DNA of 64,000 nt from Luteibacter rhizovicinus (GTDB lineage Bacteria > Pseudomonadota > Gammaproteobacteria > Xanthomonadales > Rhodanobacteraceae), in contig NZ_SMCS01000002.1 in assembly GCF_004342265.1 (NCBI RefSeq), forward strand, positions 868,001 through 932,000, given 5' to 3'. This document shows, piece after piece, positions 1 to 64,000 of this stretch. Position 1 is the first letter of the stretch; each line of letters starts with the position of its first letter. The notes under the pieces were generated by a model, which saw nothing but the letters and a program-made list of their open reading frames with translations, was not told the DNA's origin and made no database searches. The translations under genes were made by a program, and so were the position numbers.

Positions 1-397
1 GCGGAAGCAGCGAAACCAGCAAGGCTGCATCCGGCGAACCAAAGACGCAGTAGCCAACCAGCAATCGAACGTCGGGCGGCCCACCTGGAACGCCGTGCCT
101 GAATTCGCCGTTGAGCAACTCGACGGGAGGGGTATCGATGTCCTCCGATACTGGGGGCTCGAAGCTCGACATAGTGAAGCCATACGCCGAGGGGATCAGA
201 ACAAAGTCGCCCTCCCGGAGGCTGATAGGTTCATGCCCGTCGACCGCCACGCGGCACGATCCGTCGAGGATCACGCAATAGAAGGGCCGCCCGGCCTCCG
301 AGCGGCGAACGCTCCAGGAACCTGCGCAGCTGACGACCTTCGAGAACGGGGCACCCGGTTGGAGCAGCACGACTACTTCGGTGAGCGGGTCGACCAT
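1..397 (-). CDS. AraC-type regulator, N-terminal cupin part (runs off left edge)
   Basis: The reading frame opens at an ATG at 397 preceded by AGGAG about seven bases upstream and stays open to the window edge, giving about 132 residues. The sequence starts MVDPLTEVVVLLQP and contains the AGSWSVRRSEAGRPFYCVIL stretch and a GDFVLIPSAYGF segment, which is the pattern of the cupin-like sensory domain (Cupin_6 type) found at the N-terminus of many AraC regulators. The HTH half must lie left of base 1 and is not seen. The gene is divergent from the dehydrogenase at 497, with about 100 bases between them, so it is a plausible regulator of that gene. Family assignment comes from recalled motif resemblance only. 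Confidence 0.75.
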   Translation of the reverse strand, partial: MVDPLTEVVVLLQPGAPFSKVVSCAGSWSVRRSEAGRPFYCVILDGSCRVAVDGHEPISLREGDFVLIPSAYGFTMSSFEPPVSEDIDTPPVELLNGEFRHGVPGGPPDVRLLVGYCVFGSPDAALLVSLLP

Positions 398-496
398 TTC
401 CGGACTCCTGCAAACAAAACATGGACTCCTGATTGTAGTAGGTCCGGCTTCCGCGACCTATCGTCTCGATACCGCAAACCATCACCAGGAGCCCCC

Positions 497-1243
497 ATGA
501 AAACCGTACTGATCACCGGATGCTCGTCCGGGTTCGGCCTCGAAACCGCCCGGTACTTCCTTGATCGCGACTGGAAGGTCATCGCCACGATGCGCACACC
601 GCGCGAGGACGTTCTGCCGCGTTCCGAGCACCTGCGTGTGCTCGCCCTCGATGTCACCGATCCGGAAAGCATCCGTCAGGCCGTGGAGGCCGCAGGGCCG
701 ATCGACGTCCTGGTCAACAACGCAGGAATCGGCATGCTGGGTGCCCTCGAAGGCACCTCGATGGAAACGGCCCGCGATATTTTCGAAACGAACACCCTCG
801 GGACGATGGCGATGACCCAGGCAGTGCTGCCTCAATTCAGGCAGCGCAAGGCAGGCGTCATCGTGAACGTCACGTCGAGTGTGACGTTGAAACCGCTCGC
901 TCTGCTTTCCGTATACACCGCAAGCAAGGCGGCGGTGAACGCGTTCACGGAATCTCTTGCGCTGGAGCTCGAACCATTCAATGTTCGAGTGGGCCTGGTG
1001 CTTCCAGGACGGGCTCCGGCGACCCGCTTCGGTGAGAACGCACAGCCCCGGATACAGGGTGGCATCCCCGAGGCTTATGCCGGCTTGGCGCAGAGTGTCT
1101 TCGCGGGATGGACGCAATCGTCGTCCGCGGTTACCAGGTCGCTGGACGTGGCGGAAGCGGTGTGGCGTATGGCGAACGATCCATCGTCCCCGATTCGTGT
1201 GGCCGCCGGCGCTGACGCCCTGGCGTTGGCTGAGGCAGGTTGA
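497..1243 (+). CDS. Short-chain dehydrogenase/reductase (SDR)
   Basis: A 248-residue classical SDR, probably an NAD(P)-dependent oxidoreductase of unknown substrate. It has the cofactor glycine motif TGCSSGFG (residues 7-14), NNAG (74-77), a Ser pair near 127-128 and the catalytic YTASK (Tyr140, Lys144). The open frame extends upstream to 95, but that part is antisense to the AraC gene. ATG 497 follows CAGGAG and begins directly with the beta-1 strand, so it is the real start. The gene is divergent from the AraC-type regulator, a common arrangement for inducible SDRs. A strong hairpin follows the stop codon. Confidence 0.9.
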   Translation: MKTVLITGCSSGFGLETARYFLDRDWKVIATMRTPREDVLPRSEHLRVLALDVTDPESIRQAVEAAGPIDVLVNNAGIGMLGALEGTSMETARDIFETNTLGTMAMTQAVLPQFRQRKAGVIVNVTSSVTLKPLALLSVYTASKAAVNAFTESLALELEPFNVRVGLVLPGRAPATRFGENAQPRIQGGIPEAYAGLAQSVFAGWTQSSSAVTRSLDVAEAVWRMANDPSSPIRVAAGADALALAEAG

Positions 1244-1249
1244 ACTCAG

Positions 1250-1271
1250 AGCGCCCCTTGATCGGGGCGCT
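1250..1271 (+). terminator. Hairpin terminator after the SDR gene
   Basis: A perfect inverted repeat, AGCGCCCC-ttgatc-GGGGCGCT, begins six bases after the SDR stop codon. It is followed by GCGGTTTCC, so the T tract is weak. It probably ends transcription of the SDR gene. Confidence 0.6.
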
Positions 1272-1608
1272 GCGGTTTCCGTATCGGAGATGGGAGGGGA
1301 TGACTATGCCTCGGTTACAGACATCCAGCCACTGCGGGCCGCGATCACCGCGATCGGATGAAATCGACAATAACCCTGCCGCTGCTTTTCTTTGTTGAAG
1401 GAGCATTTACGCTTGAGGATCCGGATCGGAATCCTTCCGAGGATAAATTCGGACCAAGCGCTCTGAGCACCTGGACAAACGGCGATCTTTTAACCGTGCA
1501 TATGCTGGACACGAACCAGGTAAGTCGAGCACCTTCGCCATCTCAATGCTCGACGAAATCAGGAACCATGATCACCGGATACGGATACGCGAGGAGCGCC
1601 TTAGCCCC
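1272..1608. other. Intergenic stretch with no convincing gene
   Basis: This 337-base stretch lies between the SDR hairpin and the methyltransferase. A plus-strand frame at 1358-1612 could encode 84 residues beginning MKSTITLPLLFFVEGAF, but it has no good ribosome binding site, no recognised family and a low-complexity C-terminal half, and it overlaps the methyltransferase start. The stretch is less GC-rich than its flanks. It may hold the methyltransferase promoter or the remnant of a lost gene. Confidence 0.4.
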
Positions 1609-2184
1609 ATGAAAGTGCCTGAAAGCGGAATGCCTGAGGAACAGGACTGGGCGCGGTTCTTCGATGTCGAAGGCGCGATGGATGCCTTCCTCGCCGGCGA
1701 GCGTGCCGTCAAACAAGCCGTGGAATTCGGTTGCGGCTACGGCACCTTCACCGTCGCGCTCGCGCGCCGGTCGAATGGCCACGTGACCGCGTTGGATATC
1801 GAGCCGGAGATGGTCGCGGCTACCCAGGGCAAGGCTGTACTGAACGGCACGACCAATATCCATGCGCGGCAGCGCGACTTCATCACAGGTGGCACCGGAC
1901 TGGCGGCGGCGAGTCAGACCGATGCGCTGGTTTTCAACATTCTGCACCTCGAACGGCCTCTCGCGCTTTTGCAGGAGGTGCATCGCGTCCTTCAGCCAGG
2001 CGGACAGATTTCGCTTATGCACTGGCGAACCGACGTGCCGACACCCCGAGGCCCGCCCTTGTCGATTCGACCGACACCCAGCCAGTGTGAGCAGTGGCTT
2101 GTCGAGACCGGCTTTTTACACGTTCATCCGGTCGACCTGACGAAGAGCTGTCCCTATCACTACGGGCTAATCGCCACCCGATAG
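1609..2184 (+). CDS. Class I SAM-dependent methyltransferase
   Basis: A 191-residue protein with the Rossmann motif I as EFGCGYG (residues 39-45), an acidic beta-2 end (TALDIEPEM) that would bind the ribose of S-adenosylmethionine, and a motif near LQPGGQISLMHW typical of class I methyltransferases. The substrate is unknown. The open frame could start 63 bases earlier (1546), but ATG 1609 is preceded by GAGGAG and gives the MKVPESGMPEEQDW start that I recall for this family. No neighbour points to a pathway. It ends 14 bases before the convergent broken ynfA gene. Confidence 0.8.
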   Translation: MKVPESGMPEEQDWARFFDVEGAMDAFLAGERAVKQAVEFGCGYGTFTVALARRSNGHVTALDIEPEMVAATQGKAVLNGTTNIHARQRDFITGGTGLAAASQTDALVFNILHLERPLALLQEVHRVLQPGGQISLMHWRTDVPTPRGPPLSIRPTPSQCEQWLVETGFLHVHPVDLTKSCPYHYGLIATR

Positions 2185-2198
2185 GCCGGCCGGCACGC

Positions 2199-2530
2199 TC
2201 ACACGGTACGGGGCGCGAACAGGATGACCGACGCGCCGGCCAGGCAAATGGCGCCACCCACGACGTCCCAGCGGTCGGGCCGAATGCCTTCGACTAACCA
2301 AAGCCTAGCAGCGAGGCGGCTATGTAGACGCCCCCGTATGCCGCGTAAGCGCGGCCCGCCGCATCGGTATCCGTACGGGAAAGAAGCCACGCGAACAGCG
2401 CCAACGAGCCCATCGCCGCGACCGCGATCCAGGCCGTTTTGTGTTGTCGTTGCCACACCCAGAAGCCAAAGCAACCGGCTATTTCGGCAATGGCGGCCAG
2501 GACGTAAATCAAGACAGCTTTGGACACCAT
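2199..2530 (-). pseudogene. ynfA: ynfA-like small membrane protein, broken by a frameshift
   Basis: Two minus-strand frames together make one YnfA-family (UPF0060) inner-membrane protein of about 110 residues with four transmembrane helices. The first part (2530 down to about 2306) reads [20 protein letters not shown] and runs through [15 protein letters not shown]. It then goes out of frame and stops as GFG at 2294. The second part continues in another frame as [19 protein letters not shown] and ends at 2199. Restoring one base near 2305/2306 would give [14 protein letters not shown], the usual family sequence. This is either a real single-base deletion or a sequence error. YnfA proteins are small-multidrug-resistance-like exporters. 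Confidence 0.85.
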
Positions 2531-2676
2531 GTGCTCGCGCCGAAAAACGTCAGTCTACCCGCGGTCGACCGTCGCGACGCAGGTACGCAAGCCCGATTGG
2601 AAGCGCGACGGTTGCAACCAAATTGCCTGCTCATGCATCTGAGCGCAGGACCCCATGTTGCGATCGCGAACCTTTC

Positions 2677-4170
2677 ATGAAGAATCACCTGCTGCTGCCC
2701 TGCGCAACTCTCTTGCTGTGGAACCTGTGCGCCCAGGCTCAGTCGACATCGGCACCAGCTTCCGCCGAAGCGACGCCGTCCGCGCTTCAAGCGCGGATCA
2801 CCAGGGTTGAGCAGGGACTCTCCACACGCGTCGTGGTCAAGGGTTCGCCGGATCAGAAGATGACCCTGAAGGAGCGCATGGCCTTCTATCAGGTTCCCGG
2901 GATCAGCATTGCCCTCATCAATCATGGCCGGATCGAATGGGCACGTGCCTATGGCGTGGCCGATATCGCCAGCCAGCGGCCCGCGACCACGACGACGCTG
3001 TTCCAGGCCGCTTCGATCAGCAAGGCGGTCAGCGCCATGGGAGCCTTGCACCTGGTCGAACAAGGCAAGCTCTCGCTGGACGGGGACGCGAATCGCCAGC
3101 TTGTGTCCTGGAAGATCCCGCAGAACGAGTTCACCCGGGACAAGGCGGTCAGTCTGCGCATGCTGCTCAATCACAGCGCCGGCATAACGGTGCATGGTTT
3201 CAAGGGCTACGCGCAGGGGCAAGAGCTGCCCACCTTGTTGCAGGTGCTGAACGGTGCGGCGCCGGCGAACTCCGAGCCAGTCCGGGTCGACATCGCCCCC
3301 GGTAGTACCTGGCGCTACTCGGGCGGCGGTTACAGCATCGTCCAGTTGATGATGAGCGAAGCCAGCGGGCAGTCGTTCGACCAATACATGAAAGCAGCGG
3401 TCCTGGATCCGCTGGGGATGGTCCAGAGCACCTTCGTCGCGCCGCTGCCAAGCGCCTGGCGCGACCTGGCGGCCACGGCCTACGACGGCCACGGCAAGAC
3501 CGTCGCGGGTCAATGGCATAACTATCCGGAGTCCGCTGCGGCTGGCCTCTGGACCACGCCCAGCGACCTGGCGCGTGTGGTGATCGAGGTTCAGCAGGCG
3601 GAAGCGGGTAAATCCGGCAAGATCCTGTCGCGCGGCATGACCTCGACCATGCTGACCCGCGGCCTGGGTGAATACGGCCTGGGTTTCTTCGTCGAAGATC
3701 TGGGCGACCGCACCAGCTTCAGCCACAGCGGCGGCAGCGAAGGATTCCGCACTCAGCTTTATGGCTACACCCGCTCCGGCCAGGGCGTGGTGGTGATGAC
3801 CAACAGCGACAACGGCGCCGCCCTCATCGACGAGGTCCTGACCAGCATCGCCGCCGAATACGGCTGGTCCGAGTTCCATGTGATCAAGAAAACCGCGATC
3901 GCTGGCGATGCCGATGCAAATAAACAGTTGGCAGGCGATTATCAGTTGGTGAACCTGCCCGCCCACATTGTCGCCGAAGGCAAACGACTCTACTTCCAGA
4001 GTGAATTGTTCGGCGCCAAGCCCATGGAGCTGTTTCCGGAGTCGAAGACCGCGTTCTTCATGACAGCACAGGACATGTCGATTCGCTTCGAACGAAGCGA
4101 CGACGGCGCAATCGCCGGATTCAAGCTCGTTCGTGGGGCGAATACCTACCCGGCCACAAAGACCAGGTAG
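2677..4170 (+). CDS. Serine hydrolase, class C beta-lactamase fold, exported
   Basis: A 497-residue protein with an N-terminal signal peptide (MKNHLLLPCATLLLWNLCAQA) and a beta-lactamase/esterase domain from about residue 65 to 410. The nucleophile motif is S113-I-S-K116, the second motif is a Tyr-containing RYSGGGY, and a late HSGGSEG loop corresponds to the KTG region. A C-terminal domain of about 90 residues follows (GDYQLVNLPAHIVAEG onward), as in many class C-like periplasmic peptidases and esterases. The frame stays open upstream to 2224, but that part is antisense to ynfA. ATG 2677 gives a clean signal peptide. The substrate cannot be told; D-amino-acid peptides, esters or beta-lactams are all possible. 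It is one of three such genes in the window. Confidence 0.85.
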   Translation: MKNHLLLPCATLLLWNLCAQAQSTSAPASAEATPSALQARITRVEQGLSTRVVVKGSPDQKMTLKERMAFYQVPGISIALINHGRIEWARAYGVADIASQRPATTTTLFQAASISKAVSAMGALHLVEQGKLSLDGDANRQLVSWKIPQNEFTRDKAVSLRMLLNHSAGITVHGFKGYAQGQELPTLLQVLNGAAPANSEPVRVDIAPGSTWRYSGGGYSIVQLMMSEASGQSFDQYMKAAVLDPLGMVQSTFVAPLPSAWRDLAATAYDGHGKTVAGQWHNYPESAAAGLWTTPSDLARVVIEVQQAEAGKSGKILSRGMTSTMLTRGLGEYGLGFFVEDLGDRTSFSHSGGSEGFRTQLYGYTRSGQGVVVMTNSDNGAALIDEVLTSIAAEYGWSEFHVIKKTAIAGDADANKQLAGDYQLVNLPAHIVAEGKRLYFQSELFGAKPMELFPESKTAFFMTAQDMSIRFERSDDGAIAGFKLVRGANTYPATKTR

Positions 4171-4248
4171 AAAGAAGCGCCCTCCTGAAGCGTCAGCTGC
4201 TGCTTCGCACCGGCCGATAACAGCCAGTTGGGCCGTGGTGGGTAGCGA

Positions 4249-5145
4249 TCAGCGCGACCGGATGAACTCGACAAATGCCCGTAACGGAGCAGGCAGATGG
4301 CGGCGTCCGGGGTAGTAGAGAAACGGGCCGGTAAACGTCTGCCACCATGGTTCCAGCACAGGCTCGAGCGCACCGCTGTCGAGGTGGGGGCGCAACCAGT
4401 CCTCGAACAAATGGATCACGCCCAGACCCCCCACGGCGGCTTCGACGGCGAGATCGACCGCAGCACCCAGGCGAACCAGCAACGGGCCGGTGGGATCGAC
4501 GCGTACGATTTCGCCGTCGCGTTCAAACTCCCACGTGGGAATGGCGCCGCTGGCAAACTGCCCGCGCAGGCAGGCGTGACCAAGCAGGTCGCGCGGGTGT
4601 TCCGGTCGACCTCTTGCATTGAGATAGTCGGGTGACGCGGCGGTCGCGAAGCGCTGAAAGCGCGGGCCGATAGGCAACGCGATCATGTCCTGCTCGAGCC
4701 GTTCGTCATAGCGAATGCCGGCATCGCAGCCCGCCGCCAGCATGTCGACAAAGCTGTCCTCCACGATCACGTCCAGCCTGATCTCGGGATAAGCCTTGAG
4801 GAAGGGCGTGACGATCGAAGGAAGGACGAGACGGGCGACGGTGGCGGGTACGTTGAGCCGGAGCGTTCCCGTCGGCCGGTCCCGGAAACTGTTGACGACA
4901 TCCAGTGCCGCTTCCACTTCGCCAAGAGCCGGCACGAGTCGTTCGGCAAGGCGGGCTCCGGCCTCTGTCGGCAGGACACTGCGAGTCGTACGGTTGAGTA
5001 GCCGGACGCCCAGACGGGTTTCCAGGCGCCGCACGGCTTCACTCAGACTCGAGGCGGAGGTGCCACTTGCGCGGGCTCCTTCACGGAAGCCCTTCGCCTG
5101 CACCACCGCCAGAAACGCAAAGAGATCCTGGAGCTCTGTCGTCAT
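4249..5145 (-). CDS. LysR-type transcriptional regulator
   Basis: A 298-residue LysR regulator. The N-terminal winged helix-turn-helix (residues 1-60) has the SGTSASSLSEAVRRLETRLG recognition helix followed by LLNRTTRSVLPTEAG, and the rest is the periplasmic-binding-protein-like effector domain. It is divergent from the aldo-keto reductase at 5257 with 111 bases between start codons. The C-terminal part resembles the subgroup that controls adjacent oxidoreductases through aldehyde or quinone effectors. Neither the effector nor the operator could be identified from sequence. Confidence 0.92.
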   Translation of the reverse strand: MTTELQDLFAFLAVVQAKGFREGARASGTSASSLSEAVRRLETRLGVRLLNRTTRSVLPTEAGARLAERLVPALGEVEAALDVVNSFRDRPTGTLRLNVPATVARLVLPSIVTPFLKAYPEIRLDVIVEDSFVDMLAAGCDAGIRYDERLEQDMIALPIGPRFQRFATAASPDYLNARGRPEHPRDLLGHACLRGQFASGAIPTWEFERDGEIVRVDPTGPLLVRLGAAVDLAVEAAVGGLGVIHLFEDWLRPHLDSGALEPVLEPWWQTFTGPFLYYPGRRHLPAPLRAFVEFIRSR

Positions 5146-5207
5146 TGTTCGGCATTCCGCACAACCCGTGCCGATTTCACCAGATTATCGTCCAGCCAGT
5201 CAGTGCC

Positions 5208-5213
5208 TATAGT
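5208..5213 (+). promoter_or_regulatory. Possible -10 box for the aldo-keto reductase gene
   Basis: TATAGT lies 44 bases upstream of the reductase start in the divergent LysR/reductase gap. Seventeen bases upstream the sequence is TTATCG, a poor -35 match, as expected for a promoter that needs an activator. This is tentative. Confidence 0.3.
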
Positions 5214-5256
5214 CGTGTCGTGTCCACATTCCGTCCGCACTTTTCCTGGAGGCAAC

Positions 5257-6132
5257 ATGACCAACGTTACGAAATCGGGGACTTTCTCCTTGGGCGACCG
5301 CAAGGTGACCCGGCTCGGCTACGGCGCCATGCAGCTGGCTGGACCCGGCGTGTTCGGACCACCGAAGGATCGCGATGCCGCGATTGCGGTGCTTCGCGAA
5401 GCGGTGGCCTCTGGCGTGGATCACATCGACACCAGCGACTTCTACGGCCCTCACATCACCAACCAGCTGATCCGTGAAGCACTGCATCCCTATGCGCGGA
5501 ACCTGGCGATCGTGACCAAAGTGGGCGCAACGCGCGGAGCCGACGCGTCGTGGAATGCGGCACAGAGTCCCGCGGAGCTGACACGTGGGGTGCATGACAA
5601 TCTCCGCAATCTTGGCCTCGATGTGCTGGACGTCGTGAACCTGCGCGTCATGGGGGATGTCCACGCGCCCAGCGAAGGCTCGATCGAAGAGCAGTTCACG
5701 GCGTTGGCGGATCTGCAGCGGCAGGGGCTGATACGGCACCTTGGCCTGAGCAACGCGACCTCTGCGCAGGTGGCGGAAGCGCAGCGCATCGCCGACGTGG
5801 TTTGTGTGCAGAACCACTACAACCTCGTGCATCGCGAGGATGACGCGCTCATTGACGAGCTTGCCCAGAAGGGCATCGCCTATGTTCCCTTCTTTCCGCT
5901 CGGTGGCTTTACGCCGCTACAGTCCGAGACCTTGTCCTCCGTCGCGCAAAGACTCGGCGCGACGCCGATGCAGGTCGCCCTTGCATGGCTGCTCGCACGC
6001 GCACCCAACATGCTTCTTATCCCGGGCACGTCGTCGCTCAAGCACCTGAAGGAAAATCTGGCGGCAGCCGATCTGGTGCTTGCGGAAGACGTTCTCGTCG
6101 AACTGGAAGAGATCGGAAAGAAGCGCGGCTGA
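5257..6132 (+). CDS. Aldo/keto reductase family oxidoreductase
   Basis: A 291-residue (beta/alpha)8 NADPH-dependent aldo/keto reductase. Three residues of the catalytic tetrad are visible: Asp58 (HIDTSD), Tyr63 (FYGPH) and Lys88 (VTKVG). The usual active-site His is replaced by Asn128 (DVVNLRVMG), as I recall for YdbC-like members. The C-terminal LIPGTSSLKHLKENL is the adenosine-phosphate binding signature. ATG 5257 follows TGGAGG; the longer frame from 5203 has no such site. The gene is divergent from a LysR regulator that probably controls it. The likely role is reduction of a carbonyl metabolite. Confidence 0.92.
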   Translation: MTNVTKSGTFSLGDRKVTRLGYGAMQLAGPGVFGPPKDRDAAIAVLREAVASGVDHIDTSDFYGPHITNQLIREALHPYARNLAIVTKVGATRGADASWNAAQSPAELTRGVHDNLRNLGLDVLDVVNLRVMGDVHAPSEGSIEEQFTALADLQRQGLIRHLGLSNATSAQVAEAQRIADVVCVQNHYNLVHREDDALIDELAQKGIAYVPFFPLGGFTPLQSETLSSVAQRLGATPMQVALAWLLARAPNMLLIPGTSSLKHLKENLAAADLVLAEDVLVELEEIGKKRG

Positions 6133-6195
6133 GGCGCGAACTCCCGAAAGCCTCTGCGATCGCGGCGCCATGTCCGCGCGCCGTGATCGCAGCCG

Positions 6196-6648
6196 TTATT
6201 TTTTAGCGGGCAATCGCGAGGCATGACTGGCTACCAGGACCCAGCCGCTCGGTTTACGCACGTAAGTGTCGGTGAACTGGAAATCCAGCGCATAAGGCTG
6301 GCCTTCGCTTTTGCCCTCTACCCGCGTGATGCCGGTGACCACGGCGGCATCGCCGTACAGCCGCACTTTCGAATCGCGGTTGCGGAACACGTCGTATTTC
6401 GTACCGCCGCGCAGGTCGGCGACCTCGTCTGCTCGCGAGGTGACCTTGCCGGTGGAGCTGGTCAGCGTGAACGTGGGGTCCAGATGCTGCTCCAGCCAGT
6501 CCGCGTCTTCATGCTCGAAAGCCATGCAGATATCGCGTTCGGCCTGCAATATCTTCTGCACGTCCTCTTTCTCCGAGGACATGACCGGCGCGCTTACGAG
6601 CAGTAGCGTCGGCAACAACAGCGAAAGAAGAGTATCGGCGATGCGCAT
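6196..6648 (-). CDS. Exported DUF4440/SnoaL-like protein (NTF2 fold)
   Basis: A 150-residue protein with a signal peptide (MRIADTLLSLLLPTLLLVSAP) followed by an NTF2-like domain of DUF4440 type. The domain has an ERDICMAFEHEDADWLEQHL helix pair, TSSTGKVTSRAD, and the closing DTYVRKPSGWVLVASHAS strands that are characteristic of this fold. The start at 6648 is preferred to the upstream ATG at 6663 because AGGAG lies just before it. The function is unknown; these domains bind small ligands or act as small hydrolases or isomerases. It is convergent with the aldo-keto reductase. Confidence 0.75.
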   Translation of the reverse strand: MRIADTLLSLLLPTLLLVSAPVMSSEKEDVQKILQAERDICMAFEHEDADWLEQHLDPTFTLTSSTGKVTSRADEVADLRGGTKYDVFRNRDSKVRLYGDAAVVTGITRVEGKSEGQPYALDFQFTDTYVRKPSGWVLVASHASRLPAKK

Positions 6649-6709
6649 GGGCTTCTCCTGCATGAGGCGTCAATTTACCGTATGCGATGCGTGGAAGGCT
6701 GGGGTGTAG

Positions 6710-7831
6710 TCACCCGTTTGTGGTCCAGCGTTTCCGAAGTTGCAGGAGGACGGCGCGGTCGTCAATCTCGTAGTCGCCCGACTTCCTCCCTGTTGCAGCG
6801 ACAAGGTCGAGCTTTGCCAGCTTCTTGATCGCGGACTGGATCTTCGCGGCGGCGACGACTTCGGATTTCCCGACCGCGTTTTGCACGAACGACAGCGCCT
6901 CGGCACTGTAAACGGTAGGGTGATCGCGCTGTGCAAGTAGCTCCATTACCGCGAGCTCAATAGGGCGAAGGTCGCTCAACACGGAGCCTGCTCCTGCTTC
7001 TCTATGTGCCTCTTGCCATGCCTCCATGGCGCGATCGATGTTTCCGTCGTTGGCGATGATGAGGTGAAGAATGACTTCATTGAGGAATTCCGGTGTTTTG
7101 CCCAAATCGTCGAAGACACGCTCCAGTGCCTCCTTGTTGACCTGGGCTTGGGAGCGCTCTGCGAGGAAGACCAGACGGTCCTCGATAAAGTCATCTCCCA
7201 GATCCGGCAAATGCACCGGCATGGCCGAGGCGAAAAGTGGTGCCTTTTGCAGCCGGAACATGCTGTTGAGCCCGTCGCGCGAAGATCCGGTGTAAAAAAC
7301 TACCAAGTGGCCCTGTAGCTTTTGGATCACGGTGCGGAGTGCGGCGACAAAATCGTCCCTTTTGGCGCCGGCAAGGGCTTGCACCTCATCGAGTATGAGA
7401 AGCGTACGGCGATTGCCAACCAACGCTGTCAGCGCAGCGTCGAGACGATTTTCGAGAACTCCCTCGGGACTATGGGAGATCGGTTCCATCGTTGACTCAA
7501 CCTCTCCACCCGGACCTTTGGCCTTGGCTTTGACCTGTTTCAGCTTCAGCTTGCGTCGAAGCCCCGACTGACGTTGCTCGACGGTCGCTTCAAGTGCTTC
7601 GACGAGGGCAAGCTCCGGCTCCCCCCTGCGCTTCCAAAGGTCGACATAGATGGTTTGCCATCCCAATTCCCTGGCGGCGGGTACGAGTTCGTGCTTCACG
7701 AAAGAGGTCTTGCCCTGGCGACGCGGAGCGAACAGGGTTACTCCCTGCTTAAATCCGCTCTCATAGACCTTGAGAACCTCCTCCAGGAGGCCGTTCCGAG
7801 GGAAGTATGGAAGGTCGAAAGCGAGGCTCAT
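6710..7831 (-). CDS. AAA-type ATPase with C-terminal winged helix, function unknown
   Basis: A 373-residue protein. The N-terminus has a Walker A motif, APRRQGKTS (residues about 35-43), and a Walker B motif, LLILDEVQ (about 145-152), followed by a sensor-like VVFYTGSSRDGLNSMF, an ATPase_2/AAA_16 type pattern. Residues 290-373 read like a winged-helix domain (AVMELLAQRDHPTVYSAEAL, KSEVVAAAKIQSAIKKLAKL). A Lys-rich insert (RKLKLKQVKAKAKG) lies between the Walker motifs. It stands alone with no partner gene. Its base composition is noticeably lower in GC than the flanks and its upstream region is AT-rich, which suggests acquisition by transfer. AAAGGTG lies just upstream of the ATG. Related ATPases act in DNA handling, defence or transposition, but nothing here decides between them. 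Confidence 0.8.
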   Translation of the reverse strand: MSLAFDLPYFPRNGLLEEVLKVYESGFKQGVTLFAPRRQGKTSFVKHELVPAARELGWQTIYVDLWKRRGEPELALVEALEATVEQRQSGLRRKLKLKQVKAKAKGPGGEVESTMEPISHSPEGVLENRLDAALTALVGNRRTLLILDEVQALAGAKRDDFVAALRTVIQKLQGHLVVFYTGSSRDGLNSMFRLQKAPLFASAMPVHLPDLGDDFIEDRLVFLAERSQAQVNKEALERVFDDLGKTPEFLNEVILHLIIANDGNIDRAMEAWQEAHREAGAGSVLSDLRPIELAVMELLAQRDHPTVYSAEALSFVQNAVGKSEVVAAAKIQSAIKKLAKLDLVAATGRKSGDYEIDDRAVLLQLRKRWTTNG

Positions 7832-7885
7832 TTATGCACCTTTATGCTTGGTCACATAATTATGTGAGTCGCCATAAAATAGCAT
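7832..7885 (-). promoter_or_regulatory. AT-rich promoter/operator region of the orphan ATPase
   Basis: The stretch upstream of the ATPase contains a perfect 14-base palindrome, CACATAATTATGTG (7853-7866), and, on the minus strand, two close copies of GCATAAA next to the start codon plus ATTATGCTATTTTATGG. This is strikingly AT-rich against a GC-rich background. The palindrome is a good candidate operator, perhaps for autoregulation through the protein's own winged helix. Confidence 0.45.
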
Positions 7886-7994
7886 AATTGGCACTAGCTC
7901 CAGGCAGCGTGGGATTTCCGGAAACTGGCAACGAAGGGTTACCGGATACCTCACATCCACGGGCTTGAGCACTGCCCTGCAACGTGAAACGATC

Positions 7995-8450
7995 ATGCGG
8001 GTGAACAGCAGATCCGCCGCAGAGCAGCATTTGCGCGACCTCGCACGACTGCGCCGCGTTCGCGACCGGATCGACCGGGAGTACGCGCAGCCGCTGGACG
8101 TCGAGGCGCTGGCCCGTGGTGCGCATATGTCCGCCGGTCACCTCAGTCGCCAGTTCCGGCTTGCCTATGGCGAGTCGCCCTACTCCTACCTGATGACACG
8201 GCGCATCGAGCGCGCGATGGCGCTGCTTCGTCGTGGCGACCTCAGCGTCACCGATGTCTGTTTCACGGTCGGCTGCGCGTCGCTGGGCACCTTCACTACG
8301 CGGTTCACCGAACTGGTCGGCATGTCGCCCGGCATCTATCGGCGCCAGGAGGCACACGCGACGGTGGGGATTCCGTCGTGCGTGGCGAAACAGGTGACAC
8401 GACCGATCAGGAATCGAGAAGCGCCGCCCGCCGAGCCGGAATTAGACTGA
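7995..8450 (+). CDS. AraC-family regulator reduced to its DNA-binding domain
   Basis: A 151-residue protein that is essentially one AraC HTH domain: RIDREYAQPLDVEALARGAH, then SAGHLSRQFRLAYGESPYSY, then the second HTH with CFTVGCASLGTFTTRF and MSPGIYRR. There is no sensory domain. ATG 7995 is chosen over an upstream TTG at 7965. It lies 34 bases before a VOC-family gene on the same strand, a pairing seen in many proteobacteria, so the two are probably one operon. The effector is unknown. Confidence 0.88.
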   Translation: MRVNSRSAAEQHLRDLARLRRVRDRIDREYAQPLDVEALARGAHMSAGHLSRQFRLAYGESPYSYLMTRRIERAMALLRRGDLSVTDVCFTVGCASLGTFTTRFTELVGMSPGIYRRQEAHATVGIPSCVAKQVTRPIRNREAPPAEPELD

Positions 8451-8484
8451 TCGCCATGGACTTCCCCCCACTGAGAGAGACGCC

Positions 8485-8895
8485 ATGGACATCACCATTC
8501 ACTCGAGCTTCCTCCCGCAGAACGATCCGGACACCGCGCTGGCCTTCTATCGCGACACCCTCGGTTTCGAAGTCCGCAATGACGTCGGATACGGCGGGAA
8601 GCGCTGGATCACGGTCGGCCCGGCGGGTCAGCCAGGCACCTCCATCGTCCTGTATCCGCCGGACGCCAGCCCCGGCGTCACCGACGACGAACGCCGCACC
8701 ATCGCCGAGATGATGGCCAAGGGCACGTTCGGCATCCTGCTTCTGGCCACCCGGGACATCGAGGGCACCTTCGAACAGCTGCAGGCCCGCGACGCCGATA
8801 TCGTCCAGGAACCAACCGACCAGCCATACGGCGTTCGCGACTGTGCCATCCGCGATCCCGCGGGCAACATGATCCGTATCCAGCAGCTGCACTGA
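8485..8895 (+). CDS. VOC-family (glyoxalase/dioxygenase-like) protein
   Basis: A 136-residue vicinal-oxygen-chelate protein with paired beta-alpha-beta-beta-beta units: DPDTALAFYRDTLGFEVRND early, and FEQLQARDADIVQEPTDQPY with CAIRDPAGNMIRIQQLH at the end. The DPAGN-RI-Q end is the usual VOC signature. GAGAGA lies about ten bases before the start. It follows the short AraC gene closely and ends before a strong hairpin. Substrate and metal are not predictable; VOC members include glyoxalases, fosfomycin or bleomycin resistance proteins and dioxygenases. Confidence 0.85.
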   Translation: MDITIHSSFLPQNDPDTALAFYRDTLGFEVRNDVGYGGKRWITVGPAGQPGTSIVLYPPDASPGVTDDERRTIAEMMAKGTFGILLLATRDIEGTFEQLQARDADIVQEPTDQPYGVRDCAIRDPAGNMIRIQQLH

Positions 8896-8990
8896 GTCCG
8901 TCGTCGATGACCTCACTCCTCCCCAGACAGATGAATCCGGGAAGGCATTTCGACTAAAAGCCGGCTTAGCAGTAGCGTCCGTTTTCAAAC

Positions 8991-9029
8991 CGAAGCGGCA
9001 GGCGATCCCTCGGGTCGCCTGCCGCTTCG
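8991..9029. terminator. Long hairpin between convergent genes
   Basis: CGAAGCGGCAGGCGA (8991-9005) pairs perfectly with its complement at 9015-9029, giving a 15-bp stem and a nine-base loop. It sits between the stops of the VOC gene and the convergent alcohol dehydrogenase, so it probably serves as a two-way terminator although the T tracts are weak. Confidence 0.65.
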
Positions 9030-9037
9030 CTGTTCCA

Positions 9038-10090
9038 TCAGGCTGCGAGCGTCGCCATATCGATGACGAAGCGGTACTTCACGTCGTTCTTGATTAAGCG
9101 ATCATAAGCTTCGTTGATCTGATCGATCCGCACCATTTCGATGTCCGAAACGATGTTGTGTTCGGCGCAGAAGTCGATCATTTCCTGGGTTTCGGCCATG
9201 CCGCCGATCGCCGAGCCGGAGAGCTTCTTGCGGCCGAAGATAAAGGCGACGCCGGTGAGCGGCGGGTCCAGTTCGGTAAGCACACCGACCAGCACCATGC
9301 TCGCCTCACGCTTGAGCAGCGCCATATACGGATTGAGGTCGTGCGAGACCGGCACGGTGTTGAGCAGGAAGTCGAAGCTTCCGGCATGGCTGGCCATGGC
9401 GACCGGATCGGTGGACAGCAAAACCTCGTCGGCACCGAGGCGCTGCGCGTCCGCCGCCTTGCTCATCGACGTGGTGATCATCACCACGCGTGCGCCGAGT
9501 GCCTTGGCGAACTTCACGCCCATATGGCCGAGGCCACCGAGGCCGATCACACCGACCTTCTGGCCGGGCCCCACTTTCCAGTGACGCAACGGCGAATACG
9601 TGGTGATACCCGCGCAGAGCAGCGGCGCCACGGCCTTGAGATCCATGCTCGCGGGAATGCTGACCACGAAGCGCTCGGCGGCAACGATGGTTTCGGAATA
9701 GCCGCCGAAGGTGAGCTGGTCGCTGCCGCGCTCTTTGCTGTTGTACGTCCAGGTCGCGCCCTGCTCGCAATACTGTTCGAGCGATTCCTTGCAGGAAGCG
9801 CATTCGCGGCAGGAGTCGACCATGCAGCCGACGCCGGCGAAATCGCCGACCTTGAGCTTGGTCACTTTGGAACCTACCCGCGTCACCCGTCCCACGATCT
9901 CGTGACCCGGCACCATCGGGAACAGCGCGCCGCCCCAGTCGTCGCGGCTCTGATGAAGGTCGGAGTGGCAGATGCCGCTGTAGAGGATCTGGATCTCGAC
10001 GTCGTCATCGCCCGGCTCGCGGCGCTCGAACGTAAAAGGGACCAGTGGGGAAGTGGGGTTATGGGCTGCGTAACCGCGAACAGTGGTCAT
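9038..10090 (-). CDS. Zinc-dependent NAD(P) alcohol dehydrogenase (YahK/AdhC type)
   Basis: A 350-residue medium-chain dehydrogenase that probably reduces aldehydes or cinnamyl-type alcohols with NADPH. The catalytic zinc ligands are Cys41 (GICHSDLH) and His63-Glu64 (PGHEIVG). The four structural-zinc cysteines are 94, 97, 100 and 108 (DSCRECASCKESLEQYC). The cofactor loop is VIGLGGLGHMG. The frame could start 57 bases upstream, but ATG 10090 gives the family's normal MTTVRGYAAH start and follows a weak GAGAT. An AraC-family regulator is divergent from it, 163 bases away, which suggests inducible expression. Confidence 0.93.
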   Translation of the reverse strand: MTTVRGYAAHNPTSPLVPFTFERREPGDDDVEIQILYSGICHSDLHQSRDDWGGALFPMVPGHEIVGRVTRVGSKVTKLKVGDFAGVGCMVDSCRECASCKESLEQYCEQGATWTYNSKERGSDQLTFGGYSETIVAAERFVVSIPASMDLKAVAPLLCAGITTYSPLRHWKVGPGQKVGVIGLGGLGHMGVKFAKALGARVVMITTSMSKAADAQRLGADEVLLSTDPVAMASHAGSFDFLLNTVPVSHDLNPYMALLKREASMVLVGVLTELDPPLTGVAFIFGRKKLSGSAIGGMAETQEMIDFCAEHNIVSDIEMVRIDQINEAYDRLIKNDVKYRFVIDMATLAA

Positions 10091-10253
10091 GGGAAATATC
10101 TCTGGGGGTGGACTGACCCGAAAAGTTTGAGACCTGGGGGCTGGCATATGTAGCCAGATCCTGTCGATTTATTGCCCGATCCTGCAAATCTCGACACAGG
10201 GGACACCGGAAGACAGGCATACTGCCCGGCAAGCCCTACTTCGATACATCGCT

Positions 10254-11177
10254 ATGGATTCTCACCACTCCGACATGGCCATGGTCGCTATGTCGGCCGA
10301 ACTCAGCAGCATCATCGCTCGCTTTGCGCCGGCCGATGGCGATCACGCGACGGTCATGCCGCTGCTGACCCTGCACAGGTATTCGCAGATCGGCGATCTG
10401 TCCTGTGGCATGAGCCGGCCGTCCCTGATCATCGCCGCGCAGGGCGCCAAACGCATTATTGCCGCTGGCGAAGACTACGATTACGACGTCCGGCACTGCC
10501 TTATCTCCTCGATCGACCTGCCGGTGATGTCCCGGATTACCGACGCCAGCGTCACGCAGCCATATCTGTGCATGGCCATGTCGCTCGATCTGAAGCAGGT
10601 CGCCGCGCTGATGGCGGACATGGGTCGGCCCCGCTCCGAATCGTCTCCGATCGGCCGAACGATCGCTGTTGGCAAGCTATCCCGTCGTTTGCTCGATTCT
10701 GCACTCCGGCTGGCGCGCCTTCTCGATCATCCCGACGAGATCCACGTACTGGCGCCACTCCTCGAACGGGAAATCCTGTTTCTGCTGCTGTGCGGGGAGC
10801 ACGGCAGGCGCCTCGGACAAATGGCCGCCGGCGAGAGCGGCGGCAGCAAGGTCGCGCGCGCGATCGACTGGCTGAAAAACCACTACGACAAGCCGTTGAG
10901 CATCGACGCGCTGTCGCAGCAACTCAACATGAGCGTCTCGTCGCTGCATCACCATTTCAAGGACGTCACCTCGATGAGTCCGCTGCAGTACCAGAAACAG
11001 CTACGACTGCACGAAGCGCGGCGCATGCTGCTCGGCAGCGATGGCGATGTCGGTACGGTAGCTTCGCGCGTGGGCTACGACAGCCCCTCGCAGTTCAGCC
11101 GCGAATACAGCCGTCTGTTCGGCGCGCCGCCGTTGCGGGATATCTCGCGGATTCGCGCGACCACTTCCGCCCGCTAG
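10254..11177 (+). CDS. AraC-family transcriptional regulator (AraC_N cupin type)
   Basis: A 307-residue regulator. Residues about 20-170 form the AraC_N sensory region (GDLSCGMSRPSLIIAAQGAK, YLISSIDLPVMSRI-like segment, VAALMADM). The C-terminal 110 residues are the double HTH: NHYDKPLSIDALSQQLNMSV with HHHFKDVTSMSPLQYQKQLR, then VASRVGYDSPSQFSREYSRL. It is divergent from the alcohol dehydrogenase, and this pairing is common in proteobacteria, so activation of that gene in response to an aldehyde is likely. Effector contacts cannot be read from the sequence. Confidence 0.92.
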   Translation: MDSHHSDMAMVAMSAELSSIIARFAPADGDHATVMPLLTLHRYSQIGDLSCGMSRPSLIIAAQGAKRIIAAGEDYDYDVRHCLISSIDLPVMSRITDASVTQPYLCMAMSLDLKQVAALMADMGRPRSESSPIGRTIAVGKLSRRLLDSALRLARLLDHPDEIHVLAPLLEREILFLLLCGEHGRRLGQMAAGESGGSKVARAIDWLKNHYDKPLSIDALSQQLNMSVSSLHHHFKDVTSMSPLQYQKQLRLHEARRMLLGSDGDVGTVASRVGYDSPSQFSREYSRLFGAPPLRDISRIRATTSAR

Positions 11178-11307
11178 TCGATAGCGCCCACCGCCGTCAC
11201 CTTTAGCCGCTGGCCATTCGAATAGCTCCGGCCGTCTCGAAGAGTTTTAGTCAGTCGTTGTAGGATTCGCCGAATTGATCCGGACGATCGTTGTTGGAGA
11301 CGTGCTT

Positions 11308-11802
11308 ATGAAGAACCCAAACGCATGCAGGCTGGTCGTTGCACTGATGCTCGCCGTGGCTTCGTTCCCGGTATGGGCAAGTGGCCTGGGGGCGCTGGAC
11401 AAGAAGCTTTACACGGCCGCGCTCAATCAGGATGTCGCGGCCGTGAACACATTGCTGAGCCAGGGTGCCAAACCCACGCCCAAGGATGCCGGCCGTGAAA
11501 TGACGCCTTTCCAGGGCGCTATTTATGTCAAGAATGCCGCCATCGTCCAGGCGATGATCAAGGCTGGCGCCGACGTCAATGACCCGGATCCGTTCGGTAA
11601 CGGCGGGCAGACTTTTCTGATGTTCGCCATTCAGTGGGGCGACGAAAATCTTGAAGTGGTCAAGGCCCTGATCGCCGCCAAGGCCGACGTCAACGCCGTA
11701 CGCAAAAGCACGGGCCAGACGCCGCTTTCCGATGCGATACAACAGAACGCCCCGGCGGTCGTCGCTGTCCTGAAGGCGGCGGGCGCGAAAAGTAGAACAT
11801 GA
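11308..11802 (+). CDS. Exported ankyrin-repeat protein
   Basis: A 164-residue protein with a signal peptide (MKNPNACRLVVALMLAVASF, cleavage likely after VWA) followed by three or four ankyrin repeats. Repeat hallmarks are KLYTAALNQDVAAVNTLLSQ, TPFQGAIYVKNAAIVQAMIK with AGADVNDPDP, EVVKALIAAKADVNAV, and QTPLSDAIQQNAPAVVAVLK. ATG 11308 follows TTGGAG. It would act as a periplasmic protein-binding scaffold. The stop codon overlaps the start of the next gene (ATGA), so the two are translationally coupled. Small ankyrin proteins of this type sometimes serve as immunity or chaperone partners, but no effector gene is adjacent. Confidence 0.85.
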   Translation: MKNPNACRLVVALMLAVASFPVWASGLGALDKKLYTAALNQDVAAVNTLLSQGAKPTPKDAGREMTPFQGAIYVKNAAIVQAMIKAGADVNDPDPFGNGGQTFLMFAIQWGDENLEVVKALIAAKADVNAVRKSTGQTPLSDAIQQNAPAVVAVLKAAGAKSRT

Positions 11803-12083
11803 CGACAGGCGCGGTCGAACGCTTCATATCGCTGGCCGACAGCGTTATTCGCGAGCTGGAACAGGTGATCGTGAACGGCGACGATCGTTACCCTAACGCG
11901 GCGATTGCCCTGAAGAACGCGCGCGATTGGCGTGATCGCGCAGCCAGAGGGACGTTGCCGTCATCGTTCGGTCCCACGTTTGGACTCTCCAAGTCCGACC
12001 TGATGTTCGGCCCTGTGGAAGAACGCATGTACGAGCTTGAGCGGTTATTCGAAACTCGTATCAGACCTTACTTCGAAGGTTAG
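11799..12083 (+). CDS. Hypothetical protein coupled to the ankyrin gene
   Basis: A 94-residue protein that I do not recognise. It starts within the ATGA overlap with the ankyrin gene. It has no signal peptide or membrane segment and looks mostly helical (VERFISLADSVIRELEQVIV, AAIALKNARDWRDRAARGTL, EERMYELERLFETRIRPYF). Codon use is like that of real genes and the start is fixed by the overlap. It should be cytoplasmic while its partner is exported, so they probably do not form a simple complex unless the ankyrin protein stays inside. Confidence 0.7.
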   Translation: MTTGAVERFISLADSVIRELEQVIVNGDDRYPNAAIALKNARDWRDRAARGTLPSSFGPTFGLSKSDLMFGPVEERMYELERLFETRIRPYFEG

Positions 12084-12090
12084 CTGCCGC

Positions 12091-12846
12091 TCAGGCCCGA
12101 AGGACGGCTATCCCCATGTCCGTAAAGTGAGCGATCGAGGCTTCGGACGTCCCGGACTCTACTACCAGCGTGCTGGCCGCGGAGGCTTCTCCGATGACGA
12201 AAGCCGACGCGACGTTGATCTTTTCCGCGGAGGCAGGCACGACGACCTCGGCGGCTCGCGCCGCCAGTGCGCGTTTGACATAGGCTTCTTCGAGATCGCC
12301 GGTGCTCAGTCCGGCCGTCGGATGCACACCCGTTACGCCCATGAAATACACATCGGCCCGGATGCTGCCGATAGCCTCGATCGCGGCCGCGCCAACGGCG
12401 ACCATCGAATGCCGGAACAACCGGCCGCCGATCAGGATGACCTCGATGCCCGGGTGATCTATCAGCTCGACGGCGATGCTCGGACTATGGGTCACGATGG
12501 TGGCCTGGAGCGTCCTGGGCAGGTGCCGGACCAGCTGCACGCAGGTCGTACCGCCGTCCACGATCACTACCTGGCCGGGAAGAACGAGGCCAGCGGCCTT
12601 ACGGGCAATGGCCGATTTGCCGTCCGTGCTGATGCCTTGCCTTTGCGAGAAGTCGACGGCCGCCGGGGAGGACGGCAGCGCGCCTCCGTGCACACGCTGC
12701 AATTTGCCTTCCGCTGCCAGCTCCCTCAGGTCGCGGCGAACGGTGTCCTCGGAAACCCCGAACTCTTCGCTCAGGGCCTTGGCCAGTACCTGGCCATCCC
12801 TTTGAAGGGTGGCGAGGATGGCCTGTTTGCGATGGGTGGTCAGCAT
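12091..12846 (-). CDS. DeoR-family transcriptional regulator
   Basis: A 251-residue repressor. The N-terminal DeoR winged HTH reads KQAILATLQRDGQVLAKALS with EEFGVSEDTVRRDLRELAAE and LQRVHGGALP. The sensor domain of phosphosugar-binding type follows (VIVDGGTTCVQLVRHL, THSPSIAVELIDHPGIEVIL, IGGRLFRHSMVAVG). ATG 12846 is chosen because it starts with the conserved MLTTHRKQ; the frame extends ten codons further into the operator repeats. It is divergent from the NudK-like gene and ends eight bases from the convergent 94-residue gene. The effector is probably a sugar phosphate, but no sugar genes are adjacent. Confidence 0.92.
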   Translation of the reverse strand: MLTTHRKQAILATLQRDGQVLAKALSEEFGVSEDTVRRDLRELAAEGKLQRVHGGALPSSPAAVDFSQRQGISTDGKSAIARKAAGLVLPGQVVIVDGGTTCVQLVRHLPRTLQATIVTHSPSIAVELIDHPGIEVILIGGRLFRHSMVAVGAAAIEAIGSIRADVYFMGVTGVHPTAGLSTGDLEEAYVKRALAARAAEVVVPASAEKINVASAFVIGEASAASTLVVESGTSEASIAHFTDMGIAVLRA

Positions 12847-12850
12847 GGGT

Positions 12851-12890
12851 TTGCACGAAATCCATTGACATTGCACGAAACTGCACGATA
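12851..12890. promoter_or_regulatory. Triple TGCACGA repeat, candidate DeoR operator
   Basis: Three near-identical direct repeats lie between the divergent DeoR and Nudix genes: TTGCACGAAA at 12851, TTGCACGAAA at 12871 and CTGCACGATA at 12881. Spacings are 20 and 10 bases, that is, whole helical turns on one DNA face. Read on the other strand the core is TTTCGTGCA, similar to the TTTCG-containing direct repeats bound by several DeoR-family repressors. They are well placed to repress both genes. Confidence 0.6.
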
Positions 12891-12926
12891 CGGTCCCGGC
12901 CTGTGTTTGTCTACAGCGAGCGAGTC

Positions 12927-13559
12927 ATGAGTGAAGCCGACGGGCGTGTCCGGGTCATCGAAAGCAAGGTGCTATCGGACGATTGGTCCCTGCTTAAAAA
13001 GACGGTGTTCGACCTGCGAAGGGCCGATGGCACCTGGCAGCGCCAGCAGCGGGAAACCTACGATCGCGGCAATGGCGCCACCCTGCTGCTGTATCAGCCT
13101 TCGCGGCGCCGGGTCGTTCTCACGCGCCAGTTTCGCCTCCCCGCCTATGTCACCGGCCACCACGGCATGTTGATAGAAGCGCCCGCGGGACTGCTCGACA
13201 TGGCCACTCCCGAAGAGCGGATCCGCGCGGAAGTGGAGGAAGAAACGGGCTATCGGGTGGGAACGGTCAGGCGGGTCTTCGAGGCGTTCATGAGTCCGGG
13301 CTCTGTAACGGAGAAATTGTTCTTCTTCGTCGCCGAATACGATGCCGCCTCGAAGATCGGCGAAGGCGGCGGCCTTGAGGCCGAAGGCGAGGACATCGAG
13401 GTGCTCGAACTTCCGTTCGACGATGCCATGGCAATGATCGGAACGGGCGAGATCGAGGACGGTAAAACCATCATGTTGCTGCAGTACGCCGCGCTTCATT
13501 TGTTCGCGACCGCCGGCGAAACGTCCCGGGAGGCAGCATTTGATGCCCACGCCGATTAG
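12927..13559 (+). CDS. nudK: Nudix hydrolase, NudK-like (GDP-mannose pyrophosphatase)
   Basis: A 210-residue Nudix protein. The core is GLLDMATPEERIRAEVEEET with GY after it, a Nudix box in which the first Arg of REXXEE is Ala while the metal-binding glutamates are kept. The following FEAFMSPGSVTEKLFFFVAE is typical of NudK, which splits GDP-mannose into mannose 1-phosphate and GMP. The family also prefers YQPSRRRVVLTRQFRLPAY upstream. ATG 12927 is in good register; the frame also opens 24 bases earlier. It is divergent from the DeoR regulator, which suggests sugar-responsive control. The substrate is inferred. Confidence 0.82.
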   Translation: MSEADGRVRVIESKVLSDDWSLLKKTVFDLRRADGTWQRQQRETYDRGNGATLLLYQPSRRRVVLTRQFRLPAYVTGHHGMLIEAPAGLLDMATPEERIRAEVEEETGYRVGTVRRVFEAFMSPGSVTEKLFFFVAEYDAASKIGEGGGLEAEGEDIEVLELPFDDAMAMIGTGEIEDGKTIMLLQYAALHLFATAGETSREAAFDAHAD

Positions 13560-13590
13560 AATTCGGGGTCTTGTCGCGTAGGAGCGTTTC

Positions 13591-14796
13591 GTGATCATCC
13601 ATCCCAAGGTTCGTGGCTTCATCTGCATCACCGCGCATCCCACCGGCTGCGAGAAAAACGTGCTGGAGCAAATCGGCATCACCAAGGCCAGCGGCGACGC
13701 GGCTTCGGGCCCCAAGCGCGTACTGGTGATCGGTGCCTCTACGGGCTATGGGCTGGCATCGCGGATCACGGCGGCCTTCGGGTACGGCGCGGCGACGCTG
13801 GGCGTGTTTTTCGAAAAACCCTCCAGCGAGACCAAGACCGGCACGGCCGGCTGGTACAACTCGTCTGCCTTCGACAAGTTCGCCAAGCAGGCGGGTCTGT
13901 ACAGCAAGTCGATCAACGGCGACGCGTTCTCGCACGAGACCCGCGCCCGCGCGATCGAACTGATCCAGCAGGAGATGGGTGGCCCCATCGACCTCGTCGT
14001 CTATTCGCTGGCATCGCCGGTGCGCAAACTGCCGGATTCCGGTGAAGTCGTTCGTTCCTCGCTGAAGACGATCGGCGAAACGTTCACCGCGTCTTCGGTC
14101 GATACCAATCGCGACACGGTCGTCCAGGTGTCGGTCGAGCCGGCGACGGAGCAAGAGATCAAGGACACCGTCACCGTGATGGGTGGCGAGGACTGGGCCC
14201 TGTGGATCGACGCGCTGAGCAAGGCTGGCGTGCTGGCCGAGCATGCCAAGACCGTTGCTTACAGCTACGTAGGTACGGAAATCACCTGGCCGATCTACTG
14301 GCACGGCACGCTGGGCAAAGCCAAGCAGCACCTGGACAACACCGCGCAGGCATTGCGCACGCGTTACGCTGCGCAGGGACTGGAAGCCTATGTCGGCGTG
14401 ATGAAGTCGGTGGTGACTCAGGCCAGCGCGGCTATTCCGGTCATTCCGCTTTACGTATCCATGGTGTTCCGCATCATGAAAGAGAAAGGCATCCACGAAG
14501 GCACCATCGAGCAGATCAACCGCCTGTTCCATGACGCCCTGTATCGTCAGGACGGTGCGGCGCCGAAGACCGACGACGAAGGCCGCCTGCGCCTGGACGA
14601 CTGGGAGCTGCGCGACGACGTGCAGGAAGCCTGCAAGGCCATGTGGCCCACGGTGAATACGGAAAATCTGTCGCAGCTGACCGACTACGCCGGTTACAAG
14701 TCCGACTTCCTGCGCTTGTTCGGGTTCGCTCGCAGCGATGTGGATTACGACGTGGACGTCGAACCGAATGTGCACTTCGACGTTGTCGAGCTCTGA
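13591..14796 (+). CDS. fabV: Trans-2-enoyl-ACP/CoA reductase FabV
   Basis: A 401-residue FabV enoyl reductase, which reduces enoyl-ACP with NADH in the last step of each fatty-acid elongation cycle and is insensitive to triclosan. The start [20 protein letters not shown] is diagnostic. The NADH-binding loop is GASTGYG (48-54) with Glu75 (FFEKP), and the active site has the spaced Tyr236-x8-Lys245 that sets FabV apart from FabI. Length matches the family (about 400). The start is GTG, preceded by TAGGAG. It stands alone downstream of the NudK-like gene. Confidence 0.97.
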
Positions 14797-14847
14797 GGCG
14801 CGGCGGAATAGTCAGCCAGCCGACTTTCGAACCGCCTCCACCCCTCA

Positions 14848-14985
14848 CCGTCGTTCCGGCGTACGCCGGAACCTGCGGCGAAGCGGTCGGTTCTCGCGAC
14901 GGCGATGATCGCTTTCAAGCCGAACGTCGGCGTCCGGACTTGCCCCCGCGTGGTCGCTGCGGACGCCGGGGCGACGGCGAGGAAA
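14848..14985. repeat. Two REP-like palindromic elements in inverse orientation
   Basis: The gap after fabV holds GTTCCGGCGTACGCCGGAAC (14853-14872), preceded by ACCGTC, and further right, on the other strand, CCGTCGCCCCGGCGTCCGC with a partner GCGGGGGC. Both resemble the CGTC-plus-GC-stem elements that are dispersed between Xanthomonadales genes. No open frame of note lies in the 262-base gap between fabV and dmeR. Confidence 0.45.
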
Positions 14986-15058
14986 ATGGTAGCGTGAGGC
15001 GGTATTCCGCCCCGTGCCGGACGTCCGTATCGTCACGGCATCGATCGCAAGCGATCGA

Positions 15059-15328
15059 TTACTTCAGGTAACTCTTCAGCACAGCCAGCACAGGCTCCAG
15101 CTCGCTCAGCTGCTGCGGATTGCCGCTATCGGCGACATGCGACACCAGATGCCCCTCCATGACCTGCAGGATCAAGCCGTTGACGGCTCCCCGCACGGCG
15201 GCGAGTTGCTGCAACACGGCTCCGCACTCCGCATCGCCCTCAATGGCCCGCTCAAGGGAGGCCATCTGTCCGCCGATCCGGCGGACTCTCGAGATGAGCT
15301 TCTTCCGGTCTCCGTGAATATGCGACAT
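15059..15328 (-). CDS. dmeR: Metal-responsive repressor, CsoR/RcnR family (DmeR-like)
   Basis: An 89-residue all-helical repressor. Metal-ligand positions match the nickel/cobalt sensor RcnR: His3, Cys35 (AEC), His60 and His64 (EGHLVSH). Much of the remaining sequence (RVRRIGGQ, ALERAIEGDAEC-like) is nearer the formaldehyde sensor FrmR, which has Glu at 64, so His64 argues for metal sensing. ATG 15328 gives the conserved MSHIHGDRKK; an upstream start at 15349 would fall inside the operator. It is divergent from the cation diffusion facilitator dmeF, the arrangement described for dmeRF in other proteobacteria. Metal would release it from DNA and allow efflux. Confidence 0.9.
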   Translation of the reverse strand: MSHIHGDRKKLISRVRRIGGQMASLERAIEGDAECGAVLQQLAAVRGAVNGLILQVMEGHLVSHVADSGNPQQLSELEPVLAVLKSYLK

Positions 15329-15347
15329 GGCGGCCTTACCTTCGGTC

Positions 15348-15368
15348 ATATACTATGGGGGAGTATAT
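15348..15368. promoter_or_regulatory. CsoR/RcnR-type operator between dmeR and dmeF
   Basis: ATATACT-ATGGGGG-AGTATAT is a seven-base-arm inverted repeat around a G tract. Its core, TACT-N7-AGTA with five Gs, matches the RcnR-type site (TACT, G tract, AGTA). It lies between the two divergent start codons, so one bound repressor could shut off both genes. Confidence 0.85.
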
Positions 15369-15384
15369 AACGGAGTGACCAGCC

Positions 15385-16317
15385 ATGCCCGCCCTCGATG
15401 TGTCGCCCTACACCCACAGCCATCACTTCAACGAGGTGAATGCGCACGCCGAACGCAACACCAAGCGCGTCGTGCTGATCACCGCTGTGATGATGGTGGT
15501 GGAGATCGTCGGCGGCTATCTGCTGAACTCCATGGCGTTGCTGGCCGACGGCTGGCACATGAGCTCCCATGCACTGGCGATGGGGTTGTCGCTGCTGGCG
15601 TACGTACTGGCGAGACGCTACGCGACCGATCGTCGTTTTGCCTTTGGCACCTGGAAAATAGAAATACTCGGCGGCTTCAGCAGTGCCATGCTGCTCGGCG
15701 TCGTCGCGGCGCTGATGATGTATCAGTCCATCGAACGTCTGTTCTCGCCCAGCGCCATCTACTACAACGAAGCCATCGTCATCGCCGCTATCGGCCTTGG
15801 CGTGAATCTTCTGTGCGCATGGCTGTTGAAGGACGACCATCACCACGATCACGGGCATGACCATGGTCACGCTCATCATGGCGGTCACCACCACCATGAC
15901 GTAAACCTCCGGTCGGCCTATATCCACGTCATCGCCGATGCGGCGACGTCGGTGCTTGCGATCGTCGCGCTTATCGGCGGTAAGTTCTACGGCGCCTCGT
16001 GGCTGGATCCCGTGATGGGTATCGTGGGTTCGATCCTGGTCGCCCGCTGGGCATTCTCGCTACTGCGCGAATCGGGAAAAATACTTCTCGATGCCGAGAT
16101 GGACCATCCGGTCGTGCAAGAGGTGCGCGATGTCATCGACGAACAGTTCCCGCAAGCGGCCATCAGCGACTTGCACGTATGGCGAGTGGGACGCGGCAGC
16201 TACGCGTGCATCCTCGGACTGGTATCGAGCACACCGGTATCCGCGGAAGACGTCCGTCGACAGCTTGCCATCCATGAGGAACTGGCGCACGTGACCGTCG
16301 AAGTGGCCAAGCCCTAA
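15385..16317 (+). CDS. dmeF: Cation diffusion facilitator DmeF (Co/Ni efflux)
   Basis: A 310-residue inner-membrane divalent-cation/proton antiporter. It has six transmembrane segments, a transport site made by Asp55 and His58 (LLADGWHMSSH) with the HVIAD motif (His181, Asp185) of helix 5, and a His-rich cytoplasmic loop at about residues 151-171 (DHHHDHGHDHGHAHH). The N-terminal His cluster (YTHSHHF) and ADGWHMSSHALA are DmeF-like rather than ZitB/CzcD-like. The C-terminal cytoplasmic domain follows (LHVWRVGRG). It is divergent from dmeR across the operator, and its stop is three bases from convergent pbpC. Cobalt or nickel export is inferred from the DmeR ligands. Confidence 0.92.
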   Translation: MPALDVSPYTHSHHFNEVNAHAERNTKRVVLITAVMMVVEIVGGYLLNSMALLADGWHMSSHALAMGLSLLAYVLARRYATDRRFAFGTWKIEILGGFSSAMLLGVVAALMMYQSIERLFSPSAIYYNEAIVIAAIGLGVNLLCAWLLKDDHHHDHGHDHGHAHHGGHHHHDVNLRSAYIHVIADAATSVLAIVALIGGKFYGASWLDPVMGIVGSILVARWAFSLLRESGKILLDAEMDHPVVQEVRDVIDEQFPQAAISDLHVWRVGRGSYACILGLVSSTPVSAEDVRRQLAIHEELAHVTVEVAKP

Positions 16318-16320
16318 GCG

Positions 16321-18702
16321 CTACAAATCCGCCGCAATCGACAGCGGTCGCGAATCGCTGCGGCCCTGATCGTCGACAACGCGAACGACGAACTTACCGG
16401 TGCGCTCCGGCTGCCACATCAGCGACTGGCCGGTCGGCGCGCTCCCCAGATACGCATTGTCGACGAACCAGTAAAGCTGGCGGCTGCTTGCGTCCGTGGT
16501 CGCGGTGAACGCGATGCGTTCCTCGCCGATACGCGACGCGCGCATGGTGTATGTGGTGCCGCGCACCGGCGATGTGATGCGTGGAGGATCGCCGGCGAAC
16601 TGTGCACCGCCCTGACAGTCCGGCAGTGGTGGCGGCGTACGGCGCGCCATGCCCGCCTGCGCGAAGACGCGTTGCAGATCCGATGGCCAGTATTCGTAGA
16701 CTTCGGTGCGGGTATGCGCCGGATCGAAAGGCGGACACGCGGGCTTGCCTGTCGCCGAGTCGATAACTACCGGCCTGTGCACGGTGCTTACCTTGATCGG
16801 CGATTTGCCTGGGATGAACCAGGTCGTGCCCAGCTGCGGACACCATGCGTTGGGCAGATCGCCGCTGGCGAGGCAGATGGAAACGCGGCGCAGGTTGGCG
16901 GGATTGCGCCGTATGGGCTCGGCGAGTCCGGGGCGTTCCGCGCGCAAGGCGTCGGCGATGCGAAAGAAAAGCGGGGCCGCCGCCTCGACGCCGACGAAGG
17001 CGGGATTGCCGCTGCCGTCGAAGTTGCCGATCCAGATCACGAGTACGTAGGGCCCGAAGCTGCCCGCGGTCCACGCGTCGCGGAAACTCCACGATGTGCC
17101 GGTTTTCCAGTAGATGGGCAGGCGCGACGACTGAGCGGCGATAGCATCGTCGGGCCGTGGATTCTGCCGGAGCATGTCCATGGTCATGAAGGTCGCTTCG
17201 TCGCTAAGCACCCGGGTACCCGAGGTCTGCGGCTCGCTTGCGAGCATGCGCAGCGGCTTCAGGCTGCCGCGATTGGCCAGCATGGCGTAAAGGCCGCCCA
17301 GTTCCTGCATCGTCACTTCGCCACCGCCAAGTACCAGCGCGAGACCGTAGTGCGATTCGCTCGCCATGCGGCTGACACCGGCATCGCGAAGGAACTGATA
17401 CAGATTCGGACTGGCCAGACGCGACGCGACATAGACCGCGGGAATATTGCGGCTGCGGATCAGCGCCTGCGTCGCCGTTACCGGACCGAGGAAGTGGCCG
17501 TCGAAATTTTCCGGTGTGTAGGGACCGAACGCGGTCGGCACATCGCGCAGCACGGTCTGCGGGTGCAGAACGCCCTGATCGAAACCCAACGCATAGATGA
17601 AAGGCTTCAGCGTCGATCCCGGCGAACGCTTGGCCAGCGTACCGTTGACCTGCCCTGCGATGGAAGAATCGAAATAGTCGGCCGATCCCACCATGGCCTT
17701 TACGCCCATGTCCCGCGTATCGATCAGCAGTGCGGCGGCGTTGCGGATGCCCCGGTCGCCGGCGTGTTCCACATACTGGCGCACCTGACGTTCGAGGCTG
17801 TGTTGCAGACGCAGGTCCAGCGTCGTCGTGACGCGCATGTCGCCGCCGCCTTCCAGACGCCGCGCGGCGAGAATCTGCTCGACGAAGTGAGGCGCTTCGA
17901 AGGGCAGGCGCGAAAGGGAACGCAGGCGCAACGGCAGATCGAAGAGTGGCTGCGCGGATTTGTCTTCCGGATGGCGTGAAACCCAGCGCGCGAACAGGCG
18001 ATTGCGCGATGCCGCCAGCCATTGGTCGATCACGGCGTCGCCGGATGTCGCGTCGGCCTGCAGCCGGCGCGACGGGTCCTGCGGAATGACAGCAAGGGTC
18101 AGTGCCTCGGGAAGGCTGAGCCGATCCGGCGATTTGCCGAAGTACGCGAGGCTTGCCGCACCGACGCCTTCCACGTTGCGACCGTACGGCGCGTCGTTGA
18201 GATACGCCTCCAGGATGTCGCGCTTGGAGTAATAAAGCTCCAGCTGCACCGCGCGCGCGATCTGCACGATCTTGCCGCGTGGACTCCGCGTATCCAGCTT
18301 CCACAACAAGCGGGCGAGCTGCATCGTGATCGTCGAGCCACCCTGCGGATGACCCCCACGTACATAGGTTACCCACGCGCCGCGCAGCAGCCCAAAGGCA
18401 TTGAAACCGGGGTGCCAGTAGAACCAGCGATCCTCATGCAGCAGAACGCCATCGGTGACGGCGGACGAAATGTCCCGAAGCGGAACCCACAACCGATACC
18501 GCTGATCGCTCGCCAGCGTCAGACGCAGCAGTCGACCGTCGGCATCATAGACAGCCGTGGACGACGGCAACCACGATCTCAGCGGATCGTGCGGCCACAC
18601 GCGGAAACCGACGGGAATGGCGACGATGAGGAGCACCGCCACCAACGTGTTATGCCATCGGACCCGGCGCAGGCGTTGAATAAACTGTCGAAGCGAGATC
18701 AT
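16321..18702 (-). CDS. pbpC: Penicillin-binding protein 1C
   Basis: A 793-residue bifunctional peptidoglycan synthase anchored by one N-terminal membrane helix (TLVAVLLIVAIPVGFRVW). The glycosyltransferase GT51 domain includes the catalytic HEDRWFYWHPG (Glu90) and GGSTITMQLAR. The transpeptidase has SPGSTLKPFIY (active Ser), SRN and KTGTS. The last 90 residues form the BiPBP_C domain found only in PBP1C (SPVRGTTYTMRAS onward). It lies 48 bases downstream of the alpha-2-macroglobulin gene on the same strand, the operon order known from E. coli yfhM-pbpC, which suggests repair of the wall after protease attack. Confidence 0.97.
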   Translation of the reverse strand: MISLRQFIQRLRRVRWHNTLVAVLLIVAIPVGFRVWPHDPLRSWLPSSTAVYDADGRLLRLTLASDQRYRLWVPLRDISSAVTDGVLLHEDRWFYWHPGFNAFGLLRGAWVTYVRGGHPQGGSTITMQLARLLWKLDTRSPRGKIVQIARAVQLELYYSKRDILEAYLNDAPYGRNVEGVGAASLAYFGKSPDRLSLPEALTLAVIPQDPSRRLQADATSGDAVIDQWLAASRNRLFARWVSRHPEDKSAQPLFDLPLRLRSLSRLPFEAPHFVEQILAARRLEGGGDMRVTTTLDLRLQHSLERQVRQYVEHAGDRGIRNAAALLIDTRDMGVKAMVGSADYFDSSIAGQVNGTLAKRSPGSTLKPFIYALGFDQGVLHPQTVLRDVPTAFGPYTPENFDGHFLGPVTATQALIRSRNIPAVYVASRLASPNLYQFLRDAGVSRMASESHYGLALVLGGGEVTMQELGGLYAMLANRGSLKPLRMLASEPQTSGTRVLSDEATFMTMDMLRQNPRPDDAIAAQSSRLPIYWKTGTSWSFRDAWTAGSFGPYVLVIWIGNFDGSGNPAFVGVEAAAPLFFRIADALRAERPGLAEPIRRNPANLRRVSICLASGDLPNAWCPQLGTTWFIPGKSPIKVSTVHRPVVIDSATGKPACPPFDPAHTRTEVYEYWPSDLQRVFAQAGMARRTPPPLPDCQGGAQFAGDPPRITSPVRGTTYTMRASRIGEERIAFTATTDASSRQLYWFVDNAYLGSAPTGQSLMWQPERTGKFVVRVVDDQGRSDSRPLSIAADL

Positions 18703-18750
18703 GGCGAGGACAACCGGCGGCGCGTCGCACGATGCGACGCGCCGCTCGCG

Positions 18751-21700
18751 TTACTGCTTGCGCTCCACGTTGAGGTACGTGCCGCCGATCGACCGTGCCT
18801 GGATGCTCCGGTCGTACAGCGACTCGCCGAACGCCGGCGGTACGATGAATCGACCGGCGTTGGTTGCCTTGATCCGGTAAATGAATTCCTGGACGTCGTG
18901 TGTCGCGTACCCATAGATCACCACGCGATCCTCGCGTACGTCGGCGTAGTTGGGTGTCCAGGTGGAACCCGGCTGGCCGATAGGCGAACGCCAGGCGGGT
19001 GTTTCATCGGCTTCCGACGAATCCGCATTTTCGCTATCCGACGCGTCCGCGGACGAATCGCTGGCGACCTGTGTTTCGTCGGCAACGGGCGGCGGCGTGA
19101 TAACCGGTTCGAAGCCGCCCGGCAGAAGGTCGGTGATCGCGACGTTCAGCACATCGCTATCGCCCGTGGCGCGGATGCGCACATGGACGTCGATTTCCTG
19201 ACCGACGGTGACCTTGTCCAGCGACTTGCCGTTCGTGTCGGTGTAATCGCGCACGACTTCGATGCCCTGCTTGATCGGCTTCGTCGGCGAGGCGCGGTCG
19301 TAACCGGTCTGTGCCACGCCGTACCACGCGGTGGTGTCGGCATCGTTGACCAGACGCAGACGCGCCGCGGAACCGGACCAGTGACCCTGCTGCGTGACGC
19401 CGACAGGTGCGGCGATGGGCTTCAGCGTGCCGTTGGCCGCCACTTCGTTGATCGCAAGCTTCGACACATCGCCGCCCGTCTCGGTCGCCCATGCGTCGAG
19501 CGCAAGGATGATCATGCCGGACGACAAGGTGTTGTAGCGACCCTTGCTGAGCGGAGCGAGGAGGTTCTTCATGGCCTGCGGCGGCAGCGCCTTCGCCCGG
19601 TCGGGGAAGTGCTTAGCCAGCAGGTAAAGCGTCGTGGCGTCGCGAATGACCGGATCGTAGTACTCGTCGTAGCTGTAATCTTCATCCGTTGCAGAGCGCA
19701 CTAACCGCTTCTGCAAACCAGCGATCAACGTCGTCGCCTGCGGATCCTGGTGCAACAGCTTGTACGAGGCCGCTAGCCAGCCGGCCGCGAGATCGTCGTG
19801 CCATTCTTTCGGAGCCACTTCGTCGAGACGACGCTGTACGGATGCCAGATCGTTGGTGGTGACATTGCCCTGGCGCGTCAGCAGATAGATCGCATAGGCA
19901 CGTTCGCGCAATGCGTCCAGGTTGTCGCCGGTATCGTCCGCCGCGATCTGGTGCAACGCGCCGTTCGCCGCTTCGAGCATGTCCTGCGGCACGGCCACGC
20001 CGCGGTCGCGGGCTTCGATCAGGTAATGCGTCGCATAGTCGGTGACGAATACGTCGGTGTCGGGCGTCGCCGTCCACAGACCGAAACCGCCCTGCCCGTT
20101 CTGGCGCGCATGCAGCGTGTCGAACAAGTTCGCGATCGGATCGCCTGCCGGGGCAGCACCGTCCATGACCAATGCCGGCTTCACGTGACCGAACTCGGGA
20201 CGCTTGCCGAGCACCAGCGCAGGCATCGCGCTGGAAATGACCTGCTCCGTGCAGTAGTGCTGGAAATCGACAAGGTACGCCGCCAGGCCGCGCGCCAGCA
20301 CCACGGGAACCGTGGAGAACGAGACATCGCGGCGCGCATAGGCGTCGTACATCGAACGCAGATCGGCCACGTCGGTTTTGCCGTGGGCGTCGACGCTGCC
20401 GAAAGCCAGCTCTGTACGCAGCGGCGAAGCCGGCCGCACCGAAAGATCGATGCTCTGTTTCGCGCTCTTGTCGCCGTAGCTGGCGGTGAACGTGAAGTTG
20501 CCGGAACCCAGCGTGTCGGTGGCGCGCACGCGGAATATCGCGACACCTTCGCGCATTTCGCCAAGGCTCAGTTTCTGCGACGCATCGCCGACGATCTGCA
20601 ATTGCGGGCCAGTCTTCAGCTGGATGTTGACCGGAACTTCCTTACCGCCAAGTCCCGTCAGGTTGTTGGCCACACCGACACTTACTTCGACTTCGTCGCC
20701 CGGCGCGACCGTGGTCGGCACGTTCGGCGACAGGACGAAGTCGCCGCGTACCGTGGTCGATCCTTCGAACGTTCCGATCTTGTCGGGTGACACACTGATG
20801 GCCATGACCCGCAGCTTGCCGTTGAAATAGTCGGGCACGCGGTAGGTCAGGTCCTTGCTGCCGTCGACATCCACGATGCCGGACCAGTAAGCCACCGGCT
20901 TGTCGCGCTTGCGCTTGAACGGATTGAGCTGGCGACCGATACCGCCGTCGGCGTCGCCACCGGGCGCGGCCATCGACATCACCTTTTCGATATCGGGAAT
21001 GATGAGATCGAGGATCTGCGAGGTACCGACTTCGAGCATGCGCTTGCGGAAGAAGTAGTCGAGCGGATCGCCGAGCTTGTAGCGCGCGACCTGCAGGATG
21101 CCCTCATCCACCGCGAACACCACCATGCGGGTCGGCGTCGGCGCGGTCAGATGGAAGGTCACTTCGTCGCCGGGTTTCACCAGCGCGGGCGACTCGACCG
21201 AGATACCGTTCCGGCGCGCATCGCGATCCACCGAGAACGGCACGACGCCGAAGCTCAACGGGCTCATGAAGATTTCGTCGGACGACGGATCGCGGATGTA
21301 CTGGACGTTGATGTAGCCATTGCCTTCGAAGTCGGCAGGCACGGCGATGTGCTGGACCGAGCTGGTCGAATCGGCATGGAACCAGGCGTGCGCGTAGACC
21401 TTGTCGCGTTCGATGGTGATCAGACCGCTGCCCGCATACGGCGCGCGGACCGCGATGTCCACCGTTTCGCCCGGAGCGTAGTCCTTCTTCGAAAGCGTCA
21501 GCTGCAGTTCGGCGTTACGTTCCAGCGAGCGCGAGACGTTGCCTTCGCCGGCAACCGAGTACGCAACACGATTGACTTCCTTGCCCGCGGCGTTCTTCAC
21601 GACCAGCGCGAAGTTGCCCGGCTTGTCGGTCGGCAGCGTGACATCGAGTCCCGCGGCGGGAATCGTCAGGTCCGTTTCGTTGACCGTGGTTTCGCGCGCT

Positions 21701-24700
21701 TTGGATTCGTACTTGAAGACGCCCGAATCCTGCTTCGTCAGCACCGACACGTAACGCGTCTCGACGATGGCCTGTTTCAGGCCCTTCAGGTCGATCTTCT
21801 TCGCTTTCGGATCGATGGCGATCAGGTTGACGATACGCTTCGCATCGCGCGTCACGTACTCGAGATTGTCGACGGCGCGATAACCCACCAGCCAGTCGTT
21901 CGACGACACCATGCCCTGCGTGGCCGCGGCAACGCCACGCCCACCCTCGGCCTCGTAGGCCTTGGCGAGGAAGTAGAGCTGATAGGTGGCGTCGGCATAC
22001 TTCGTCAGGTCGAGCTTGAATTCCGCGTGACCCTTATCGTCGGTCTTCGCGTCTTCCAACGATTCCTCGAAGCCTTCCTTCGCGCGACGGATGTCGTAGA
22101 AGTGGTAGTCGCGATAACTGCGGAACGCGGGGAATGCCGGGCGCAGCGTCAACGAACCTTCGACGCGCCTGTCGGCGGCCGGCGTGCCGAACAGGTTCTG
22201 CACATCGACCACGGCTTTCAGATCGGCGGGATGGACCCAGCCTTCGGTTACCTGATCGGAGAGCCGTGCCACGACCTTCATGCGGTCGGGCTGGAACTCC
22301 TTCACCTGCACGGTGGTGCTGCCGATCTGTGCACCGGCTTTACCGTCCTTGGCGATGTACAGATTCACCGTCCAGTTGCCGGTGGGCGCGGTTTCGGCCG
22401 GGGTATAGCTGAGTTCGGCGAAACCCGACGCATCCATGGAGACCGGTTGCTGACGCACTTCGGTACCGCGCGGATCGACAATGCCGGCTACCAGCGGCAT
22501 ACCGGCCACGCTGCGCGTCCAGGTGGATGCACGCACGATCATGCCGATATGGAACAGGTCGCCCGGGCGATAGATGCCGCGGTCGGAGAACAGATACGCC
22601 GAAAGCTGACCCTGGCTGCGCGCGTTGGGTTCGCCGCCGATATCGAAGCGGGAGTAATCCAGCACACGGTCGTACGCGCCGATGGGCAGGAAGGACAGAT
22701 CCTCGCCCTGGCGAACCACGTACATCTCAGGTGTTTTTTCCTGATCGAAACCCTTCAGGCTGGCGAAGTGCACCATGCCGTCGGCGCCCGTGGTCTGCGT
22801 GAACAGCGTGCTGCCGTTCTTCGCGATGACCGTTACCGTGGCACCCGCTACCGGCGAGCCGGTACGAATGGACTGAACGAAGACATCCTGGCTTCCGTCG
22901 ATCGACCGCTTGGCGAGCACGCCCAGGTCGGTAATGACGACAAGCCGGTCGTCCGTCGGCCACTCGGAAGCCGAAGAATCGCTTTCTCCGCCTTCGCTTT
23001 CGCTATCGCCTTCCGCATTGCTGTCGGCCTGCGAGTTGTCGTCGACCGAGGCAGCCGCTTCCTCCGGCGTCCCGCCTGCCTGCTGCGCAGCCAGTGCGCG
23101 CGCTGCCTTTTCTTTCTCGGCGGCGGCTTTCTTCTCCGCCTTTTCGTCGTAGCCCGTCAGACGCAGCAGGAACACGCCGCGCTTGCCCGACGCCAGATAC
23201 TTGCCGAGATCGACGCCCTCGTAATGGGCTTTGCCCGGATCGTCCGCCGGGAACGGAATCTTCTGCACGAAACGGTCGACGATATGGTCCGACGTCAGGC
23301 CGTACATATGCGGCCGGGTCGTGCTGCCGCCATTCAACGAAACGAGATGCTGTAACTGATCTGGCTGGACGCGGCCAATCTCGAGCGTCATGCCCGGCAT
23401 GTTGCGGGACACGACGGAGATACGCTTCGAGCCGCTCATCGACAGCAGCGAGCCGTCGGCCATGAAACGAAGCAGCTTGGGATAGTCGGGCACGGTTAGC
23501 GTTTCGACGCGCGGCTTGGCCATGATGTAGCCGCCGAACGATGCCAGGCCCTTGTCGACGCGAACGTAGATCCGCTGCCCCGGCTTGGCCTGGTAGCGGA
23601 AGCTCTGCATCTGCGCGTACGCGTTCTCGGTCGGGACGACATCGAGCTTCAGCGGTGTGGCCTTGCGCAGCAGGTCTTCGCCGATCTCGCTCGTCGACCA
23701 GGCATAGGGCGTGTCGCGGTTCTCGCCCGATCCCTTGGGACCGTCCTGCGGAAGAATCCAGCCGTGGATACGTTTGGCCAGCTCGTTGTCGCTGACCGCG
23801 CCGGTCACGTTGAGCACCAGCACCTGCTCGGGCTCGAATCGTGCGTTGTCGACCAGCGTGGCGGAAATCTCGTCGATACCGAGGCTATACAGACCCGGCA
23901 CGTGGACCGACGTTTCGATGTCCTTGCCGGTACCGTCGCCGCCGCGCGCACTGCGCGCGCCCGAATCGACCAGCAAGCCTACGGAGCCGTCGTCGCGCGG
24001 CAGCTCCAGTGGCTGGGAGTGGACGAAGGCGTTGAGGCGGCGCTCGTCATAGGTGACGCTGAACTTCAGGTCGCCCGCCGGCTTCTTGTCCTTGTCGAGC
24101 ATCCGGACATGCACGCGCTTTTCGAATTGCGCCGCATCGACCGGGTAATTGAAAGCGACCTGGACGATGGTTTTCTTCATCGTCGGGTTTTCGGGATCCT
24201 GGTAGAACTCGCCGTGCTGGATGCTTGCCGTGAACGGGGCGGTGTCGAAAGTGAAGTGATCGTCGGCCAGCAGCAGCGCCGGTGCGAAGACCTTCGCCTT
24301 ATCGAACGAGACTTCGACATGACGGCCTACCGGCCAGTCTTCGGCAGGCACGAACTTCAGCGTCCGGTCGTTCTCCCAGGTCCACTGACCGGCGAGCTTC
24401 GGATTCATCACGATGCCGTCGGTGACGGGCTTCTGCAGGCTCTCGATGCGTGCGGCCGAACCGGAGAACCGGACGACCAACGGATGGATGACGACCGGCG
24501 TCTGGTCGTAGGCGCTGGGCGCGGGCGCCGGCGCACTGAACGTGATCCGGTTCGGCTCGGGTGCCTTCGGCCGGTTCTGATACCAGTGCCAGCCGAACCA
24601 GCCGCCGACGATCAGCACGAAGGCCGCGGCGATGATGCCGGAAACGCGTAGCGGATGACGCCGCACCTCGTTCCCCGCGGCGGGTACCCAGGCCGGAGCA

Positions 24701-24807
24701 TTCCACGACATCTGGCCGAAAACCGGGCGAAGCACTCGCGCCAGCAACCAGAGGAGACCGCGCATGAAGCGCACGGGAAGCAGGGCGATAAAGCGCAGCA
24801 GATCCAT
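18751..24807 (-). CDS. Bacterial alpha-2-macroglobulin
   Basis: A 2018-residue periplasmic protease trap, longer than E. coli YfhM (about 1650). An N-terminal membrane helix (near residues 55-75, SGIIAAAFVLIVGG) anchors it to the inner membrane; no lipobox is seen. A string of macroglobulin domains follows, including the GDLFHIGMIVRASTW bait-flanking region. A low-complexity linker near residues 590-650 is rich in Ala, Glu, Asp and Ser. The thioester motif C1519-T-E-Q1522 (bases 20242-20253) is intact, so covalent capture of proteases is expected. The C-terminal part carries the thioester and receptor-like domains and ends in an acidic Asp/Ser stretch near 1930. It is cotranscribed with pbpC. 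Confidence 0.95.
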   Translation of the reverse strand: MDLLRFIALLPVRFMRGLLWLLARVLRPVFGQMSWNAPAWVPAAGNEVRRHPLRVSGIIAAAFVLIVGGWFGWHWYQNRPKAPEPNRITFSAPAPAPSAYDQTPVVIHPLVVRFSGSAARIESLQKPVTDGIVMNPKLAGQWTWENDRTLKFVPAEDWPVGRHVEVSFDKAKVFAPALLLADDHFTFDTAPFTASIQHGEFYQDPENPTMKKTIVQVAFNYPVDAAQFEKRVHVRMLDKDKKPAGDLKFSVTYDERRLNAFVHSQPLELPRDDGSVGLLVDSGARSARGGDGTGKDIETSVHVPGLYSLGIDEISATLVDNARFEPEQVLVLNVTGAVSDNELAKRIHGWILPQDGPKGSGENRDTPYAWSTSEIGEDLLRKATPLKLDVVPTENAYAQMQSFRYQAKPGQRIYVRVDKGLASFGGYIMAKPRVETLTVPDYPKLLRFMADGSLLSMSGSKRISVVSRNMPGMTLEIGRVQPDQLQHLVSLNGGSTTRPHMYGLTSDHIVDRFVQKIPFPADDPGKAHYEGVDLGKYLASGKRGVFLLRLTGYDEKAEKKAAAEKEKAARALAAQQAGGTPEEAAASVDDNSQADSNAEGDSESEGGESDSSASEWPTDDRLVVITDLGVLAKRSIDGSQDVFVQSIRTGSPVAGATVTVIAKNGSTLFTQTTGADGMVHFASLKGFDQEKTPEMYVVRQGEDLSFLPIGAYDRVLDYSRFDIGGEPNARSQGQLSAYLFSDRGIYRPGDLFHIGMIVRASTWTRSVAGMPLVAGIVDPRGTEVRQQPVSMDASGFAELSYTPAETAPTGNWTVNLYIAKDGKAGAQIGSTTVQVKEFQPDRMKVVARLSDQVTEGWVHPADLKAVVDVQNLFGTPAADRRVEGSLTLRPAFPAFRSYRDYHFYDIRRAKEGFEESLEDAKTDDKGHAEFKLDLTKYADATYQLYFLAKAYEAEGGRGVAAATQGMVSSNDWLVGYRAVDNLEYVTRDAKRIVNLIAIDPKAKKIDLKGLKQAIVETRYVSVLTKQDSGVFKYESKARETTVNETDLTIPAAGLDVTLPTDKPGNFALVVKNAAGKEVNRVAYSVAGEGNVSRSLERNAELQLTLSKKDYAPGETVDIAVRAPYAGSGLITIERDKVYAHAWFHADSTSSVQHIAVPADFEGNGYINVQYIRDPSSDEIFMSPLSFGVVPFSVDRDARRNGISVESPALVKPGDEVTFHLTAPTPTRMVVFAVDEGILQVARYKLGDPLDYFFRKRMLEVGTSQILDLIIPDIEKVMSMAAPGGDADGGIGRQLNPFKRKRDKPVAYWSGIVDVDGSKDLTYRVPDYFNGKLRVMAISVSPDKIGTFEGSTTVRGDFVLSPNVPTTVAPGDEVEVSVGVANNLTGLGGKEVPVNIQLKTGPQLQIVGDASQKLSLGEMREGVAIFRVRATDTLGSGNFTFTASYGDKSAKQSIDLSVRPASPLRTELAFGSVDAHGKTDVADLRSMYDAYARRDVSFSTVPVVLARGLAAYLVDFQHYCTEQVISSAMPALVLGKRPEFGHVKPALVMDGAAPAGDPIANLFDTLHARQNGQGGFGLWTATPDTDVFVTDYATHYLIEARDRGVAVPQDMLEAANGALHQIAADDTGDNLDALRERAYAIYLLTRQGNVTTNDLASVQRRLDEVAPKEWHDDLAAGWLAASYKLLHQDPQATTLIAGLQKRLVRSATDEDYSYDEYYDPVIRDATTLYLLAKHFPDRAKALPPQAMKNLLAPLSKGRYNTLSSGMIILALDAWATETGGDVSKLAINEVAANGTLKPIAAPVGVTQQGHWSGSAARLRLVNDADTTAWYGVAQTGYDRASPTKPIKQGIEVVRDYTDTNGKSLDKVTVGQEIDVHVRIRATGDSDVLNVAITDLLPGGFEPVITPPPVADETQVASDSSADASDSENADSSEADETPAWRSPIGQPGSTWTPNYADVREDRVVIYGYATHDVQEFIYRIKATNAGRFIVPPAFGESLYDRSIQARSIGGTYLNVERKQ

Positions 24808-24957
24808 AATCCGTTTCGATCCTTGCCAGTTGTTTTGATGCTCCTACGCCGCCCGACGGTCTGACCGCGAGCGAGACATAAGAAACACATTCCCCATGAA
24901 AGCCTGCCAGTACACCATGGCCGGGTAACGGCGGGATTCTGACATAGCCGGGGCAGT

Positions 24958-26142
24958 TCAGTTCACCGGGCCGCCTGGCAACCGGAAGGTAAAGGAGGTC
25001 TGCTTCGTATCGGACAAGCCGACGAGCGTGCCGCCGTGCGCACGCGCGATCTCGGAAGCAATGTACAGACCCAGGCCCAGACCCGGCTTGGGTTGGCCGG
25101 ACCCCACACGAGAAAACGGCTGGAAAATCCGCGCCATCGTGTGGGATGGAATCGGCTGACCACCGTTGGATACGGTCAGGTGAAAAACCCCCTGCATCGA
25201 GCCGGCTTCGACGACCACGGGCAGCTCGCGGTCGCCATGCGACATCGCGTTGTTGAGCAGATTGGCCAGCAACTGCGCCACGCGTCGCGGATCGCAGGTC
25301 ACCGGACGCTCGATGGCGATGCGAACGTCGAGCGCACGCGCCGGGTGAGTGGTACGAACCTCTTCGATCACCTGCCGCATATCGTCCGCGAGGCTGTCGC
25401 AAGCCCGCAGCGCGAGTGGAATACCCCCGCCCAGACGGCCGCGGGCAAAATCCAGAACATTGTCGATGAGGTCCGACATGCGGTCGCAACTGCGACGCAT
25501 GAGGCCAACCGTACGACGCATGCGCGCATCCAGGGGCATCGCTTCCAGCGACTCCGCACCCAGCCGGATCGCATGCAACGGACTGCGCAGGTCGTGTCCC
25601 ACCACGGCGATGAACTGCTCGCGCAGGGTCGCCACGGCATGGGCATCGGCAAGTGCGCTGTCGCTGGCTTCCAGACGGTCTTCCAGATCCAGCTGGGCAC
25701 CGATCAGCTGGGCCAGCAACGTAAGCGTCTTCAGGATATTCGGATCGTCGAGCGGGGCCGGCAGGGGATCGAGCGCGCACAGCGTGCCGAAGAAACTGCC
25801 GTCCGTGCGAATGATGGGAATTGAGACGTAGCTCTCGAATCCATACATCTTCGGTGTCGGATGACCGGCGAACTGGGGCGTCGCGCTCGCGTGACCGAAG
25901 ATGACCGGCTGGTGGTGCTGGCGTATCTCGTTGCAGATCGTGGACTCGAGCCCGAGCTCGCCACCTGGCTTCAGTCCGAAATCGATGCCATCCCGCACGG
26001 CGCAAGCTACCCAGGAGTAGTCGGTGACGCGAGCCACCGCGGCAAAACGCATACCTGTCGTATGTGTAACGACTTCGAGAATCGTCGGCACTGCGGCTAT
26101 GCGCGCAATCGCGTCGATGTCCCGCGCTATACCCGGCTCCAT
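24958..26142 (-). CDS. Sensor histidine kinase with N-terminal GAF domain
   Basis: A 394-residue cytoplasmic kinase with no membrane segment. A GAF domain covers about residues 20-155 (HTTGMRFAAVARVTDYSW, ESYVSIPIIRTDGSFFGTLC). A HisKA domain follows with phospho-accepting His183 (VVGHDLRSPLHAIR), then a HATPase with LLANLLNNAMSHG (N box) and GLGLGLYIASEIARAHGG (G2 box). ATG 26142 is preferred to a GTG at 26202. Proteins of this make-up often sense redox or light, but no chromophore or haem ligand stands out. It is divergent from the HWE kinase at 26310, and neither has an adjacent response regulator. Confidence 0.9.
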   Translation of the reverse strand: MEPGIARDIDAIARIAAVPTILEVVTHTTGMRFAAVARVTDYSWVACAVRDGIDFGLKPGGELGLESTICNEIRQHHQPVIFGHASATPQFAGHPTPKMYGFESYVSIPIIRTDGSFFGTLCALDPLPAPLDDPNILKTLTLLAQLIGAQLDLEDRLEASDSALADAHAVATLREQFIAVVGHDLRSPLHAIRLGAESLEAMPLDARMRRTVGLMRRSCDRMSDLIDNVLDFARGRLGGGIPLALRACDSLADDMRQVIEEVRTTHPARALDVRIAIERPVTCDPRRVAQLLANLLNNAMSHGDRELPVVVEAGSMQGVFHLTVSNGGQPIPSHTMARIFQPFSRVGSGQPKPGLGLGLYIASEIARAHGGTLVGLSDTKQTSFTFRLPGGPVN

Positions 26143-26309
26143 GACCCTGGATTCACCCCTTTTCGATGGGCGCCAGCATACCGGTTTGGTGGACCATGTC
26201 ACGGTGTCGCAATGATCGCGTTATTCGTCGTGCACGGGCCACGTAGGGGCGCTAGGATAGAACTCCGGCGCCCGCTACGGATGCGGGGCGACCCTGGAAG
26301 GGTGAATCG

Positions 26310-27338
26310 ATGACCGAAGATACCGCCAGTCCCATATTGCGGGCCGCTGAAATGGGCGATCGCGAATTCCGCGAACTGGCCGATTTCGCGCCGGTAATGA
26401 TCTGGCGCTCCGGGCCGGACAAATTGTGCGACTGGTTCAATCTTTCCTGGCTGGCATTCACCGGACGGTCCATGGCATCCGAACTCGGTTTCGGGTGGGC
26501 GGACGGGGTCCATCCCGACGACCTGGAGCGCTGCGTCGAAATCTATACCAACGCGTTCGACGCACGTCAGCCGTTCTCCATGGAATATCGCCTGCACCGT
26601 GCCGATGGGGAGTTCGTCTGGCTGCTGGACAACGGCGCGCCTTTTTATCGCGATGGCGCGTTCGCCGGCTACATGGGTAGTTGCGTGGACGTGACAGGTC
26701 ACCGCGAGGCGCAACGTGCGCAGCGCATCCTGATCAACGAACTGAACCACCGGGTGAAGAACACCCTGGCCATCGTCCAGGCGATGGCGAACCAGACCTT
26801 CCACGGCGAGCGCACGACGGCGGAATCGCTGGCCATTTTCGACGCGCGCGTCCGGTCGCTGGCCAGCGCGCACGACCTGCTGGTATCGAAAGCATGGAAC
26901 GACGTGCCGTTGCGCCGGATTATCGAGTCGGCCGTCGCGCCCCACGACCCCGGCAACGATCGCATCTTCGCCGACGGGCCGAACCTGATGCTCCGTCCCG
27001 AAACCGCCGTCTCCGTCGCCATGGCCGTCCATGAGCTGTTCACCAACGCGGCGAAATACGGTGCGCTGTCCAACAGCGCGGGAACGGTCACGATGCTCTG
27101 GACCATCGACGATACCCAGAATCCTCCCCGCCTGACCGTGAACTGGAAAGAGCATGGGGGCCCCGTCGTCGTCACGCCGGCCCAACGCGGTTTCGGTACG
27201 CGATTCATCGAACGCGTCCTGGCCGGTCAGGTCGGCGGCACCGCTGTCGTCACCTTCGCGAGCGACGGCCTCGAATGCACGTTCGAGGCTCCCATCCGTA
27301 CCGGGCGCCAGGATCGGAGCGAACGCCGCCGCGCCTGA
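26310..27338 (+). CDS. PAS-domain histidine kinase of the HWE/HisKA_2 type
   Basis: A 342-residue soluble kinase. A PAS domain (about 20-135: FREL-ADFAPVMIWRSG, GWADGVHPDDLERCVEIYTN, YRDGAFAGYMGSCVDVTGHR) precedes the HWE dimerisation helix ELNHRVKNTLAIVQAMANQT with phospho-acceptor His147. The ATPase region has HELFTNAAKYGALS and the WKEHGGP motif, which takes the place of the normal G1 box in HWE kinases. GGAAGGGTGA lies just before the ATG. Such kinases usually drive general stress or light responses through single-domain regulators, none of which is adjacent. It is divergent from the GAF kinase with a 167-base gap. Confidence 0.9.
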   Translation: MTEDTASPILRAAEMGDREFRELADFAPVMIWRSGPDKLCDWFNLSWLAFTGRSMASELGFGWADGVHPDDLERCVEIYTNAFDARQPFSMEYRLHRADGEFVWLLDNGAPFYRDGAFAGYMGSCVDVTGHREAQRAQRILINELNHRVKNTLAIVQAMANQTFHGERTTAESLAIFDARVRSLASAHDLLVSKAWNDVPLRRIIESAVAPHDPGNDRIFADGPNLMLRPETAVSVAMAVHELFTNAAKYGALSNSAGTVTMLWTIDDTQNPPRLTVNWKEHGGPVVVTPAQRGFGTRFIERVLAGQVGGTAVVTFASDGLECTFEAPIRTGRQDRSERRRA

Positions 27339-27474
27339 GTGCGCGCCATTCACCCACGTTGGCGCATCATCTCGTCCGGCGAGGGAAGCCGCACGCCGCT
27401 CGATCAATGCAACCCATTGATATAGATGACAAAGACAAGTCGGATTATCAGGGCAAAAATGTTTCGCTCCGATA

Positions 27475-27504
27475 TGTCGATTCCGGTCGCCGTTGTTCGA
27501 CGTC
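27475..27504 (+). promoter_or_regulatory. Candidate ECF42-type promoter for the DGPF operon
   Basis: TGTCGA (27475-27480) is followed after 17 bases by CGACGTC (27498-27504). This matches the -35 TGTCGA and -10 CGA/TC pattern that I recall for ECF42 sigma factors, and it sits 55-85 bases upstream of the first DGPF gene, as a promoter should. The sigma factor gene is the last gene of the same cluster. Confidence 0.6.
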
Positions 27505-27558
27505 ATCACAAGAGCGCGGGATTCCCCCGCTCGCGCAGCCTTATAAGGAGATACAAAC

Positions 27559-27975
27559 ATGCGTTTCATGGTGATAGTCAAAGCCAATGCGGACTCGGAA
27601 GCTGGCGTGATGCCGAGCCAGGATTTGCTGACCCGGATGGGTCACTACAACGAAGAACTGGTCAAGGCGGGTGTCCTGCTGGCCGCCGACGGCCTGCACC
27701 CCACGTCCCGCGGCGCCCGGGTGCGCTTTACCGGCAACCGGCGCGACGTCATCGACGGGCCCTTCAGCGAAACCAAGGAACTGATCGCTGGCTTCTGGAT
27801 GATCCAGGTCAGGTCGCTCGCCGAGGCCATCGAGTGGGTGAAGCGCGTTCCCATGGAGGATTCGGAAATCGAAATCCGCCAGGTCTTCGAAGCGGAAGAC
27901 TTCGGCGTCGAATTCACGCCCGAGGCCCGCGAGCAGGAAGAACGCATCCGCGCCCATCTCACCGCCAAGCACTAA
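27559..27975 (+). CDS. YciI-like DGPF-domain protein
   Basis: A 138-residue protein of the YCII/DGPF family: RFMVIVKANADSEAG at the start, GARVRFTGNRRDVIDGPFSE (the DGPF motif with its following ETKELIAGFW helix), and IEIRQVFEAEDFG at the end. Members form a ferredoxin-like dimer related to YciI, with a possible enzymatic His/Asp site, but their role is not established. AAGGAG precedes the start. It is the first gene of an ECF42 module (DGPF, VOC, double DGPF, sigma factor), all on the plus strand with short gaps. Confidence 0.92.
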   Translation: MRFMVIVKANADSEAGVMPSQDLLTRMGHYNEELVKAGVLLAADGLHPTSRGARVRFTGNRRDVIDGPFSETKELIAGFWMIQVRSLAEAIEWVKRVPMEDSEIEIRQVFEAEDFGVEFTPEAREQEERIRAHLTAKH

Positions 27976-28003
27976 TTCCCCCCACGTCAAGGATTCCCCG
28001 ATC

Positions 28004-28447
28004 ATGAAACTTCAGCCCTATCTGATCTTCAACGGTAATTGCGAAGAAGCATTCACGTTCTACGAAAAGGCGTTGGGCGGGAAGATCGCGATGATCTCGC
28101 GATTCAAGGAGATGCCGGCATCGCCGGAGCCCAGTAGCGGCGAGGGCTGCGGTCCCGGCGAGATCCCGGCGAACTGGGGCGACAAGCTGATGCACATCCG
28201 GCTGGAAATCGGCGATCAGGTGCTGATGGGTTCGGACAGCCATCCGGCCTATCCGTACAACGGCATCCACGGATGCAATCTGGCCGTTGTCTTCGACGAT
28301 GTGGCTCAGGCCGAGCGTGCGTTCAAGACCCTGAGCGAAGGCGGTCAGGTTACGATGCCTTTCGCACCGACCTTCTGGGCCAAGGGCTTCGGCATGTGTA
28401 TCGACAAATTCGGTGCGCCGTGGATGATCAACGGTCCCCAGATCTGA
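28004..28447 (+). CDS. VOC-family protein, PhnB-like
   Basis: A 147-residue PhnB-type VOC protein: MKLQPYLIFNGNCEEAFTFY, with the EKALGGKIAMISRFKEMPAS insertion, VLMGSDSHPAY, VFDDVAQAERAFKTLSEGGQ and the typical end FGMCIDKFGAPWMINGP. PhnB itself is structurally a VOC protein without proven activity. It lies 28 bases after the first DGPF gene and ten before the double-DGPF gene, so it is in the same operon. Its partnership with DGPF proteins and an ECF42 sigma factor recurs in many genomes. Confidence 0.92.
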   Translation: MKLQPYLIFNGNCEEAFTFYEKALGGKIAMISRFKEMPASPEPSSGEGCGPGEIPANWGDKLMHIRLEIGDQVLMGSDSHPAYPYNGIHGCNLAVVFDDVAQAERAFKTLSEGGQVTMPFAPTFWAKGFGMCIDKFGAPWMINGPQI

Positions 28448-28457
28448 AGGAGTGGCC

Positions 28458-29228
28458 ATGCGATTCCTGATCGTCCGTAAAGCGGACAACGACACAGAAG
28501 CCGGCATGCCGCCCAGCCAGGAATTGCTGGAGGATATGGCGCAATACATCGATACGCTCGCCGCGGAAGGCCGTCTGCATACAGGCGAAGGACTGAAGCC
28601 CAGTTCGCAGGGCGTCCGGGTCACCTTCGCCAACGGTCAGGCCACGGTCGTCGACGGACCGTTCGCGGAAACCAAGGAACTGGTGGCGGGCCTCAGCATC
28701 ATCGAAGCGGAGTCCCTGGACGACGCCGTGGATTGGGTGCGCGGCTGGCCCACTATCGACGGCCATGGCGAGGTCTGCCTCGATATCCGTTCGATGGGTT
28801 GCCCCGGCGGTCTTCCGGGGTTCTCGAATCCCGACAACGACGACGAGGCGACGAAACCCCGCTTCGCCGTGCTGCTGAAGTCCGACGACGATGCCGAACG
28901 CGATGTCGATCCGGGTCCGGTGGTGCTCGGCGCGATGGCCGATGGCATCCGGGCGGGTATCGAGGCTGGCTTTCTGCTTGCCGGCGAAGGCCTGCGTTCG
29001 AGCGCCAGCGCGAAGCGCGTACGGTTCAGCGGCGGCAAACCCGAGGTCATCGACGGACCGTTCGCCGAGGTGAAGGAGCTGGTCGCCGGTTACTGGATTC
29101 TGCGCATGGCCTCCATCGACGATGTCATCGAATGGGTGAAGGGTTATCCGTTCCCGAACCGCCATTCGGCCCGGGTGGAAATCCGTCAGCTTTACGAGGT
29201 TTCCGAGCTGGTATCGGCGGCGACCTGA
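28458..29228 (+). CDS. Tandem DGPF (YCII) protein
   Basis: A 256-residue protein made of two DGPF/YCII domains in a row. The first (1-117) carries FANGQATVVDGPFAETKELV, the second (about 135-250) carries FSGGKPEVIDGPFAEVKELV. The two halves match each other and the separate DGPF gene upstream, so this is an internal duplication that replaces the usual homodimer by a single chain. The start ATG 28458 has AAGGAG eight bases upstream. A REP hairpin follows the stop codon and separates it from the sigma factor gene. Confidence 0.92.
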   Translation: MRFLIVRKADNDTEAGMPPSQELLEDMAQYIDTLAAEGRLHTGEGLKPSSQGVRVTFANGQATVVDGPFAETKELVAGLSIIEAESLDDAVDWVRGWPTIDGHGEVCLDIRSMGCPGGLPGFSNPDNDDEATKPRFAVLLKSDDDAERDVDPGPVVLGAMADGIRAGIEAGFLLAGEGLRSSASAKRVRFSGGKPEVIDGPFAEVKELVAGYWILRMASIDDVIEWVKGYPFPNRHSARVEIRQLYEVSELVSAAT

Positions 29229-29249
29229 CTGGCTTGTTGTCCGGGATTG

Positions 29250-29277
29250 TGTAGGAGCGCTCAAGAGCGCTCCTACA
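29250..29277. repeat. REP palindrome (TGTAGGAGCGCTC family)
   Basis: TGTAGGAGCGCTC-aa-GAGCGCTCCTACA, a perfect 13-bp stem with a two-base loop. The same 28-bp element, with TT in the loop, occurs at 57966-57993, and a diverged pair forms the REPIN at 47732. It lies between the double-DGPF gene and the sigma factor gene and may also act as a terminator or RNA stabiliser. Confidence 0.8.
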
Positions 29278-29347
29278 ACGTAAACGCATGGATATTGCCG
29301 CACCGTGCCTTGCGCAACCGGTGGAGGCGGTGGTGTGATCGGTGGCT

Positions 29348-30619
29348 ATGACCGCTACCGAAACCCACCGTGCCATCGATGCGATCTGGAAGATCGAATC
29401 GCCACGTCTTATCGCCGGCATCGCCCGCCTCGTACGCGATGTCGGGTTAGCCGAGGAGCTGGCGCAGGATGCGCTGGTCGCCGCGCTGGAAAACTGGCCC
29501 AGAGCCGGCGTGCCGGACAATCCGGGCGCATGGCTGATGGCCACCGCGAAGCATCGCGCGATCGATCGCATCCGCCGCGAGCGCATGGCCGGCCGCAAGG
29601 TCGAGGCCCTCGCGTACGACGTGGAAACGTTGGCCGAGTCGGAAAACGACGCGCTGATCGACTCGATCGACGACGACATAGGCGACGACCTGTTGCGCCT
29701 GATCTTCGTTGCCTGCCATCCCGTGCTTTCGCTCGACGCGCAACTGGCGCTGACACTGCGCCTGCTGGGCGGCCTGACGACGGAGGAGATTGCCCGCGCG
29801 TTCCTCGTGCCCGAACCGACGATCGCCCAGCGGATCGTGCGCGCCAAGCGGACCCTGGCCGACGCGGGCGTGCCGTTCGAAGTGCCTCGTGGCGACGAAT
29901 TGCAGGCGCGGCTCGCTTCCGTACTCAAGGTCGTCTATCTCATCTTCAACGAAGGCTATACCGCGACCGCGGGTGGCGACTGGATGCGCCCCACCCTGTG
30001 CGAGGACGCACTGCGCCTTGGCCGCGTGCTGGTCGGGCTGATGCCGCACGAGCCTGAAGTGCACGGCCTGGTCGCCCTGCTGGAAATTCAGGCGTCGCGC
30101 GCCGGTGCGCGACTGGGACCGGCCGGCGAACCGATCCTGCTTCTTGACCAGGATCGCGCACGCTGGGACCGACTGCTGATCCGTCGCGGCCTGGCGGCGC
30201 TGGAACTGGCCGAGCGGCTGCGCGATGCGCGCGGCCCGTATACGTTGCAGGCCGCCATCGCGGCATGTCACGCGCGTGCGCTGGTCGCCGAACAGACGGA
30301 CTGGACGCGCATCGCGTCGCTCTATGCCGAACTCATGGCGTTGAACCCGTCGCCCATCGTGGAGCTGAATCGCGCCGTGGCCGTGTCGATGGCCGCCGGT
30401 CCGGACGCGGGACTCGCCATCGTCGACACGTTGCTGGACGAGCCTTCGCTAAAGAACTACCACCTGCTGCCCAGCGTACGCGGCGATTTCCTGTTCCGGC
30501 TGGGTCGCCTGGACGAAGCCCGGCAGGAATTCGAACGGGCCGGCAGTCTTGCGCGCAATGCACGCGAACAGGCGTTGCTGGCGGCGCGTGCGGAGGCGTG
30601 TTCGCGCGGTGCGGCGTAA
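29348..30619 (+). CDS. ECF42-type RNA polymerase sigma factor with TPR-like extension
   Basis: A 423-residue sigma-70 family protein. Region 2 (IARLVRDVGLAEELAQDALV, PGAWLMATAKHRAIDRIRRE) and region 4 (LTLRLLGGLTTEEIARAFLV, PTIAQRIVRAKRTL) occupy the first 190 residues. A helical C-terminal extension of about 230 residues (LIFNEGYTATAGG, LRRGLAALELAERL-like, NPSPIVELNRAVAVSMAAGP) is the ECF42 hallmark (DUF6596/TPR-like) and is thought to control activity in place of an anti-sigma factor. No anti-sigma gene is present. It closes the DGPF-VOC-DGPF cluster, the conserved ECF42 setting. ATG 29348 is preferred; a GTG two codons earlier is possible. Confidence 0.94.
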   Translation: MTATETHRAIDAIWKIESPRLIAGIARLVRDVGLAEELAQDALVAALENWPRAGVPDNPGAWLMATAKHRAIDRIRRERMAGRKVEALAYDVETLAESENDALIDSIDDDIGDDLLRLIFVACHPVLSLDAQLALTLRLLGGLTTEEIARAFLVPEPTIAQRIVRAKRTLADAGVPFEVPRGDELQARLASVLKVVYLIFNEGYTATAGGDWMRPTLCEDALRLGRVLVGLMPHEPEVHGLVALLEIQASRAGARLGPAGEPILLLDQDRARWDRLLIRRGLAALELAERLRDARGPYTLQAAIAACHARALVAEQTDWTRIASLYAELMALNPSPIVELNRAVAVSMAAGPDAGLAIVDTLLDEPSLKNYHLLPSVRGDFLFRLGRLDEARQEFERAGSLARNAREQALLAARAEACSRGAA

Positions 30620-30643
30620 ACTTCGCGAATGAACATCGGACGA

Positions 30644-31123
30644 TTAATGACGGACTTCGAACTCGACGTCCGTACCGTCCGACAGGCCCTGAATCGCTTC
30701 GATCAATTCGCCGGTTTCGCTGAAGTGCTCGATGGCGGGTACGGGCCGCATGTTGTGCGGCTCGTAGACGCCATCGGCGAACACCGGCAACGTGACATAG
30801 GTGTAACACTCGCCGGGACGCAGAACCTTGCCTTCGTCGCGCAGTGCTTCGATCAGCAGCGGTAGCAACCAGTCGTCCTGTACGTCCTTGCCGCGCAGCA
30901 GTTCGTTGAATTCCGGCACGGTCTCCGCGACCTTGTCGTTCTCGCCGGTGCCCGTATTGAGCCAGTACACGCCGCCCTCGTCCGCTTCGTAGAACATATC
31001 GCCCAGGGCCGTGAACAGCAGCGGTGTAAACGCGATGCCAACGCGCCATTCCCAGGCCTTCGCAAGGGCTTCGATAGCCTCGGCGTCGGGCTTGCAGATG
31101 AGATCGTCCCAGGTGAGGGCCAT
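30644..31123 (-). CDS. Tdi1-type (DUF1851) immunity-like protein
   Basis: A 159-residue cytosolic protein. The N-terminal WDDLICKPDAEAIEALAKAWEW-like start, the central GDMFYEADEGGVYWLNTGTG and the C-terminal RPGECYTYVTLPVFADGVYE followed by HFSETGELIEAIQGLSDGTD fit the GAD-like/DUF1851 family called T6SS immunity protein Tdi1. Tdi1 protects against the type VI DNase Tde1. No effector or type VI gene lies nearby, so this is an orphan whose real role is open. AGGAA precedes the ATG at 31123. It is convergent with the sigma factor gene, 24 bases away. Confidence 0.75.
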   Translation of the reverse strand: MALTWDDLICKPDAEAIEALAKAWEWRVGIAFTPLLFTALGDMFYEADEGGVYWLNTGTGENDKVAETVPEFNELLRGKDVQDDWLLPLLIEALRDEGKVLRPGECYTYVTLPVFADGVYEPHNMRPVPAIEHFSETGELIEAIQGLSDGTDVEFEVRH

Positions 31124-31149
31124 GGCGGGTTCCTGCGTTCGTCGGGCGT

Positions 31150-32310
31150 CTATTTTACTCCGCCGTCCACGGCGGCGGTAACCGCGTCGATGAAAGCCTG
31201 GCGGGCGCGCGTCTGCGCGCTGTCCGTGGCCACCGGCCATGCGGCCAGCTGCACGATCGCCAGGTGTCGCGAAGGATCGAGATAAAGGACCTGTCCGAAA
31301 ATACCCAGGCCCGCGTAACGCCCACCGTCGAAGGTCCACCACTGATAACCGTAACCCCGGCCCGGCGCGCCGATGTCGGCATGCTTGCGCGTGGCATCGG
31401 CCAGCCAGCCGTCCGCCAGCACCGGCTTGCCGTTCGCGACACCGCCATCGAGAAGGAACTGCCCCATGCGGGCATAGTCGGACAGCGTGGCCGAAACGCC
31501 CGAGCCGCCCGCCTCGGTGCCGTCGACGGGGTCTTTCAGCCAGATGGCGTCCTGCGCCATGCCATACGGTTTCCAGATTTTTTCCGACAGGTACGCTGCC
31601 AGCGTGCGGCCGGTGGCCCGCGTTACCAGGATGCCGATCAGGTCTGTCTCGCCCGTCTTGTAGACCCACCGGGTGCCCGGCTTCGATTCGGACGGCAATT
31701 TCGCCATATAGGAAACGAGGAGGGGCGTGCCCGGAACGCGCGCGCCTTCGTACATCTGCGCGACGTCCGAGTTCGGATCCACATAGTCCTCGTTCCAGCG
31801 GACGCCCGACGTCATCGTCAGAAGCTGGCGCACGGTCACGTCGCGGTATCCGCTGTCCGATAGCGCGGGGATGTATCGGGTCACCGGATCGTCGAGGTCG
31901 TGGATGCTGCCGTCGCGCAGCGCCGCACCCACCAGCGTGGATGTGAACGACTTCGCGACCGAAAAGGAGGTCCAGTGCTGGGTCGGGCCGAAACCGAGGC
32001 CGTAGCGTTCGAGCCGGACCTTGCCGTCCTGGAGCACCATGATCCCCGCCACGTGGTGGTCGGACATATAGCTGTCGAGCGTGGTTCCGTCGTTCCAGCG
32101 CGGCAGCAACGGCGCGCCCGCCGGCAGCGCGTGCACGTTCGTGCCATGCGCGATCCGGTTGCTGGCGTACTGCGTTTCCATGGCGCGGAAGTGGGTTTCG
32201 CGCTGGCTCTGGTTCCAGAACAGGACGTCGGTGCGGCGAGCCGATGGCGTCGTCGCGCAGGCAGCGCAGAGACCGAGCGCCGCGATGCAGAAAAGTCGAT
32301 AGAGACGCAT
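31150..32310 (-). CDS. Serine hydrolase (class C beta-lactamase fold), probable lipoprotein
   Basis: A 386-residue exported protein. The N-terminus MRLYRLFCIAALGLCAACAT ends in a Cys that may be lipidated, although the lipobox (CAAC) is not ideal. The hydrolase domain has the nucleophile motif S-V-A-K (TSFSVAKSFTST), a Tyr motif VYKTGETD, and YGYQWWTFDGG near the end. It resembles the EstB/6-aminohexanoate-dimer hydrolase branch. ATG 32310 is the start; the open frame continues upstream only as antisense shadow. It is 18 bases downstream of the membrane gene that follows modC, so it may be the last gene of that transcript. Confidence 0.87.
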   Translation of the reverse strand: MRLYRLFCIAALGLCAACATTPSARRTDVLFWNQSQRETHFRAMETQYASNRIAHGTNVHALPAGAPLLPRWNDGTTLDSYMSDHHVAGIMVLQDGKVRLERYGLGFGPTQHWTSFSVAKSFTSTLVGAALRDGSIHDLDDPVTRYIPALSDSGYRDVTVRQLLTMTSGVRWNEDYVDPNSDVAQMYEGARVPGTPLLVSYMAKLPSESKPGTRWVYKTGETDLIGILVTRATGRTLAAYLSEKIWKPYGMAQDAIWLKDPVDGTEAGGSGVSATLSDYARMGQFLLDGGVANGKPVLADGWLADATRKHADIGAPGRGYGYQWWTFDGGRYAGLGIFGQVLYLDPSRHLAIVQLAAWPVATDSAQTRARQAFIDAVTAAVDGGVK

Positions 32311-32327
32311 GGTTTTACCTGGGTAGT

Positions 32328-33308
32328 TCAGCGACTGGGAACAGCCGCGGAGTCCCTGCGCAACAGGGCGCGACGGCGGATCTCGAACGCCACCAGCGCC
32401 AGCGACGAAAGAAAGAACGGAACCAGGCCGTAGATGACCCGGTAGGCCAGCAGCGCCGCGAGTACCTGTGGCCGTGCCTGCTCGGGAAACGCTACGAGCG
32501 TCAACGCCTCGAATGCACCGATGCCGCCCGGTGCGTTGCTGACGATGCCTGCGATGACCGCACCCATGTAGATCGGAATGAAGTCGACGAAATCGCCGGC
32601 GATTTCCGGCGGCAGTAAAAGATACATGGCGGCAATCGCGCCGCTCATTTCCACGACGCCGATCGCGATCTGCGCACCGGCGGATCGTGCGGAGGGTACG
32701 GGCGTCGAGAATTTTCCGATGCGCAGGTCGGTGTGTTTGCCCGAGAGCCACATCAGCAACGCGCCGAAGGCCGCGATCAGGGCAACGCCCGGCCAGCGTC
32801 CCCAGCCGTTGGTGATCGACGGTTCGAGCATCAGCGCGATGCACGTTATCGCGGCGAAACCCATGGCGACGCTGAAGCCAACCAGGCCGACGATGCGCGC
32901 GACGTCGGGAGCGGTGACGCCGCGCATGGCCAGCAGGCGATAACGCAGCGCCGTACCCGTGATCGCGTGGAATCCGAGTGCGTTGCAGACGGCATGCGAC
33001 GTGGCACCGGAGAACAATGCCATGCGCGTGGAAACCTGCCCCGGTACGACGGTGCGAACGGCGAACAGATCGTAGGTGGCGAGCGCGGCCCAGCTGACCA
33101 GCGTCGCCGCGACGGAGCCGACGACGTGCCAGCGCGGCGTACGTTCCAGCGCCGCCAGCACGTCGTGCCAGGCCATCTTCGAAATGTATTTGTTCAGCAC
33201 CCACGCGGCGCCAGCCACCACGAGGATCGCGAGCACGTAGTGCACCGATTTGCCCAGCCAGGCCTTATGGGGTTGGGCGTTGTCCGGAGGACGGGTGGTG
33301 CGGTTCAC
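32328..33308 (-). CDS. Flippase-like membrane protein (UPF0104 / LPG synthase TM domain)
   Basis: A 326-residue inner-membrane protein with about eight transmembrane helices. It matches the lysylphosphatidylglycerol synthase transmembrane domain family: YVLAILVVAGAAWVLNKYIS, ALGFHAITGTALRYRLLAMR, and the conserved NAPGGIGAFEALTLVAFPEQ. Members without the synthase domain are thought to move lipids across the membrane. Translation starts at a GTG whose bases overlap the modC stop (CAGTGA), so it is coupled to modC. A lipid-type transporter coupled to the molybdate operon is unusual. Confidence 0.85.
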   Translation of the reverse strand: MNRTTRPPDNAQPHKAWLGKSVHYVLAILVVAGAAWVLNKYISKMAWHDVLAALERTPRWHVVGSVAATLVSWAALATYDLFAVRTVVPGQVSTRMALFSGATSHAVCNALGFHAITGTALRYRLLAMRGVTAPDVARIVGLVGFSVAMGFAAITCIALMLEPSITNGWGRWPGVALIAAFGALLMWLSGKHTDLRIGKFSTPVPSARSAGAQIAIGVVEMSGAIAAMYLLLPPEIAGDFVDFIPIYMGAVIAGIVSNAPGGIGAFEALTLVAFPEQARPQVLAALLAYRVIYGLVPFFLSSLALVAFEIRRRALLRRDSAAVPSR

Positions 33309-34027
33309 TGGGGTTCGATGTCCGTGCGCAGGGGACCCGCGTCGCGTGCCGGGGGTCGCGCATCTTCCCACAACCGGCCATCCCTGATTTCGATGGTGTG
33401 ACCGTCGAGCGCGTCCACATCGTCCGGATCGTGGGTGATGACCAGCAACTGGAGGTCCAGGCGCGCCTGTAGTTCGCGCAGTTCGCGACGCATACGGCCG
33501 CGCAGGGCCGGATCGAGTGCGGCGAAAGGTTCGTCGAGCAGGACGATACCCGGCTCGCTGGCCAGCGCGCGTGCCAGCGCGACGCGCTGGCGCTGGCCGC
33601 CGGAAATGCGCGCGGGGTAGCTGTCGGCGATGCCGCGCAGTTCGAAGGTATCGAGCCAGTGCGCGACGGCCCGGCCGCGCTCGCGACGCGACGGATTCAG
33701 GAGACCGCTCGTTAACCCGAAGCCGATGTTCTGTGCCACGGTCAGGTGTGGAAACAACGCATAGTCCTGAAACAGGTAGGCGACCTGACGATGCCTTGGC
33801 GCGAGGTCGACCCCCGTCGAGGCATCGAACAGCACGCGATTCCGTACGCGGATATGGCCTGCGTCGGGCGTGAGCAGGCCGGCGATAGCGCGCAGGGTGA
33901 GGCTCTTGCCCGCGCCGGACGGACCAAAAAGCACGATGCGCCGGCTGTCCGACGAGAACGCGACATCGAGCGTGAAGCGCCGATCGTCCGCCGAGAGTTC
34001 TTTCACGATCGCGACATCGACCGTCAT
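33305..34027 (-). CDS. modC: Molybdate ABC transporter ATP-binding protein ModC
   Basis: A 240-residue ABC ATPase with Walker A GPSGAGKS, Q loop FQDYALFPH, signature ISGGQRQRVALARAL, Walker B IVLLDEPFAALD and H loop ITHD. It is shorter than E. coli ModC (352) because the C-terminal molybdate-binding MOP domain is missing. It drives ModB in molybdate uptake for molybdenum cofactor. Its start overlaps the modB stop (ATGA) and its stop overlaps the next start (GTGA), so the four genes are one translationally coupled operon. Confidence 0.93.
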   Translation of the reverse strand: MTVDVAIVKELSADDRRFTLDVAFSSDSRRIVLFGPSGAGKSLTLRAIAGLLTPDAGHIRVRNRVLFDASTGVDLAPRHRQVAYLFQDYALFPHLTVAQNIGFGLTSGLLNPSRRERGRAVAHWLDTFELRGIADSYPARISGGQRQRVALARALASEPGIVLLDEPFAALDPALRGRMRRELRELQARLDLQLLVITHDPDDVDALDGHTIEIRDGRLWEDARPPARDAGPLRTDIEPQ

Positions 34028-34704
34028 GAGCGATGCCTCCGGATATTCGCCCGATCGGGCGACAGCCAACCGGCAAGCAACAACGCAATCACGCAGGTGA
34101 CCGACGTCACGAGGACCATCGTACCGGCGGTCGCGTCGTCGCCGGCCTGTACCGCGGCATAGATCGCCACGGAAAGCGTCTGCGTACGCCCCGGAAGATT
34201 GCCGGCGATCATCAGGGTCGCACCGAACTCGCCGAGCGCACGCGCAAAGGCGAGCAGCGCACCGGCGGTGATGCCGCGCGCGGCCAACGGCAGCGACACG
34301 CGAAAGAACACCGCCAGTTCGCGCAGGCCAAGCACGCGCGCGGCGTCCTCCAGTTGCGGGTCGACGTTCTCGAACGCGGCGCGGGCCGCCTTTTGCACCA
34401 GCGGGAACGCCACCAGCGTCGATGCGATCACCGCACCCTGCCACGTAAAAACCAGCTGGATACCGACGCGATCCAGCCATTCGCCGAACACCCCGCGACG
34501 ACCCAGCAACACGAGCAGGTAATAGCCGAGAACGGTCGGTGGAAGCACCAGCGGAAGGGTAAGGATCGAATCGACCACTTCGCGAGCGGGCGAACGCCAG
34601 CGAGACAGGCCGAACGCAACCGCCACGCCCAGGACGAGATTGATCGCCGTCGCCCATAGCGCCACCTTCAACGAGAGCGCGAGCGGTATCCAGATCGCGC
34701 TCAC
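34024..34704 (-). CDS. modB: Molybdate ABC transporter permease ModB
   Basis: A 226-residue permease with five transmembrane helices. The family signatures are WIPLALSLKVALWATAINLV at the start, LTLPLVLPPTVLGYYLLVLL, and the EAA cytoplasmic loop (EDAARVLGLRELAVFFRVSL) that docks on ModC, followed by ARALGEFGATLMIAGNLPG. Length and order are those of ModB. It lies seven bases after modA and overlaps modC by four. Confidence 0.96.
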   Translation of the reverse strand: MSAIWIPLALSLKVALWATAINLVLGVAVAFGLSRWRSPAREVVDSILTLPLVLPPTVLGYYLLVLLGRRGVFGEWLDRVGIQLVFTWQGAVIASTLVAFPLVQKAARAAFENVDPQLEDAARVLGLRELAVFFRVSLPLAARGITAGALLAFARALGEFGATLMIAGNLPGRTQTLSVAIYAAVQAGDDATAGTMVLVTSVTCVIALLLAGWLSPDRANIRRHRS

Positions 34705-34711
34705 AGGAGTC

Positions 34712-35467
34712 TCAAGGCGCGAGGAAACCGAAGGTTTTCAGGATCGCCTGCCCGTCGTTCGACAGCACGAAGTCTTCGAATGCTTTCGCTTCGCCGGCCT
34801 GTTTCGAACCGGCGACCACGGCGACCGGATAGCTGATGGGTTTAGGCGTCGGCACGACGGCGGCCACGGTCACCTTGTCTTTCATGATGGCGGCGTCGGT
34901 GGCGAAGACGAAGCCGGCGTCGACCTCGCCGCGCGCGACATAGTCGAGACTCTGGCGTACGTTCTGCGCCAGCACGCCCTTTGCCGACACGGCGTCCCAA
35001 AGGCCCGATGCTTCGAGCGCCGCACGGGTATAGCGACCCACGGGCACCGACGCGGGATCGCCATAGGCCACGCGATGCACGTCCGCGCGCTTCAGATCGG
35101 CGGCCGAGGAAATCGCCGTCTTGCCGTCGGCCGGAACGATCAGCACGAGGCGATTCGTCGCGAAATTTTTCCGCGTCGCCGCATCGACTGCCTTCGCTTC
35201 GACCGCCTTGTCCATCGCCGTCTGGTCGGCCGAGGCGAACACGTCCGCTGGCGCACCGCTGGCGATCTGGCGCAACAGCACGTCGGATGCGGCGAAATTC
35301 AATACGACGTGCGTGCCGGGATGCTTCGCTTCATAAGCCTTGCCGACGGCCTGGAAGGCGTCGGTGAGGCTGGAAGCGGCGGACACGACAAGGTCGGCGG
35401 CGGATACCGCGGTGACGCCGGCAAGCAAGGCGGCGGCGAGGGCAATACGCGGGAAGATTCGGCGCAT
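34712..35467 (-). CDS. modA: Periplasmic molybdate-binding protein ModA
   Basis: A 251-residue substrate-binding protein with a signal peptide (IALAAALLAGVTAVSAADL). Oxyanion-binding residues are expected in VSAASSLTDAFQAVGKAYEA (Ser pair), and the ADVFASADQTAMDKAVEAKA segment and DAGFVFATDAAI are typical ModA landmarks. It captures molybdate or tungstate for ModBC. It is the first gene of the modABC-flippase operon. No ModE gene or clear ModE site is near; a short inverted repeat upstream could be an operator. Confidence 0.95.
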   Translation of the reverse strand: MRRIFPRIALAAALLAGVTAVSAADLVVSAASSLTDAFQAVGKAYEAKHPGTHVVLNFAASDVLLRQIASGAPADVFASADQTAMDKAVEAKAVDAATRKNFATNRLVLIVPADGKTAISSAADLKRADVHRVAYGDPASVPVGRYTRAALEASGLWDAVSAKGVLAQNVRQSLDYVARGEVDAGFVFATDAAIMKDKVTVAAVVPTPKPISYPVAVVAGSKQAGEAKAFEDFVLSNDGQAILKTFGFLAP

Positions 35468-35481
35468 GATCCGTGGCTCCG

Positions 35482-35499
35482 ATGGCGAATGAGCGCCAT
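35482..35499. promoter_or_regulatory. Inverted repeat upstream of modA
   Basis: ATGGCG-aatgag-CGCCAT lies 15-32 bases upstream of the modA start codon. It does not look like a ModE box but is well placed for an operator or a 5'-UTR hairpin. Its role is unknown. Confidence 0.3.
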
Positions 35500-35564
35500 A
35501 GTGGGCGGTGGCGTGCGAGGGGTCAATGTGGGGCGGGCGGGAGAGGAAAGGTCGACGAAAACTC

Positions 35565-35620
35565 CCTCACCGTCGCCCCTGCGCAGGCAGGGGCCCAGTG
35601 CGGTGCGGTGCGGTGAGTTT
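35565..35620. repeat. REP-like element with short tandem repeat
   Basis: ACCGTCGCCCCTGCGCAGGC followed by AGGGGCCCAG has the CGTC-plus-GC-stem layout also seen after fabV. It is followed directly by three copies of GGTGC or TGCGG. It lies in the gap between modA and the DUF2946 gene, which otherwise shows no gene. Confidence 0.4.
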
Positions 35621-35731
35621 CGCGATCGCGCCCCGACCATGCTCTGAAGACGCGGCCGTTTGTCGCAGCCCCAACGCGACATCCGCGTGCGATCATCCCT
35701 GGACCCCGGTCCGGGGTTCAGTTTTCAGGGG

Positions 35732-36115
35732 ATGCGCGTGCATCGTGGCGTAACGCAGAGCCGGTTCATGGCGTGGATGGCGATGTTCGCCATCTGGCTG
35801 TCGATCCTGGCGCCGGTGGCCTCCAGGGCCATGCCGGCGGCGTCCGCCTTTCCCGAGCTCGGCGCATGGTGCGAAGGCCGCGCCGGCCTCGTCGACCATG
35901 CCCAGCCCGATGGCCACGACATCGGCCACATGGATGCCTGCGGTTACTGCACGCTGCTGGCCCAGAATCCCACGGTCGGTACGGTTGCCTTCGTCGCGCA
36001 CCTGCTTCCCCTCTCCGGTTTCGTCGCCGCCACGCTGCCGGTCAAGCACGGCATCGATGCACCGCTCGTCCTTCATGCACCGCCACGTGGTCCACCGCGC
36101 TTCGCGAACGTCTGA
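35732..36115 (+). CDS. DUF2946 small exported protein
   Basis: A 127-residue protein with an N-terminal membrane or signal segment (RFMAWMAMFAIWLSILAPVA). The DUF2946 hallmark is the His- and Cys-containing HMDACGYCTLLAQNP segment, with a second hydrophobic stretch after it (VAFVAHLLPLSGFVAATLPV). DUF2946 genes commonly neighbour TonB receptors thought to take up copper, and the His/Cys residues could bind it. ATG 35732 follows CAGGGG. It lies 41 bases before a TonB-dependent receptor, so the two are probably one operon. Confidence 0.85.
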   Translation: MRVHRGVTQSRFMAWMAMFAIWLSILAPVASRAMPAASAFPELGAWCEGRAGLVDHAQPDGHDIGHMDACGYCTLLAQNPTVGTVAFVAHLLPLSGFVAATLPVKHGIDAPLVLHAPPRGPPRFANV

Positions 36116-36156
36116 TCCTCCCGATCCCCTCGTTCTCCGAAAACCGGATAGTTCAC

Positions 36157-38436
36157 ATGTCGATTCGTTCCCTGTACGAAGGCGGCCCACTGGCTGTCGC
36201 CATCGCGTGCGCATTCGCGCTGCCGGCTTATGCCGACGAGCCGCAGCGCGCGCAGACCCTTAAGGAAATACGCGTTTCCGCCACCGGCGACGCACCCGCC
36301 GTCGATCCCAACATTCCCGCCGTCGTCGAAAGCGTAACGGCCGCGAAGCTCGACCGGCTGAACATCGTCAACGCCGAAGACGCGCTGAAGTACATGCCGG
36401 CTTTCGGCATCCGCAAACGTTTCGTCGGCGACGAGAACGCGACGTTCTCCGTACGCGGCACCAGCAACCAGCAGAGCGCCCGTGGCCTGGTCTATCTCGA
36501 CGGTTTGCTGCTCAGCAACTTGCTTGGAAATACCTGGGGAACCCCGCCGCGCTGGTCGATGGCGTTTCCGGACAACCTCGCGCGTGTCGACGTCATCTAT
36601 GGCGCTTACTCGGCGCTCTATCCCGGCAACTCCATCGGCGCGACGGTCGTGATGACGACGCGCATGCCCACGAAGCTGGAGATGACCGCCGAAGTACAGG
36701 GATTCACCCAAAACGTCGATACCTACGGCGTGAATCGCGACTTCGGCGGCAGCCGGCAGGCCGCGACGCTGGGCGATCGCATCGGCAATCTGTCCCTCCT
36801 GATCGGCGTGGCGCATCTGCAAGCCAACGGACAGCCGCTGGTCTATGCGACGCAGAACCTTTCGTCGCGCCCCGGCACCGTCAATCCGGTAACCGGCGCC
36901 ATCGCCGACACGGGGGCGAACGGCCTCCCGCGCCAGGTGCTCGGCGTCAACAGCGAGGGCCAGGAAGCGACGAGCCAGGACGAAGCCCGGATCAAGCTTG
37001 CCTATGATTTCACACCGACCCTGCAGGGCGGCCTGACGATGGGTTACTGGAATCAGGACCTCTCGCATCGCACGGAGAGCTTCCTGCGCGATGCTTCGGG
37101 ACGTCCTGTTTACAGCGGCACGGTAAGTATCGATGGTCGGCAATACACGTTGCCCGCGAACTTCTTTGCTCCGAGCACGCGACAGAGCCGCAATTATCTT
37201 TATGGCGCATCCCTCGGCACGCATAACGAGACGGGCTGGAACGTCGAGGCCAACGCCTCGTACTTCGACATGGACCGCAACCGCGATCGCGTGGCTTCGT
37301 CCGTCACGGACAATGGCGCGGGACAGCTCACCGCAGGCGACGGCAGCCGCTGGCGAACCTTCGATCTGCGCGCCAGTTACCGGCCCGAAACCCTCGCGCC
37401 CAATAGCCATTGGGTGAGCTTCGGCTATCACTACGACGGCTACGCGCTGAAGAACGAGGTATCGGCTCTCACCCAGTGGCGCAGCGGTGGCGCCGGCGCG
37501 GACCAGGGCGGCAACGGCGGCAGCACGCAGACCCAGGCCGTTTACATTCAGGACACCTGGCAGCTCGCCGATCGCTGGCAACTCACGACCGGCGCACGCT
37601 TCGAGCAGTGGCGCGCCTTCGACGGTACGCGTGCCACGGCGACGGCGTCGACGAACTATCCACAGCGCAAGGAAACGCACACGTCGCCCAAGGCGTCGCT
37701 GTCATGGCAGGCGGCGGACAATCTCGTGCTGCGATTTTCGGCGGCGCGCGCCTACCGCTTTCCGACGGTGAGCGAACTCTTCCAGGGTACGTTCAACGGC
37801 ATTTCGCTCGTCAACAACGATCCTAATCTGAAACCCGAAAACGATCTGTCGCGCGAACTGACGGCCGAGTGGTACCACCCCAACAGCGTGACGCGTTTCT
37901 CGCTCTATCGCAGCGATACGCGCAATACGCTGTTCAGTCAGACCGACACGACCGTGTTCCCCAACGTCACCAATGTCCAGAACGTGGGACTCGTACGCAC
38001 GCGCGGCGCCGAAGCCAGCTACGACGGCCAGGGCGTGTGGTGGGACCGGCTGGATCTTTCCGCCAACGCGGCGTACACGCAGGCCACGACGGTGCGCAAC
38101 GAGCGCAATCCGGCATCGGTGGGCAAGCAGTTCTATCGCATTCCGCGCTGGCGGGCGAACCTGGTCGCGACGCTGCATACCTCGGAACGCACCATGCTGA
38201 CGCTGGCGGGCCGGTATTCCGGGCGCCAGTACAACACGCTGGACCATAGCGACATCGACCCGAATACGTTCGGCGGCGCCAGCGCGTTCCTTACCTGGGA
38301 TGCGAAGCTGGTTTACCGGCCCACCGATCATCTCGACCTGGGCGTTGGCGTCGACAACCTCACCGATCGTCGTTACTACGTCTATTACCCCTACCCGTCG
38401 CGCACGGTGATGGTCGAAGCGAAGTACAGACTGTGA
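36157..38436 (+). CDS. TonB-dependent outer-membrane receptor
   Basis: A 759-residue receptor with a signal peptide (AVAIACAFALPAYA), a TonB-box-like LKEIRVSATG, a plug domain (SVTAAKLDRLNIVNAEDALK, VRGTSNQQSARGLVYLDGLL, DVIYGAYSALYPGNSIGATV) and a beta-barrel ending in the aromatic-rich LTDRRYYVYYPYPSRTVMVE with C-terminal YRL. It takes up a scarce ligand, energised by TonB. The DUF2946 neighbour suggests copper or a copper chelate, but siderophores are equally possible by sequence. A strong hairpin follows the stop. Confidence 0.92.
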   Translation: MSIRSLYEGGPLAVAIACAFALPAYADEPQRAQTLKEIRVSATGDAPAVDPNIPAVVESVTAAKLDRLNIVNAEDALKYMPAFGIRKRFVGDENATFSVRGTSNQQSARGLVYLDGLLLSNLLGNTWGTPPRWSMAFPDNLARVDVIYGAYSALYPGNSIGATVVMTTRMPTKLEMTAEVQGFTQNVDTYGVNRDFGGSRQAATLGDRIGNLSLLIGVAHLQANGQPLVYATQNLSSRPGTVNPVTGAIADTGANGLPRQVLGVNSEGQEATSQDEARIKLAYDFTPTLQGGLTMGYWNQDLSHRTESFLRDASGRPVYSGTVSIDGRQYTLPANFFAPSTRQSRNYLYGASLGTHNETGWNVEANASYFDMDRNRDRVASSVTDNGAGQLTAGDGSRWRTFDLRASYRPETLAPNSHWVSFGYHYDGYALKNEVSALTQWRSGGAGADQGGNGGSTQTQAVYIQDTWQLADRWQLTTGARFEQWRAFDGTRATATASTNYPQRKETHTSPKASLSWQAADNLVLRFSAARAYRFPTVSELFQGTFNGISLVNNDPNLKPENDLSRELTAEWYHPNSVTRFSLYRSDTRNTLFSQTDTTVFPNVTNVQNVGLVRTRGAEASYDGQGVWWDRLDLSANAAYTQATTVRNERNPASVGKQFYRIPRWRANLVATLHTSERTMLTLAGRYSGRQYNTLDHSDIDPNTFGGASAFLTWDAKLVYRPTDHLDLGVGVDNLTDRRYYVYYPYPSRTVMVEAKYRL

Positions 38437-38443
38437 ATGGATA

Positions 38444-38469
38444 AAGGAGCGCGGCGAGCCGCGCTCCTT
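38444..38469. terminator. Two-way terminator hairpin
   Basis: AAGGAGCGCGG-cgag-CCGCGCTCCTT, a perfect 11-bp stem with a four-base loop, sits between the convergent TonB receptor and PhzF genes and is flanked by AT on both sides (ATA and ATAT). Confidence 0.75.
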
Positions 38470-38490
38470 ATATCGGCATCGAAGCGGACG

Positions 38491-39321
38491 TTACAGACTG
38501 ACGCTACCGTCGATGCACGTCACCGCCGATCCGCCGATCCAGATGTCGCCATCGATGCTTTCGATGTAGACACGGCCGGCGCGGCCAAGTGCCGTGCCCT
38601 GCGCCGCCACGTAGCGGGACGGTAGACGGCCGCTTCCGATCAGCCACTGTGCGATACCCGCATTCAGGCTGCCGGTTGCCGGGTCCTCGGGCATGCCGTC
38701 GCCGGGAATGAAGGCGCGGACCTCCACATCCGCGTCGCCGTTCCTCCACGGTGCGACGACACCGACTTTCATGCCGGCGAGGATGTTTCGATCGGGTTTC
38801 GCCGCCAGTACATCCTCGCGATCCTCGAGCAGGACGGCCAGCCAGCCCGGGCCGTTATCGACCCAGGTCGCGGCAACGACACGATCGCGGCCGATAGCCA
38901 GTCCACGGCATATGCGTTCGATGGTTTCTTCGTCGAGCGGGCCATCGCGACGCAGTGGCGGCGCGGCGAAGGCCAGGCGCTCTCCGTCGAGGCGAATCCG
39001 GATGGGCCCGACACCGCATTCCTGCACGACGTGTTTCGCCTTCGGACGCCCGCCCGCTTCCAACCATGCACGACACGATCCCAGTGTGGGATGGCCCGCG
39101 AACGGCAGCTCGCCGGTCGTCGTGAAGATACGCACGCGATAATCCGCATCGGGCAGCGTCGGCCGGAGCAGGAAGGTCGTTTCGCTGAGATTCGTCCACC
39201 GCGCGAACGCGGTCATCTGTTCGTCCGACAGACCGTCGGCATCGAGTACGACGGCAAGGGGGTTGCCCTGGGTGGGCGTCGACGTGAAGACGTCGAGCTG
39301 CTTGAAGGGGAAGGTGGTCAT
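38491..39321 (-). CDS. PhzF-family isomerase-like protein
   Basis: A 276-residue protein of the PhzF/diaminopimelate-epimerase fold. It has FKQLDVFTSTPTQGNPLAVV at the start, the catalytic Glu47 in NLSETTF, IFTTTGELPFAGHPTLGSC in the middle and GDGMPEDPATGSLNAGIAQW near the end, all of which are conserved in the family. Only a minority of PhzF members make phenazine; the others are isomerases of unknown substrate, and no phenazine genes are present. It lies between two convergent/divergent neighbours and is its own transcription unit. Confidence 0.9.
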   Translation of the reverse strand: MTTFPFKQLDVFTSTPTQGNPLAVVLDADGLSDEQMTAFARWTNLSETTFLLRPTLPDADYRVRIFTTTGELPFAGHPTLGSCRAWLEAGGRPKAKHVVQECGVGPIRIRLDGERLAFAAPPLRRDGPLDEETIERICRGLAIGRDRVVAATWVDNGPGWLAVLLEDREDVLAAKPDRNILAGMKVGVVAPWRNGDADVEVRAFIPGDGMPEDPATGSLNAGIAQWLIGSGRLPSRYVAAQGTALGRAGRVYIESIDGDIWIGGSAVTCIDGSVSL

Positions 39322-39471
39322 GGGAGGGGATGATAGTGGGACGCCACGCGGGTCTCACGCTTACTGCGAGACCGTGGGAATGGCCCCGCGCGACTGACCC
39401 GGCCCGGGGGCATATCCCGTGTCCAGCAATCCGTTGTACCCTTTGCGCCGCAACGACGTAATCGTTTTCAC

Positions 39472-39485
39472 GTAACGCACGTTAC
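39472..39485. promoter_or_regulatory. GTAACG palindrome upstream of the GH3 gene
   Basis: GTAACG-ca-CGTTAC is a perfect 14-base palindrome about 100 bases upstream of the beta-glucosidase start, next to an ACGTAATCGTTTTCACG stretch. It has the form of a sugar-repressor (LacI/GntR-like) operator, but no regulator gene is adjacent. Confidence 0.35.
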
Positions 39486-39586
39486 ATGGCCCGGAAGCGG
39501 GTCGATACCGGTATGCTTCGCGGCCTGTTCCCCCGCTGCGGTCGTGACGTGCCGTTGTGCCCCCCCTGCTGCAAGAGTGTTCGCCC

Positions 39587-41752
39587 ATGATTCGTGATCC
39601 CCGCATCGAAGACCTCATCGCCCGCATGACCGTCGAAGAGAAGGTCGGCCAGTTGGGCGTGTTCGCCGATGCCGTCCGCCCCTTCGCGCCGGACGTGAAC
39701 CCGGAAGTGAACGCACGCGGCGCGAGCGAAGTGCTGGATCAGATCCGGGCTGGCCTCGTCGGCGCGCTGTTTAACGGCGTGGGGGCGCTGGAAGGTCGCG
39801 AGGCACAGCGCGTTGCCATCGAAGAAAGCCGCCTGGGCATTCCGCTGATCCTCGGCGCCGATGTGATCCACGGCATGCGCACCGTGTTCCCGATTCCGCT
39901 CGGCGAAGCCGCCAGCTTCGAACCGGACCTGGCCGAGCGCACCGCGCGGGTCACCGCGGTCGAAGCCACCGCGGCGGGCATCCACTGGACCTACGCTCCC
40001 GCCGTCGACATCGCGCGCGACCAGCGCTGGGGTCGCGGTGCGGAAGGTTCGGGCGAGGATGTCGTGCTGGGTAGTGCCTTCGCCGCGGCTCGCGTCCGTG
40101 GTTTCCAGGGCACCGACCTGACGGCAACCGATTCGCTGCTGTCCACGCCCAAGCATTTCGCCGCCTATGGCGCGGTGGCCGGCGGCATGGAATACAACAG
40201 CGTCGATATCTCCGAGCAGACCCTGCGCGACGTGCACCTGCCGCCCTTCAAGGCGGCGCTCGACGCGGGCGCGCTGACGATCATGAGCGCATTCAACGAC
40301 ATCAATGGCGTGCCGGCGTCGGCCAGTCGCGAACTGATGACGGACATCCTGCGCGGCGAATGGGCGTTCGAAGGCTTCGTCGTCTCCGATTACACGGCCG
40401 ATTTCGAACTGGTCGCGCACGGCTACGCCGCCGACGAACGCGACGCCGCGCGCCTGGCGTTTATCGCAGGCGTGGACATGAGCATGCAAAGCGGCCTGTA
40501 TGCCGCGCATCTTCCCGACCTGATCGAGAAGGGCGAAGTCTCGATGGAGATGCTCGACGAAAGCGTGCGTCGCGTGCTTTCGGTGAAATCCGCGATCGGT
40601 TTGTTCGACAATCCGTACCGCTCGCTCGATCCCGTGCGCGAAGCCGACGATTCGCTGCGCGAAGCCCACGGCGAACTGGCACGCGATGCGGCACGACGTT
40701 CCATCGTGATGCTGAAGAACGATGGCGTGCTTCCGTTGCGCAAGACGGGGCAGCGCGTGGCGTTGATCGGACCCTTCGGCGCGGACCAGGACAACCTCGA
40801 AGGCTGCTGGACCCTGTTTGGCGACAAGACGCGTCACGTCGATATCGCCAGCGGTCTGCGCGCCGTACTTCCAGAACTGGTAGTGGTGGAAGGCTCGGGT
40901 ATCGAAGAGCCCATCGAAGGCGGCATCGAAGCCGCTGTCGCCGCGGCGAAGGCCGCCGATGTCGTGCTTCTGGCCGTCGGCGAGCCTCAGAATTATTCGG
41001 GCGAGGCACAGTCGCGCACGCAGATTATCGTGCCGCCCGCGCAGCAGCAGCTGATCGAAGCCGTGGCTGCTACCGGCACACCTGTCGTCATCCTGCTGAA
41101 GAACGGACGTGCGCTCGCCCTCACCGGCGCGGTCCGCAACGCAAACGCCATTCTCGTCACGTGGTTCCTCGGCAGCCAGACGGGTCCCGCGATCGCCGAT
41201 GTCGTGTTCGGCGATTACAACCCGGCAGGTCGCCTGCCCGTCAGCTTCCCGCAGGACGCGGGCCAGCAGCCGTTCTTCTACAACCACCTGCGCACCGGCC
41301 GTCCCGAACTCGCCGACCAGCCGCCTGCATTCAAGTCGCGATGGCGCGAGATCACGCATGAAGCGCTGTATCCGTTCGGACACGGCCTCAGCTACACGAC
41401 GTTCGAGTACACCGCGCCGAAGGTCAGTGCCGCGAGCATCGGCTGGAACGACACCCTTGTCGTCAGCACTACCGTCACCAACACCGGCAAGGTGGCCGGC
41501 GAAGAAGTCGTCCAGCTCTACGTGCACGATCGCGTCGCCAGTCGCGTGCGCCCCGTCAAGGAACTGAAGGGCTTCCGCAAGATTCATCTCGTACCCGGCG
41601 CGTCGGTCGAAGTCAGCTTCGAGCTGACCCGCGCCGATGTCGCGTTCACGCAACGCGATGGCACGTTCACCGCCGAGCCCGGCGCGTTCGACGTCTGGAT
41701 CGCAGGATCGTCGGAAGGCGGCGAAGCGGCGGAGTTCACGCTGCGCGGTTGA
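39587..41752 (+). CDS. bglX: Glycoside hydrolase family 3 beta-glucosidase
   Basis: A 721-residue GH3 enzyme that removes terminal beta-linked glucose or related sugars. The TIM-barrel domain starts with RIEDLIARMTVEEKVGQLGV and includes PLILGADVIHGMRTVFPIPL and the nucleophile aspartate in GFVVSDYTADFEL. The alpha/beta sandwich domain carries the MLKNDGVLPLRKTGQRVALI and VVILLKNGRALAL segments, and a fibronectin-III-like domain (VSTTVTNTGKVAGEEVVQLY) ends the protein. The domain order is that of BglX, but no signal peptide is visible before MIRDPRIEDLI, so it looks cytoplasmic. An upstream TTG at 39557 would add only ten residues. Confidence 0.93.
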   Translation: MIRDPRIEDLIARMTVEEKVGQLGVFADAVRPFAPDVNPEVNARGASEVLDQIRAGLVGALFNGVGALEGREAQRVAIEESRLGIPLILGADVIHGMRTVFPIPLGEAASFEPDLAERTARVTAVEATAAGIHWTYAPAVDIARDQRWGRGAEGSGEDVVLGSAFAAARVRGFQGTDLTATDSLLSTPKHFAAYGAVAGGMEYNSVDISEQTLRDVHLPPFKAALDAGALTIMSAFNDINGVPASASRELMTDILRGEWAFEGFVVSDYTADFELVAHGYAADERDAARLAFIAGVDMSMQSGLYAAHLPDLIEKGEVSMEMLDESVRRVLSVKSAIGLFDNPYRSLDPVREADDSLREAHGELARDAARRSIVMLKNDGVLPLRKTGQRVALIGPFGADQDNLEGCWTLFGDKTRHVDIASGLRAVLPELVVVEGSGIEEPIEGGIEAAVAAAKAADVVLLAVGEPQNYSGEAQSRTQIIVPPAQQQLIEAVAATGTPVVILLKNGRALALTGAVRNANAILVTWFLGSQTGPAIADVVFGDYNPAGRLPVSFPQDAGQQPFFYNHLRTGRPELADQPPAFKSRWREITHEALYPFGHGLSYTTFEYTAPKVSAASIGWNDTLVVSTTVTNTGKVAGEEVVQLYVHDRVASRVRPVKELKGFRKIHLVPGASVEVSFELTRADVAFTQRDGTFTAEPGAFDVWIAGSSEGGEAAEFTLRG

Positions 41753-41839
41753 TGGTGAGTCGGGCATACCGACCTTTGGGCAATGGGGTCGCGCTGCATG
41801 CAGGCGCATAATCGGCGGCAGTCCCGACGGAGCTTCGCC

Positions 41840-42625
41840 ATGCATGATCTGACCGACAAAGTCACCCTCGTTACCGGTGCCGCCAGCGGTATCGGCCGCG
41901 AAATCGCACGCGCCTATGCGCGCGCCGGCGCAAGAGTCGTCGTCGCCGATATCAACGAAGACGCCGCGCTTGCCACCGCGCAGGCGATGATCGCCGAAGG
42001 CGGCCAGGCGATGGGTATCGCTATGGATGTCTCCGACGAGGCGCAGGTCGATGCCGGATTCGCCAGCATCGCGTCGGCATGGGGGCCAGTCGATGTTCTG
42101 GTAAGCAATGCCGGCGTGCAGGTCATCTCGCCGCTGGTCGACTTCGCGTTCGCCGACTGGAAACGCATGCTTGCGATCCATCTCGATGGCGCATTTCTCA
42201 CGACACGCGCCGCGATGCGCCAGATGATCCCGACGGGACGCGGCGGTTCCATCATCCTCATGGGGTCGGCGCATTCGCACGTCGCGTCGAAATTCAAAGC
42301 GCCGTATGTCACCGCAAAACACGGCCTCCTTGGCCTCGCACGCACGGTGGCGAAGGAAGGCGCGGAGCACGCCATTCGCGCCAATGTGATCTGCCCCGGT
42401 TTCGTGCGCACGCCGCTGGTAGAAAAGCAGATTCCCGAACAAGCGAAGGAACTCGGCATCACGGAAGAGGAAGTGATCCGCAACGTGATGTTGAAAGACA
42501 CGGTCGATGGCGAATTCACCACGGTGAAAGACATCGCGGACGTCGCGTTATTCCTGGCTGCATTCGGCTCGAACGCCCTGACAGGCCAGTCCATTACCGT
42601 GAGCCACGGCTGGTACATGAGCTAA
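41840..42625 (+). CDS. 3-hydroxybutyrate dehydrogenase (SDR)
   Basis: A 261-residue classical SDR. It has [19 protein letters not shown] at the cofactor site, [20 protein letters not shown], a catalytic Ser in [20 protein letters not shown] with Tyr/Lys in the same segment, and the family-specific [20 protein letters not shown] and [20 protein letters not shown]. These match D-3-hydroxybutyrate dehydrogenase, which turns hydroxybutyrate from storage polymer into acetoacetate. ATG 41840 starts the conserved domain. No polymer-synthesis genes are adjacent; it lies 87 bases after the beta-glucosidase. Confidence 0.88.
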
Positions 42626-42655
42626 CCGCCGGTTGAACGTCGCAGGGTTAACGTC

Positions 42656-42898
42656 CTACTTCCCGACATCGGTGACATCGCTCTGGACCTTCAGGAACAT
42701 CTCGGTCGGATGTTCGCCCAACGCCCGCTCGAAGGCGACCTCGGGGTTGCTCCGGATGGCGGTGAGACGCCGTGAAGAGGACCTTCGCGAACGTTCGGAA
42801 GTTCTCTGGTTTCTCCATGTCCGACCAGATGCTCTGCGACGCAGTATCGGAAAGTGAAACATCGCGGTGAGTTCCTGCTGCCGCACTGACGGATGAGG
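42656..42898 (-). pseudogene. Possible gene remnant, minus strand, frameshifted
   Basis: Within a 356-base gap, two overlapping minus-strand frames read like pieces of one protein. One frame gives SLSDTASQSIWSDMEKPENF and continues RTFAKVLFTA. The other gives LTAIRSNPEVAFERALGEHP followed by TEMFLKVQSDVTDVGK and a stop at 42656. Joining them near 42765 would make a continuous segment, but there is no usable start because a stop codon lies just upstream. I do not recognise the family. It is probably a decayed gene end. Confidence 0.3.
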
Positions 42899-42981
42899 CC
42901 TACACGCCGAGACGAATATGCCTAATCACACTCGATCATTGACCGTCTAAGCTGCCGTGCATTACTCACATGGAAATCCGT

Positions 42982-44642
42982 ATGAAAAGGAATCGTTTCA
43001 TCGTCGGTGGCCTTGCCGCTCTGCTCCTTCAACAGACAGCTTTCGCTTCGCTCAACGAGGACGTAGCCAATATTGTCTGGACAAGCTGCGGCGATGCCGT
43101 ACCGGACTCCACGACCGAAGCCCTGGGGGATCGTTTGCAATGCGGCACGTTGATAGGCCCCATCGATCATCTCCGCCCCGATCTGGGCCGGGTTGAGCTG
43201 GGCGTTGTACGCGTCAAAGCCGAAAATCCGGCCATGCGCGAAGGCACCATCTTCTTCAACCCAGGCGGACCGGGTCAGAGTCCCGTAGCATCCTTCCGGC
43301 GTTCGTCGATTACTGGGGGCTCATCGAACCCGACGATGTTATCCATGGCGATAAGAAGCGCCTCGTCGAGCGATACGACTTTGTCGGTGTCATTCCACGC
43401 GGCCTCCCGGGTACACAGCTATTCAATTGTTCGCCGGAGCCAGGTCCATACAATGTCCTGGCGTCCGATCTCAGTTCCGACAATCTCCATGCCGCCGATC
43501 AGGCCGCGCGCGACCTGGGCTTCCACTGCACGCGGGATTCGTTCCATTGGTATATCAGCTCGGAGCAGGGGGCATACGATATGGATCTCGTACGGCGTTC
43601 TCTGAATGAGCCGAAGCTCAATTTCTACGGTGGCTCCTACGGCACGTGGCTGGGCTCATGGTACGGCGCGATGTTCCCCGGGAATGTCGGGCGCATGCTT
43701 CTCGATTCCAGCATGGATTTCACTGGTAGTTTCGACGATGCCGTTCTCGCCAGCGCCCAGGAAAAACACCGCAGCTTCCTGCGTCTCGCCGTAAAGCCCG
43801 CGATCGCACAACCCAATCTCTATGGCCTCGGTAACGATGAGGAAGCGATCGTCGAACGGTTTGGCAACATGCCACAGCGCGCCCGTGCGGAATGGGCGAC
43901 GAGAGTAACCTCACCCGAGGCGCTCGCCGCCGCACTTACCCTGGCCGAATGGGCTCGTGCCGAACCGTTGATGGCACAGCCTGCTTTCATGGCTCGCGTG
44001 GAAGCGCACCGATTCAGCTCCGTAAACGGTATCGACATTGCCATAAAGTCGTTCGCCCGCGAGCTTGTCGCCATGTATTACGGCGACCGTCCCGAGGCGA
44101 GTCCGCTTACCTCGCCGGAGAGCCTGTCGGTATATATCGCCGTACGATGCAACGACACCGCCAGCAGAACCGAGCCGGATTACTGGAATGGTGTGGCACG
44201 CGAGAACGCTCGACGCTATCCCGGCGGCAGCACCAACGAAGCATTCAATCTGTGCGGCTACTGGGGCGAGCGGGTCACGCGCCGTCCGTCAATGGAGCCG
44301 CTGCATTCCGCAGGAAAGATTCTTATGATTCACGCGGAGCACGATACACATACCCCGCTAACGAACGCCACGAAGGCGCTGAACGACTATAACAATGCCT
44401 ATATGGTCATTGCCCGCAACATGAACGGTCACAGTATTTTCGGGCAATCCGATACGCCGTGCGTAGAAAAGGCGGCGGGACGGTATCTCCTCACCGGCCA
44501 GGTTCCGGAGAACAAGCTTTCCGGATGCGATTTTGTTCGCGAAGACACCGGGGAACGCTCTGGACGCTCGGCTTTCAGCAACCCGGTCAGGGCACGCGCC
44601 TTGCGCGCCTATCTCAGGCGTTATCTCGGAAACTCCCTCTGA
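42982..44642 (+). pseudogene. Alpha/beta hydrolase of peptidase family S33, frameshifted
   Basis: The frame from 42982 gives a signal peptide (MKRNRFIVGGLAALLLQQTA) and the S33 tripeptidyl-aminopeptidase N-terminus with FFNPGGPGQSPV, then loses sense near 43288. From there a second frame carries on with LPAFVDYWGLIEPDDVIHGD, then DFVGVIPRGLPGTQLFNC and the rest to 44642. The catalytic triad lies in the second part: Ser in YGGSYGTWLG, Asp in HAEHDTHTP, His in NMNGHSIFG. One missing base, most likely a G (GTAGGCATCC become GTAGCATCC), explains the break. All else is well preserved, so the loss is recent or a sequence error. The intact protein would be a secreted or periplasmic peptidase. Confidence 0.88.
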
Positions 44643-44650
44643 GTGCGCCG

Positions 44651-44681
44651 ACCGGATGGGATGCCCTCCATCCCATCCGGT
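44651..44681. terminator. Two-way terminator hairpin
   Basis: ACCGGATGGGATG-ccctc-CATCCCATCCGGT is a perfect 13-bp stem between the convergent S33 hydrolase and porin genes, five bases from the porin stop. Confidence 0.75.
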
Positions 44682-44686
44682 CATTC

Positions 44687-45880
44687 TCAGAACATGACCT
44701 GCGCCCGGACCTCGACGACGTTCGGATCGATGCGCACATCGCGTCTGTCGCTGGTCGCGTGAACGTAGTTACCCTGCAATTTCAGATAGCGATTGATGTA
44801 CCAGTTGGCCCCGAACGTCCAGTCGCGCTCCGTGCCACCCAGAATGGGACCATCGTCCAGATCGAGTTCGCTGTAGCGCACCGCGAGTTCTACAGCGCCG
44901 TACGGCCCTTTCGGTTTCAGGTCGGCGACGTTGCCCCCGCTATATCCCCGCGATTCGCCCGTGAGTACCCAGCTACCGAACGCGTAGTAACCGCTTGCGT
45001 GGTAAGCAGGACGCGCGTCGTCGAGATTCACTTTCGCCGTCAGGTATTCGCCCTGAAGCGAATACGGTCCACGGATCCACAACGCTTCGAATCCACGACG
45101 ATCGACATAGTCGGTCGGCGTGAGCGCACCCGAGTCGATCAACCGCTGATCTACGAGGCCGGCTTCCGGTCGCGCGCGCAAGCGTGACGTCGGAGGGTGA
45201 TACACGCCACGACCGTCGGTAGTGCCTTCGGGCTCTTCGCGCGAAGCGGACACGCCGAGGTGAAGCACGTCGCCCGGCTTGTTGAACGGTACCCACGCCG
45301 CGCGACCCGCGATCATGCGTCCATCGGCATCGCCTTGCAGGTCGCCGCCGGAGTAGTAACCGACGTTCAACACGTAGTGCGGGCGCTGCAACGCCCAGTC
45401 GACGCCGATGCGCCGACCGGCATAGATCGCCTGGACCGGAAGCGCGGTTTCGAGGAAGGTCGTCGAGCCGGTACCTGTCACACCTTCGAAACCTACCGGC
45501 GTCTTGTCGTAGCCGAAACGAATCGCGCCAGCGTCGGTTCCGAACAACGCCTTGGTCTGCACACGCATATAGACGTCCAGCCAGGTCTTCGCCTGAAAAT
45601 CGAATACGGCGGTGGCGTCGTAGACATCCTTCTTGCGGACGTAAAAGCCGAGTTCCTTGCGGCGATTCGTCTGACTGTCCTCGAACGTGCCCCCGTCGTG
45701 GGAGAAGCGGTCGATGTCGTACTGATACTTCACGGCAAGGCCGAGGTCGGTACCGTCCGCGAAAACGTAGTGCGTAGGCCAGTTGTTGCCGAAGCTATAC
45801 GGCGTGCTGTCGCCATCGGCCGCAACGGCGGCGACGGGCGCGAGCAAAGAAAGCAGGAGCACCGGAAGGCGCTTGGTCAT
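44687..45880 (-). CDS. Phosphate-selective porin O/P family protein
   Basis: A 397-residue outer-membrane porin with a signal peptide (LPVLLLSLLAPVAAVAADG). The OprP/OprO family is shown by the early NNWPTHYVFADGTDLGLAVK, the repeated strand patterns such as YMRVQTKALFGTDAGAIRFG and VGFEGVTGTGSTTFLETALP, and the barrel end TERDWTFGANWYINRYLKLQ with C-terminal phenylalanine (QVMF). It probably lets anions such as phosphate through the outer membrane as a trimer. No pho genes are near, so the substrate is uncertain. It ends at a two-way hairpin. Confidence 0.9.
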   Translation of the reverse strand: MTKRLPVLLLSLLAPVAAVAADGDSTPYSFGNNWPTHYVFADGTDLGLAVKYQYDIDRFSHDGGTFEDSQTNRRKELGFYVRKKDVYDATAVFDFQAKTWLDVYMRVQTKALFGTDAGAIRFGYDKTPVGFEGVTGTGSTTFLETALPVQAIYAGRRIGVDWALQRPHYVLNVGYYSGGDLQGDADGRMIAGRAAWVPFNKPGDVLHLGVSASREEPEGTTDGRGVYHPPTSRLRARPEAGLVDQRLIDSGALTPTDYVDRRGFEALWIRGPYSLQGEYLTAKVNLDDARPAYHASGYYAFGSWVLTGESRGYSGGNVADLKPKGPYGAVELAVRYSELDLDDGPILGGTERDWTFGANWYINRYLKLQGNYVHATSDRRDVRIDPNVVEVRAQVMF

Positions 45881-46092
45881 TATGAGTCCCCGGAGGCAGG
45901 CGGCGGCACGCTCGCCTTTGTATACCGCAACTTATAACGACCGGACTGTGACGTTCTTGAGGTTAAGGACGATCGGCCGCCTGCAGGCGGCCACGAGCGC
46001 CGTGGCGATCACTCCACTTCGGCCGCGTTGCGGTACCGTGGGGTTCCGCTGTTGACTCGCTGTTACCCGCCCGCTCGTTCGTCCGCTCCTAC

Positions 46093-46124
46093 AAAAAAAC
46101 GGGCGCCTGGGCGCCCGTTTTTTT
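46093..46124. terminator. Rho-independent terminator of glnA
   Basis: AAAAAAACGGGCGCC-tg-GGCGCCCGTTTTTTT: a GC stem with seven-A and seven-T tails, efficient in both directions. It lies 22 bases after the glnA stop (minus strand). Just right of the porin promoter side, GTCCGCTCCTACA at 46081 is half of a REP element. Confidence 0.92.
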
Positions 46125-46145
46125 ACTCATCCCCGCGAAGCGGAA

Positions 46146-47558
46146 TCAGAGTGCGTAGTACATCTGGAACTCGAGTGGATGCGTGCTTGCGCGGTAACGG
46201 GTCACTTCCTGCATCTTCAGCGCGATGTAGCCGTCGATGAAGTCGTCGGTGAAGACGCCACCGGCCTTCAGGAAGTCGCGGTCCTTGTCGAGCGAAACCA
46301 ATGCTTCGTCGAGGCTGGCGCAGACCTGCGGGATGTTCTTCTCTTCTTCCGGCGGAAGATCGTAGAGATCCTTGTCGGCCGGTGCACCCGGGTCGATCTT
46401 GTTAATGATGCCGTCCAGACCAGCCATCATCAGCACGGTGAAGGTCAGGTAGCCCGACTGCATCGGGTCCGGGAAACGGATTTCGATGCGGCGGCCCTTC
46501 GGGCTGGATACATACGGAATGCGGCAGCTGGCCGAACGGTTGCGCGCCGAGTAGGCGAGCATGACCGGCGCTTCATAGCCCGGAACCAGGCGCTTGTAGC
46601 TGTTCGTCGTGGAGTTGGCGAACGCGTTGATGGCCTTGGCGTGCTTGAAGATGCCGCCGATGTACCACAGCGCGATCTGGGACAGGCCACCGTAGAGGTC
46701 GCCCGCGAAGAGGTTTTCGCCGTTCTTCGACAGCGACTGGTGCACATGCATGCCCGAACCGTTGTCGCCGACGATCGGCTTCGGCATGAAGGTGGCCGTC
46801 TTGCCGTTCTGGTGGGCGACGTTCTTGATGACGTACTTCATCGTCATCAGTTCGTCGGCCTTCTTCACCAGCGTATTGAAGCGCGTGCCGATTTCGCACT
46901 GACCCGCGTTGGCGACTTCGTGGTGGTGCACTTCGACGACCTGGCCCAGCGACTCGAGGACCTTGCACATGTCGGCGCGCAGGTCGCCCAGGGTATCGAC
47001 CGGGCTGACCGGGAAATAGCCGCCCTTCACGCCCGGACGGTGACCGGTGTTCTGGCCGTCGTACTTGTAGCGCGAGGACCATGCGGCTTCTTCGGAGCTG
47101 ATTTCGTAGAACACGCGACCCATGTCGTTCTGCCAGCGAACCGAATCGAAGATGAAGAATTCGGGTTCCGGGCCGAAGAACGCCGTGTCGGCGATGCCGG
47201 TCGACTTCAGGAAGGCTTCGGCGCGCTTCGCGATGGAGCGCGGATCGCGGCCGTAGGCCTGCATGGTGCTGGGTTCGAGCACGTCGCAATGCAGGATCAG
47301 CTGCTTGTGGGCGCTGAACGGATCGAGGTGTGCCGTATCCGGGTCCGGCATGAGGACCATGTCCGACTCGTTGATGCCCTTCCAGCCTGCGATGGACGAG
47401 CCGTCGAACATCTTGCCGTCTTCGAACGTGGATTCGTCGATGGCATGAGAGGGGAACGTGACGTGGTGATGCTTGCCGAGGATGTCGGCGAATCGCAGGT
47501 CGACGAACTCGATTTCTTCGTCCTGGATCAGGTTCAGCACTTTCGCGACGGCAGACAT
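46146..47558 (-). CDS. glnA: Type I glutamine synthetase
   Basis: A 470-residue glutamine synthetase, which joins ammonia to glutamate using ATP and forms a dodecamer. Signatures are the beta-grasp [20 protein letters not shown], the latch [20 protein letters not shown], the ATP-binding [17 protein letters not shown] and [10 protein letters not shown]. The adenylylation site Tyr is in [11 protein letters not shown], so GlnE control is likely. ATG 47558 has GAGGTTTG just before it; the frame extends 17 codons upstream through the promoter. A sigma-54 promoter and NtrC sites precede it and a perfect terminator follows, so it is a single-gene nitrogen-controlled unit. No glnL/glnG lies within the window. 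Confidence 0.98.
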
Positions 47559-47593
47559 AAAACAAACCTCGAGTGGATGGCGGGGTGCATTTA

Positions 47594-47608
47594 GCAAGGC
47601 GTGTGCCA
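47594..47608 (-). promoter_or_regulatory. Sigma-54 promoter of glnA
   Basis: On the minus strand, TGGCAC-acgcc-TTGC is an exact -24/-12 sigma-54 promoter (TGGCAC-N5-TTGC). The -12 element is 36 bases upstream of the glnA start codon, leaving about 25 bases of leader. Confidence 0.88.
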
Positions 47609-47670
47609 AGCGGGGAGGCCAGCAGGATCAAGCCTTTGCAGCATAGCCTGAGGTTTGGAGCGTGGCTACA

Positions 47671-47710
47671 TGCGCCAATGTGGTGCAATTAAGACACTGA
47701 ATGCACCACA
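47671..47710 (-). promoter_or_regulatory. NtrC binding sites upstream of glnA
   Basis: TGCGCCAATGTGGTGCA (47671-47687) differs by one core base from the NtrC consensus TGCACC-N5-GGTGCA. A further TGCACCACA half site (47702-47710) makes a second dyad, with TGTGGTGCA at 47679-47687. Both lie about 65-115 bases upstream of the sigma-54 promoter, the normal enhancer position. Confidence 0.78.
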
Positions 47711-47731
47711 GTGAATCCGTCCCGCCCCCAT

Positions 47732-47870
47732 TGTAGGAGCCCGCTTGCGGGCGAAAGCCAACGGAGCGGTGAAGATGTGCGTGACATCCGCAGCCAGGCC
47801 ATCGGGCTCGCGAAGGTGAGCGTCCGTCTTCACCGCTCCGTTGGCTTTCGCCCGCAGGCGGGCTCCTACA
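47732..47870. repeat. REPIN: two REP elements in inverted arrangement
   Basis: A 43-base arm (47732-47774, starting TGTAGGAGCCCGCTTGCGGG) is repeated in inverted form at 47828-47870 with one mismatch, around a 53-base spacer that itself contains GATGTGCGTGACATC. This is the layout of a REPIN, a mobile short-repeat doublet moved by RAYT transposases. Its right end overlaps the SURF1 stop codon, whose TAG lies inside TGTAGGAGC. No RAYT gene is in the window. Confidence 0.85.
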
Positions 47871-48645
47871 GAAAGCGGCGGTTGGTGCGGCGCAGGCGTC
47901 GCTCTTCGCGACCGACATACCAGATGCCACCGGCCACCATCAGGGCCAGCGCGAACCAGGTGATGGCGTAGACGAGGTGATTGTCGGGGAAGCGGATCAC
48001 GGTCAGGCCGCCGACCGGGGCGATGCGAGGATCGGGTAAACCGGAGGCTTCGGCGTCGACGAAGAAAGGAGCGACACCGGAGAGATGACGCGTTTCGGCG
48101 ATGGCCTGCACGTCGCGCGAGTACCAGTGCTCCCGCGCGGGATCGTTTTTCTGAAGCATCGCGCCACGGGGTTCGCTGATACGCAGCAGACCCGTGATGG
48201 TCACTTCGCCTTCGGGGCCGGGAGCGCAGGTGAGTTTGCCTCCGCACCAGTCGGGTGTCGCGAAACCGCGATTGATCATCACGACCGTGCCGTCGCCGGT
48301 ACGAAGCGGTGTGAGTATCCAGAAGCCGCTGCCCAGTTCGGTACTGGCACGCACGCGCGTCTGCAAAGCGTGCAGGAAGGTGCCGGTGACGCGAACGTGC
48401 CGGTATTCGTCGCCTGCCACGGTGATCGAGGACCAGCGGTCTGCGCCAGGAACGGCAACCGCCGGCGCATGGACGCGCTGGTCGACCCGGGCGATCAGGT
48501 CGTGCTTCCAGCCCAGACGATAAATCTGCCAGATGCCGAGGGCGGTGAAGCCCGCGAACAACAGCAATCCGACGAAACCGAGAACGGCCAGCGCGACGGG
48601 GCCGCGCGGCCCGCGCGAGGCCTCGTCGGATACGTCGTGATTCAA
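47866..48645 (-). CDS. SURF1-family oxidase assembly protein
   Basis: A 259-residue inner-membrane protein with a helix near each end (ALAVLGFVGLLLFAGFTALG and VYAITWFALALMVAGGIWYV) and the SURF1 core (GFWILTPLRTGDGTVVMINR-GF, WYSRDVQAIAETRHL, PDNHLVYA). SURF1 helps put haem into haem-copper oxidases. Here it is the last gene of a quinol oxidase operon. It starts at TTG, overlapping the cyoD stop (TTGA). Its last codons and stop coincide with the right arm of the REPIN, so the insertion probably replaced the original C-terminus. Confidence 0.93.
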   Translation of the reverse strand: MNHDVSDEASRGPRGPVALAVLGFVGLLLFAGFTALGIWQIYRLGWKHDLIARVDQRVHAPAVAVPGADRWSSITVAGDEYRHVRVTGTFLHALQTRVRASTELGSGFWILTPLRTGDGTVVMINRGFATPDWCGGKLTCAPGPEGEVTITGLLRISEPRGAMLQKNDPAREHWYSRDVQAIAETRHLSGVAPFFVDAEASGLPDPRIAPVGGLTVIRFPDNHLVYAITWFALALMVAGGIWYVGREERRLRRTNRRFL

Positions 48646-49049
48646 GGCATATCTTTCATGCTTGCCGCGTCGTCGTGCATCATGCCGGGCATCATGTTGT
48701 CGTTGAGGTGATACATCACCCAGATCGAACCGGTCAGCGTGATGACGACGAGCACCAGCGTGAAGATCAGCGCCAGCATGTTCCAGCCGCCTTCCGAACG
48801 CGCGTTCATGTGCAGGAAGTAGATCATGTGCACCACGATCTGCACGGCGGCGAGTCCGAGGACAACGAATGCCGTGGTGCTCGTGCTGGCGAAGACATGG
48901 CCCATGACGACCCAGAACGGAATCGCCGTCAGGATCACGGCGAGCACGAAACCCGTCATGTATCCCTTGAAGGTGCTGTGGCTCGCGCCATCGTCGTGGC
49001 CATGATCGTCATGGCCGTGCTGTACGTGTGCGTCGGTGTGGGTGCTCAC
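48642..49049 (-). CDS. cyoD: Cytochrome bo3 quinol oxidase subunit IV
   Basis: A 135-residue subunit with three transmembrane helices (GYMTGFVLAVILTAIPFWVV, FVVLGLAAVQIVVHMIYFLH, ALIFTLVLVVITLTGSIWVM) after a His/Asp-rich N-terminus (HVQHGHDDHGHDDGASH), and a Met/His-rich tail. CyoD helps assemble the CuB site of subunit I. The start is GTG, overlapping the cyoC stop by four bases, and its stop overlaps the SURF1 TTG. Confidence 0.94.
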   Translation of the reverse strand: MSTHTDAHVQHGHDDHGHDDGASHSTFKGYMTGFVLAVILTAIPFWVVMGHVFASTSTTAFVVLGLAAVQIVVHMIYFLHMNARSEGGWNMLALIFTLVLVVITLTGSIWVMYHLNDNMMPGMMHDDAASMKDMP

Positions 49050-49684
49050 TTCAGCACTCCCGTCAGGTAAACGAAGCTGAAGACGCCGACCCAGACCACG
49101 TCCAGGAAGTGCCAGAACATCGAAAGGCACATCAGGCGACGGCGGTTATCCGGAATGAGGCCCTTCTTGCCCACCTGCACCATCAGCGTGATAAGCCAGA
49201 CGATGCCGAAGGTGACGTGCAGCCCGTGCGTGCCGACCAGGGTGAAGAACGACGACAGGAACGCGCTGCGCCCCGGACCCGCGCCTTCGCCGATCAGGTG
49301 CGAAAACTCGTAAAGCTCGATGCCGAGGAACGCGGCGCCGAACAGGCCCGTGATCGCCAGCCACATCAGCGTCGGACGCTTGCGGTTGCGTTGCATCTCC
49401 AACACGGCGAAGCCGTACGTGATCGACGAGAGCAGCAGCATCGACGTGTTGATCGCGACCAGGGGCAGCTCGAACAGATCGGCGCCCGAAGGACCGCCCG
49501 CGTAGCTACGGCCCAGCACGCCGTACACGGCGAACAGGGTGGCGAAGATGAGGCAGTCGCTCATCAGGTAGAGCCAGAAACCGAGCAACGTCCCGTTTTC
49601 GGGATGGTGATCCTCGGTCATGTAGAACGACAGTTCTTCCGGCATGGCCGCGTCGTTGGCGGCGAGGGCGTGTGTATCAGACAT
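49046..49684 (-). CDS. cyoC: Cytochrome bo3 quinol oxidase subunit III
   Basis: A 212-residue membrane protein with five helices. [80 protein letters not shown] and [20 protein letters not shown] are the family landmarks. It stabilises the oxidase core without binding cofactors. ATG 49684 overlaps the end of cyoB by eight bases and its stop overlaps cyoD. Confidence 0.96.
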
Positions 49685-51671
49685 GGGCGGCCAACAGCTC
49701 CGTACGCGCTGCCTCCTCGCGGGCGACATCGGCCGCAGGGATGTAGTAATCGCGCTTGTAATTGAACGTATGGACGATGGCCGTGGCGATCAGCGCAACG
49801 AAGGCGACGATCACGAGCGGCCACATGTGCCAGATCAAAGCGAAGCCCAGAACGAAGCTGATCCCTGCCAGGACGATGCCCGCCCACGTGTTCTTCGGCA
49901 TGTGGATCGGAAGAAACCCGTCCAGCGGCCGGCTATGGCCACGCTGCTTCATCTGGTACCACGCATCGCCATCGTGAATGATTGGCGTGAAGGCGAAGTT
50001 GTACGACGGTGGCGGCGAGGACGTCGACCATTCCAACGTGCGGCCACCCCACGGATCGCCCGTGTAATCGCGCAGTTCTTCGCGACGACGGTAGCTGACG
50101 ATCAGCTGGATGATGAAGCTGGCGATACCGATCGCGATCAGCACGGCCCCGAAGGCCGCGATCTGGAACCAGATCTGCAGCGACGGATCCTCGAAGTGGC
50201 TCATGCGGCGCGTGACGCCCATGAAGCCCAGCACATACAGCGGCATGAACGCGAAGTAGAAACCGATCAGCCAGAACCAGAACGAGCACTTGCCCCAGAA
50301 CGGATCGAGCTTGTAACCGAAGGCCTTGGGGAACCAGTAGGTGATACCGGCCATCAGGCCGAACAGTACGCCGCCGATGATCACGTTATGGAAATGCGCG
50401 ATGAGGAACAGGCTGTTATGCAGGACGAAGTCGGCCGGCGGAACGGCAAGCATCACACCGGTCATGCCGCCGATGACGAAGGTCACCATGAAGCCCAGGG
50501 TCCAGAGCATCGGCACGTCGAACGTGATGCGGCCGCGGTACATCGTGAACAGCCAGTTGAATATCTTCGCACCCGTCGGGATCGAGATGATCATCGTCGT
50601 GATGCCGAAGAACGAGTTCACGCTGGCACCCGAGCCCATCGTGAAGAAGTGATGCAGCCACACAAGGTAGGAGAGCACGGTGATGACGACGGTCGCGTAA
50701 ACCATCGACGCATAACCGAACAGGCGCTTCTTGCTGAAGGTCGACACCACTTCGGAGAACACACCGAACACCGGCAGTATCAGGATGTAGACCTCGGGAT
50801 GGCCCCAGATCCAGATCAGGTTCACGTACATCATGGCGTTGCCGCCAAATTCCGTCGTGAAGAAGTTGGTACCGGCGTAACGGTCGAGGGCGAGCAGGAC
50901 AAGGACGGCGGTGAGCACCGGGAACGCGGCCACGATCAGCACGTTGGTGCACAGGGACGTCCAGGTGAAGATCGGCATCTTCATCAGGGTCATGCCCGGC
51001 GCGCGCATCTTCACGATGGTCGCGATCAGGTTGATGCCCGACAACGTCGTTCCGACACCCGCTATCTGTAGCGACCAGATGTAGTAATCCACGCCTACGT
51101 CGGGACTTTGCGCGATACCGGAAAGCGGCGGATACGCCAGCCAGCCGGTACGCGCGAACTCGCCCACGAACAGCGACATCATCACCAGCACGGCGCCGGC
51201 GGTGGTCATCCAGAAGCTGAAGTTATTGAGGAACGGGAATGCGACGTCGCGGGCGCCGATCTGCAATGGCACCACGAAATTCATCAGGCCCGTGACCAGC
51301 GGCATGGCGACGAAGAAGATCATGATCACGCCGTGCGCCGTGAAGATCTGGTCGTAATGGTGCGGCGGGAGATAACCGACCGAATCGCCGAACGAGATGG
51401 CCTGCTGGATGCGCATCATGATGGCGTCGGAGAAACCGCGCAGCAGCATCACGATGCCGAGGACCATGTACATGATCCCGATCTTCTTGTGGTCGATGCT
51501 GGTGAACCATTCGTGCCACAGATAGCCCCAGGCACGCTTGTACGTGATGAAGCCCAGCAGGGCCGCGCCGCCCAGGGCGACAGCGATGAAGGTCGCCAGC
51601 AGGATCGGTTCGTGGAACGGAACCGCCTCCCACGTAAGACGACCGAATATCAGCTTGGTGAGATCAGGCAT
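49677..51671 (-). CDS. cyoB: Cytochrome bo3 quinol oxidase subunit I
   Basis: A 664-residue, about 15-helix subunit that reduces oxygen to water and pumps protons. The CuB and haem ligands are visible in [15 protein letters not shown] (His and the cross-linked Tyr), WLHHFFTMG (two CuB His) and [11 protein letters not shown] (haem His pair), plus the earlier haem ligand in [20 protein letters not shown]. Length equals E. coli CyoB. It sits 42 bases after cyoA and overlaps cyoC. Confidence 0.98.
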
Positions 51672-51713
51672 GGTGATAACCGGGTACTAAGACGTAAGTT
51701 GTCCGGCGGGCCG

Positions 51714-52781
51714 TCACAGGGGACGGCCGGTCGGCGAAACGGGAGTGCCGGCGACATCCTTGCCCGTGCACAGGGCGCCGACATAGGTCTTCGTGGCGGT
51801 GTCGGCCAGACCGAGCCGGACGCGCGTTGCCGCATCGAGCGAGGTCACGTTGTACGTGCCGACGATGCCGGAGCCGCCGCGCGAATCGAGAGCCATCATG
51901 TCGCTGACGCACATGCGGTTGGCTTCGACGCAGCGATTCAGGATGGCCTTGTAGAGGCCATTGGCCACGCTGCCGTAATGGCGCACCGGCTCTTTCTCGC
52001 TGGGCTGTTCGAGCTTCAGATATTCATCGCGGCTGAGGGTCTCGGTGCTGGACTTCGCCTCGGCCACCCACTTTGTGAATTCGTCTTCACTTACGCCGAG
52101 GAACTTGAAGCGCATGCCCGAGAAGCCCGCACCGCTGTAGTTCGCGGAGAAGCCTTCATACGTGCCTGGCTTGTTCATCACCGCGTAAAGCTTGGTTTCC
52201 ATGCCCGGCATGGCGTAGATCTGGCCGGCCAGCGAGGGGATGAAGAACGAGTTCATCACCGTGGAAGCCGTGATCTTGAACTGGATCGGCCGGTCGATGG
52301 GTGCGGCAATCTCGTTGACCGTTGCAATGCCCTGTTCCGGGTAAAGGAACAGCCATTTCCAGTCCAGAGCGACGACTTCGACCACGAGGGGCTTGGTGCC
52401 GGCGGGCACTTCACGCCCTTCGGACAGCCGGTCGAGGGGGCGGAACGGGTCCAGTTTGTGCGTGCTGACCCACGTCACCGCGCCAAGGGCGATGATGATG
52501 ACGAGCGGAGCGGACCAGATAAGCAGCTCGAGCACCGTGGAATGGTGCCATTCGGGATCGTAGTCGGCGTTTTTGTTGGAAGCCCGGTATTTCCAGGCGA
52601 ACAGCAGGGTGAGTGCAATCACCGGAACGATGATGATGAGCATCAGCACCGTGGAAACAATGATCAGGTTGCGTTGCTGAACAGCAATGTCGCCGGCAGG
52701 TGAAAGCAGGACGGCGTTGCAGCCCGAGAGGAGGAGGGCAACGAACGGGATCAGTAGTCCGCGCAGAGTCTTAATGGACAT
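51714..52781 (-). CDS. cyoA: Cytochrome bo3 quinol oxidase subunit II
   Basis: A 355-residue lipoprotein with lipobox LLLSGC (MSIKTLRGLLIPFVALLLSG), two membrane helices (LMLIIIVPVIALTLLFAWKY, IWSAPLVIIIALGAVTWVST) and a periplasmic cupredoxin domain. The CuA ligands of cytochrome c oxidases are missing (NYSGAGFSGMRFKFLGVSED), as expected of a ubiquinol oxidase. ATG 52781 is the start; the frame runs further upstream through the promoter. It is the first gene of cyoABCD-surf1. No cyoE (haem O synthase) is attached. A TGTCC-N8-GGACA dyad at 52831-52848 lies in the upstream gap. Confidence 0.96.
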   Translation of the reverse strand: MSIKTLRGLLIPFVALLLSGCNAVLLSPAGDIAVQQRNLIIVSTVLMLIIIVPVIALTLLFAWKYRASNKNADYDPEWHHSTVLELLIWSAPLVIIIALGAVTWVSTHKLDPFRPLDRLSEGREVPAGTKPLVVEVVALDWKWLFLYPEQGIATVNEIAAPIDRPIQFKITASTVMNSFFIPSLAGQIYAMPGMETKLYAVMNKPGTYEGFSANYSGAGFSGMRFKFLGVSEDEFTKWVAEAKSSTETLSRDEYLKLEQPSEKEPVRHYGSVANGLYKAILNRCVEANRMCVSDMMALDSRGGSGIVGTYNVTSLDAATRVRLGLADTATKTYVGALCTGKDVAGTPVSPTGRPL

Positions 52782-52830
52782 CGCCTGACGACATAACCGT
52801 GGGAAGGAGAGAAAACTACGCCTATCGCAC

Positions 52831-52848
52831 TGTCCAGAGAATAGGACA
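52831..52848. promoter_or_regulatory. TGTCC dyad between cyoA and the MFS gene
   Basis: TGTCC-agagaata-GGACA lies 50 bases upstream of cyoA and about 80 upstream of the divergent transporter gene. The position fits an operator shared by both. The regulator is unknown. Confidence 0.3.
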
Positions 52849-52926
52849 TTTTGTCTCATGGCATCATGACGCAGCCGGTGCGATGCTATGCGTTACTGGC
52901 AACTACTCAAGAAACGGGGCAAGTCG

Positions 52927-54264
52927 ATGTCGAGCATTCCACACGACGGCAACGGACCTTCCGCAAGCGCCGCGGAACGCGACCTCCGCAACCTTCACGC
53001 GGACCATGCCGCGGTAGCTCCCGGCGAAATCGCCGTCGGCGTCGTTATTGGCCGCGCTTCGGAGTATTTCGACTTCTTCGTTTACGGCATCGCCTCGGTG
53101 CTGGTGTTTCCGGCGGTGTTCTTCCCGTTCCTGACCCCGCTGGACGGCACGCTGCTGTCGTTCACGATCTTCTCGTTCGCGTTTATCGCCCGTCCTTTCG
53201 GCACGACCTTGTTCATGTCCATCCAGCGCCGGTGGAGTCGCGGGACCAAGCTGACCGGGGCACTGTTCCTGCTGGGAACATCGACGGTCGGCATCGCATT
53301 CCTGCCCAGTTACGCCACGGCGGGCATCACGACCATCATTCTTCTTTCGTTGCTGCGATTCCTGCAGGGTATTGCCCTGGGTGGATCGTGGGACGGCCTG
53401 CCCTCGCTGCTGGCGCTGAACGCGCCGCGCGGACGCCGCGGCTGGTACGCCATGCTGGGCCAGCTCGGCGCGCCGATCGGGTTCTTTATCGCCGGCGCCC
53501 TCTTCCTGTTCCTCTGGCTCGAACTGTCGAAAGAGGATTTCCTCGGCTGGGGCTGGCGTTATCCGTTCTTCGTGGCCTTCGCTATCAACGTCGTCGCGCT
53601 GTTCGCCCGCCTGCGTCTCGTGGTGACCGAGGAATACACCCAGTTGCTCGAAGAGCGCGAACTTGAGCCGATCGGCATTCGCGAAATGTTGCGCACGCAG
53701 GGTTACAACCTTTTCATCGGCGCGTTCGCGGCACTGGCCAGCTACGCGTTGTTCCATCTGGTCACGATCTTCCCGCTTTCGTGGATCGCGCTGCATTCGC
53801 AGCAGTCCATACCCAGCGTCCTGATAGTGGAGATGTGCGGTGCGGTCGTCGGTATTCTCGGTACCGTCGCATCGGGCTGGATCGCCGATCGCATCGGCCG
53901 ACGCACCACGCTGGCCGTGCTCGCCTGCCTCATCGGCCTGTTCGCTCTGTTCACGCCGTGGCTGCTCGATGGCGGCAAGTTCGCGCAGGACACTTTCATC
54001 ATCGTCGGCTTCGCGCTGCTCGGCGTGTCGTATGGTCAGTCCGCGGGCACCGTGACCGCCAACTTCGAGAAGCGCTTCCGTTACACGGGTGCGGCGTTGA
54101 CGTCGGATATCGCATGGTTGATCGGTGCGGCCTTCGCGCCCTTGGTGGCGCTGAGCCTGTCGTCGCGGTTCGGGTTGGCAGCGGTCAGCGTTTACTTGCT
54201 GTCGGGTGCGGCTTGTACGTTGCTGGCGTTGCGGATCAATAAGGTCATTGAGTCGCGGGATTAG
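52927..54264 (+). CDS. MFS transporter of the metabolite:proton symporter type
   Basis: A 445-residue, 12-helix transporter. GRASEYFDFFVYGIASVLVF and FAFIARPFGTTLFMSIQRRW (loop 2-3), LRFLQGIALGGSWDGLPSLL and WIADRIGRRTTLAVLACLIG (loop 8-9) are the pattern of the MHS family (ProP, ShiA, citrate or alpha-ketoglutarate permeases). The usual GEWGG of helix 5 is replaced by GGSWDG. The start ATG 52927 is preferred; the frame opens 39 bases earlier. The substrate cannot be told. It is divergent from the cyo operon. Confidence 0.87.
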   Translation: MSSIPHDGNGPSASAAERDLRNLHADHAAVAPGEIAVGVVIGRASEYFDFFVYGIASVLVFPAVFFPFLTPLDGTLLSFTIFSFAFIARPFGTTLFMSIQRRWSRGTKLTGALFLLGTSTVGIAFLPSYATAGITTIILLSLLRFLQGIALGGSWDGLPSLLALNAPRGRRGWYAMLGQLGAPIGFFIAGALFLFLWLELSKEDFLGWGWRYPFFVAFAINVVALFARLRLVVTEEYTQLLEERELEPIGIREMLRTQGYNLFIGAFAALASYALFHLVTIFPLSWIALHSQQSIPSVLIVEMCGAVVGILGTVASGWIADRIGRRTTLAVLACLIGLFALFTPWLLDGGKFAQDTFIIVGFALLGVSYGQSAGTVTANFEKRFRYTGAALTSDIAWLIGAAFAPLVALSLSSRFGLAAVSVYLLSGAACTLLALRINKVIESRD

Positions 54265-54392
54265 CCCTTAAAAGCGCGAACGACCGATGAGACCGGTTTT
54301 CGCGACTACACCCACTCAGCTCTTCGGCGAATGTGCGGCTTTCCCCGGCGTGGCACTAAGCTATGCCGCTCGCACCCCAAGGACCCTGCGCC

Positions 54393-55187
54393 GTGCCCGA
54401 TTTCCTGAATGCCCTGCTCCTCGGCGTCATCGAGGGAGTCACCGAATTCCTGCCCATTTCCAGCACCGGCCATCTGCTGATCGCGGAACGCTGGCTGGGC
54501 GCGCGGTCGGACCTGTTCAATGTCGTCATTCAGGCCGGCGCGATCCTCGCGGTCACCTTCATTTACTGGGGCCGGATCTGGGATCTGCTGGTCAACTGGC
54601 GCCGGCCGGAGAACCGCGATTACCTGCTGAAGCTGATCGTAGCCTTCCTCATCACGTCGGCCCTCGGCTTCATCGTGGTGAAAATGGGCTTCAAGCTGCC
54701 CGAGACGGTGACCCCGATCGCCTGGGCCCTGGTCATCGGCGGTATCTGGATGCTCGCGGCCGAACGTCTGGCAGCCAGGCAGGTGGACCGCAGCGAAGTG
54801 ACCTGGCGCGTCGCCATCCTGGTCGGCTTTGCGCAGATCGTGGCCGGCATTTTCCCGGGCACGTCGCGGTCGGCCGCCACTATCTTCACGGCGATGCTCG
54901 CGGGCACCAGCAATCGTGCGGCGGCGACCGAGTTCGCCTTCCTCGTCGGCATCCCGACGATGTACGCCGCCAGCGCCTACGAACTCTTCAAGCAGTACCG
55001 CCTCGGCGGCGCCGTGCAGGAAGACTGGACCGCGCTGGGCATCGCCTTCGTCGTATCGACGATTACCGCCTTCGTCGCGGTGAAGTGGCTGCTGGGCTAT
55101 ATCCGGTCGCACCGGTTCACGCCGTTCGCGATCTACCGCATCGTGCTGGGTATCGCACTGCTGTTGTTCCTGCCCGTCGGCGGCTGA
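54393..55187 (+). CDS. uppP: Undecaprenyl-diphosphate phosphatase UppP (BacA)
   Basis: A 264-residue membrane enzyme with about eight helices that recycles the cell-wall lipid carrier by removing a phosphate, and confers bacitracin tolerance. Both conserved motifs are present: GVIEGVTEFLPISSTGHLLI near the N-terminus (Glu and His catalytic) and GIFPGTSRSAATI in the middle (PGxSRSxxT with catalytic Arg). A GTG start at 54393 is chosen because AAGGA lies ten bases upstream and it gives the normal VPDFLNALLLGVIEG start; ATG 54363 is possible. It is six bases before the CadC-like regulator gene. Confidence 0.95.
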   Translation: MPDFLNALLLGVIEGVTEFLPISSTGHLLIAERWLGARSDLFNVVIQAGAILAVTFIYWGRIWDLLVNWRRPENRDYLLKLIVAFLITSALGFIVVKMGFKLPETVTPIAWALVIGGIWMLAAERLAARQVDRSEVTWRVAILVGFAQIVAGIFPGTSRSAATIFTAMLAGTSNRAAATEFAFLVGIPTMYAASAYELFKQYRLGGAVQEDWTALGIAFVVSTITAFVAVKWLLGYIRSHRFTPFAIYRIVLGIALLLFLPVGG

Positions 55188-55193
55188 TCGGCC

Positions 55194-56750
55194 ATGGCAG
55201 GCGATCGCTACCGTCTGCTTGATCTTCTCGTCGATATCCCCGGGCAACGGGTCGAGCGCGACGGTCGCGTCCTCGACCTCGGCGGTCTCAGCTTCCAGTT
55301 GCTGGCCTATCTGCTCGCCCAGGGCCAGCGGGTGGTCAGCTTCGACGAACTGATCGGGCAGGTCTGGTCGCCCGCCGTGGTGAACGAGGAAACCGTCACC
55401 CAGCGTGTCCGTCTGCTGCGCCAGTCGCTGGGCGACGACGCGCGGCGGCCTCGCTACATACGATCGGTACGGGGGCAGGGTTACCAGCTTGGGGCGGCGC
55501 CTGTGCCCGCCGAAGAGCCCGTTCGTATCCGGACTCATATGCCGTGGCCCGCCGTACTGGCGGCCGTCGTGCTGGTGCTGGGGACCGGGCTTGCCTGGCA
55601 TGTCGTGCGGACGCCACGCGACGCTCCCCGGACCGCGGCACAGGAGCTGCTGGACCGCGCCGCGTGGTACGCCGGCATGGGCCAGCGCGATAACGACGAA
55701 CGGGCGATTGCCTTGTACGAGCGGGCGCTCGTCGATGCTCCCGACGATAGCCGCGCCCTGCTCGGCCTGAGTCGGCGGTACAGCGCGCGTACCTGTCTCT
55801 ACAACGCCGGCTACGAATGGGCTGGACGAGCGCAGATGCTCGCCGAGCGAGTACTACGCGCCTCTCCGAACGACCCACAGGCATGGTCGGCCGTCGGTTA
55901 TGCCCGCGACTGCGAGGGCGACCTGCCCGGCGCCATTGCCGGTTACGAGCGCGCCGTATTGCTCGACCCGACCGATGACGCCAGCCGCGCCTCGGCGGCC
56001 TATCTGTATCAGGAACAGGGCCGGCTCGCCGACGCATTGCGCGCGAATCTGGACATGCGCGGCGATCCGTCGAAGGTGCGTTTTCGCGACATTGCCGTGG
56101 CGCGCGAGCTGGAATTGATGGGCTTCACCGATGCCGCCGAAGCCCGGTTCCGGCGCAGCTTCCTGCTCACGCCCGACAACGTCTTCGCCAATATCGGCTG
56201 GCCGGCCTTCCTGTTCGCACATGCCCGCCCGGACGAAGCCCGGGCCGCCGTCGCGGAGGCACAGGCGCATGGCACCAAGCGGACGGAGCTTGCCCAACTG
56301 GCAGGCGAACTGGCGCTGGTGCGCGGCGATCGCGCGGCGGCAACCGTTGCCTTCGCCGAAGCGAAAGCCCTGCGTCCCGATGCGGGTATGCCGGCAACAC
56401 TGGCGGCGCTTTATGCCGAGACGCCGCCGTCGCCCGAATGGATCGACGAGCGGATCGCACAGGTGCGTGCGCGGCTGGTCGACAACGCGTGGCCGCCTGC
56501 CCGGCTTGAACTGGCCGTGCTTGCCATCGCCCGCGGCGACCGCCGCACCGCTATCGCGGCGATTCAGGGGGCGGTGGACGCCGGCTACCGCGATGCGGCC
56601 TATCTGCGGACAACGCCGCTGCTGGCGAACCTGCGCGGCGAGGCGGGTTTCGAGGCGGCGCTCGCCGCCATCGAACGCCGCGTGACCGCGGAGCGCCAGC
56701 GCGTGCTGGACGCTCCGTGGTGCCCGCCGGAGCTTAAGGCAACGCTTTGA
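55194..56750 (+). CDS. Membrane-bound CadC-like regulator with TPR sensor domain
   Basis: A 518-residue protein with an OmpR/ToxR-type winged helix at residues 5-100 (VERDGRVLDLGGLSFQLLAY, VSFDELIGQVWSPAVVNEET, LGDDARRPRYIRSVRGQGY), one membrane helix at about 118-137 (WPAVLAAVVLVLGTGLAWHV) and a periplasmic part of tetratricopeptide-like helix pairs (AIALYERALVDAPDDSRALL, QAWSAVGYARDCEGDLPGAI, EARFRRSFLLTPDNVFANIG). It binds DNA from the membrane and senses something outside. It starts seven bases after uppP stops, so it may be cotranscribed, and its last 17 bases overlap the convergent serine hydrolase gene. Confidence 0.9.
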   Translation: MAGDRYRLLDLLVDIPGQRVERDGRVLDLGGLSFQLLAYLLAQGQRVVSFDELIGQVWSPAVVNEETVTQRVRLLRQSLGDDARRPRYIRSVRGQGYQLGAAPVPAEEPVRIRTHMPWPAVLAAVVLVLGTGLAWHVVRTPRDAPRTAAQELLDRAAWYAGMGQRDNDERAIALYERALVDAPDDSRALLGLSRRYSARTCLYNAGYEWAGRAQMLAERVLRASPNDPQAWSAVGYARDCEGDLPGAIAGYERAVLLDPTDDASRASAAYLYQEQGRLADALRANLDMRGDPSKVRFRDIAVARELELMGFTDAAEARFRRSFLLTPDNVFANIGWPAFLFAHARPDEARAAVAEAQAHGTKRTELAQLAGELALVRGDRAAATVAFAEAKALRPDAGMPATLAALYAETPPSPEWIDERIAQVRARLVDNAWPPARLELAVLAIARGDRRTAIAAIQGAVDAGYRDAAYLRTTPLLANLRGEAGFEAALAAIERRVTAERQRVLDAPWCPPELKATL

Positions 56751-57840
56751 GGACAATGTCCCGCAAGATGCCCTGCGACTGCGGGTGCGCATAGCTCTGG
56801 TTGTAAGCCTTGCTCGTGACGACCGCGACCAGCTGACGTTCGGGCAGCACGAAAACATAGTTGCCGCCGTTCCCGCTCATCGCCCAGACCGGCGTATCCA
56901 CACCATGGATGGGAAACTGGAAGCGCCACCAGAAATAGCCGTAATCCGCATCGTCCCGAGCCTGTGCGTGGGGCGTCAGCATCGCGTCGACCCACGCCTT
57001 CGGAAGCACCTGCGTGTCCTGCCAACGGCCGCCGTTCGCCACCATCTGGCCCAGCTTCGCCAGATCGCGCGAGCGATACCGCGTACCGCCGCCGCCCATG
57101 CCGATGCCTTCGGGCGAGGTGTTCCACTTGACGCTGACGATCCCTAACGGCTTTTCCAGCACCTCGGCGGCAAAGACGGACAACGGTTTTTTAGCCGCGC
57201 GCTCGACCACGGCTCCGGCGACGAAAGCGCCAGCCGTGCAATAAGAGAACGAGCGGCCGTGCGGGCTGTCCTTGGGCTTCGTCATCCACGGCGCGAACCC
57301 TTTGATGGGTAGCCCCAGCGCGAAGTCGAGCCAACGCTCGGTGACATACATGCGCTCTTCGTTGCCGCTGGAGAACTGGTTCTCGTCGTCGCATTCCCAG
57401 AGCGAGCTCATGGTCAGCAGGTCTTCCAGCGTAAACGCCTGCTTGCGCGGGTCGGGATTGGCCGGGTGGATATCGGGGAAGAAGGCGTAGAGAGGCGCCT
57501 GGACGCTGGGGATCAGTCCCTTCGCGATCGCTGCGCCCACCAGCATGGCGGTGACGCTCTTGCTGGCCGAACGGATGTCGTTGAGCAGCTCCGGGTTGCC
57601 GTCGTTGAAATAATGCTCGTAGACAATCCGGCCGTGGTCGACCACGACCACGCTGGTGATCTTCTTGTACGTGCCGTCGGCGATGCGATCTTCCAGACCC
57701 GCCAGCACGTCGGTGTGCCAGCCAAGATGCGCCGCATCGGCGACGGCCCACCCGTCGGCGCGTTTTTCCGGTGGATGGTAGGTGCCGGCGAGTGCGGGCA
57801 AGGCAAGACAGGCGGCGAAAGCCGCGATAGCGAAGCGCAT
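56734..57840 (-). CDS. Serine hydrolase (class C beta-lactamase fold), exported
   Basis: A 368-residue protein with a signal peptide (RFAIAAFAACLALPALAG). The nucleophile motif is S-A-S-K (DIRSASKSVTAMLVG), the tyrosine motif is FSYCTAGAF, and a late MSGNGGNYVFVLPERQLVAV replaces the KTG box. It differs clearly from the other two hydrolases here (2677, 31150), so they are not recent duplicates. EstB-like esterase, peptidase or amide hydrolase activity are all possible. Its end overlaps the end of the CadC-like gene by 17 bases. Confidence 0.87.
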   Translation of the reverse strand: MRFAIAAFAACLALPALAGTYHPPEKRADGWAVADAAHLGWHTDVLAGLEDRIADGTYKKITSVVVVDHGRIVYEHYFNDGNPELLNDIRSASKSVTAMLVGAAIAKGLIPSVQAPLYAFFPDIHPANPDPRKQAFTLEDLLTMSSLWECDDENQFSSGNEERMYVTERWLDFALGLPIKGFAPWMTKPKDSPHGRSFSYCTAGAFVAGAVVERAAKKPLSVFAAEVLEKPLGIVSVKWNTSPEGIGMGGGGTRYRSRDLAKLGQMVANGGRWQDTQVLPKAWVDAMLTPHAQARDDADYGYFWWRFQFPIHGVDTPVWAMSGNGGNYVFVLPERQLVAVVTSKAYNQSYAHPQSQGILRDIVLKALP

Positions 57841-57965
57841 GGCGAGGGTCTCCCTGGGGTAAGGGAAACGAGTGGGCCACCGTGCGGTCTGAAGTGCCTG
57901 AAATGCGAATGAAGAATTCTGAAGGCCGGCAGGAATGCCGTTGCGCGCCGTTGGTTGAACGCCGT

Positions 57966-57993
57966 TGTAGGAGCGCTCTTGAGCGCTCCTACA
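57966..57993. repeat. REP palindrome (TGTAGGAGCGCTC family)
   Basis: TGTAGGAGCGCTC-tt-GAGCGCTCCTACA, identical in its 13-base arms to the element at 29250-29277. It lies between the divergently placed serine hydrolase promoter and the LysR gene end. Confidence 0.8.
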
Positions 57994-58019
57994 GGGGCGG
58001 CAACGAGACGACTAGCGCG

Positions 58020-58994
58020 CTACGCCACCATCTCCAGCTTCTGCACAGCGGCCGCGGCCGCCTTCTTGGCCGCGTCCTTAGCCAGCACGCACGCCGGCGT
58101 GCTCGTGCGCTGGAACAGTTCGCTGGTCCACTCGATGAAGGCCTGCACGCGGGCCGACAGGTGACGCTTCTGCGGGTAAACGATCCACAACGGCGAGCCG
58201 GTGGAAATCGTGTCCTGCATGACGATTTGCAGCATGCCCTTGTCCAGCGCGCAGGCCGCGAGGCAATGCGGTACCTGGATGACGCCCAGACCGGCTATCG
58301 CGGCCTGGATCACCGATTCGCCATCGTTGATGAGCATGTGCGCCTCAACGTCGACACCGACGCGGCCACCCGGCGTATCGAACTGCCATTGATAGGGCTT
58401 GCCCGTGGTCGGATAGACGAAGTTCACGCAGCGATGCTGCTTCAGGTCTTCGATCGTCGTGGGCGCCCCGTGCTTCGCCAGATAGGCCGGCGAGGCGCAC
58501 AGCACGTTGCTGAAATGACCGATCTTGCGGGCGATCAGGCTGGAATCCTCCAGCTCGCCCATCCGGATAGCGCAATCGAACCCTTCCTCGTTCAGGTCGA
58601 ACGGGAAGTCGCACATGGTCATTTCGAGCCGGATATCGGGGAATTTTTCCTCGAAATCGGCCAGATTGGGGATCAAGGCGGCACGACCCACGGCCGACGA
58701 CGCGGCAATCCGTAATTTGCCCGCCGGCTTGGTCCGGGCATAGCCCAAAGCCTCCGTCGCCTCGGTCAGATCTGTCAGGATCTCCTTGCAACGTGCATAG
58801 AACGCGGCGCCATCGTCGGTTAAACGAAGGGCCCGGGTGGATCGGAAGAACAGGCGGGCACCCAGCCCTTCCTCCAGGCGTGAAATAGCCCGGCTGACCC
58901 CCGATGGGGTCATTTCCAGATGCTGTGCCGCCGAGGAAAAGCTCTTGGCCTCGACGACGCGGACGAAAACGCTGATCGCGGAAAAATCTTCCAT
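58020..58994 (-). CDS. LysR-type regulator of the RND efflux operon
   Basis: A 324-residue LysR regulator: HTH at residues 1-60 (FSAISVFVRVVEAKSFSSAA, LEMTPSGVSRAISRLEEGLG, LFFRSTRALRLTDDG) and effector domain after. It belongs to the subgroup with FPDIRLEMTMCDFPFDLNEE and FDCAIRMGELEDSSLIARKI. The C-terminus has an added Ala/Lys-rich tail (DAAKKAAAAAVQKLEMVA). ATG 58994 follows GGAGCC; the frame also opens eleven codons upstream. It is divergent from the RND operon, 150 bases away, a common LysR/efflux layout. Confidence 0.92.
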   Translation of the reverse strand: MEDFSAISVFVRVVEAKSFSSAAQHLEMTPSGVSRAISRLEEGLGARLFFRSTRALRLTDDGAAFYARCKEILTDLTEATEALGYARTKPAGKLRIAASSAVGRAALIPNLADFEEKFPDIRLEMTMCDFPFDLNEEGFDCAIRMGELEDSSLIARKIGHFSNVLCASPAYLAKHGAPTTIEDLKQHRCVNFVYPTTGKPYQWQFDTPGGRVGVDVEAHMLINDGESVIQAAIAGLGVIQVPHCLAACALDKGMLQIVMQDTISTGSPLWIVYPQKRHLSARVQAFIEWTSELFQRTSTPACVLAKDAAKKAAAAAVQKLEMVA

Positions 58995-59030
58995 TGCGGC
59001 GGCTCCGGTAGTCGGTTGAATGGGCATTCG

Positions 59031-59073
59031 TGACTGAGCGTCACAGGCGGAGTGATTCTAAACCTGTTTTTAG
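59031..59073. promoter_or_regulatory. Candidate LysR operator for the efflux operon
   Basis: TGAC-tgagc-GTCA (59031-59043) is a 13-base dyad with the T-N11-A form of LysR binding sites. A second dyad, CTAAA-cctgtt-TTTAG (59058-59073), lies one and a half turns to the right. Both are in the gap between the divergent LysR and adaptor genes. Confidence 0.5.
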
Positions 59074-59144
59074 CTTCCTGGGCAAGGACTAGATTGCGCA
59101 GCCTTAGCCGGCGCGCCGGTATGACTTGCATCAGGGACGCCCCC

Positions 59145-60353
59145 ATGAAGAAGAAAATCCTGTTCGGTTCCACGGCGCTGGCCGTCGCCATCGCCTCGGC
59201 GATCTGGCTTACGGGCGGCCCCGCACCCATCCATGCCGCCGAGCCGATGCCAGCTCCGGAAGTCACCGTTGCCCAGGTGCTGCTGCGTCCGGTGGACGAC
59301 GCCAACGCTTTCACTGGCCGCATCCAGGCGGTCGATACCATCCAGATCCGTCCGCGCGTGGGTGGATATGTCGACTCCGTGCATTTCCGCGAAGGCGCCC
59401 TGGTCAAGAAAGGCCAGTTGCTCTTCACGATCGACCCGCGCCCGTTCCAGGCCGAAGCGAACCGTCTGAGCGCCAACCTCAATCAGGCACGCTCCGAACT
59501 CAACCTCGCGGAAGCCAACGCAGCGCGCGGCCGCAAGCTGGTCGAACAGCGTGCCGTGTCGCGCGAAGAAGCCGACCGTCTCGACACCGCCGCACAAAGC
59601 GCGAAGGCGCAGGTCGCCTCCACCGGGGCGGCACTCGATTCCGCGAAGCTCAATCTGGGTTTCACCGAAGTCCGCGCACCCGTCGACGGCCGCGTCAGCA
59701 ATGCGCTGGTCACCCCGGGCAACCTCGTGACCAGCACCGACGTGCTGACCAGCGTTGTCAGCGTCGACCCGATGTACGTGTACTTCGACGTGGACGAGCA
59801 GACCTTCCTGAAACTGGATCGCCTGCGCCGCTCGAACGGCCGTGCGCCGGAAGTGGCGATGGGTCTGGCCGACGAGTCGGGCTATCCGCACACCGGCAAG
59901 ATCGACTTCATCGACAACCAGCTGCGCACCGGCGCCGGCACCATTCGTCTGCGCGCCGTGTTCCCGAATGCCGATTCGGCCTATACGCCGGGCCTGTTCG
60001 CACGCGTGGAACTGCGTAGCGGCGAACGTCAGCCCCGTGCACTGATCGACGATCGCGCGGTCGGCACGGACCTGGGTACCAAGTTCGTCTACGTCCTCGG
60101 CAAGGATCGCAAGATCGAATACCGCCGCGTGACGACGGGTGCGCTGGTCGACGGCCTGCGCGTGGTCGACAACGGTCTGAGTGCCGAGGACGTCGTCGTG
60201 GTGAACGGTCTGCAGCACGTTCGTCCGGGTGTCGAAGTGAATGCCAAACGCGTCGCCATGGCGACCCGCGGTAGCGAAGCCACCGCGAAGCAGGTTGCCG
60301 GCGTACCCAGCGGCGATGCCGCGAGCGTCGCCGCGCTCAATGCGCAGGACTGA
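59145..60353 (+). CDS. RND efflux periplasmic adaptor (membrane fusion protein)
   Basis: A 402-residue adaptor with an N-terminal signal segment (LFGSTALAVAIASAIWLTGG) and no lipobox. The lipoyl half motifs are TFTGRIQAVDTIQIRPRVGG-like and VRAPVDGRVSNALVTPGNLV. Between them is a helical hairpin (LSANLNQARSELNLAEANAA). Beta-barrel and membrane-proximal domains follow. It links the inner-membrane pump to the outer-membrane channel. ATG 59145 is the start; the frame extends upstream through the operator. It is three bases before the pump gene. Confidence 0.94.
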   Translation: MKKKILFGSTALAVAIASAIWLTGGPAPIHAAEPMPAPEVTVAQVLLRPVDDANAFTGRIQAVDTIQIRPRVGGYVDSVHFREGALVKKGQLLFTIDPRPFQAEANRLSANLNQARSELNLAEANAARGRKLVEQRAVSREEADRLDTAAQSAKAQVASTGAALDSAKLNLGFTEVRAPVDGRVSNALVTPGNLVTSTDVLTSVVSVDPMYVYFDVDEQTFLKLDRLRRSNGRAPEVAMGLADESGYPHTGKIDFIDNQLRTGAGTIRLRAVFPNADSAYTPGLFARVELRSGERQPRALIDDRAVGTDLGTKFVYVLGKDRKIEYRRVTTGALVDGLRVVDNGLSAEDVVVVNGLQHVRPGVEVNAKRVAMATRGSEATAKQVAGVPSGDAASVAALNAQD

Positions 60354-60356
60354 TCC

Positions 60357-63300
60357 ATGAAAATCGCTCAATACTTCGTCGACCGCCCGATTCTCGCGGG
60401 CGTGCTGTCGGTGCTGTTCCTGATCGCCGGCGGTGTCGCGGTGTTCAAACTGCCGATCAGCGAATACCCGGAAGTGGTGCCGCCGACGGTTGTCGTGCGT
60501 GCCAACTATCCGGGCGCGAACCCGAAGATCATCGCCGAAACCATCGCCACGCCGCTTGAGGAACAGATCAACGGCGTCGAAGGCATGCTGTACACCTCGT
60601 CGCAGGCGACGAGCGACGGCGCAATGACGCTTACCGTGACCTTCGCGCTCGGCACCGATCTGGACAATGCACAGGTGCAGGTCCAGAACCGCGTGTCGCA
60701 GGCATTGCCGCGTCTTCCCGAGGAAGTGCAACGACTCGGCGTGACCACGCAGAAAAGCTCGCCCGACCTGACCATGGTCGTGCATCTGACCTCGCCCTCG
60801 CATCGTTACGACATGCTCTATCTGTCGAACTACGCGCGTCTGCACATCAAGGATCAGCTCGCCCGCCTGGACGGCGTCGGCGATGTGCAGCTGTTCGGCG
60901 CGGGTGAATACAGCATGCGCGTATGGATGAACCCGGAGAAGCTCGCCGTACGCGAACTGACCACCGGCGACGTCCTGAAGGCTATCCGCGAACAGAACAT
61001 CGAAGTCGCGGCCGGTGCGCTGAACGCGCCTCCGGGCCCGAATACGTCCGCGTTCCAGGTCAATATCAACACGCGTGGCCGACTGGTGACCGAGGACGAC
61101 TTCCTCAACATCATCGTGCGCAGCGATGCGAATGGCTCGGTGACGCATCTGCGCGATGTGGCGCGTGTCGAACTGGGTTCCAGCAGCTACGCGCTGCGCA
61201 GCCTGCTCAACAATCAGGAAGCGGTCGCGATTCCGATCTTCCAGCGTCCCGGCTCCAATGCGATCCAGATCTCCGATGAAGTCCGCGCAACCATGGCGGA
61301 ACTGAAGAAGGAGTTCCCGCAGGGCGTCGACTACAGCATCGTCTACGATCCGACCGTGTTCGTGCGCGGCTCGATCGACGCGGTAGTGCATACGCTGTTC
61401 GAAGCGATTGTCCTCGTCGTGCTCGTCGTGATCCTGTTCCTGCAGACCTGGCGTGCGTCGATCATCCCGCTGGTGGCCGTCCCCGTCTCGCTGATCGGTA
61501 CGTTCGCCGTGATGTACGTAGTGGGCTTCTCGCTCAATGCCCTGTCGCTGTTCGGACTGGTGTTGGCGATCGGTATCGTGGTGGATGACGCCATCGTCGT
61601 CGTCGAGAACGTCGAGCGACATATCGAACACGGGCTGGCGCCGAAAGAAGCCACCCGGCTGGCGATGACGGAAGTGACCGGTCCCATCGTCGCCACCGCA
61701 CTCGTCCTGTGCGCGGTGTTCGTCCCCGCCGCTTTCATCAGCGGCCTGACCGGCCAGTTCTATCGCCAGTTCGCGCTGACCATCGCTATTTCCACGGTCA
61801 TCTCCGCGTTCAATTCGCTGACCCTGAGCCCTGCCCTTGCCGCGCTGCTGCTGAAAGACCGCAATGCGCCCAAGGACAAGCTGAGCATCCTCATCGACCG
61901 CGGCTTCGGCTGGCTGTTCCGTCCGTTCAACCGCATGTTCGAGCGTGGTTCGCACGGTTACGTGAGTGCGGTGCAGAAGATCCTGCGTTTCAGTGCGATC
62001 GCACTGGTGCTGTATGCGGGCCTGATCGGCCTTGCATGGCTCGGTTTCGCCAAAGTGCCGATGGGCTTCGTACCGCCGCAGGACAAGCAGTACCTGGTGT
62101 CGTTCGCGCAGTTGCCCGATGCCTCGTCGCTGGATCGCACCGAAGACGTGATCCGCCGGATGAGCGATATCGCCCTGAAGCAGCCGGGCGTCGAAAGCGC
62201 GGTGGCATTCCCGGGCCTGTCGATCAATGGCTTCACCAACAGCACCAACTCCGGCATCGTGTTCGTGACGCTGAAGCCCTTCGATGAACGTCGTAGCGAG
62301 GAGCTTTCGGCGGGCGGTATCGCGGGTGCGCTGAACCAGAAATTCGCATCGATCCAGGATGCGTACATCGCGATCTTCCCGCCGCCGCCCGTCAACGGCC
62401 TCGGCACGATCGGCGGCTTCCGCATGCAGATCGAAGATCGCGCGGGTCTTGGCTTCGAGGAGTTGTACAAGCAGACGCAGGGCATCGTGCAGGCAAGTGC
62501 GACCACACCGGGTCTGGCGGGTCTGTTCACCAGCTATCAGGTCAGCGTGCCGCAGATCGATGCGGACGTGGATCGCGAGAAGGCGAAATCGGAAGGTATC
62601 GATCTCGGCGACGTGTTCCAGACCATGCAGGCGTTCCTTGGCTCGCTCTACGTCAACGACTTCAACCGCTTCGGCCGCACCTATCAGGTGAACATGTCCG
62701 CCGAGCCGTCGTTCCGTCACGAGGCAAGCGACATCCTCGGCCTGAAGACGCGCAATGCGGCGGGCGACCTGGTTCCCCTGGGCTCGTTCATCACGGTGCG
62801 CCAGTCGAACGGTCCGGACCGCGTAATGCATTACAACGGCTATCCGACGGCAGAGATCAACGGCGGCGCGGCACCGGGCTTCAGCACCGGCCAGGCCCAG
62901 GCTGCGATGGAAAAACTCGTTGCCGAAAAGCTGCCCAACGGCATGACCTACGAATGGACCGAACTGACCTATCAGCAGATCCTCGCAGGCAATACCGCGG
63001 TGCTGGTGTTCCCCTTGTGCGTGCTGCTGGTGTTCCTGGTGCTGGCGTCGCTGTATGAAAGCCTGAGCCTGCCGCTCGCGGTCATCCTGATCGTGCCGAT
63101 GGTGCTGCTGTCCGCGATCTTCGGTGTGTGGATTACCGGTGGCGACAACAACATCTTCACCCAGATCGGCCTGATCGTTCTCGTTGGCCTGGCGTGCAAG
63201 AACGCCATCCTGATCGTCGAGTTCGCCCGTGAAGCGGAGATCCATGGCATGAGCCGCATCGACGCGGTGCTGGAAGCGGCCCGTTTGCGTCTTCGCCCGA

Positions 63301-63551
63301 TCCTGATGACCTCGTTCGCTTTCATCATGGGCGTGGTCCCGCTGGTTACCTCGCATGGTGCGGGTGCGGAAATGCGTCACGCGATGGGTGTGGCGGTGTT
63401 CGCCGGCATGCTTGGCGTCACCTTCTTCGGCCTGATCTTCACCCCGTTGTTCTATGTGCTGATCCGCACGATGAACGAGCGCATGGAGGCGCGCCGCAAC
63501 GCACGTCGCGAACGCCTCGGTCTCAATACGCCGGCGCTCGAGGAGCATTGA
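60357..63551 (+). CDS. RND efflux pump, inner-membrane permease
   Basis: A 1064-residue hydrophobic/amphiphilic efflux (HAE1) pump of the AcrB/MexB class. It has 12 helices and two large periplasmic loops. The proton-relay Asp pair is in LAIGIVVDDAIVVVENVERH of helix 4, the start MKIAQYFVDRPILAGVLSVL is typical, and helix 11-12 has FAFIMGVVPLVTSHGAGAEM. It is slightly longer than AcrB (1049). It expels drugs, dyes, detergents or plant phenolics from the periplasm by proton antiport. The 1500-codon antisense frame over it is only a shadow of GC-rich codons. Confidence 0.96.
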   Translation: MKIAQYFVDRPILAGVLSVLFLIAGGVAVFKLPISEYPEVVPPTVVVRANYPGANPKIIAETIATPLEEQINGVEGMLYTSSQATSDGAMTLTVTFALGTDLDNAQVQVQNRVSQALPRLPEEVQRLGVTTQKSSPDLTMVVHLTSPSHRYDMLYLSNYARLHIKDQLARLDGVGDVQLFGAGEYSMRVWMNPEKLAVRELTTGDVLKAIREQNIEVAAGALNAPPGPNTSAFQVNINTRGRLVTEDDFLNIIVRSDANGSVTHLRDVARVELGSSSYALRSLLNNQEAVAIPIFQRPGSNAIQISDEVRATMAELKKEFPQGVDYSIVYDPTVFVRGSIDAVVHTLFEAIVLVVLVVILFLQTWRASIIPLVAVPVSLIGTFAVMYVVGFSLNALSLFGLVLAIGIVVDDAIVVVENVERHIEHGLAPKEATRLAMTEVTGPIVATALVLCAVFVPAAFISGLTGQFYRQFALTIAISTVISAFNSLTLSPALAALLLKDRNAPKDKLSILIDRGFGWLFRPFNRMFERGSHGYVSAVQKILRFSAIALVLYAGLIGLAWLGFAKVPMGFVPPQDKQYLVSFAQLPDASSLDRTEDVIRRMSDIALKQPGVESAVAFPGLSINGFTNSTNSGIVFVTLKPFDERRSEELSAGGIAGALNQKFASIQDAYIAIFPPPPVNGLGTIGGFRMQIEDRAGLGFEELYKQTQGIVQASATTPGLAGLFTSYQVSVPQIDADVDREKAKSEGIDLGDVFQTMQAFLGSLYVNDFNRFGRTYQVNMSAEPSFRHEASDILGLKTRNAAGDLVPLGSFITVRQSNGPDRVMHYNGYPTAEINGGAAPGFSTGQAQAAMEKLVAEKLPNGMTYEWTELTYQQILAGNTAVLVFPLCVLLVFLVLASLYESLSLPLAVILIVPMVLLSAIFGVWITGGDNNIFTQIGLIVLVGLACKNAILIVEFAREAEIHGMSRIDAVLEAARLRLRPILMTSFAFIMGVVPLVTSHGAGAEMRHAMGVAVFAGMLGVTFFGLIFTPLFYVLIRTMNERMEARRNARRERLGLNTPALEEH

Positions 63552-63552
63552 T

Positions 63553-64000
63553 ATGAAACTGGCACTCCGTAGCACCGCACTGTTCGCGGCACTCGTTCTC
63601 GCCGGCTGCGCAAGCGTCGGCCCGGATTACAAAGCACCGGTGGAAGCACCGGTGACGCTCCAGGGCGTCGACAAGACGCAGCAAAGCGACGCCACCTTTC
63701 AGGCACGCTGGTGGGAGCAATTCAACGATCCCACGCTGAATGCGCTGATCGTGCGGGCCGCGAAGAACAGTCCCGATCTGAAGATCGCGGTCGCCCGTCT
63801 GAACGAAGCACGTGCCCTGCTGGGTACCGCGAAGTCCCAGCAGATTCCGGACATCGAAACGCAGGCGGCCTATAGCCGCAGTCGTCAGCAGCAACCCGGG
63901 TTCAGCACCCAGCGGCAGACGGTGACCAGTTATCAGGCCGGCTTCGACGCATCGTGGGAACTCGACCTCTTCGGCGGTATTCGCCGTTCGGTCGAGGCCG
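63553..64000 (+). CDS. RND outer-membrane channel lipoprotein, NodT family (partial)
   Basis: The first 149 residues of an outer-membrane factor, cut by the right edge. It has a lipoprotein signal (FAALVLAGC, Cys19), then ASVGPDYKAPVEAPVTLQGV, FQARWWEQFNDPTLNALIVR and the NSPDLKIAVARLNEARALLG helix, followed by SYQAGFDASWELDLFGGIRR, which is the usual NodT/OprM signature. It starts one base after the pump gene ends, with GAGGAG in the end of that gene. It completes the tripartite efflux system. Confidence 0.93.
   Translation, partial: MKLALRSTALFAALVLAGCASVGPDYKAPVEAPVTLQGVDKTQQSDATFQARWWEQFNDPTLNALIVRAAKNSPDLKIAVARLNEARALLGTAKSQQIPDIETQAAYSRSRQQQPGFSTQRQTVTSYQAGFDASWELDLFGGIRRSVEA

Follow-up and report, generated by a model that had tools for sequence, protein, structure and literature searches.

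An ECF42 sigma factor module of a Rhodanobacteraceae genome, its predicted dispersed regulon and a candidate promoter at the sigma gene

The gene cluster described here is, from its predicted proteins, an ECF42 module of a Rhodanobacteraceae genome (Luteibacter rhizovicinus), found in a stretch of 64,000 nucleotides that we refer to as the window. The motif at its head also precedes several unlinked genes that encode transporters and small soluble enzymes, and relatives without the sigma factor have almost no copies of it. The sigma factor seems to control dispersed detoxification-like genes and, judging by the conservation of the region around its start, is probably translated from a nearly leaderless message of its own. 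Positive feedback through the operon, as predicted by an earlier sequence-only reading, is therefore doubtful.

The gene cluster and the promoter at its head

Genes for DGPF1, a VOC protein, double-DGPF and the ECF42 sigma factor are collinear on the forward strand (27559-30619, Table 1), so that the four-gene module recognized in the sequence-only reading is upheld by domain matches, strand and order. The sigma gene has two YCII/DGPF neighbors with three domains between them, a membership feature of ECF42; the DGPF motif is visible in the translations of both, and both match PF03795. Among solved structures, PA1349 (1s7i) was the only relative of DGPF1 at E ≤ 0.001. In the 16 same-genus loci, too, the VOC gene is followed by an ORF that carries the DGPF motif and is similar in length to double-DGPF (in one, L148, the motif was counted once by the script). 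In line with ECF42 membership, no anti-sigma family of Pfam or NCBIfam was matched by the proteins of the operon, by two encoded upstream of it or by the one downstream, which leaves room for a novel kind; the downstream protein matched a T6SS immunity domain.

Table 1. Features of the ECF42 module in the window and sites of the same motif elsewhere in the genome
Feature	Position	Strand	Basis or context
P1, ECF42-type promoter (predicted), TGTCGATTCCGGTCGCCGTTGTTCGACGTC	27475-27504	+	conserved motif, position, spacing
DGPF1, YCII-related, 138 aa	27559-27975	+	PF03795 E 2.7e-20
VOC / PhnB-like protein, 147 aa	28004-28447	+	PF00903 E 1.5e-12, PF06983 E 7.4e-9
Double-DGPF, two YCII domains per chain	28458-29228	+	PF03795, two stretches, E 3.4e-30
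REP-like palindrome GTAGGAGCGCTCAAGAGCGCTCCTAC	29251-29276		within extra gap sequence
P2, promoter-like element of sigma gene	29310-29339	+	TTGCGC-N18-TGTGAT, TGG before second hexamer
ECF42 sigma	29348-30619	+	Sigma70_r2, Sigma70_r4_2, DUF6596
Tight site, own genome	C1:810249		before MFS pump and GFA-like protein gene
Tight site, own genome	C3:200565		before GST and DUF899
Tight site, own genome	C6:25104		before DUF1428 protein gene
Tight site, own genome	C6:80648		before VOC/PhnB protein gene
Weaker site, own genome	C13:31204		before RibD_C gene; kept as possible target

The sigma factor has 423 residues when read from the ATG at 29348, and a GTG at 29342 is also open. Sigma regions 2 and 4 are present (PF04542, E 4.5e-11; PF08281, E 9e-9; TIGR02937 above its cut-off), and the C-terminal extension matches DUF6596 (PF20239, E 2.4e-34). 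Starting at about residue 182, the extension is all-helical and TPR-like in the predicted structure [AlphaFold2, mean pLDDT 86.3], with high confidence for residues 182-423, and so agrees with the TPR-rich extension of about 200 residues that characterizes ECF42. The matches listed in structure comparison were TPR and related helical-repeat proteins, with 7cc7 as the best (Z 15.6, rmsd 3.6, 201 aligned), and the TPR protein 8chy was matched at E 2.4e-4. Sigma factors were absent among the matches listed, a list that is filled by the TPR part and uninformative on the sigma domains. Reviews describe the extension as needed for ECF42 sigma activity.

P1 is composed of TGTCGA (27475-27480), a 17-base spacer and CGAC (27498-27501, extended to CGACGTC), and is located 55-84 bases upstream of the first ATG. 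Both the site and its distance agree with what had been read from the sequence. The pattern TGTCGAT-N14..18-CGACGTC matched once in the window and never in 100 dinucleotide shuffles of it. With a matrix built from 61 sites at 58 family loci, the window left out, P1 scored 30.2 bits vs 5.0 bits for the next-best place on either strand of the 64 kb. Of 139 distinct ECF42 loci, 114 carry a P1-type motif with a spacer of exactly 17 in the 3 kb upstream (115/141 when L064 = L165 and L072 = L182, which occur in both locus sets, are counted twice), and 58 of the 59 same-family loci (L140-L198) have a P1-type site in the 3 kb leading up to the sigma gene. From this conservation of position and spacing, and from its link to the presence of the sigma gene across genomes (next section), we take P1 to be an ECF42-type promoter heading the DGPF-VOC-double-DGPF-sigma genes. 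At the operon head, CGWC reads CGAC in this genus and mostly CGTC in other genera; the choice between A and T looked genus-bound, but the targets in the own genome carry both.

Sites of the same motif across genomes

The genome-wide scan for more TGTCGA-N17-CGA sites that the sequence-only reading had suggested yields a predicted dispersed regulon. A match to the looser pattern TGTCGR-N17-CGWC would not convince by itself (76 matches in the genome vs 24 with the reversed control pattern). The tight pattern TGTCGAT-N14-TTCGWC gave 661 sites in the 153 ECF42-carrying genomes of the family and 5 sites in 44 genomes without ECF42 (within-genus permutation, p ≤ 5e-5). The excess had the same direction in all 13 genera holding both kinds of genome (113 with ECF42, 42 without). 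The reversed pattern gave 10 matches across all 197 genomes. Six of the 153 ECF42-positive genomes are without any tight P1-type site, which counts against the explanation preferred below.

VOC, GST, YCII, DUF1428 or AHSA1 genes were located downstream of 79 of the 102 unlinked sites examined, whereas none of the three sites examined in ECF42-less genomes precedes a gene of these five families. In genomes from other groups, relatives of the same targets accompany 8 of 18 unlinked sites. An alternative is that another sigma factor uses the dispersed sites, or that they arise by chance in GC-rich DNA. The many matches to the looser motif speak for chance, as does a spacer one base shorter (N16), which gave 39 matches in 23 same-genus genomes. 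The N16 matches include six from one repeat array, and several are alike across species, so that these probably represent one coding site each. Compared with the 34 tight sites in 17 genomes of this genus with ECF42, they make spacing alone a weak control here, so that the genomes lacking ECF42 carry the argument. Given the near absence of tight sites there, the permutation result and the gene families downstream, we regard this alternative as very improbable.

The own genome contains one ECF42 gene, so a single sigma factor would serve all of the sites in Table 1. A second weaker site (C1:578212) was dropped because no convincing gene, judged by eye, lies there. A count of Shine-Dalgarno sequences for regulon genes (87/104) was discarded as biased, since the starts had been picked with a preference for such sequences. 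Going by family names, the targets together most resemble a defense against reactive or foreign small molecules. A literature search on ECF42 together with these target families returned no match; the main ECF42 papers lie outside its scope and may contain parts of this picture. A motif strict enough for genome scans, together with 44 natural sigma-less genomes, provides a testable gene list for the role of ECF42/DGPF systems.

The start of the sigma gene and the question of feedback

P2 ends 8 nt before the ATG and 2 nt before the in-frame GTG of the sigma gene. Its pattern precedes sigma in 59 of 61 family loci (background 0.77%) and in 25 of the 80 loci taken from the genome collection (background 0.17%), six of the 25 being named Rhodanobacteraceae; it was not found in the remaining 55 of the 80. 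The pattern occurs in several phyla, and none of the 61 family and 80 genome-collection loci carries it on the reverse strand. A stricter version has a single match in the whole own genome, and of its 122 matches across the family, 26 are located elsewhere than at ECF42 genes. No Shine-Dalgarno-like 4-mer was found before sigma in any of 61 family loci, with the alignment anchor taken as the start. Such a 4-mer is present before DGPF1 in 59/59 and before VOC in 44/46 loci (from 60 loci, 1 and 14, respectively, were dropped for lack of a match or of an ATG close to the aligned start).

Alternatively, P2 may be no housekeeping promoter but serve as an operator or RNA signal, or as the promoter for another alternative sigma factor, with sigma under a further regulator. 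At position 2, the second hexamer (TGTGAT, TGTCAT, TCTGAT or TTTGAT) shows G, C or T in each of the 59 family matches and A in none, an uncommon feature in a housekeeping -10, and conservation continues past the hexamers (C87 G69 G92 following the second one). In addition, a strong hairpin over the sigma start, assessed with mononucleotide shuffles, overlaps P2 in 15 of 16 same-genus relatives. However, this hairpin is missing in the window and has a mean z of 0.25 across 45 other loci; its absence from the window places it outside a general mechanism. Two blocks 17-18 bp apart, with a TGn and close to a start codon, have the geometry of a promoter, and the phyla with P2 presumably share only ECF42 and the housekeeping sigma factor as obvious regulators. 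We thus consider a non-housekeeping role of P2 unlikely.

The sequence-only reading had sigma made mainly by read-through from P1, so that the module would switch by positive feedback with the C-terminal extension as its sole restraint. P1 is well founded and heads collinear genes, nearly every same-family locus has such a site before sigma, and no terminator-like site was found across 27300-30700, all of which is in line with read-through. Against it stand the conserved P2 at the sigma ATG and the missing ribosome-binding site, which makes strong feedback from read-through not likely. One locus (L182) carries P2 with no P1-type site before sigma. The gap between double-DGPF and sigma is 119 nt here, compared with some 50-65 nt at the 16 loci of the same genus, and it holds an extra hairpin repeat, the REP-like palindrome, which occurs at 7 places in the genome and folds strongly. 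Moreover, SMc01151, which heads the operon of the Sinorhizobium meliloti ECF42 factor RpoE10, did not increase when RpoE10 was overproduced (PMC6180224). With P2, the absent Shine-Dalgarno sequence and the gap repeat in sight, neither feedback through the operon as originally put nor the extension as the only visible control is supported. We judge that P1 read-through is improbable as the main source of sigma.

Our preferred explanation, to which as a whole we give a probability of about two in three, is that P2 acts as a weak promoter of the housekeeping type (extended -10), from which sigma mRNA with no leader or almost none is made, and thereby maintains sigma at a low constant level. Whether this stock is active would be set by the TPR extension through contact with a partner, for which a DGPF protein encoded in the same operon is a possible candidate. 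Active sigma would then fire P1 and the dispersed promoters together, in this genome those of the MFS and GFA-like, GST and DUF899, DUF1428, VOC/PhnB and possibly RibD_C proteins, and read-through from P1 may contribute some sigma. With a second promoter-like element in place, P1 activity should not be read as sigma level. More tentatively, and at not quite even odds, much of the ECF42 group might keep sigma on its own conserved leaderless promoter, uncoupled from the target operon and commanding a scattered regulon of small enzymes of a detoxifying type and efflux components (VOC/GST/YCII/DUF1428/DUF899/AHSA1/YceI/RibD_C/MFS/RND), a one-component response to xenobiotics or electrophiles with no self-amplifying switch.

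Comparison with known ECF42 systems

The ECF42 factors of Streptomyces venezuelae have a TGTCGA/CGWC-type promoter. Sven_0747, Sven_4377 and Sven_7131, as described in reviews, resemble the sigma factor studied here in their long TPR-type extension and YCII neighbor, while the cluster here adds VOC and double-DGPF genes. The regulon predicted here extends to unlinked GST, DUF1428, DUF899, VOC and MFS genes. In Pseudomonas putida, ECF-10 (PP4553) is a member of ECF42 (PMC8999054), and its mutant is described with increased biofilm and higher antibiotic resistance (PMC4613276).

Further parallels come from S. meliloti RpoE10 (PMC6180224), where, as here, sigma lies behind a YCII gene and the promoter is of the TGTCGR type with N17. 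The promoters as printed there read TGTCGG-N17-CGTC by count, and downstream of two of these promoters are genes encoding glyoxalase-like and hydrophobic-ligand-binding proteins. The genes responding to RpoE10 at two loci include glyoxalase-like ones, another likeness to the module here. The motif at SMc01151, which does not respond, overlaps the start site (PMC6180224), whereas the motif in the window lies 55-84 bases before the first gene. The target promoter TGTCG(A/G)-N17-CG(A/T)C, a feature of ECF42, is found both at the window site and at the printed S. meliloti sites.

The ECF42 module and the site at its head

The sequence-only reading had described an ECF42 module headed by a matching promoter. 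Four collinear + strand genes and their Pfam domains bear out the identity of the module, which as a kind is an ordinary ECF42 member. Its genome contains one DUF6596 gene and therefore one ECF42 sigma factor, and five YCII matches fall at four genes. In the convergent gene behind sigma, a domain scan found no match to an anti-sigma family. Two histidine kinase genes, divergent from each other, were also observed, the nearer lying 220 bases upstream of DGPF1 on the strand of the module.

Features of the ECF42 module and its surroundings
Feature	Position	Strand	Description
GAF-HisKA histidine kinase gene	24958-26202	-	
PAS-HWE histidine kinase gene	26310-27338	+	
P1 site	27475-27501		TGTCGA-N17-CGAC, extending as CGACGTC to 27504; 84 to 55 bases before first ATG
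DGPF1	27559-27975	+	Pfam: YCII
VOC	28004-28447	+	Pfam: Glyoxalase; NCBIfam: YjdN, below its cut-off
Double-DGPF	28458-29228	+	Pfam: YCII twice
REP-like palindrome, GTAGGAGCGC...GCGCTCCTAC	29251-29276 and 57967-57992		two of seven genome copies
P2 element	29310-29339		TTGCGC-N18-TGTGAT
ECF42 sigma	29348-30619	+	Pfam: Sigma70_r2, Sigma70_r4_2, DUF6596; NCBIfam: sigma70-ECF, above cut-off
Convergent gene	30644-31126	-	T6SS immunity protein Tdi1 C-terminal domain, PF08906, E 9.7e-8

The pattern of P1, the site at the operon head, matched once in the window when its full second block was included, and in none of 100 shuffles. We compiled 141 ECF42 loci, comprising the window, 60 loci of the same family (Rhodanobacteraceae; the top scorers of a family protein search plus some that scored lower) and the 80 top-scoring loci of named genomes. 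TGTCGR-N17-CGWC was present on the sigma strand within 3 kb upstream of sigma in 115 of these, or 114 of 139 distinct loci, since L064 (Frateuria sp. Soil773) and L072 (from a Dokdonella MAG) occur in both sets with identical sigma regions; these two named loci point to Rhodanobacteraceae as the family of the window. The same search with other spacers from 10 to 24 yielded 0 to 28 loci of 141, the maximum at spacer 20, which we ascribe to the repeated CGWCGWC; spacer 17 on the opposite strand yielded 2 of 141. A matrix derived from 58 family loci (61 sites), with the window left out, scored the window site at 30.2 bits and the rest of the 64 kb at no more than 5.0. Site position, recurrence among loci and matrix score together uphold the promoter claim. 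One family locus (L189, genome G016) has two ECF42-type sites in one cluster, one ahead of a DGPF gene and the other ahead of a VOC gene, and a sigma gene without the second element described below.

Dispersed sites and the genes behind them

The loose form, TGTCGR-N17-CGWC, matched 76 times in the genome of the window (24 for the reversed pattern), too many to be of use. We scanned 197 family genomes with the tight form, TGTCGAT-N14-TTCGWC, scoring ECF42 as present if the best protein match had E < 1e-20. The 153 ECF42-bearing genomes contained 661 sites (mean 4.3), and the 44 ECF42-less genomes contained 5. Six ECF42-bearing genomes had none; in two of them (G050 and G160) the best ECF42 matches, 7.7e-92 and 1.3e-93, were clearly weaker than most. 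Wherever a genus includes genomes of either kind (13 genera; 113 genomes with ECF42 and 42 lacking it), mean site number was higher with ECF42, and in 20,000 rounds of within-genus label shuffling the ECF42-less total never fell to 5 (minimum 36). The reversed tight pattern matched 10 times in the 197 genomes by our own count. A spacing one base shorter gave 39 matches in 23 same-genus genomes, many alike between species; spacing alone thus does not discriminate true sites in this genus, and the comparison that matters is with the ECF42-less genomes. At least one tight site was found in 30 of 33 named-locus genomes. Of 30 sites read there, 12 coincide with the site of a collected ECF42 locus, and 8 of the other 18 precede relatives of the family target set (E <= 1e-5), two of them weakly.

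The genome-wide scan that the sequence-only reading had proposed finds, with the tight form, four other sites in the genome of the window. One lies before an MFS transporter gene, with a GFA-like protein encoded next, one before a GST gene with DUF899 behind it, one before a DUF1428 gene and one before a VOC/PhnB gene; a RibD_C gene has a weaker site in front of it.

Further, we examined 107 tight sites of family genomes. Four other genera contributed 72 (among the matches listed for the 197 genomes) and same-genus genomes, partly outside the 197, contributed 31; the remainder are these four. Five were operon heads (three by script, L348 and L293 by coordinates). The next gene at the other 102, clustered by phmmer with Pfam run on one to four members per named cluster, encoded VOC/PhnB (24), GST (20), YCII (15), DUF1428 (12), AHSA1 (8), YceI (4), RibD_C (2), RND adaptor (2) or an exported family without Pfam match (2); ten were singletons (including OEP, MFS, DUF1801 and DoxX) and three sites had no gene in place. 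None of the three of these sites from ECF42-less genomes (G120, G143, G191) preceded a named family. The median distance from the beginning of a site to the start codon was 77 bases, the start being chosen partly by Shine-Dalgarno (SD) presence. A family of about 250 residues with an apparent signal peptide was seen downstream of ECF42-type sites in several genomes of the same genus (L269:717-1460, without a Pfam match; relatives by eye in L264, L271, L282, L285 and L295) and could belong to the regulon. Chemical defence is the role that the target families suggest, and the altered antibiotic resistance reported for a P. putida ECF-10 mutant (PMC4613276) agrees with it loosely.

A second element before the sigma gene

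TTG(A/C/T) followed by a second block, TGn-T.T.AT, precedes the sigma start in 59 of 61 family loci (P2; hexamer spacing 17 bp in 52 loci, 18 bp in 7), against 0.77% of random stretches from the same loci and 0 of 61 at the same place on the reverse strand. The first ATG or GTG follows 8 nt on in 40 loci and 2 nt on, GTG first, in 16; the window belongs to the latter, its ATG lying 8 nt after P2. Among the named loci, 25 of 80 carry the pattern (background 0.17%), six being Rhodanobacteraceae and the others including Actinobacteria, Acidobacteria and a Planctomycetaceae MAG. With a stricter pattern, 96 of the 122 matches listed for the 197 genomes coincide with ECF42 starts and 26 do not; the window's is the sole match in its genome. 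SD-like 4-mers were found at 0 of 61 sigma starts, 59 of 59 DGPF1 starts and 44 of 46 VOC starts, with 1 and 14 of 60 loci dropped from the latter two counts because they lacked a match or an ATG close to the aligned start.

As read from sequence, this geometry fits a promoter starting transcription at, or just before, the sigma ATG. The P2 -10 lacks an A at position 2, so P2 would be a weak housekeeping promoter, or there is room for it to be something other than a housekeeping promoter.

The gap between double-DGPF and sigma is 119 nt in the window and about 50-65 nt in 16 same-genus relatives. The extra sequence contains a strongly folding palindrome present at seven genome places, which may lower or reshape read-through; a scan of the region found no terminator-like site. 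In 15 of the 16 relatives (L140-L155) a strong hairpin, in the region some 45 nt ahead of the sigma start, lies over P2 and ends at or near the ATG, with arms that vary between species and pairing that is kept. This hairpin is absent from the window, and 45 other loci gave a mean z of 0.25.

A proposed working of the module

An AlphaFold2 model built on 59 aligned ECF42 proteins (mean pLDDT 86.3) has a helical, high-confidence part at residues 182-423 and low confidence at residues 83-108. In a structure comparison the helical part is matched best by a TPR domain (7cc7; Z 15.6, rmsd 3.6, 201 aligned), values that helical repeats easily reach, so that the match supports the fold type only. As proposed in two reviews (PMC8999054, PMC9023288), the extension would be the point of action of a further protein, perhaps the product of the neighbouring YCII gene.

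Most likely, P2 would keep a low standing level of sigma, the TPR extension would gate it, and the sigma factor would fire the unlinked promoters along with P1. The sequence-only reading had predicted positive feedback through the operon with the C-terminal extension as sole visible control. Neither part stands well against P2 and the missing ribosome-binding site of sigma, and the feedback also sits poorly with S. meliloti, for which no self-activation was reported (PMC6180224). The predicted dispersed regulon and the putative second promoter are the additions of this analysis, although earlier ECF42 papers may mention either. The window site is of the type TGTCG(A/G)-N17-CG(A/T)C, and so are the ECF42 start regions printed for S. 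meliloti at SMb20475, SMc01149 and SMc01151, which can be read as TGTCGG-N17-CGTC (PMC6180224).
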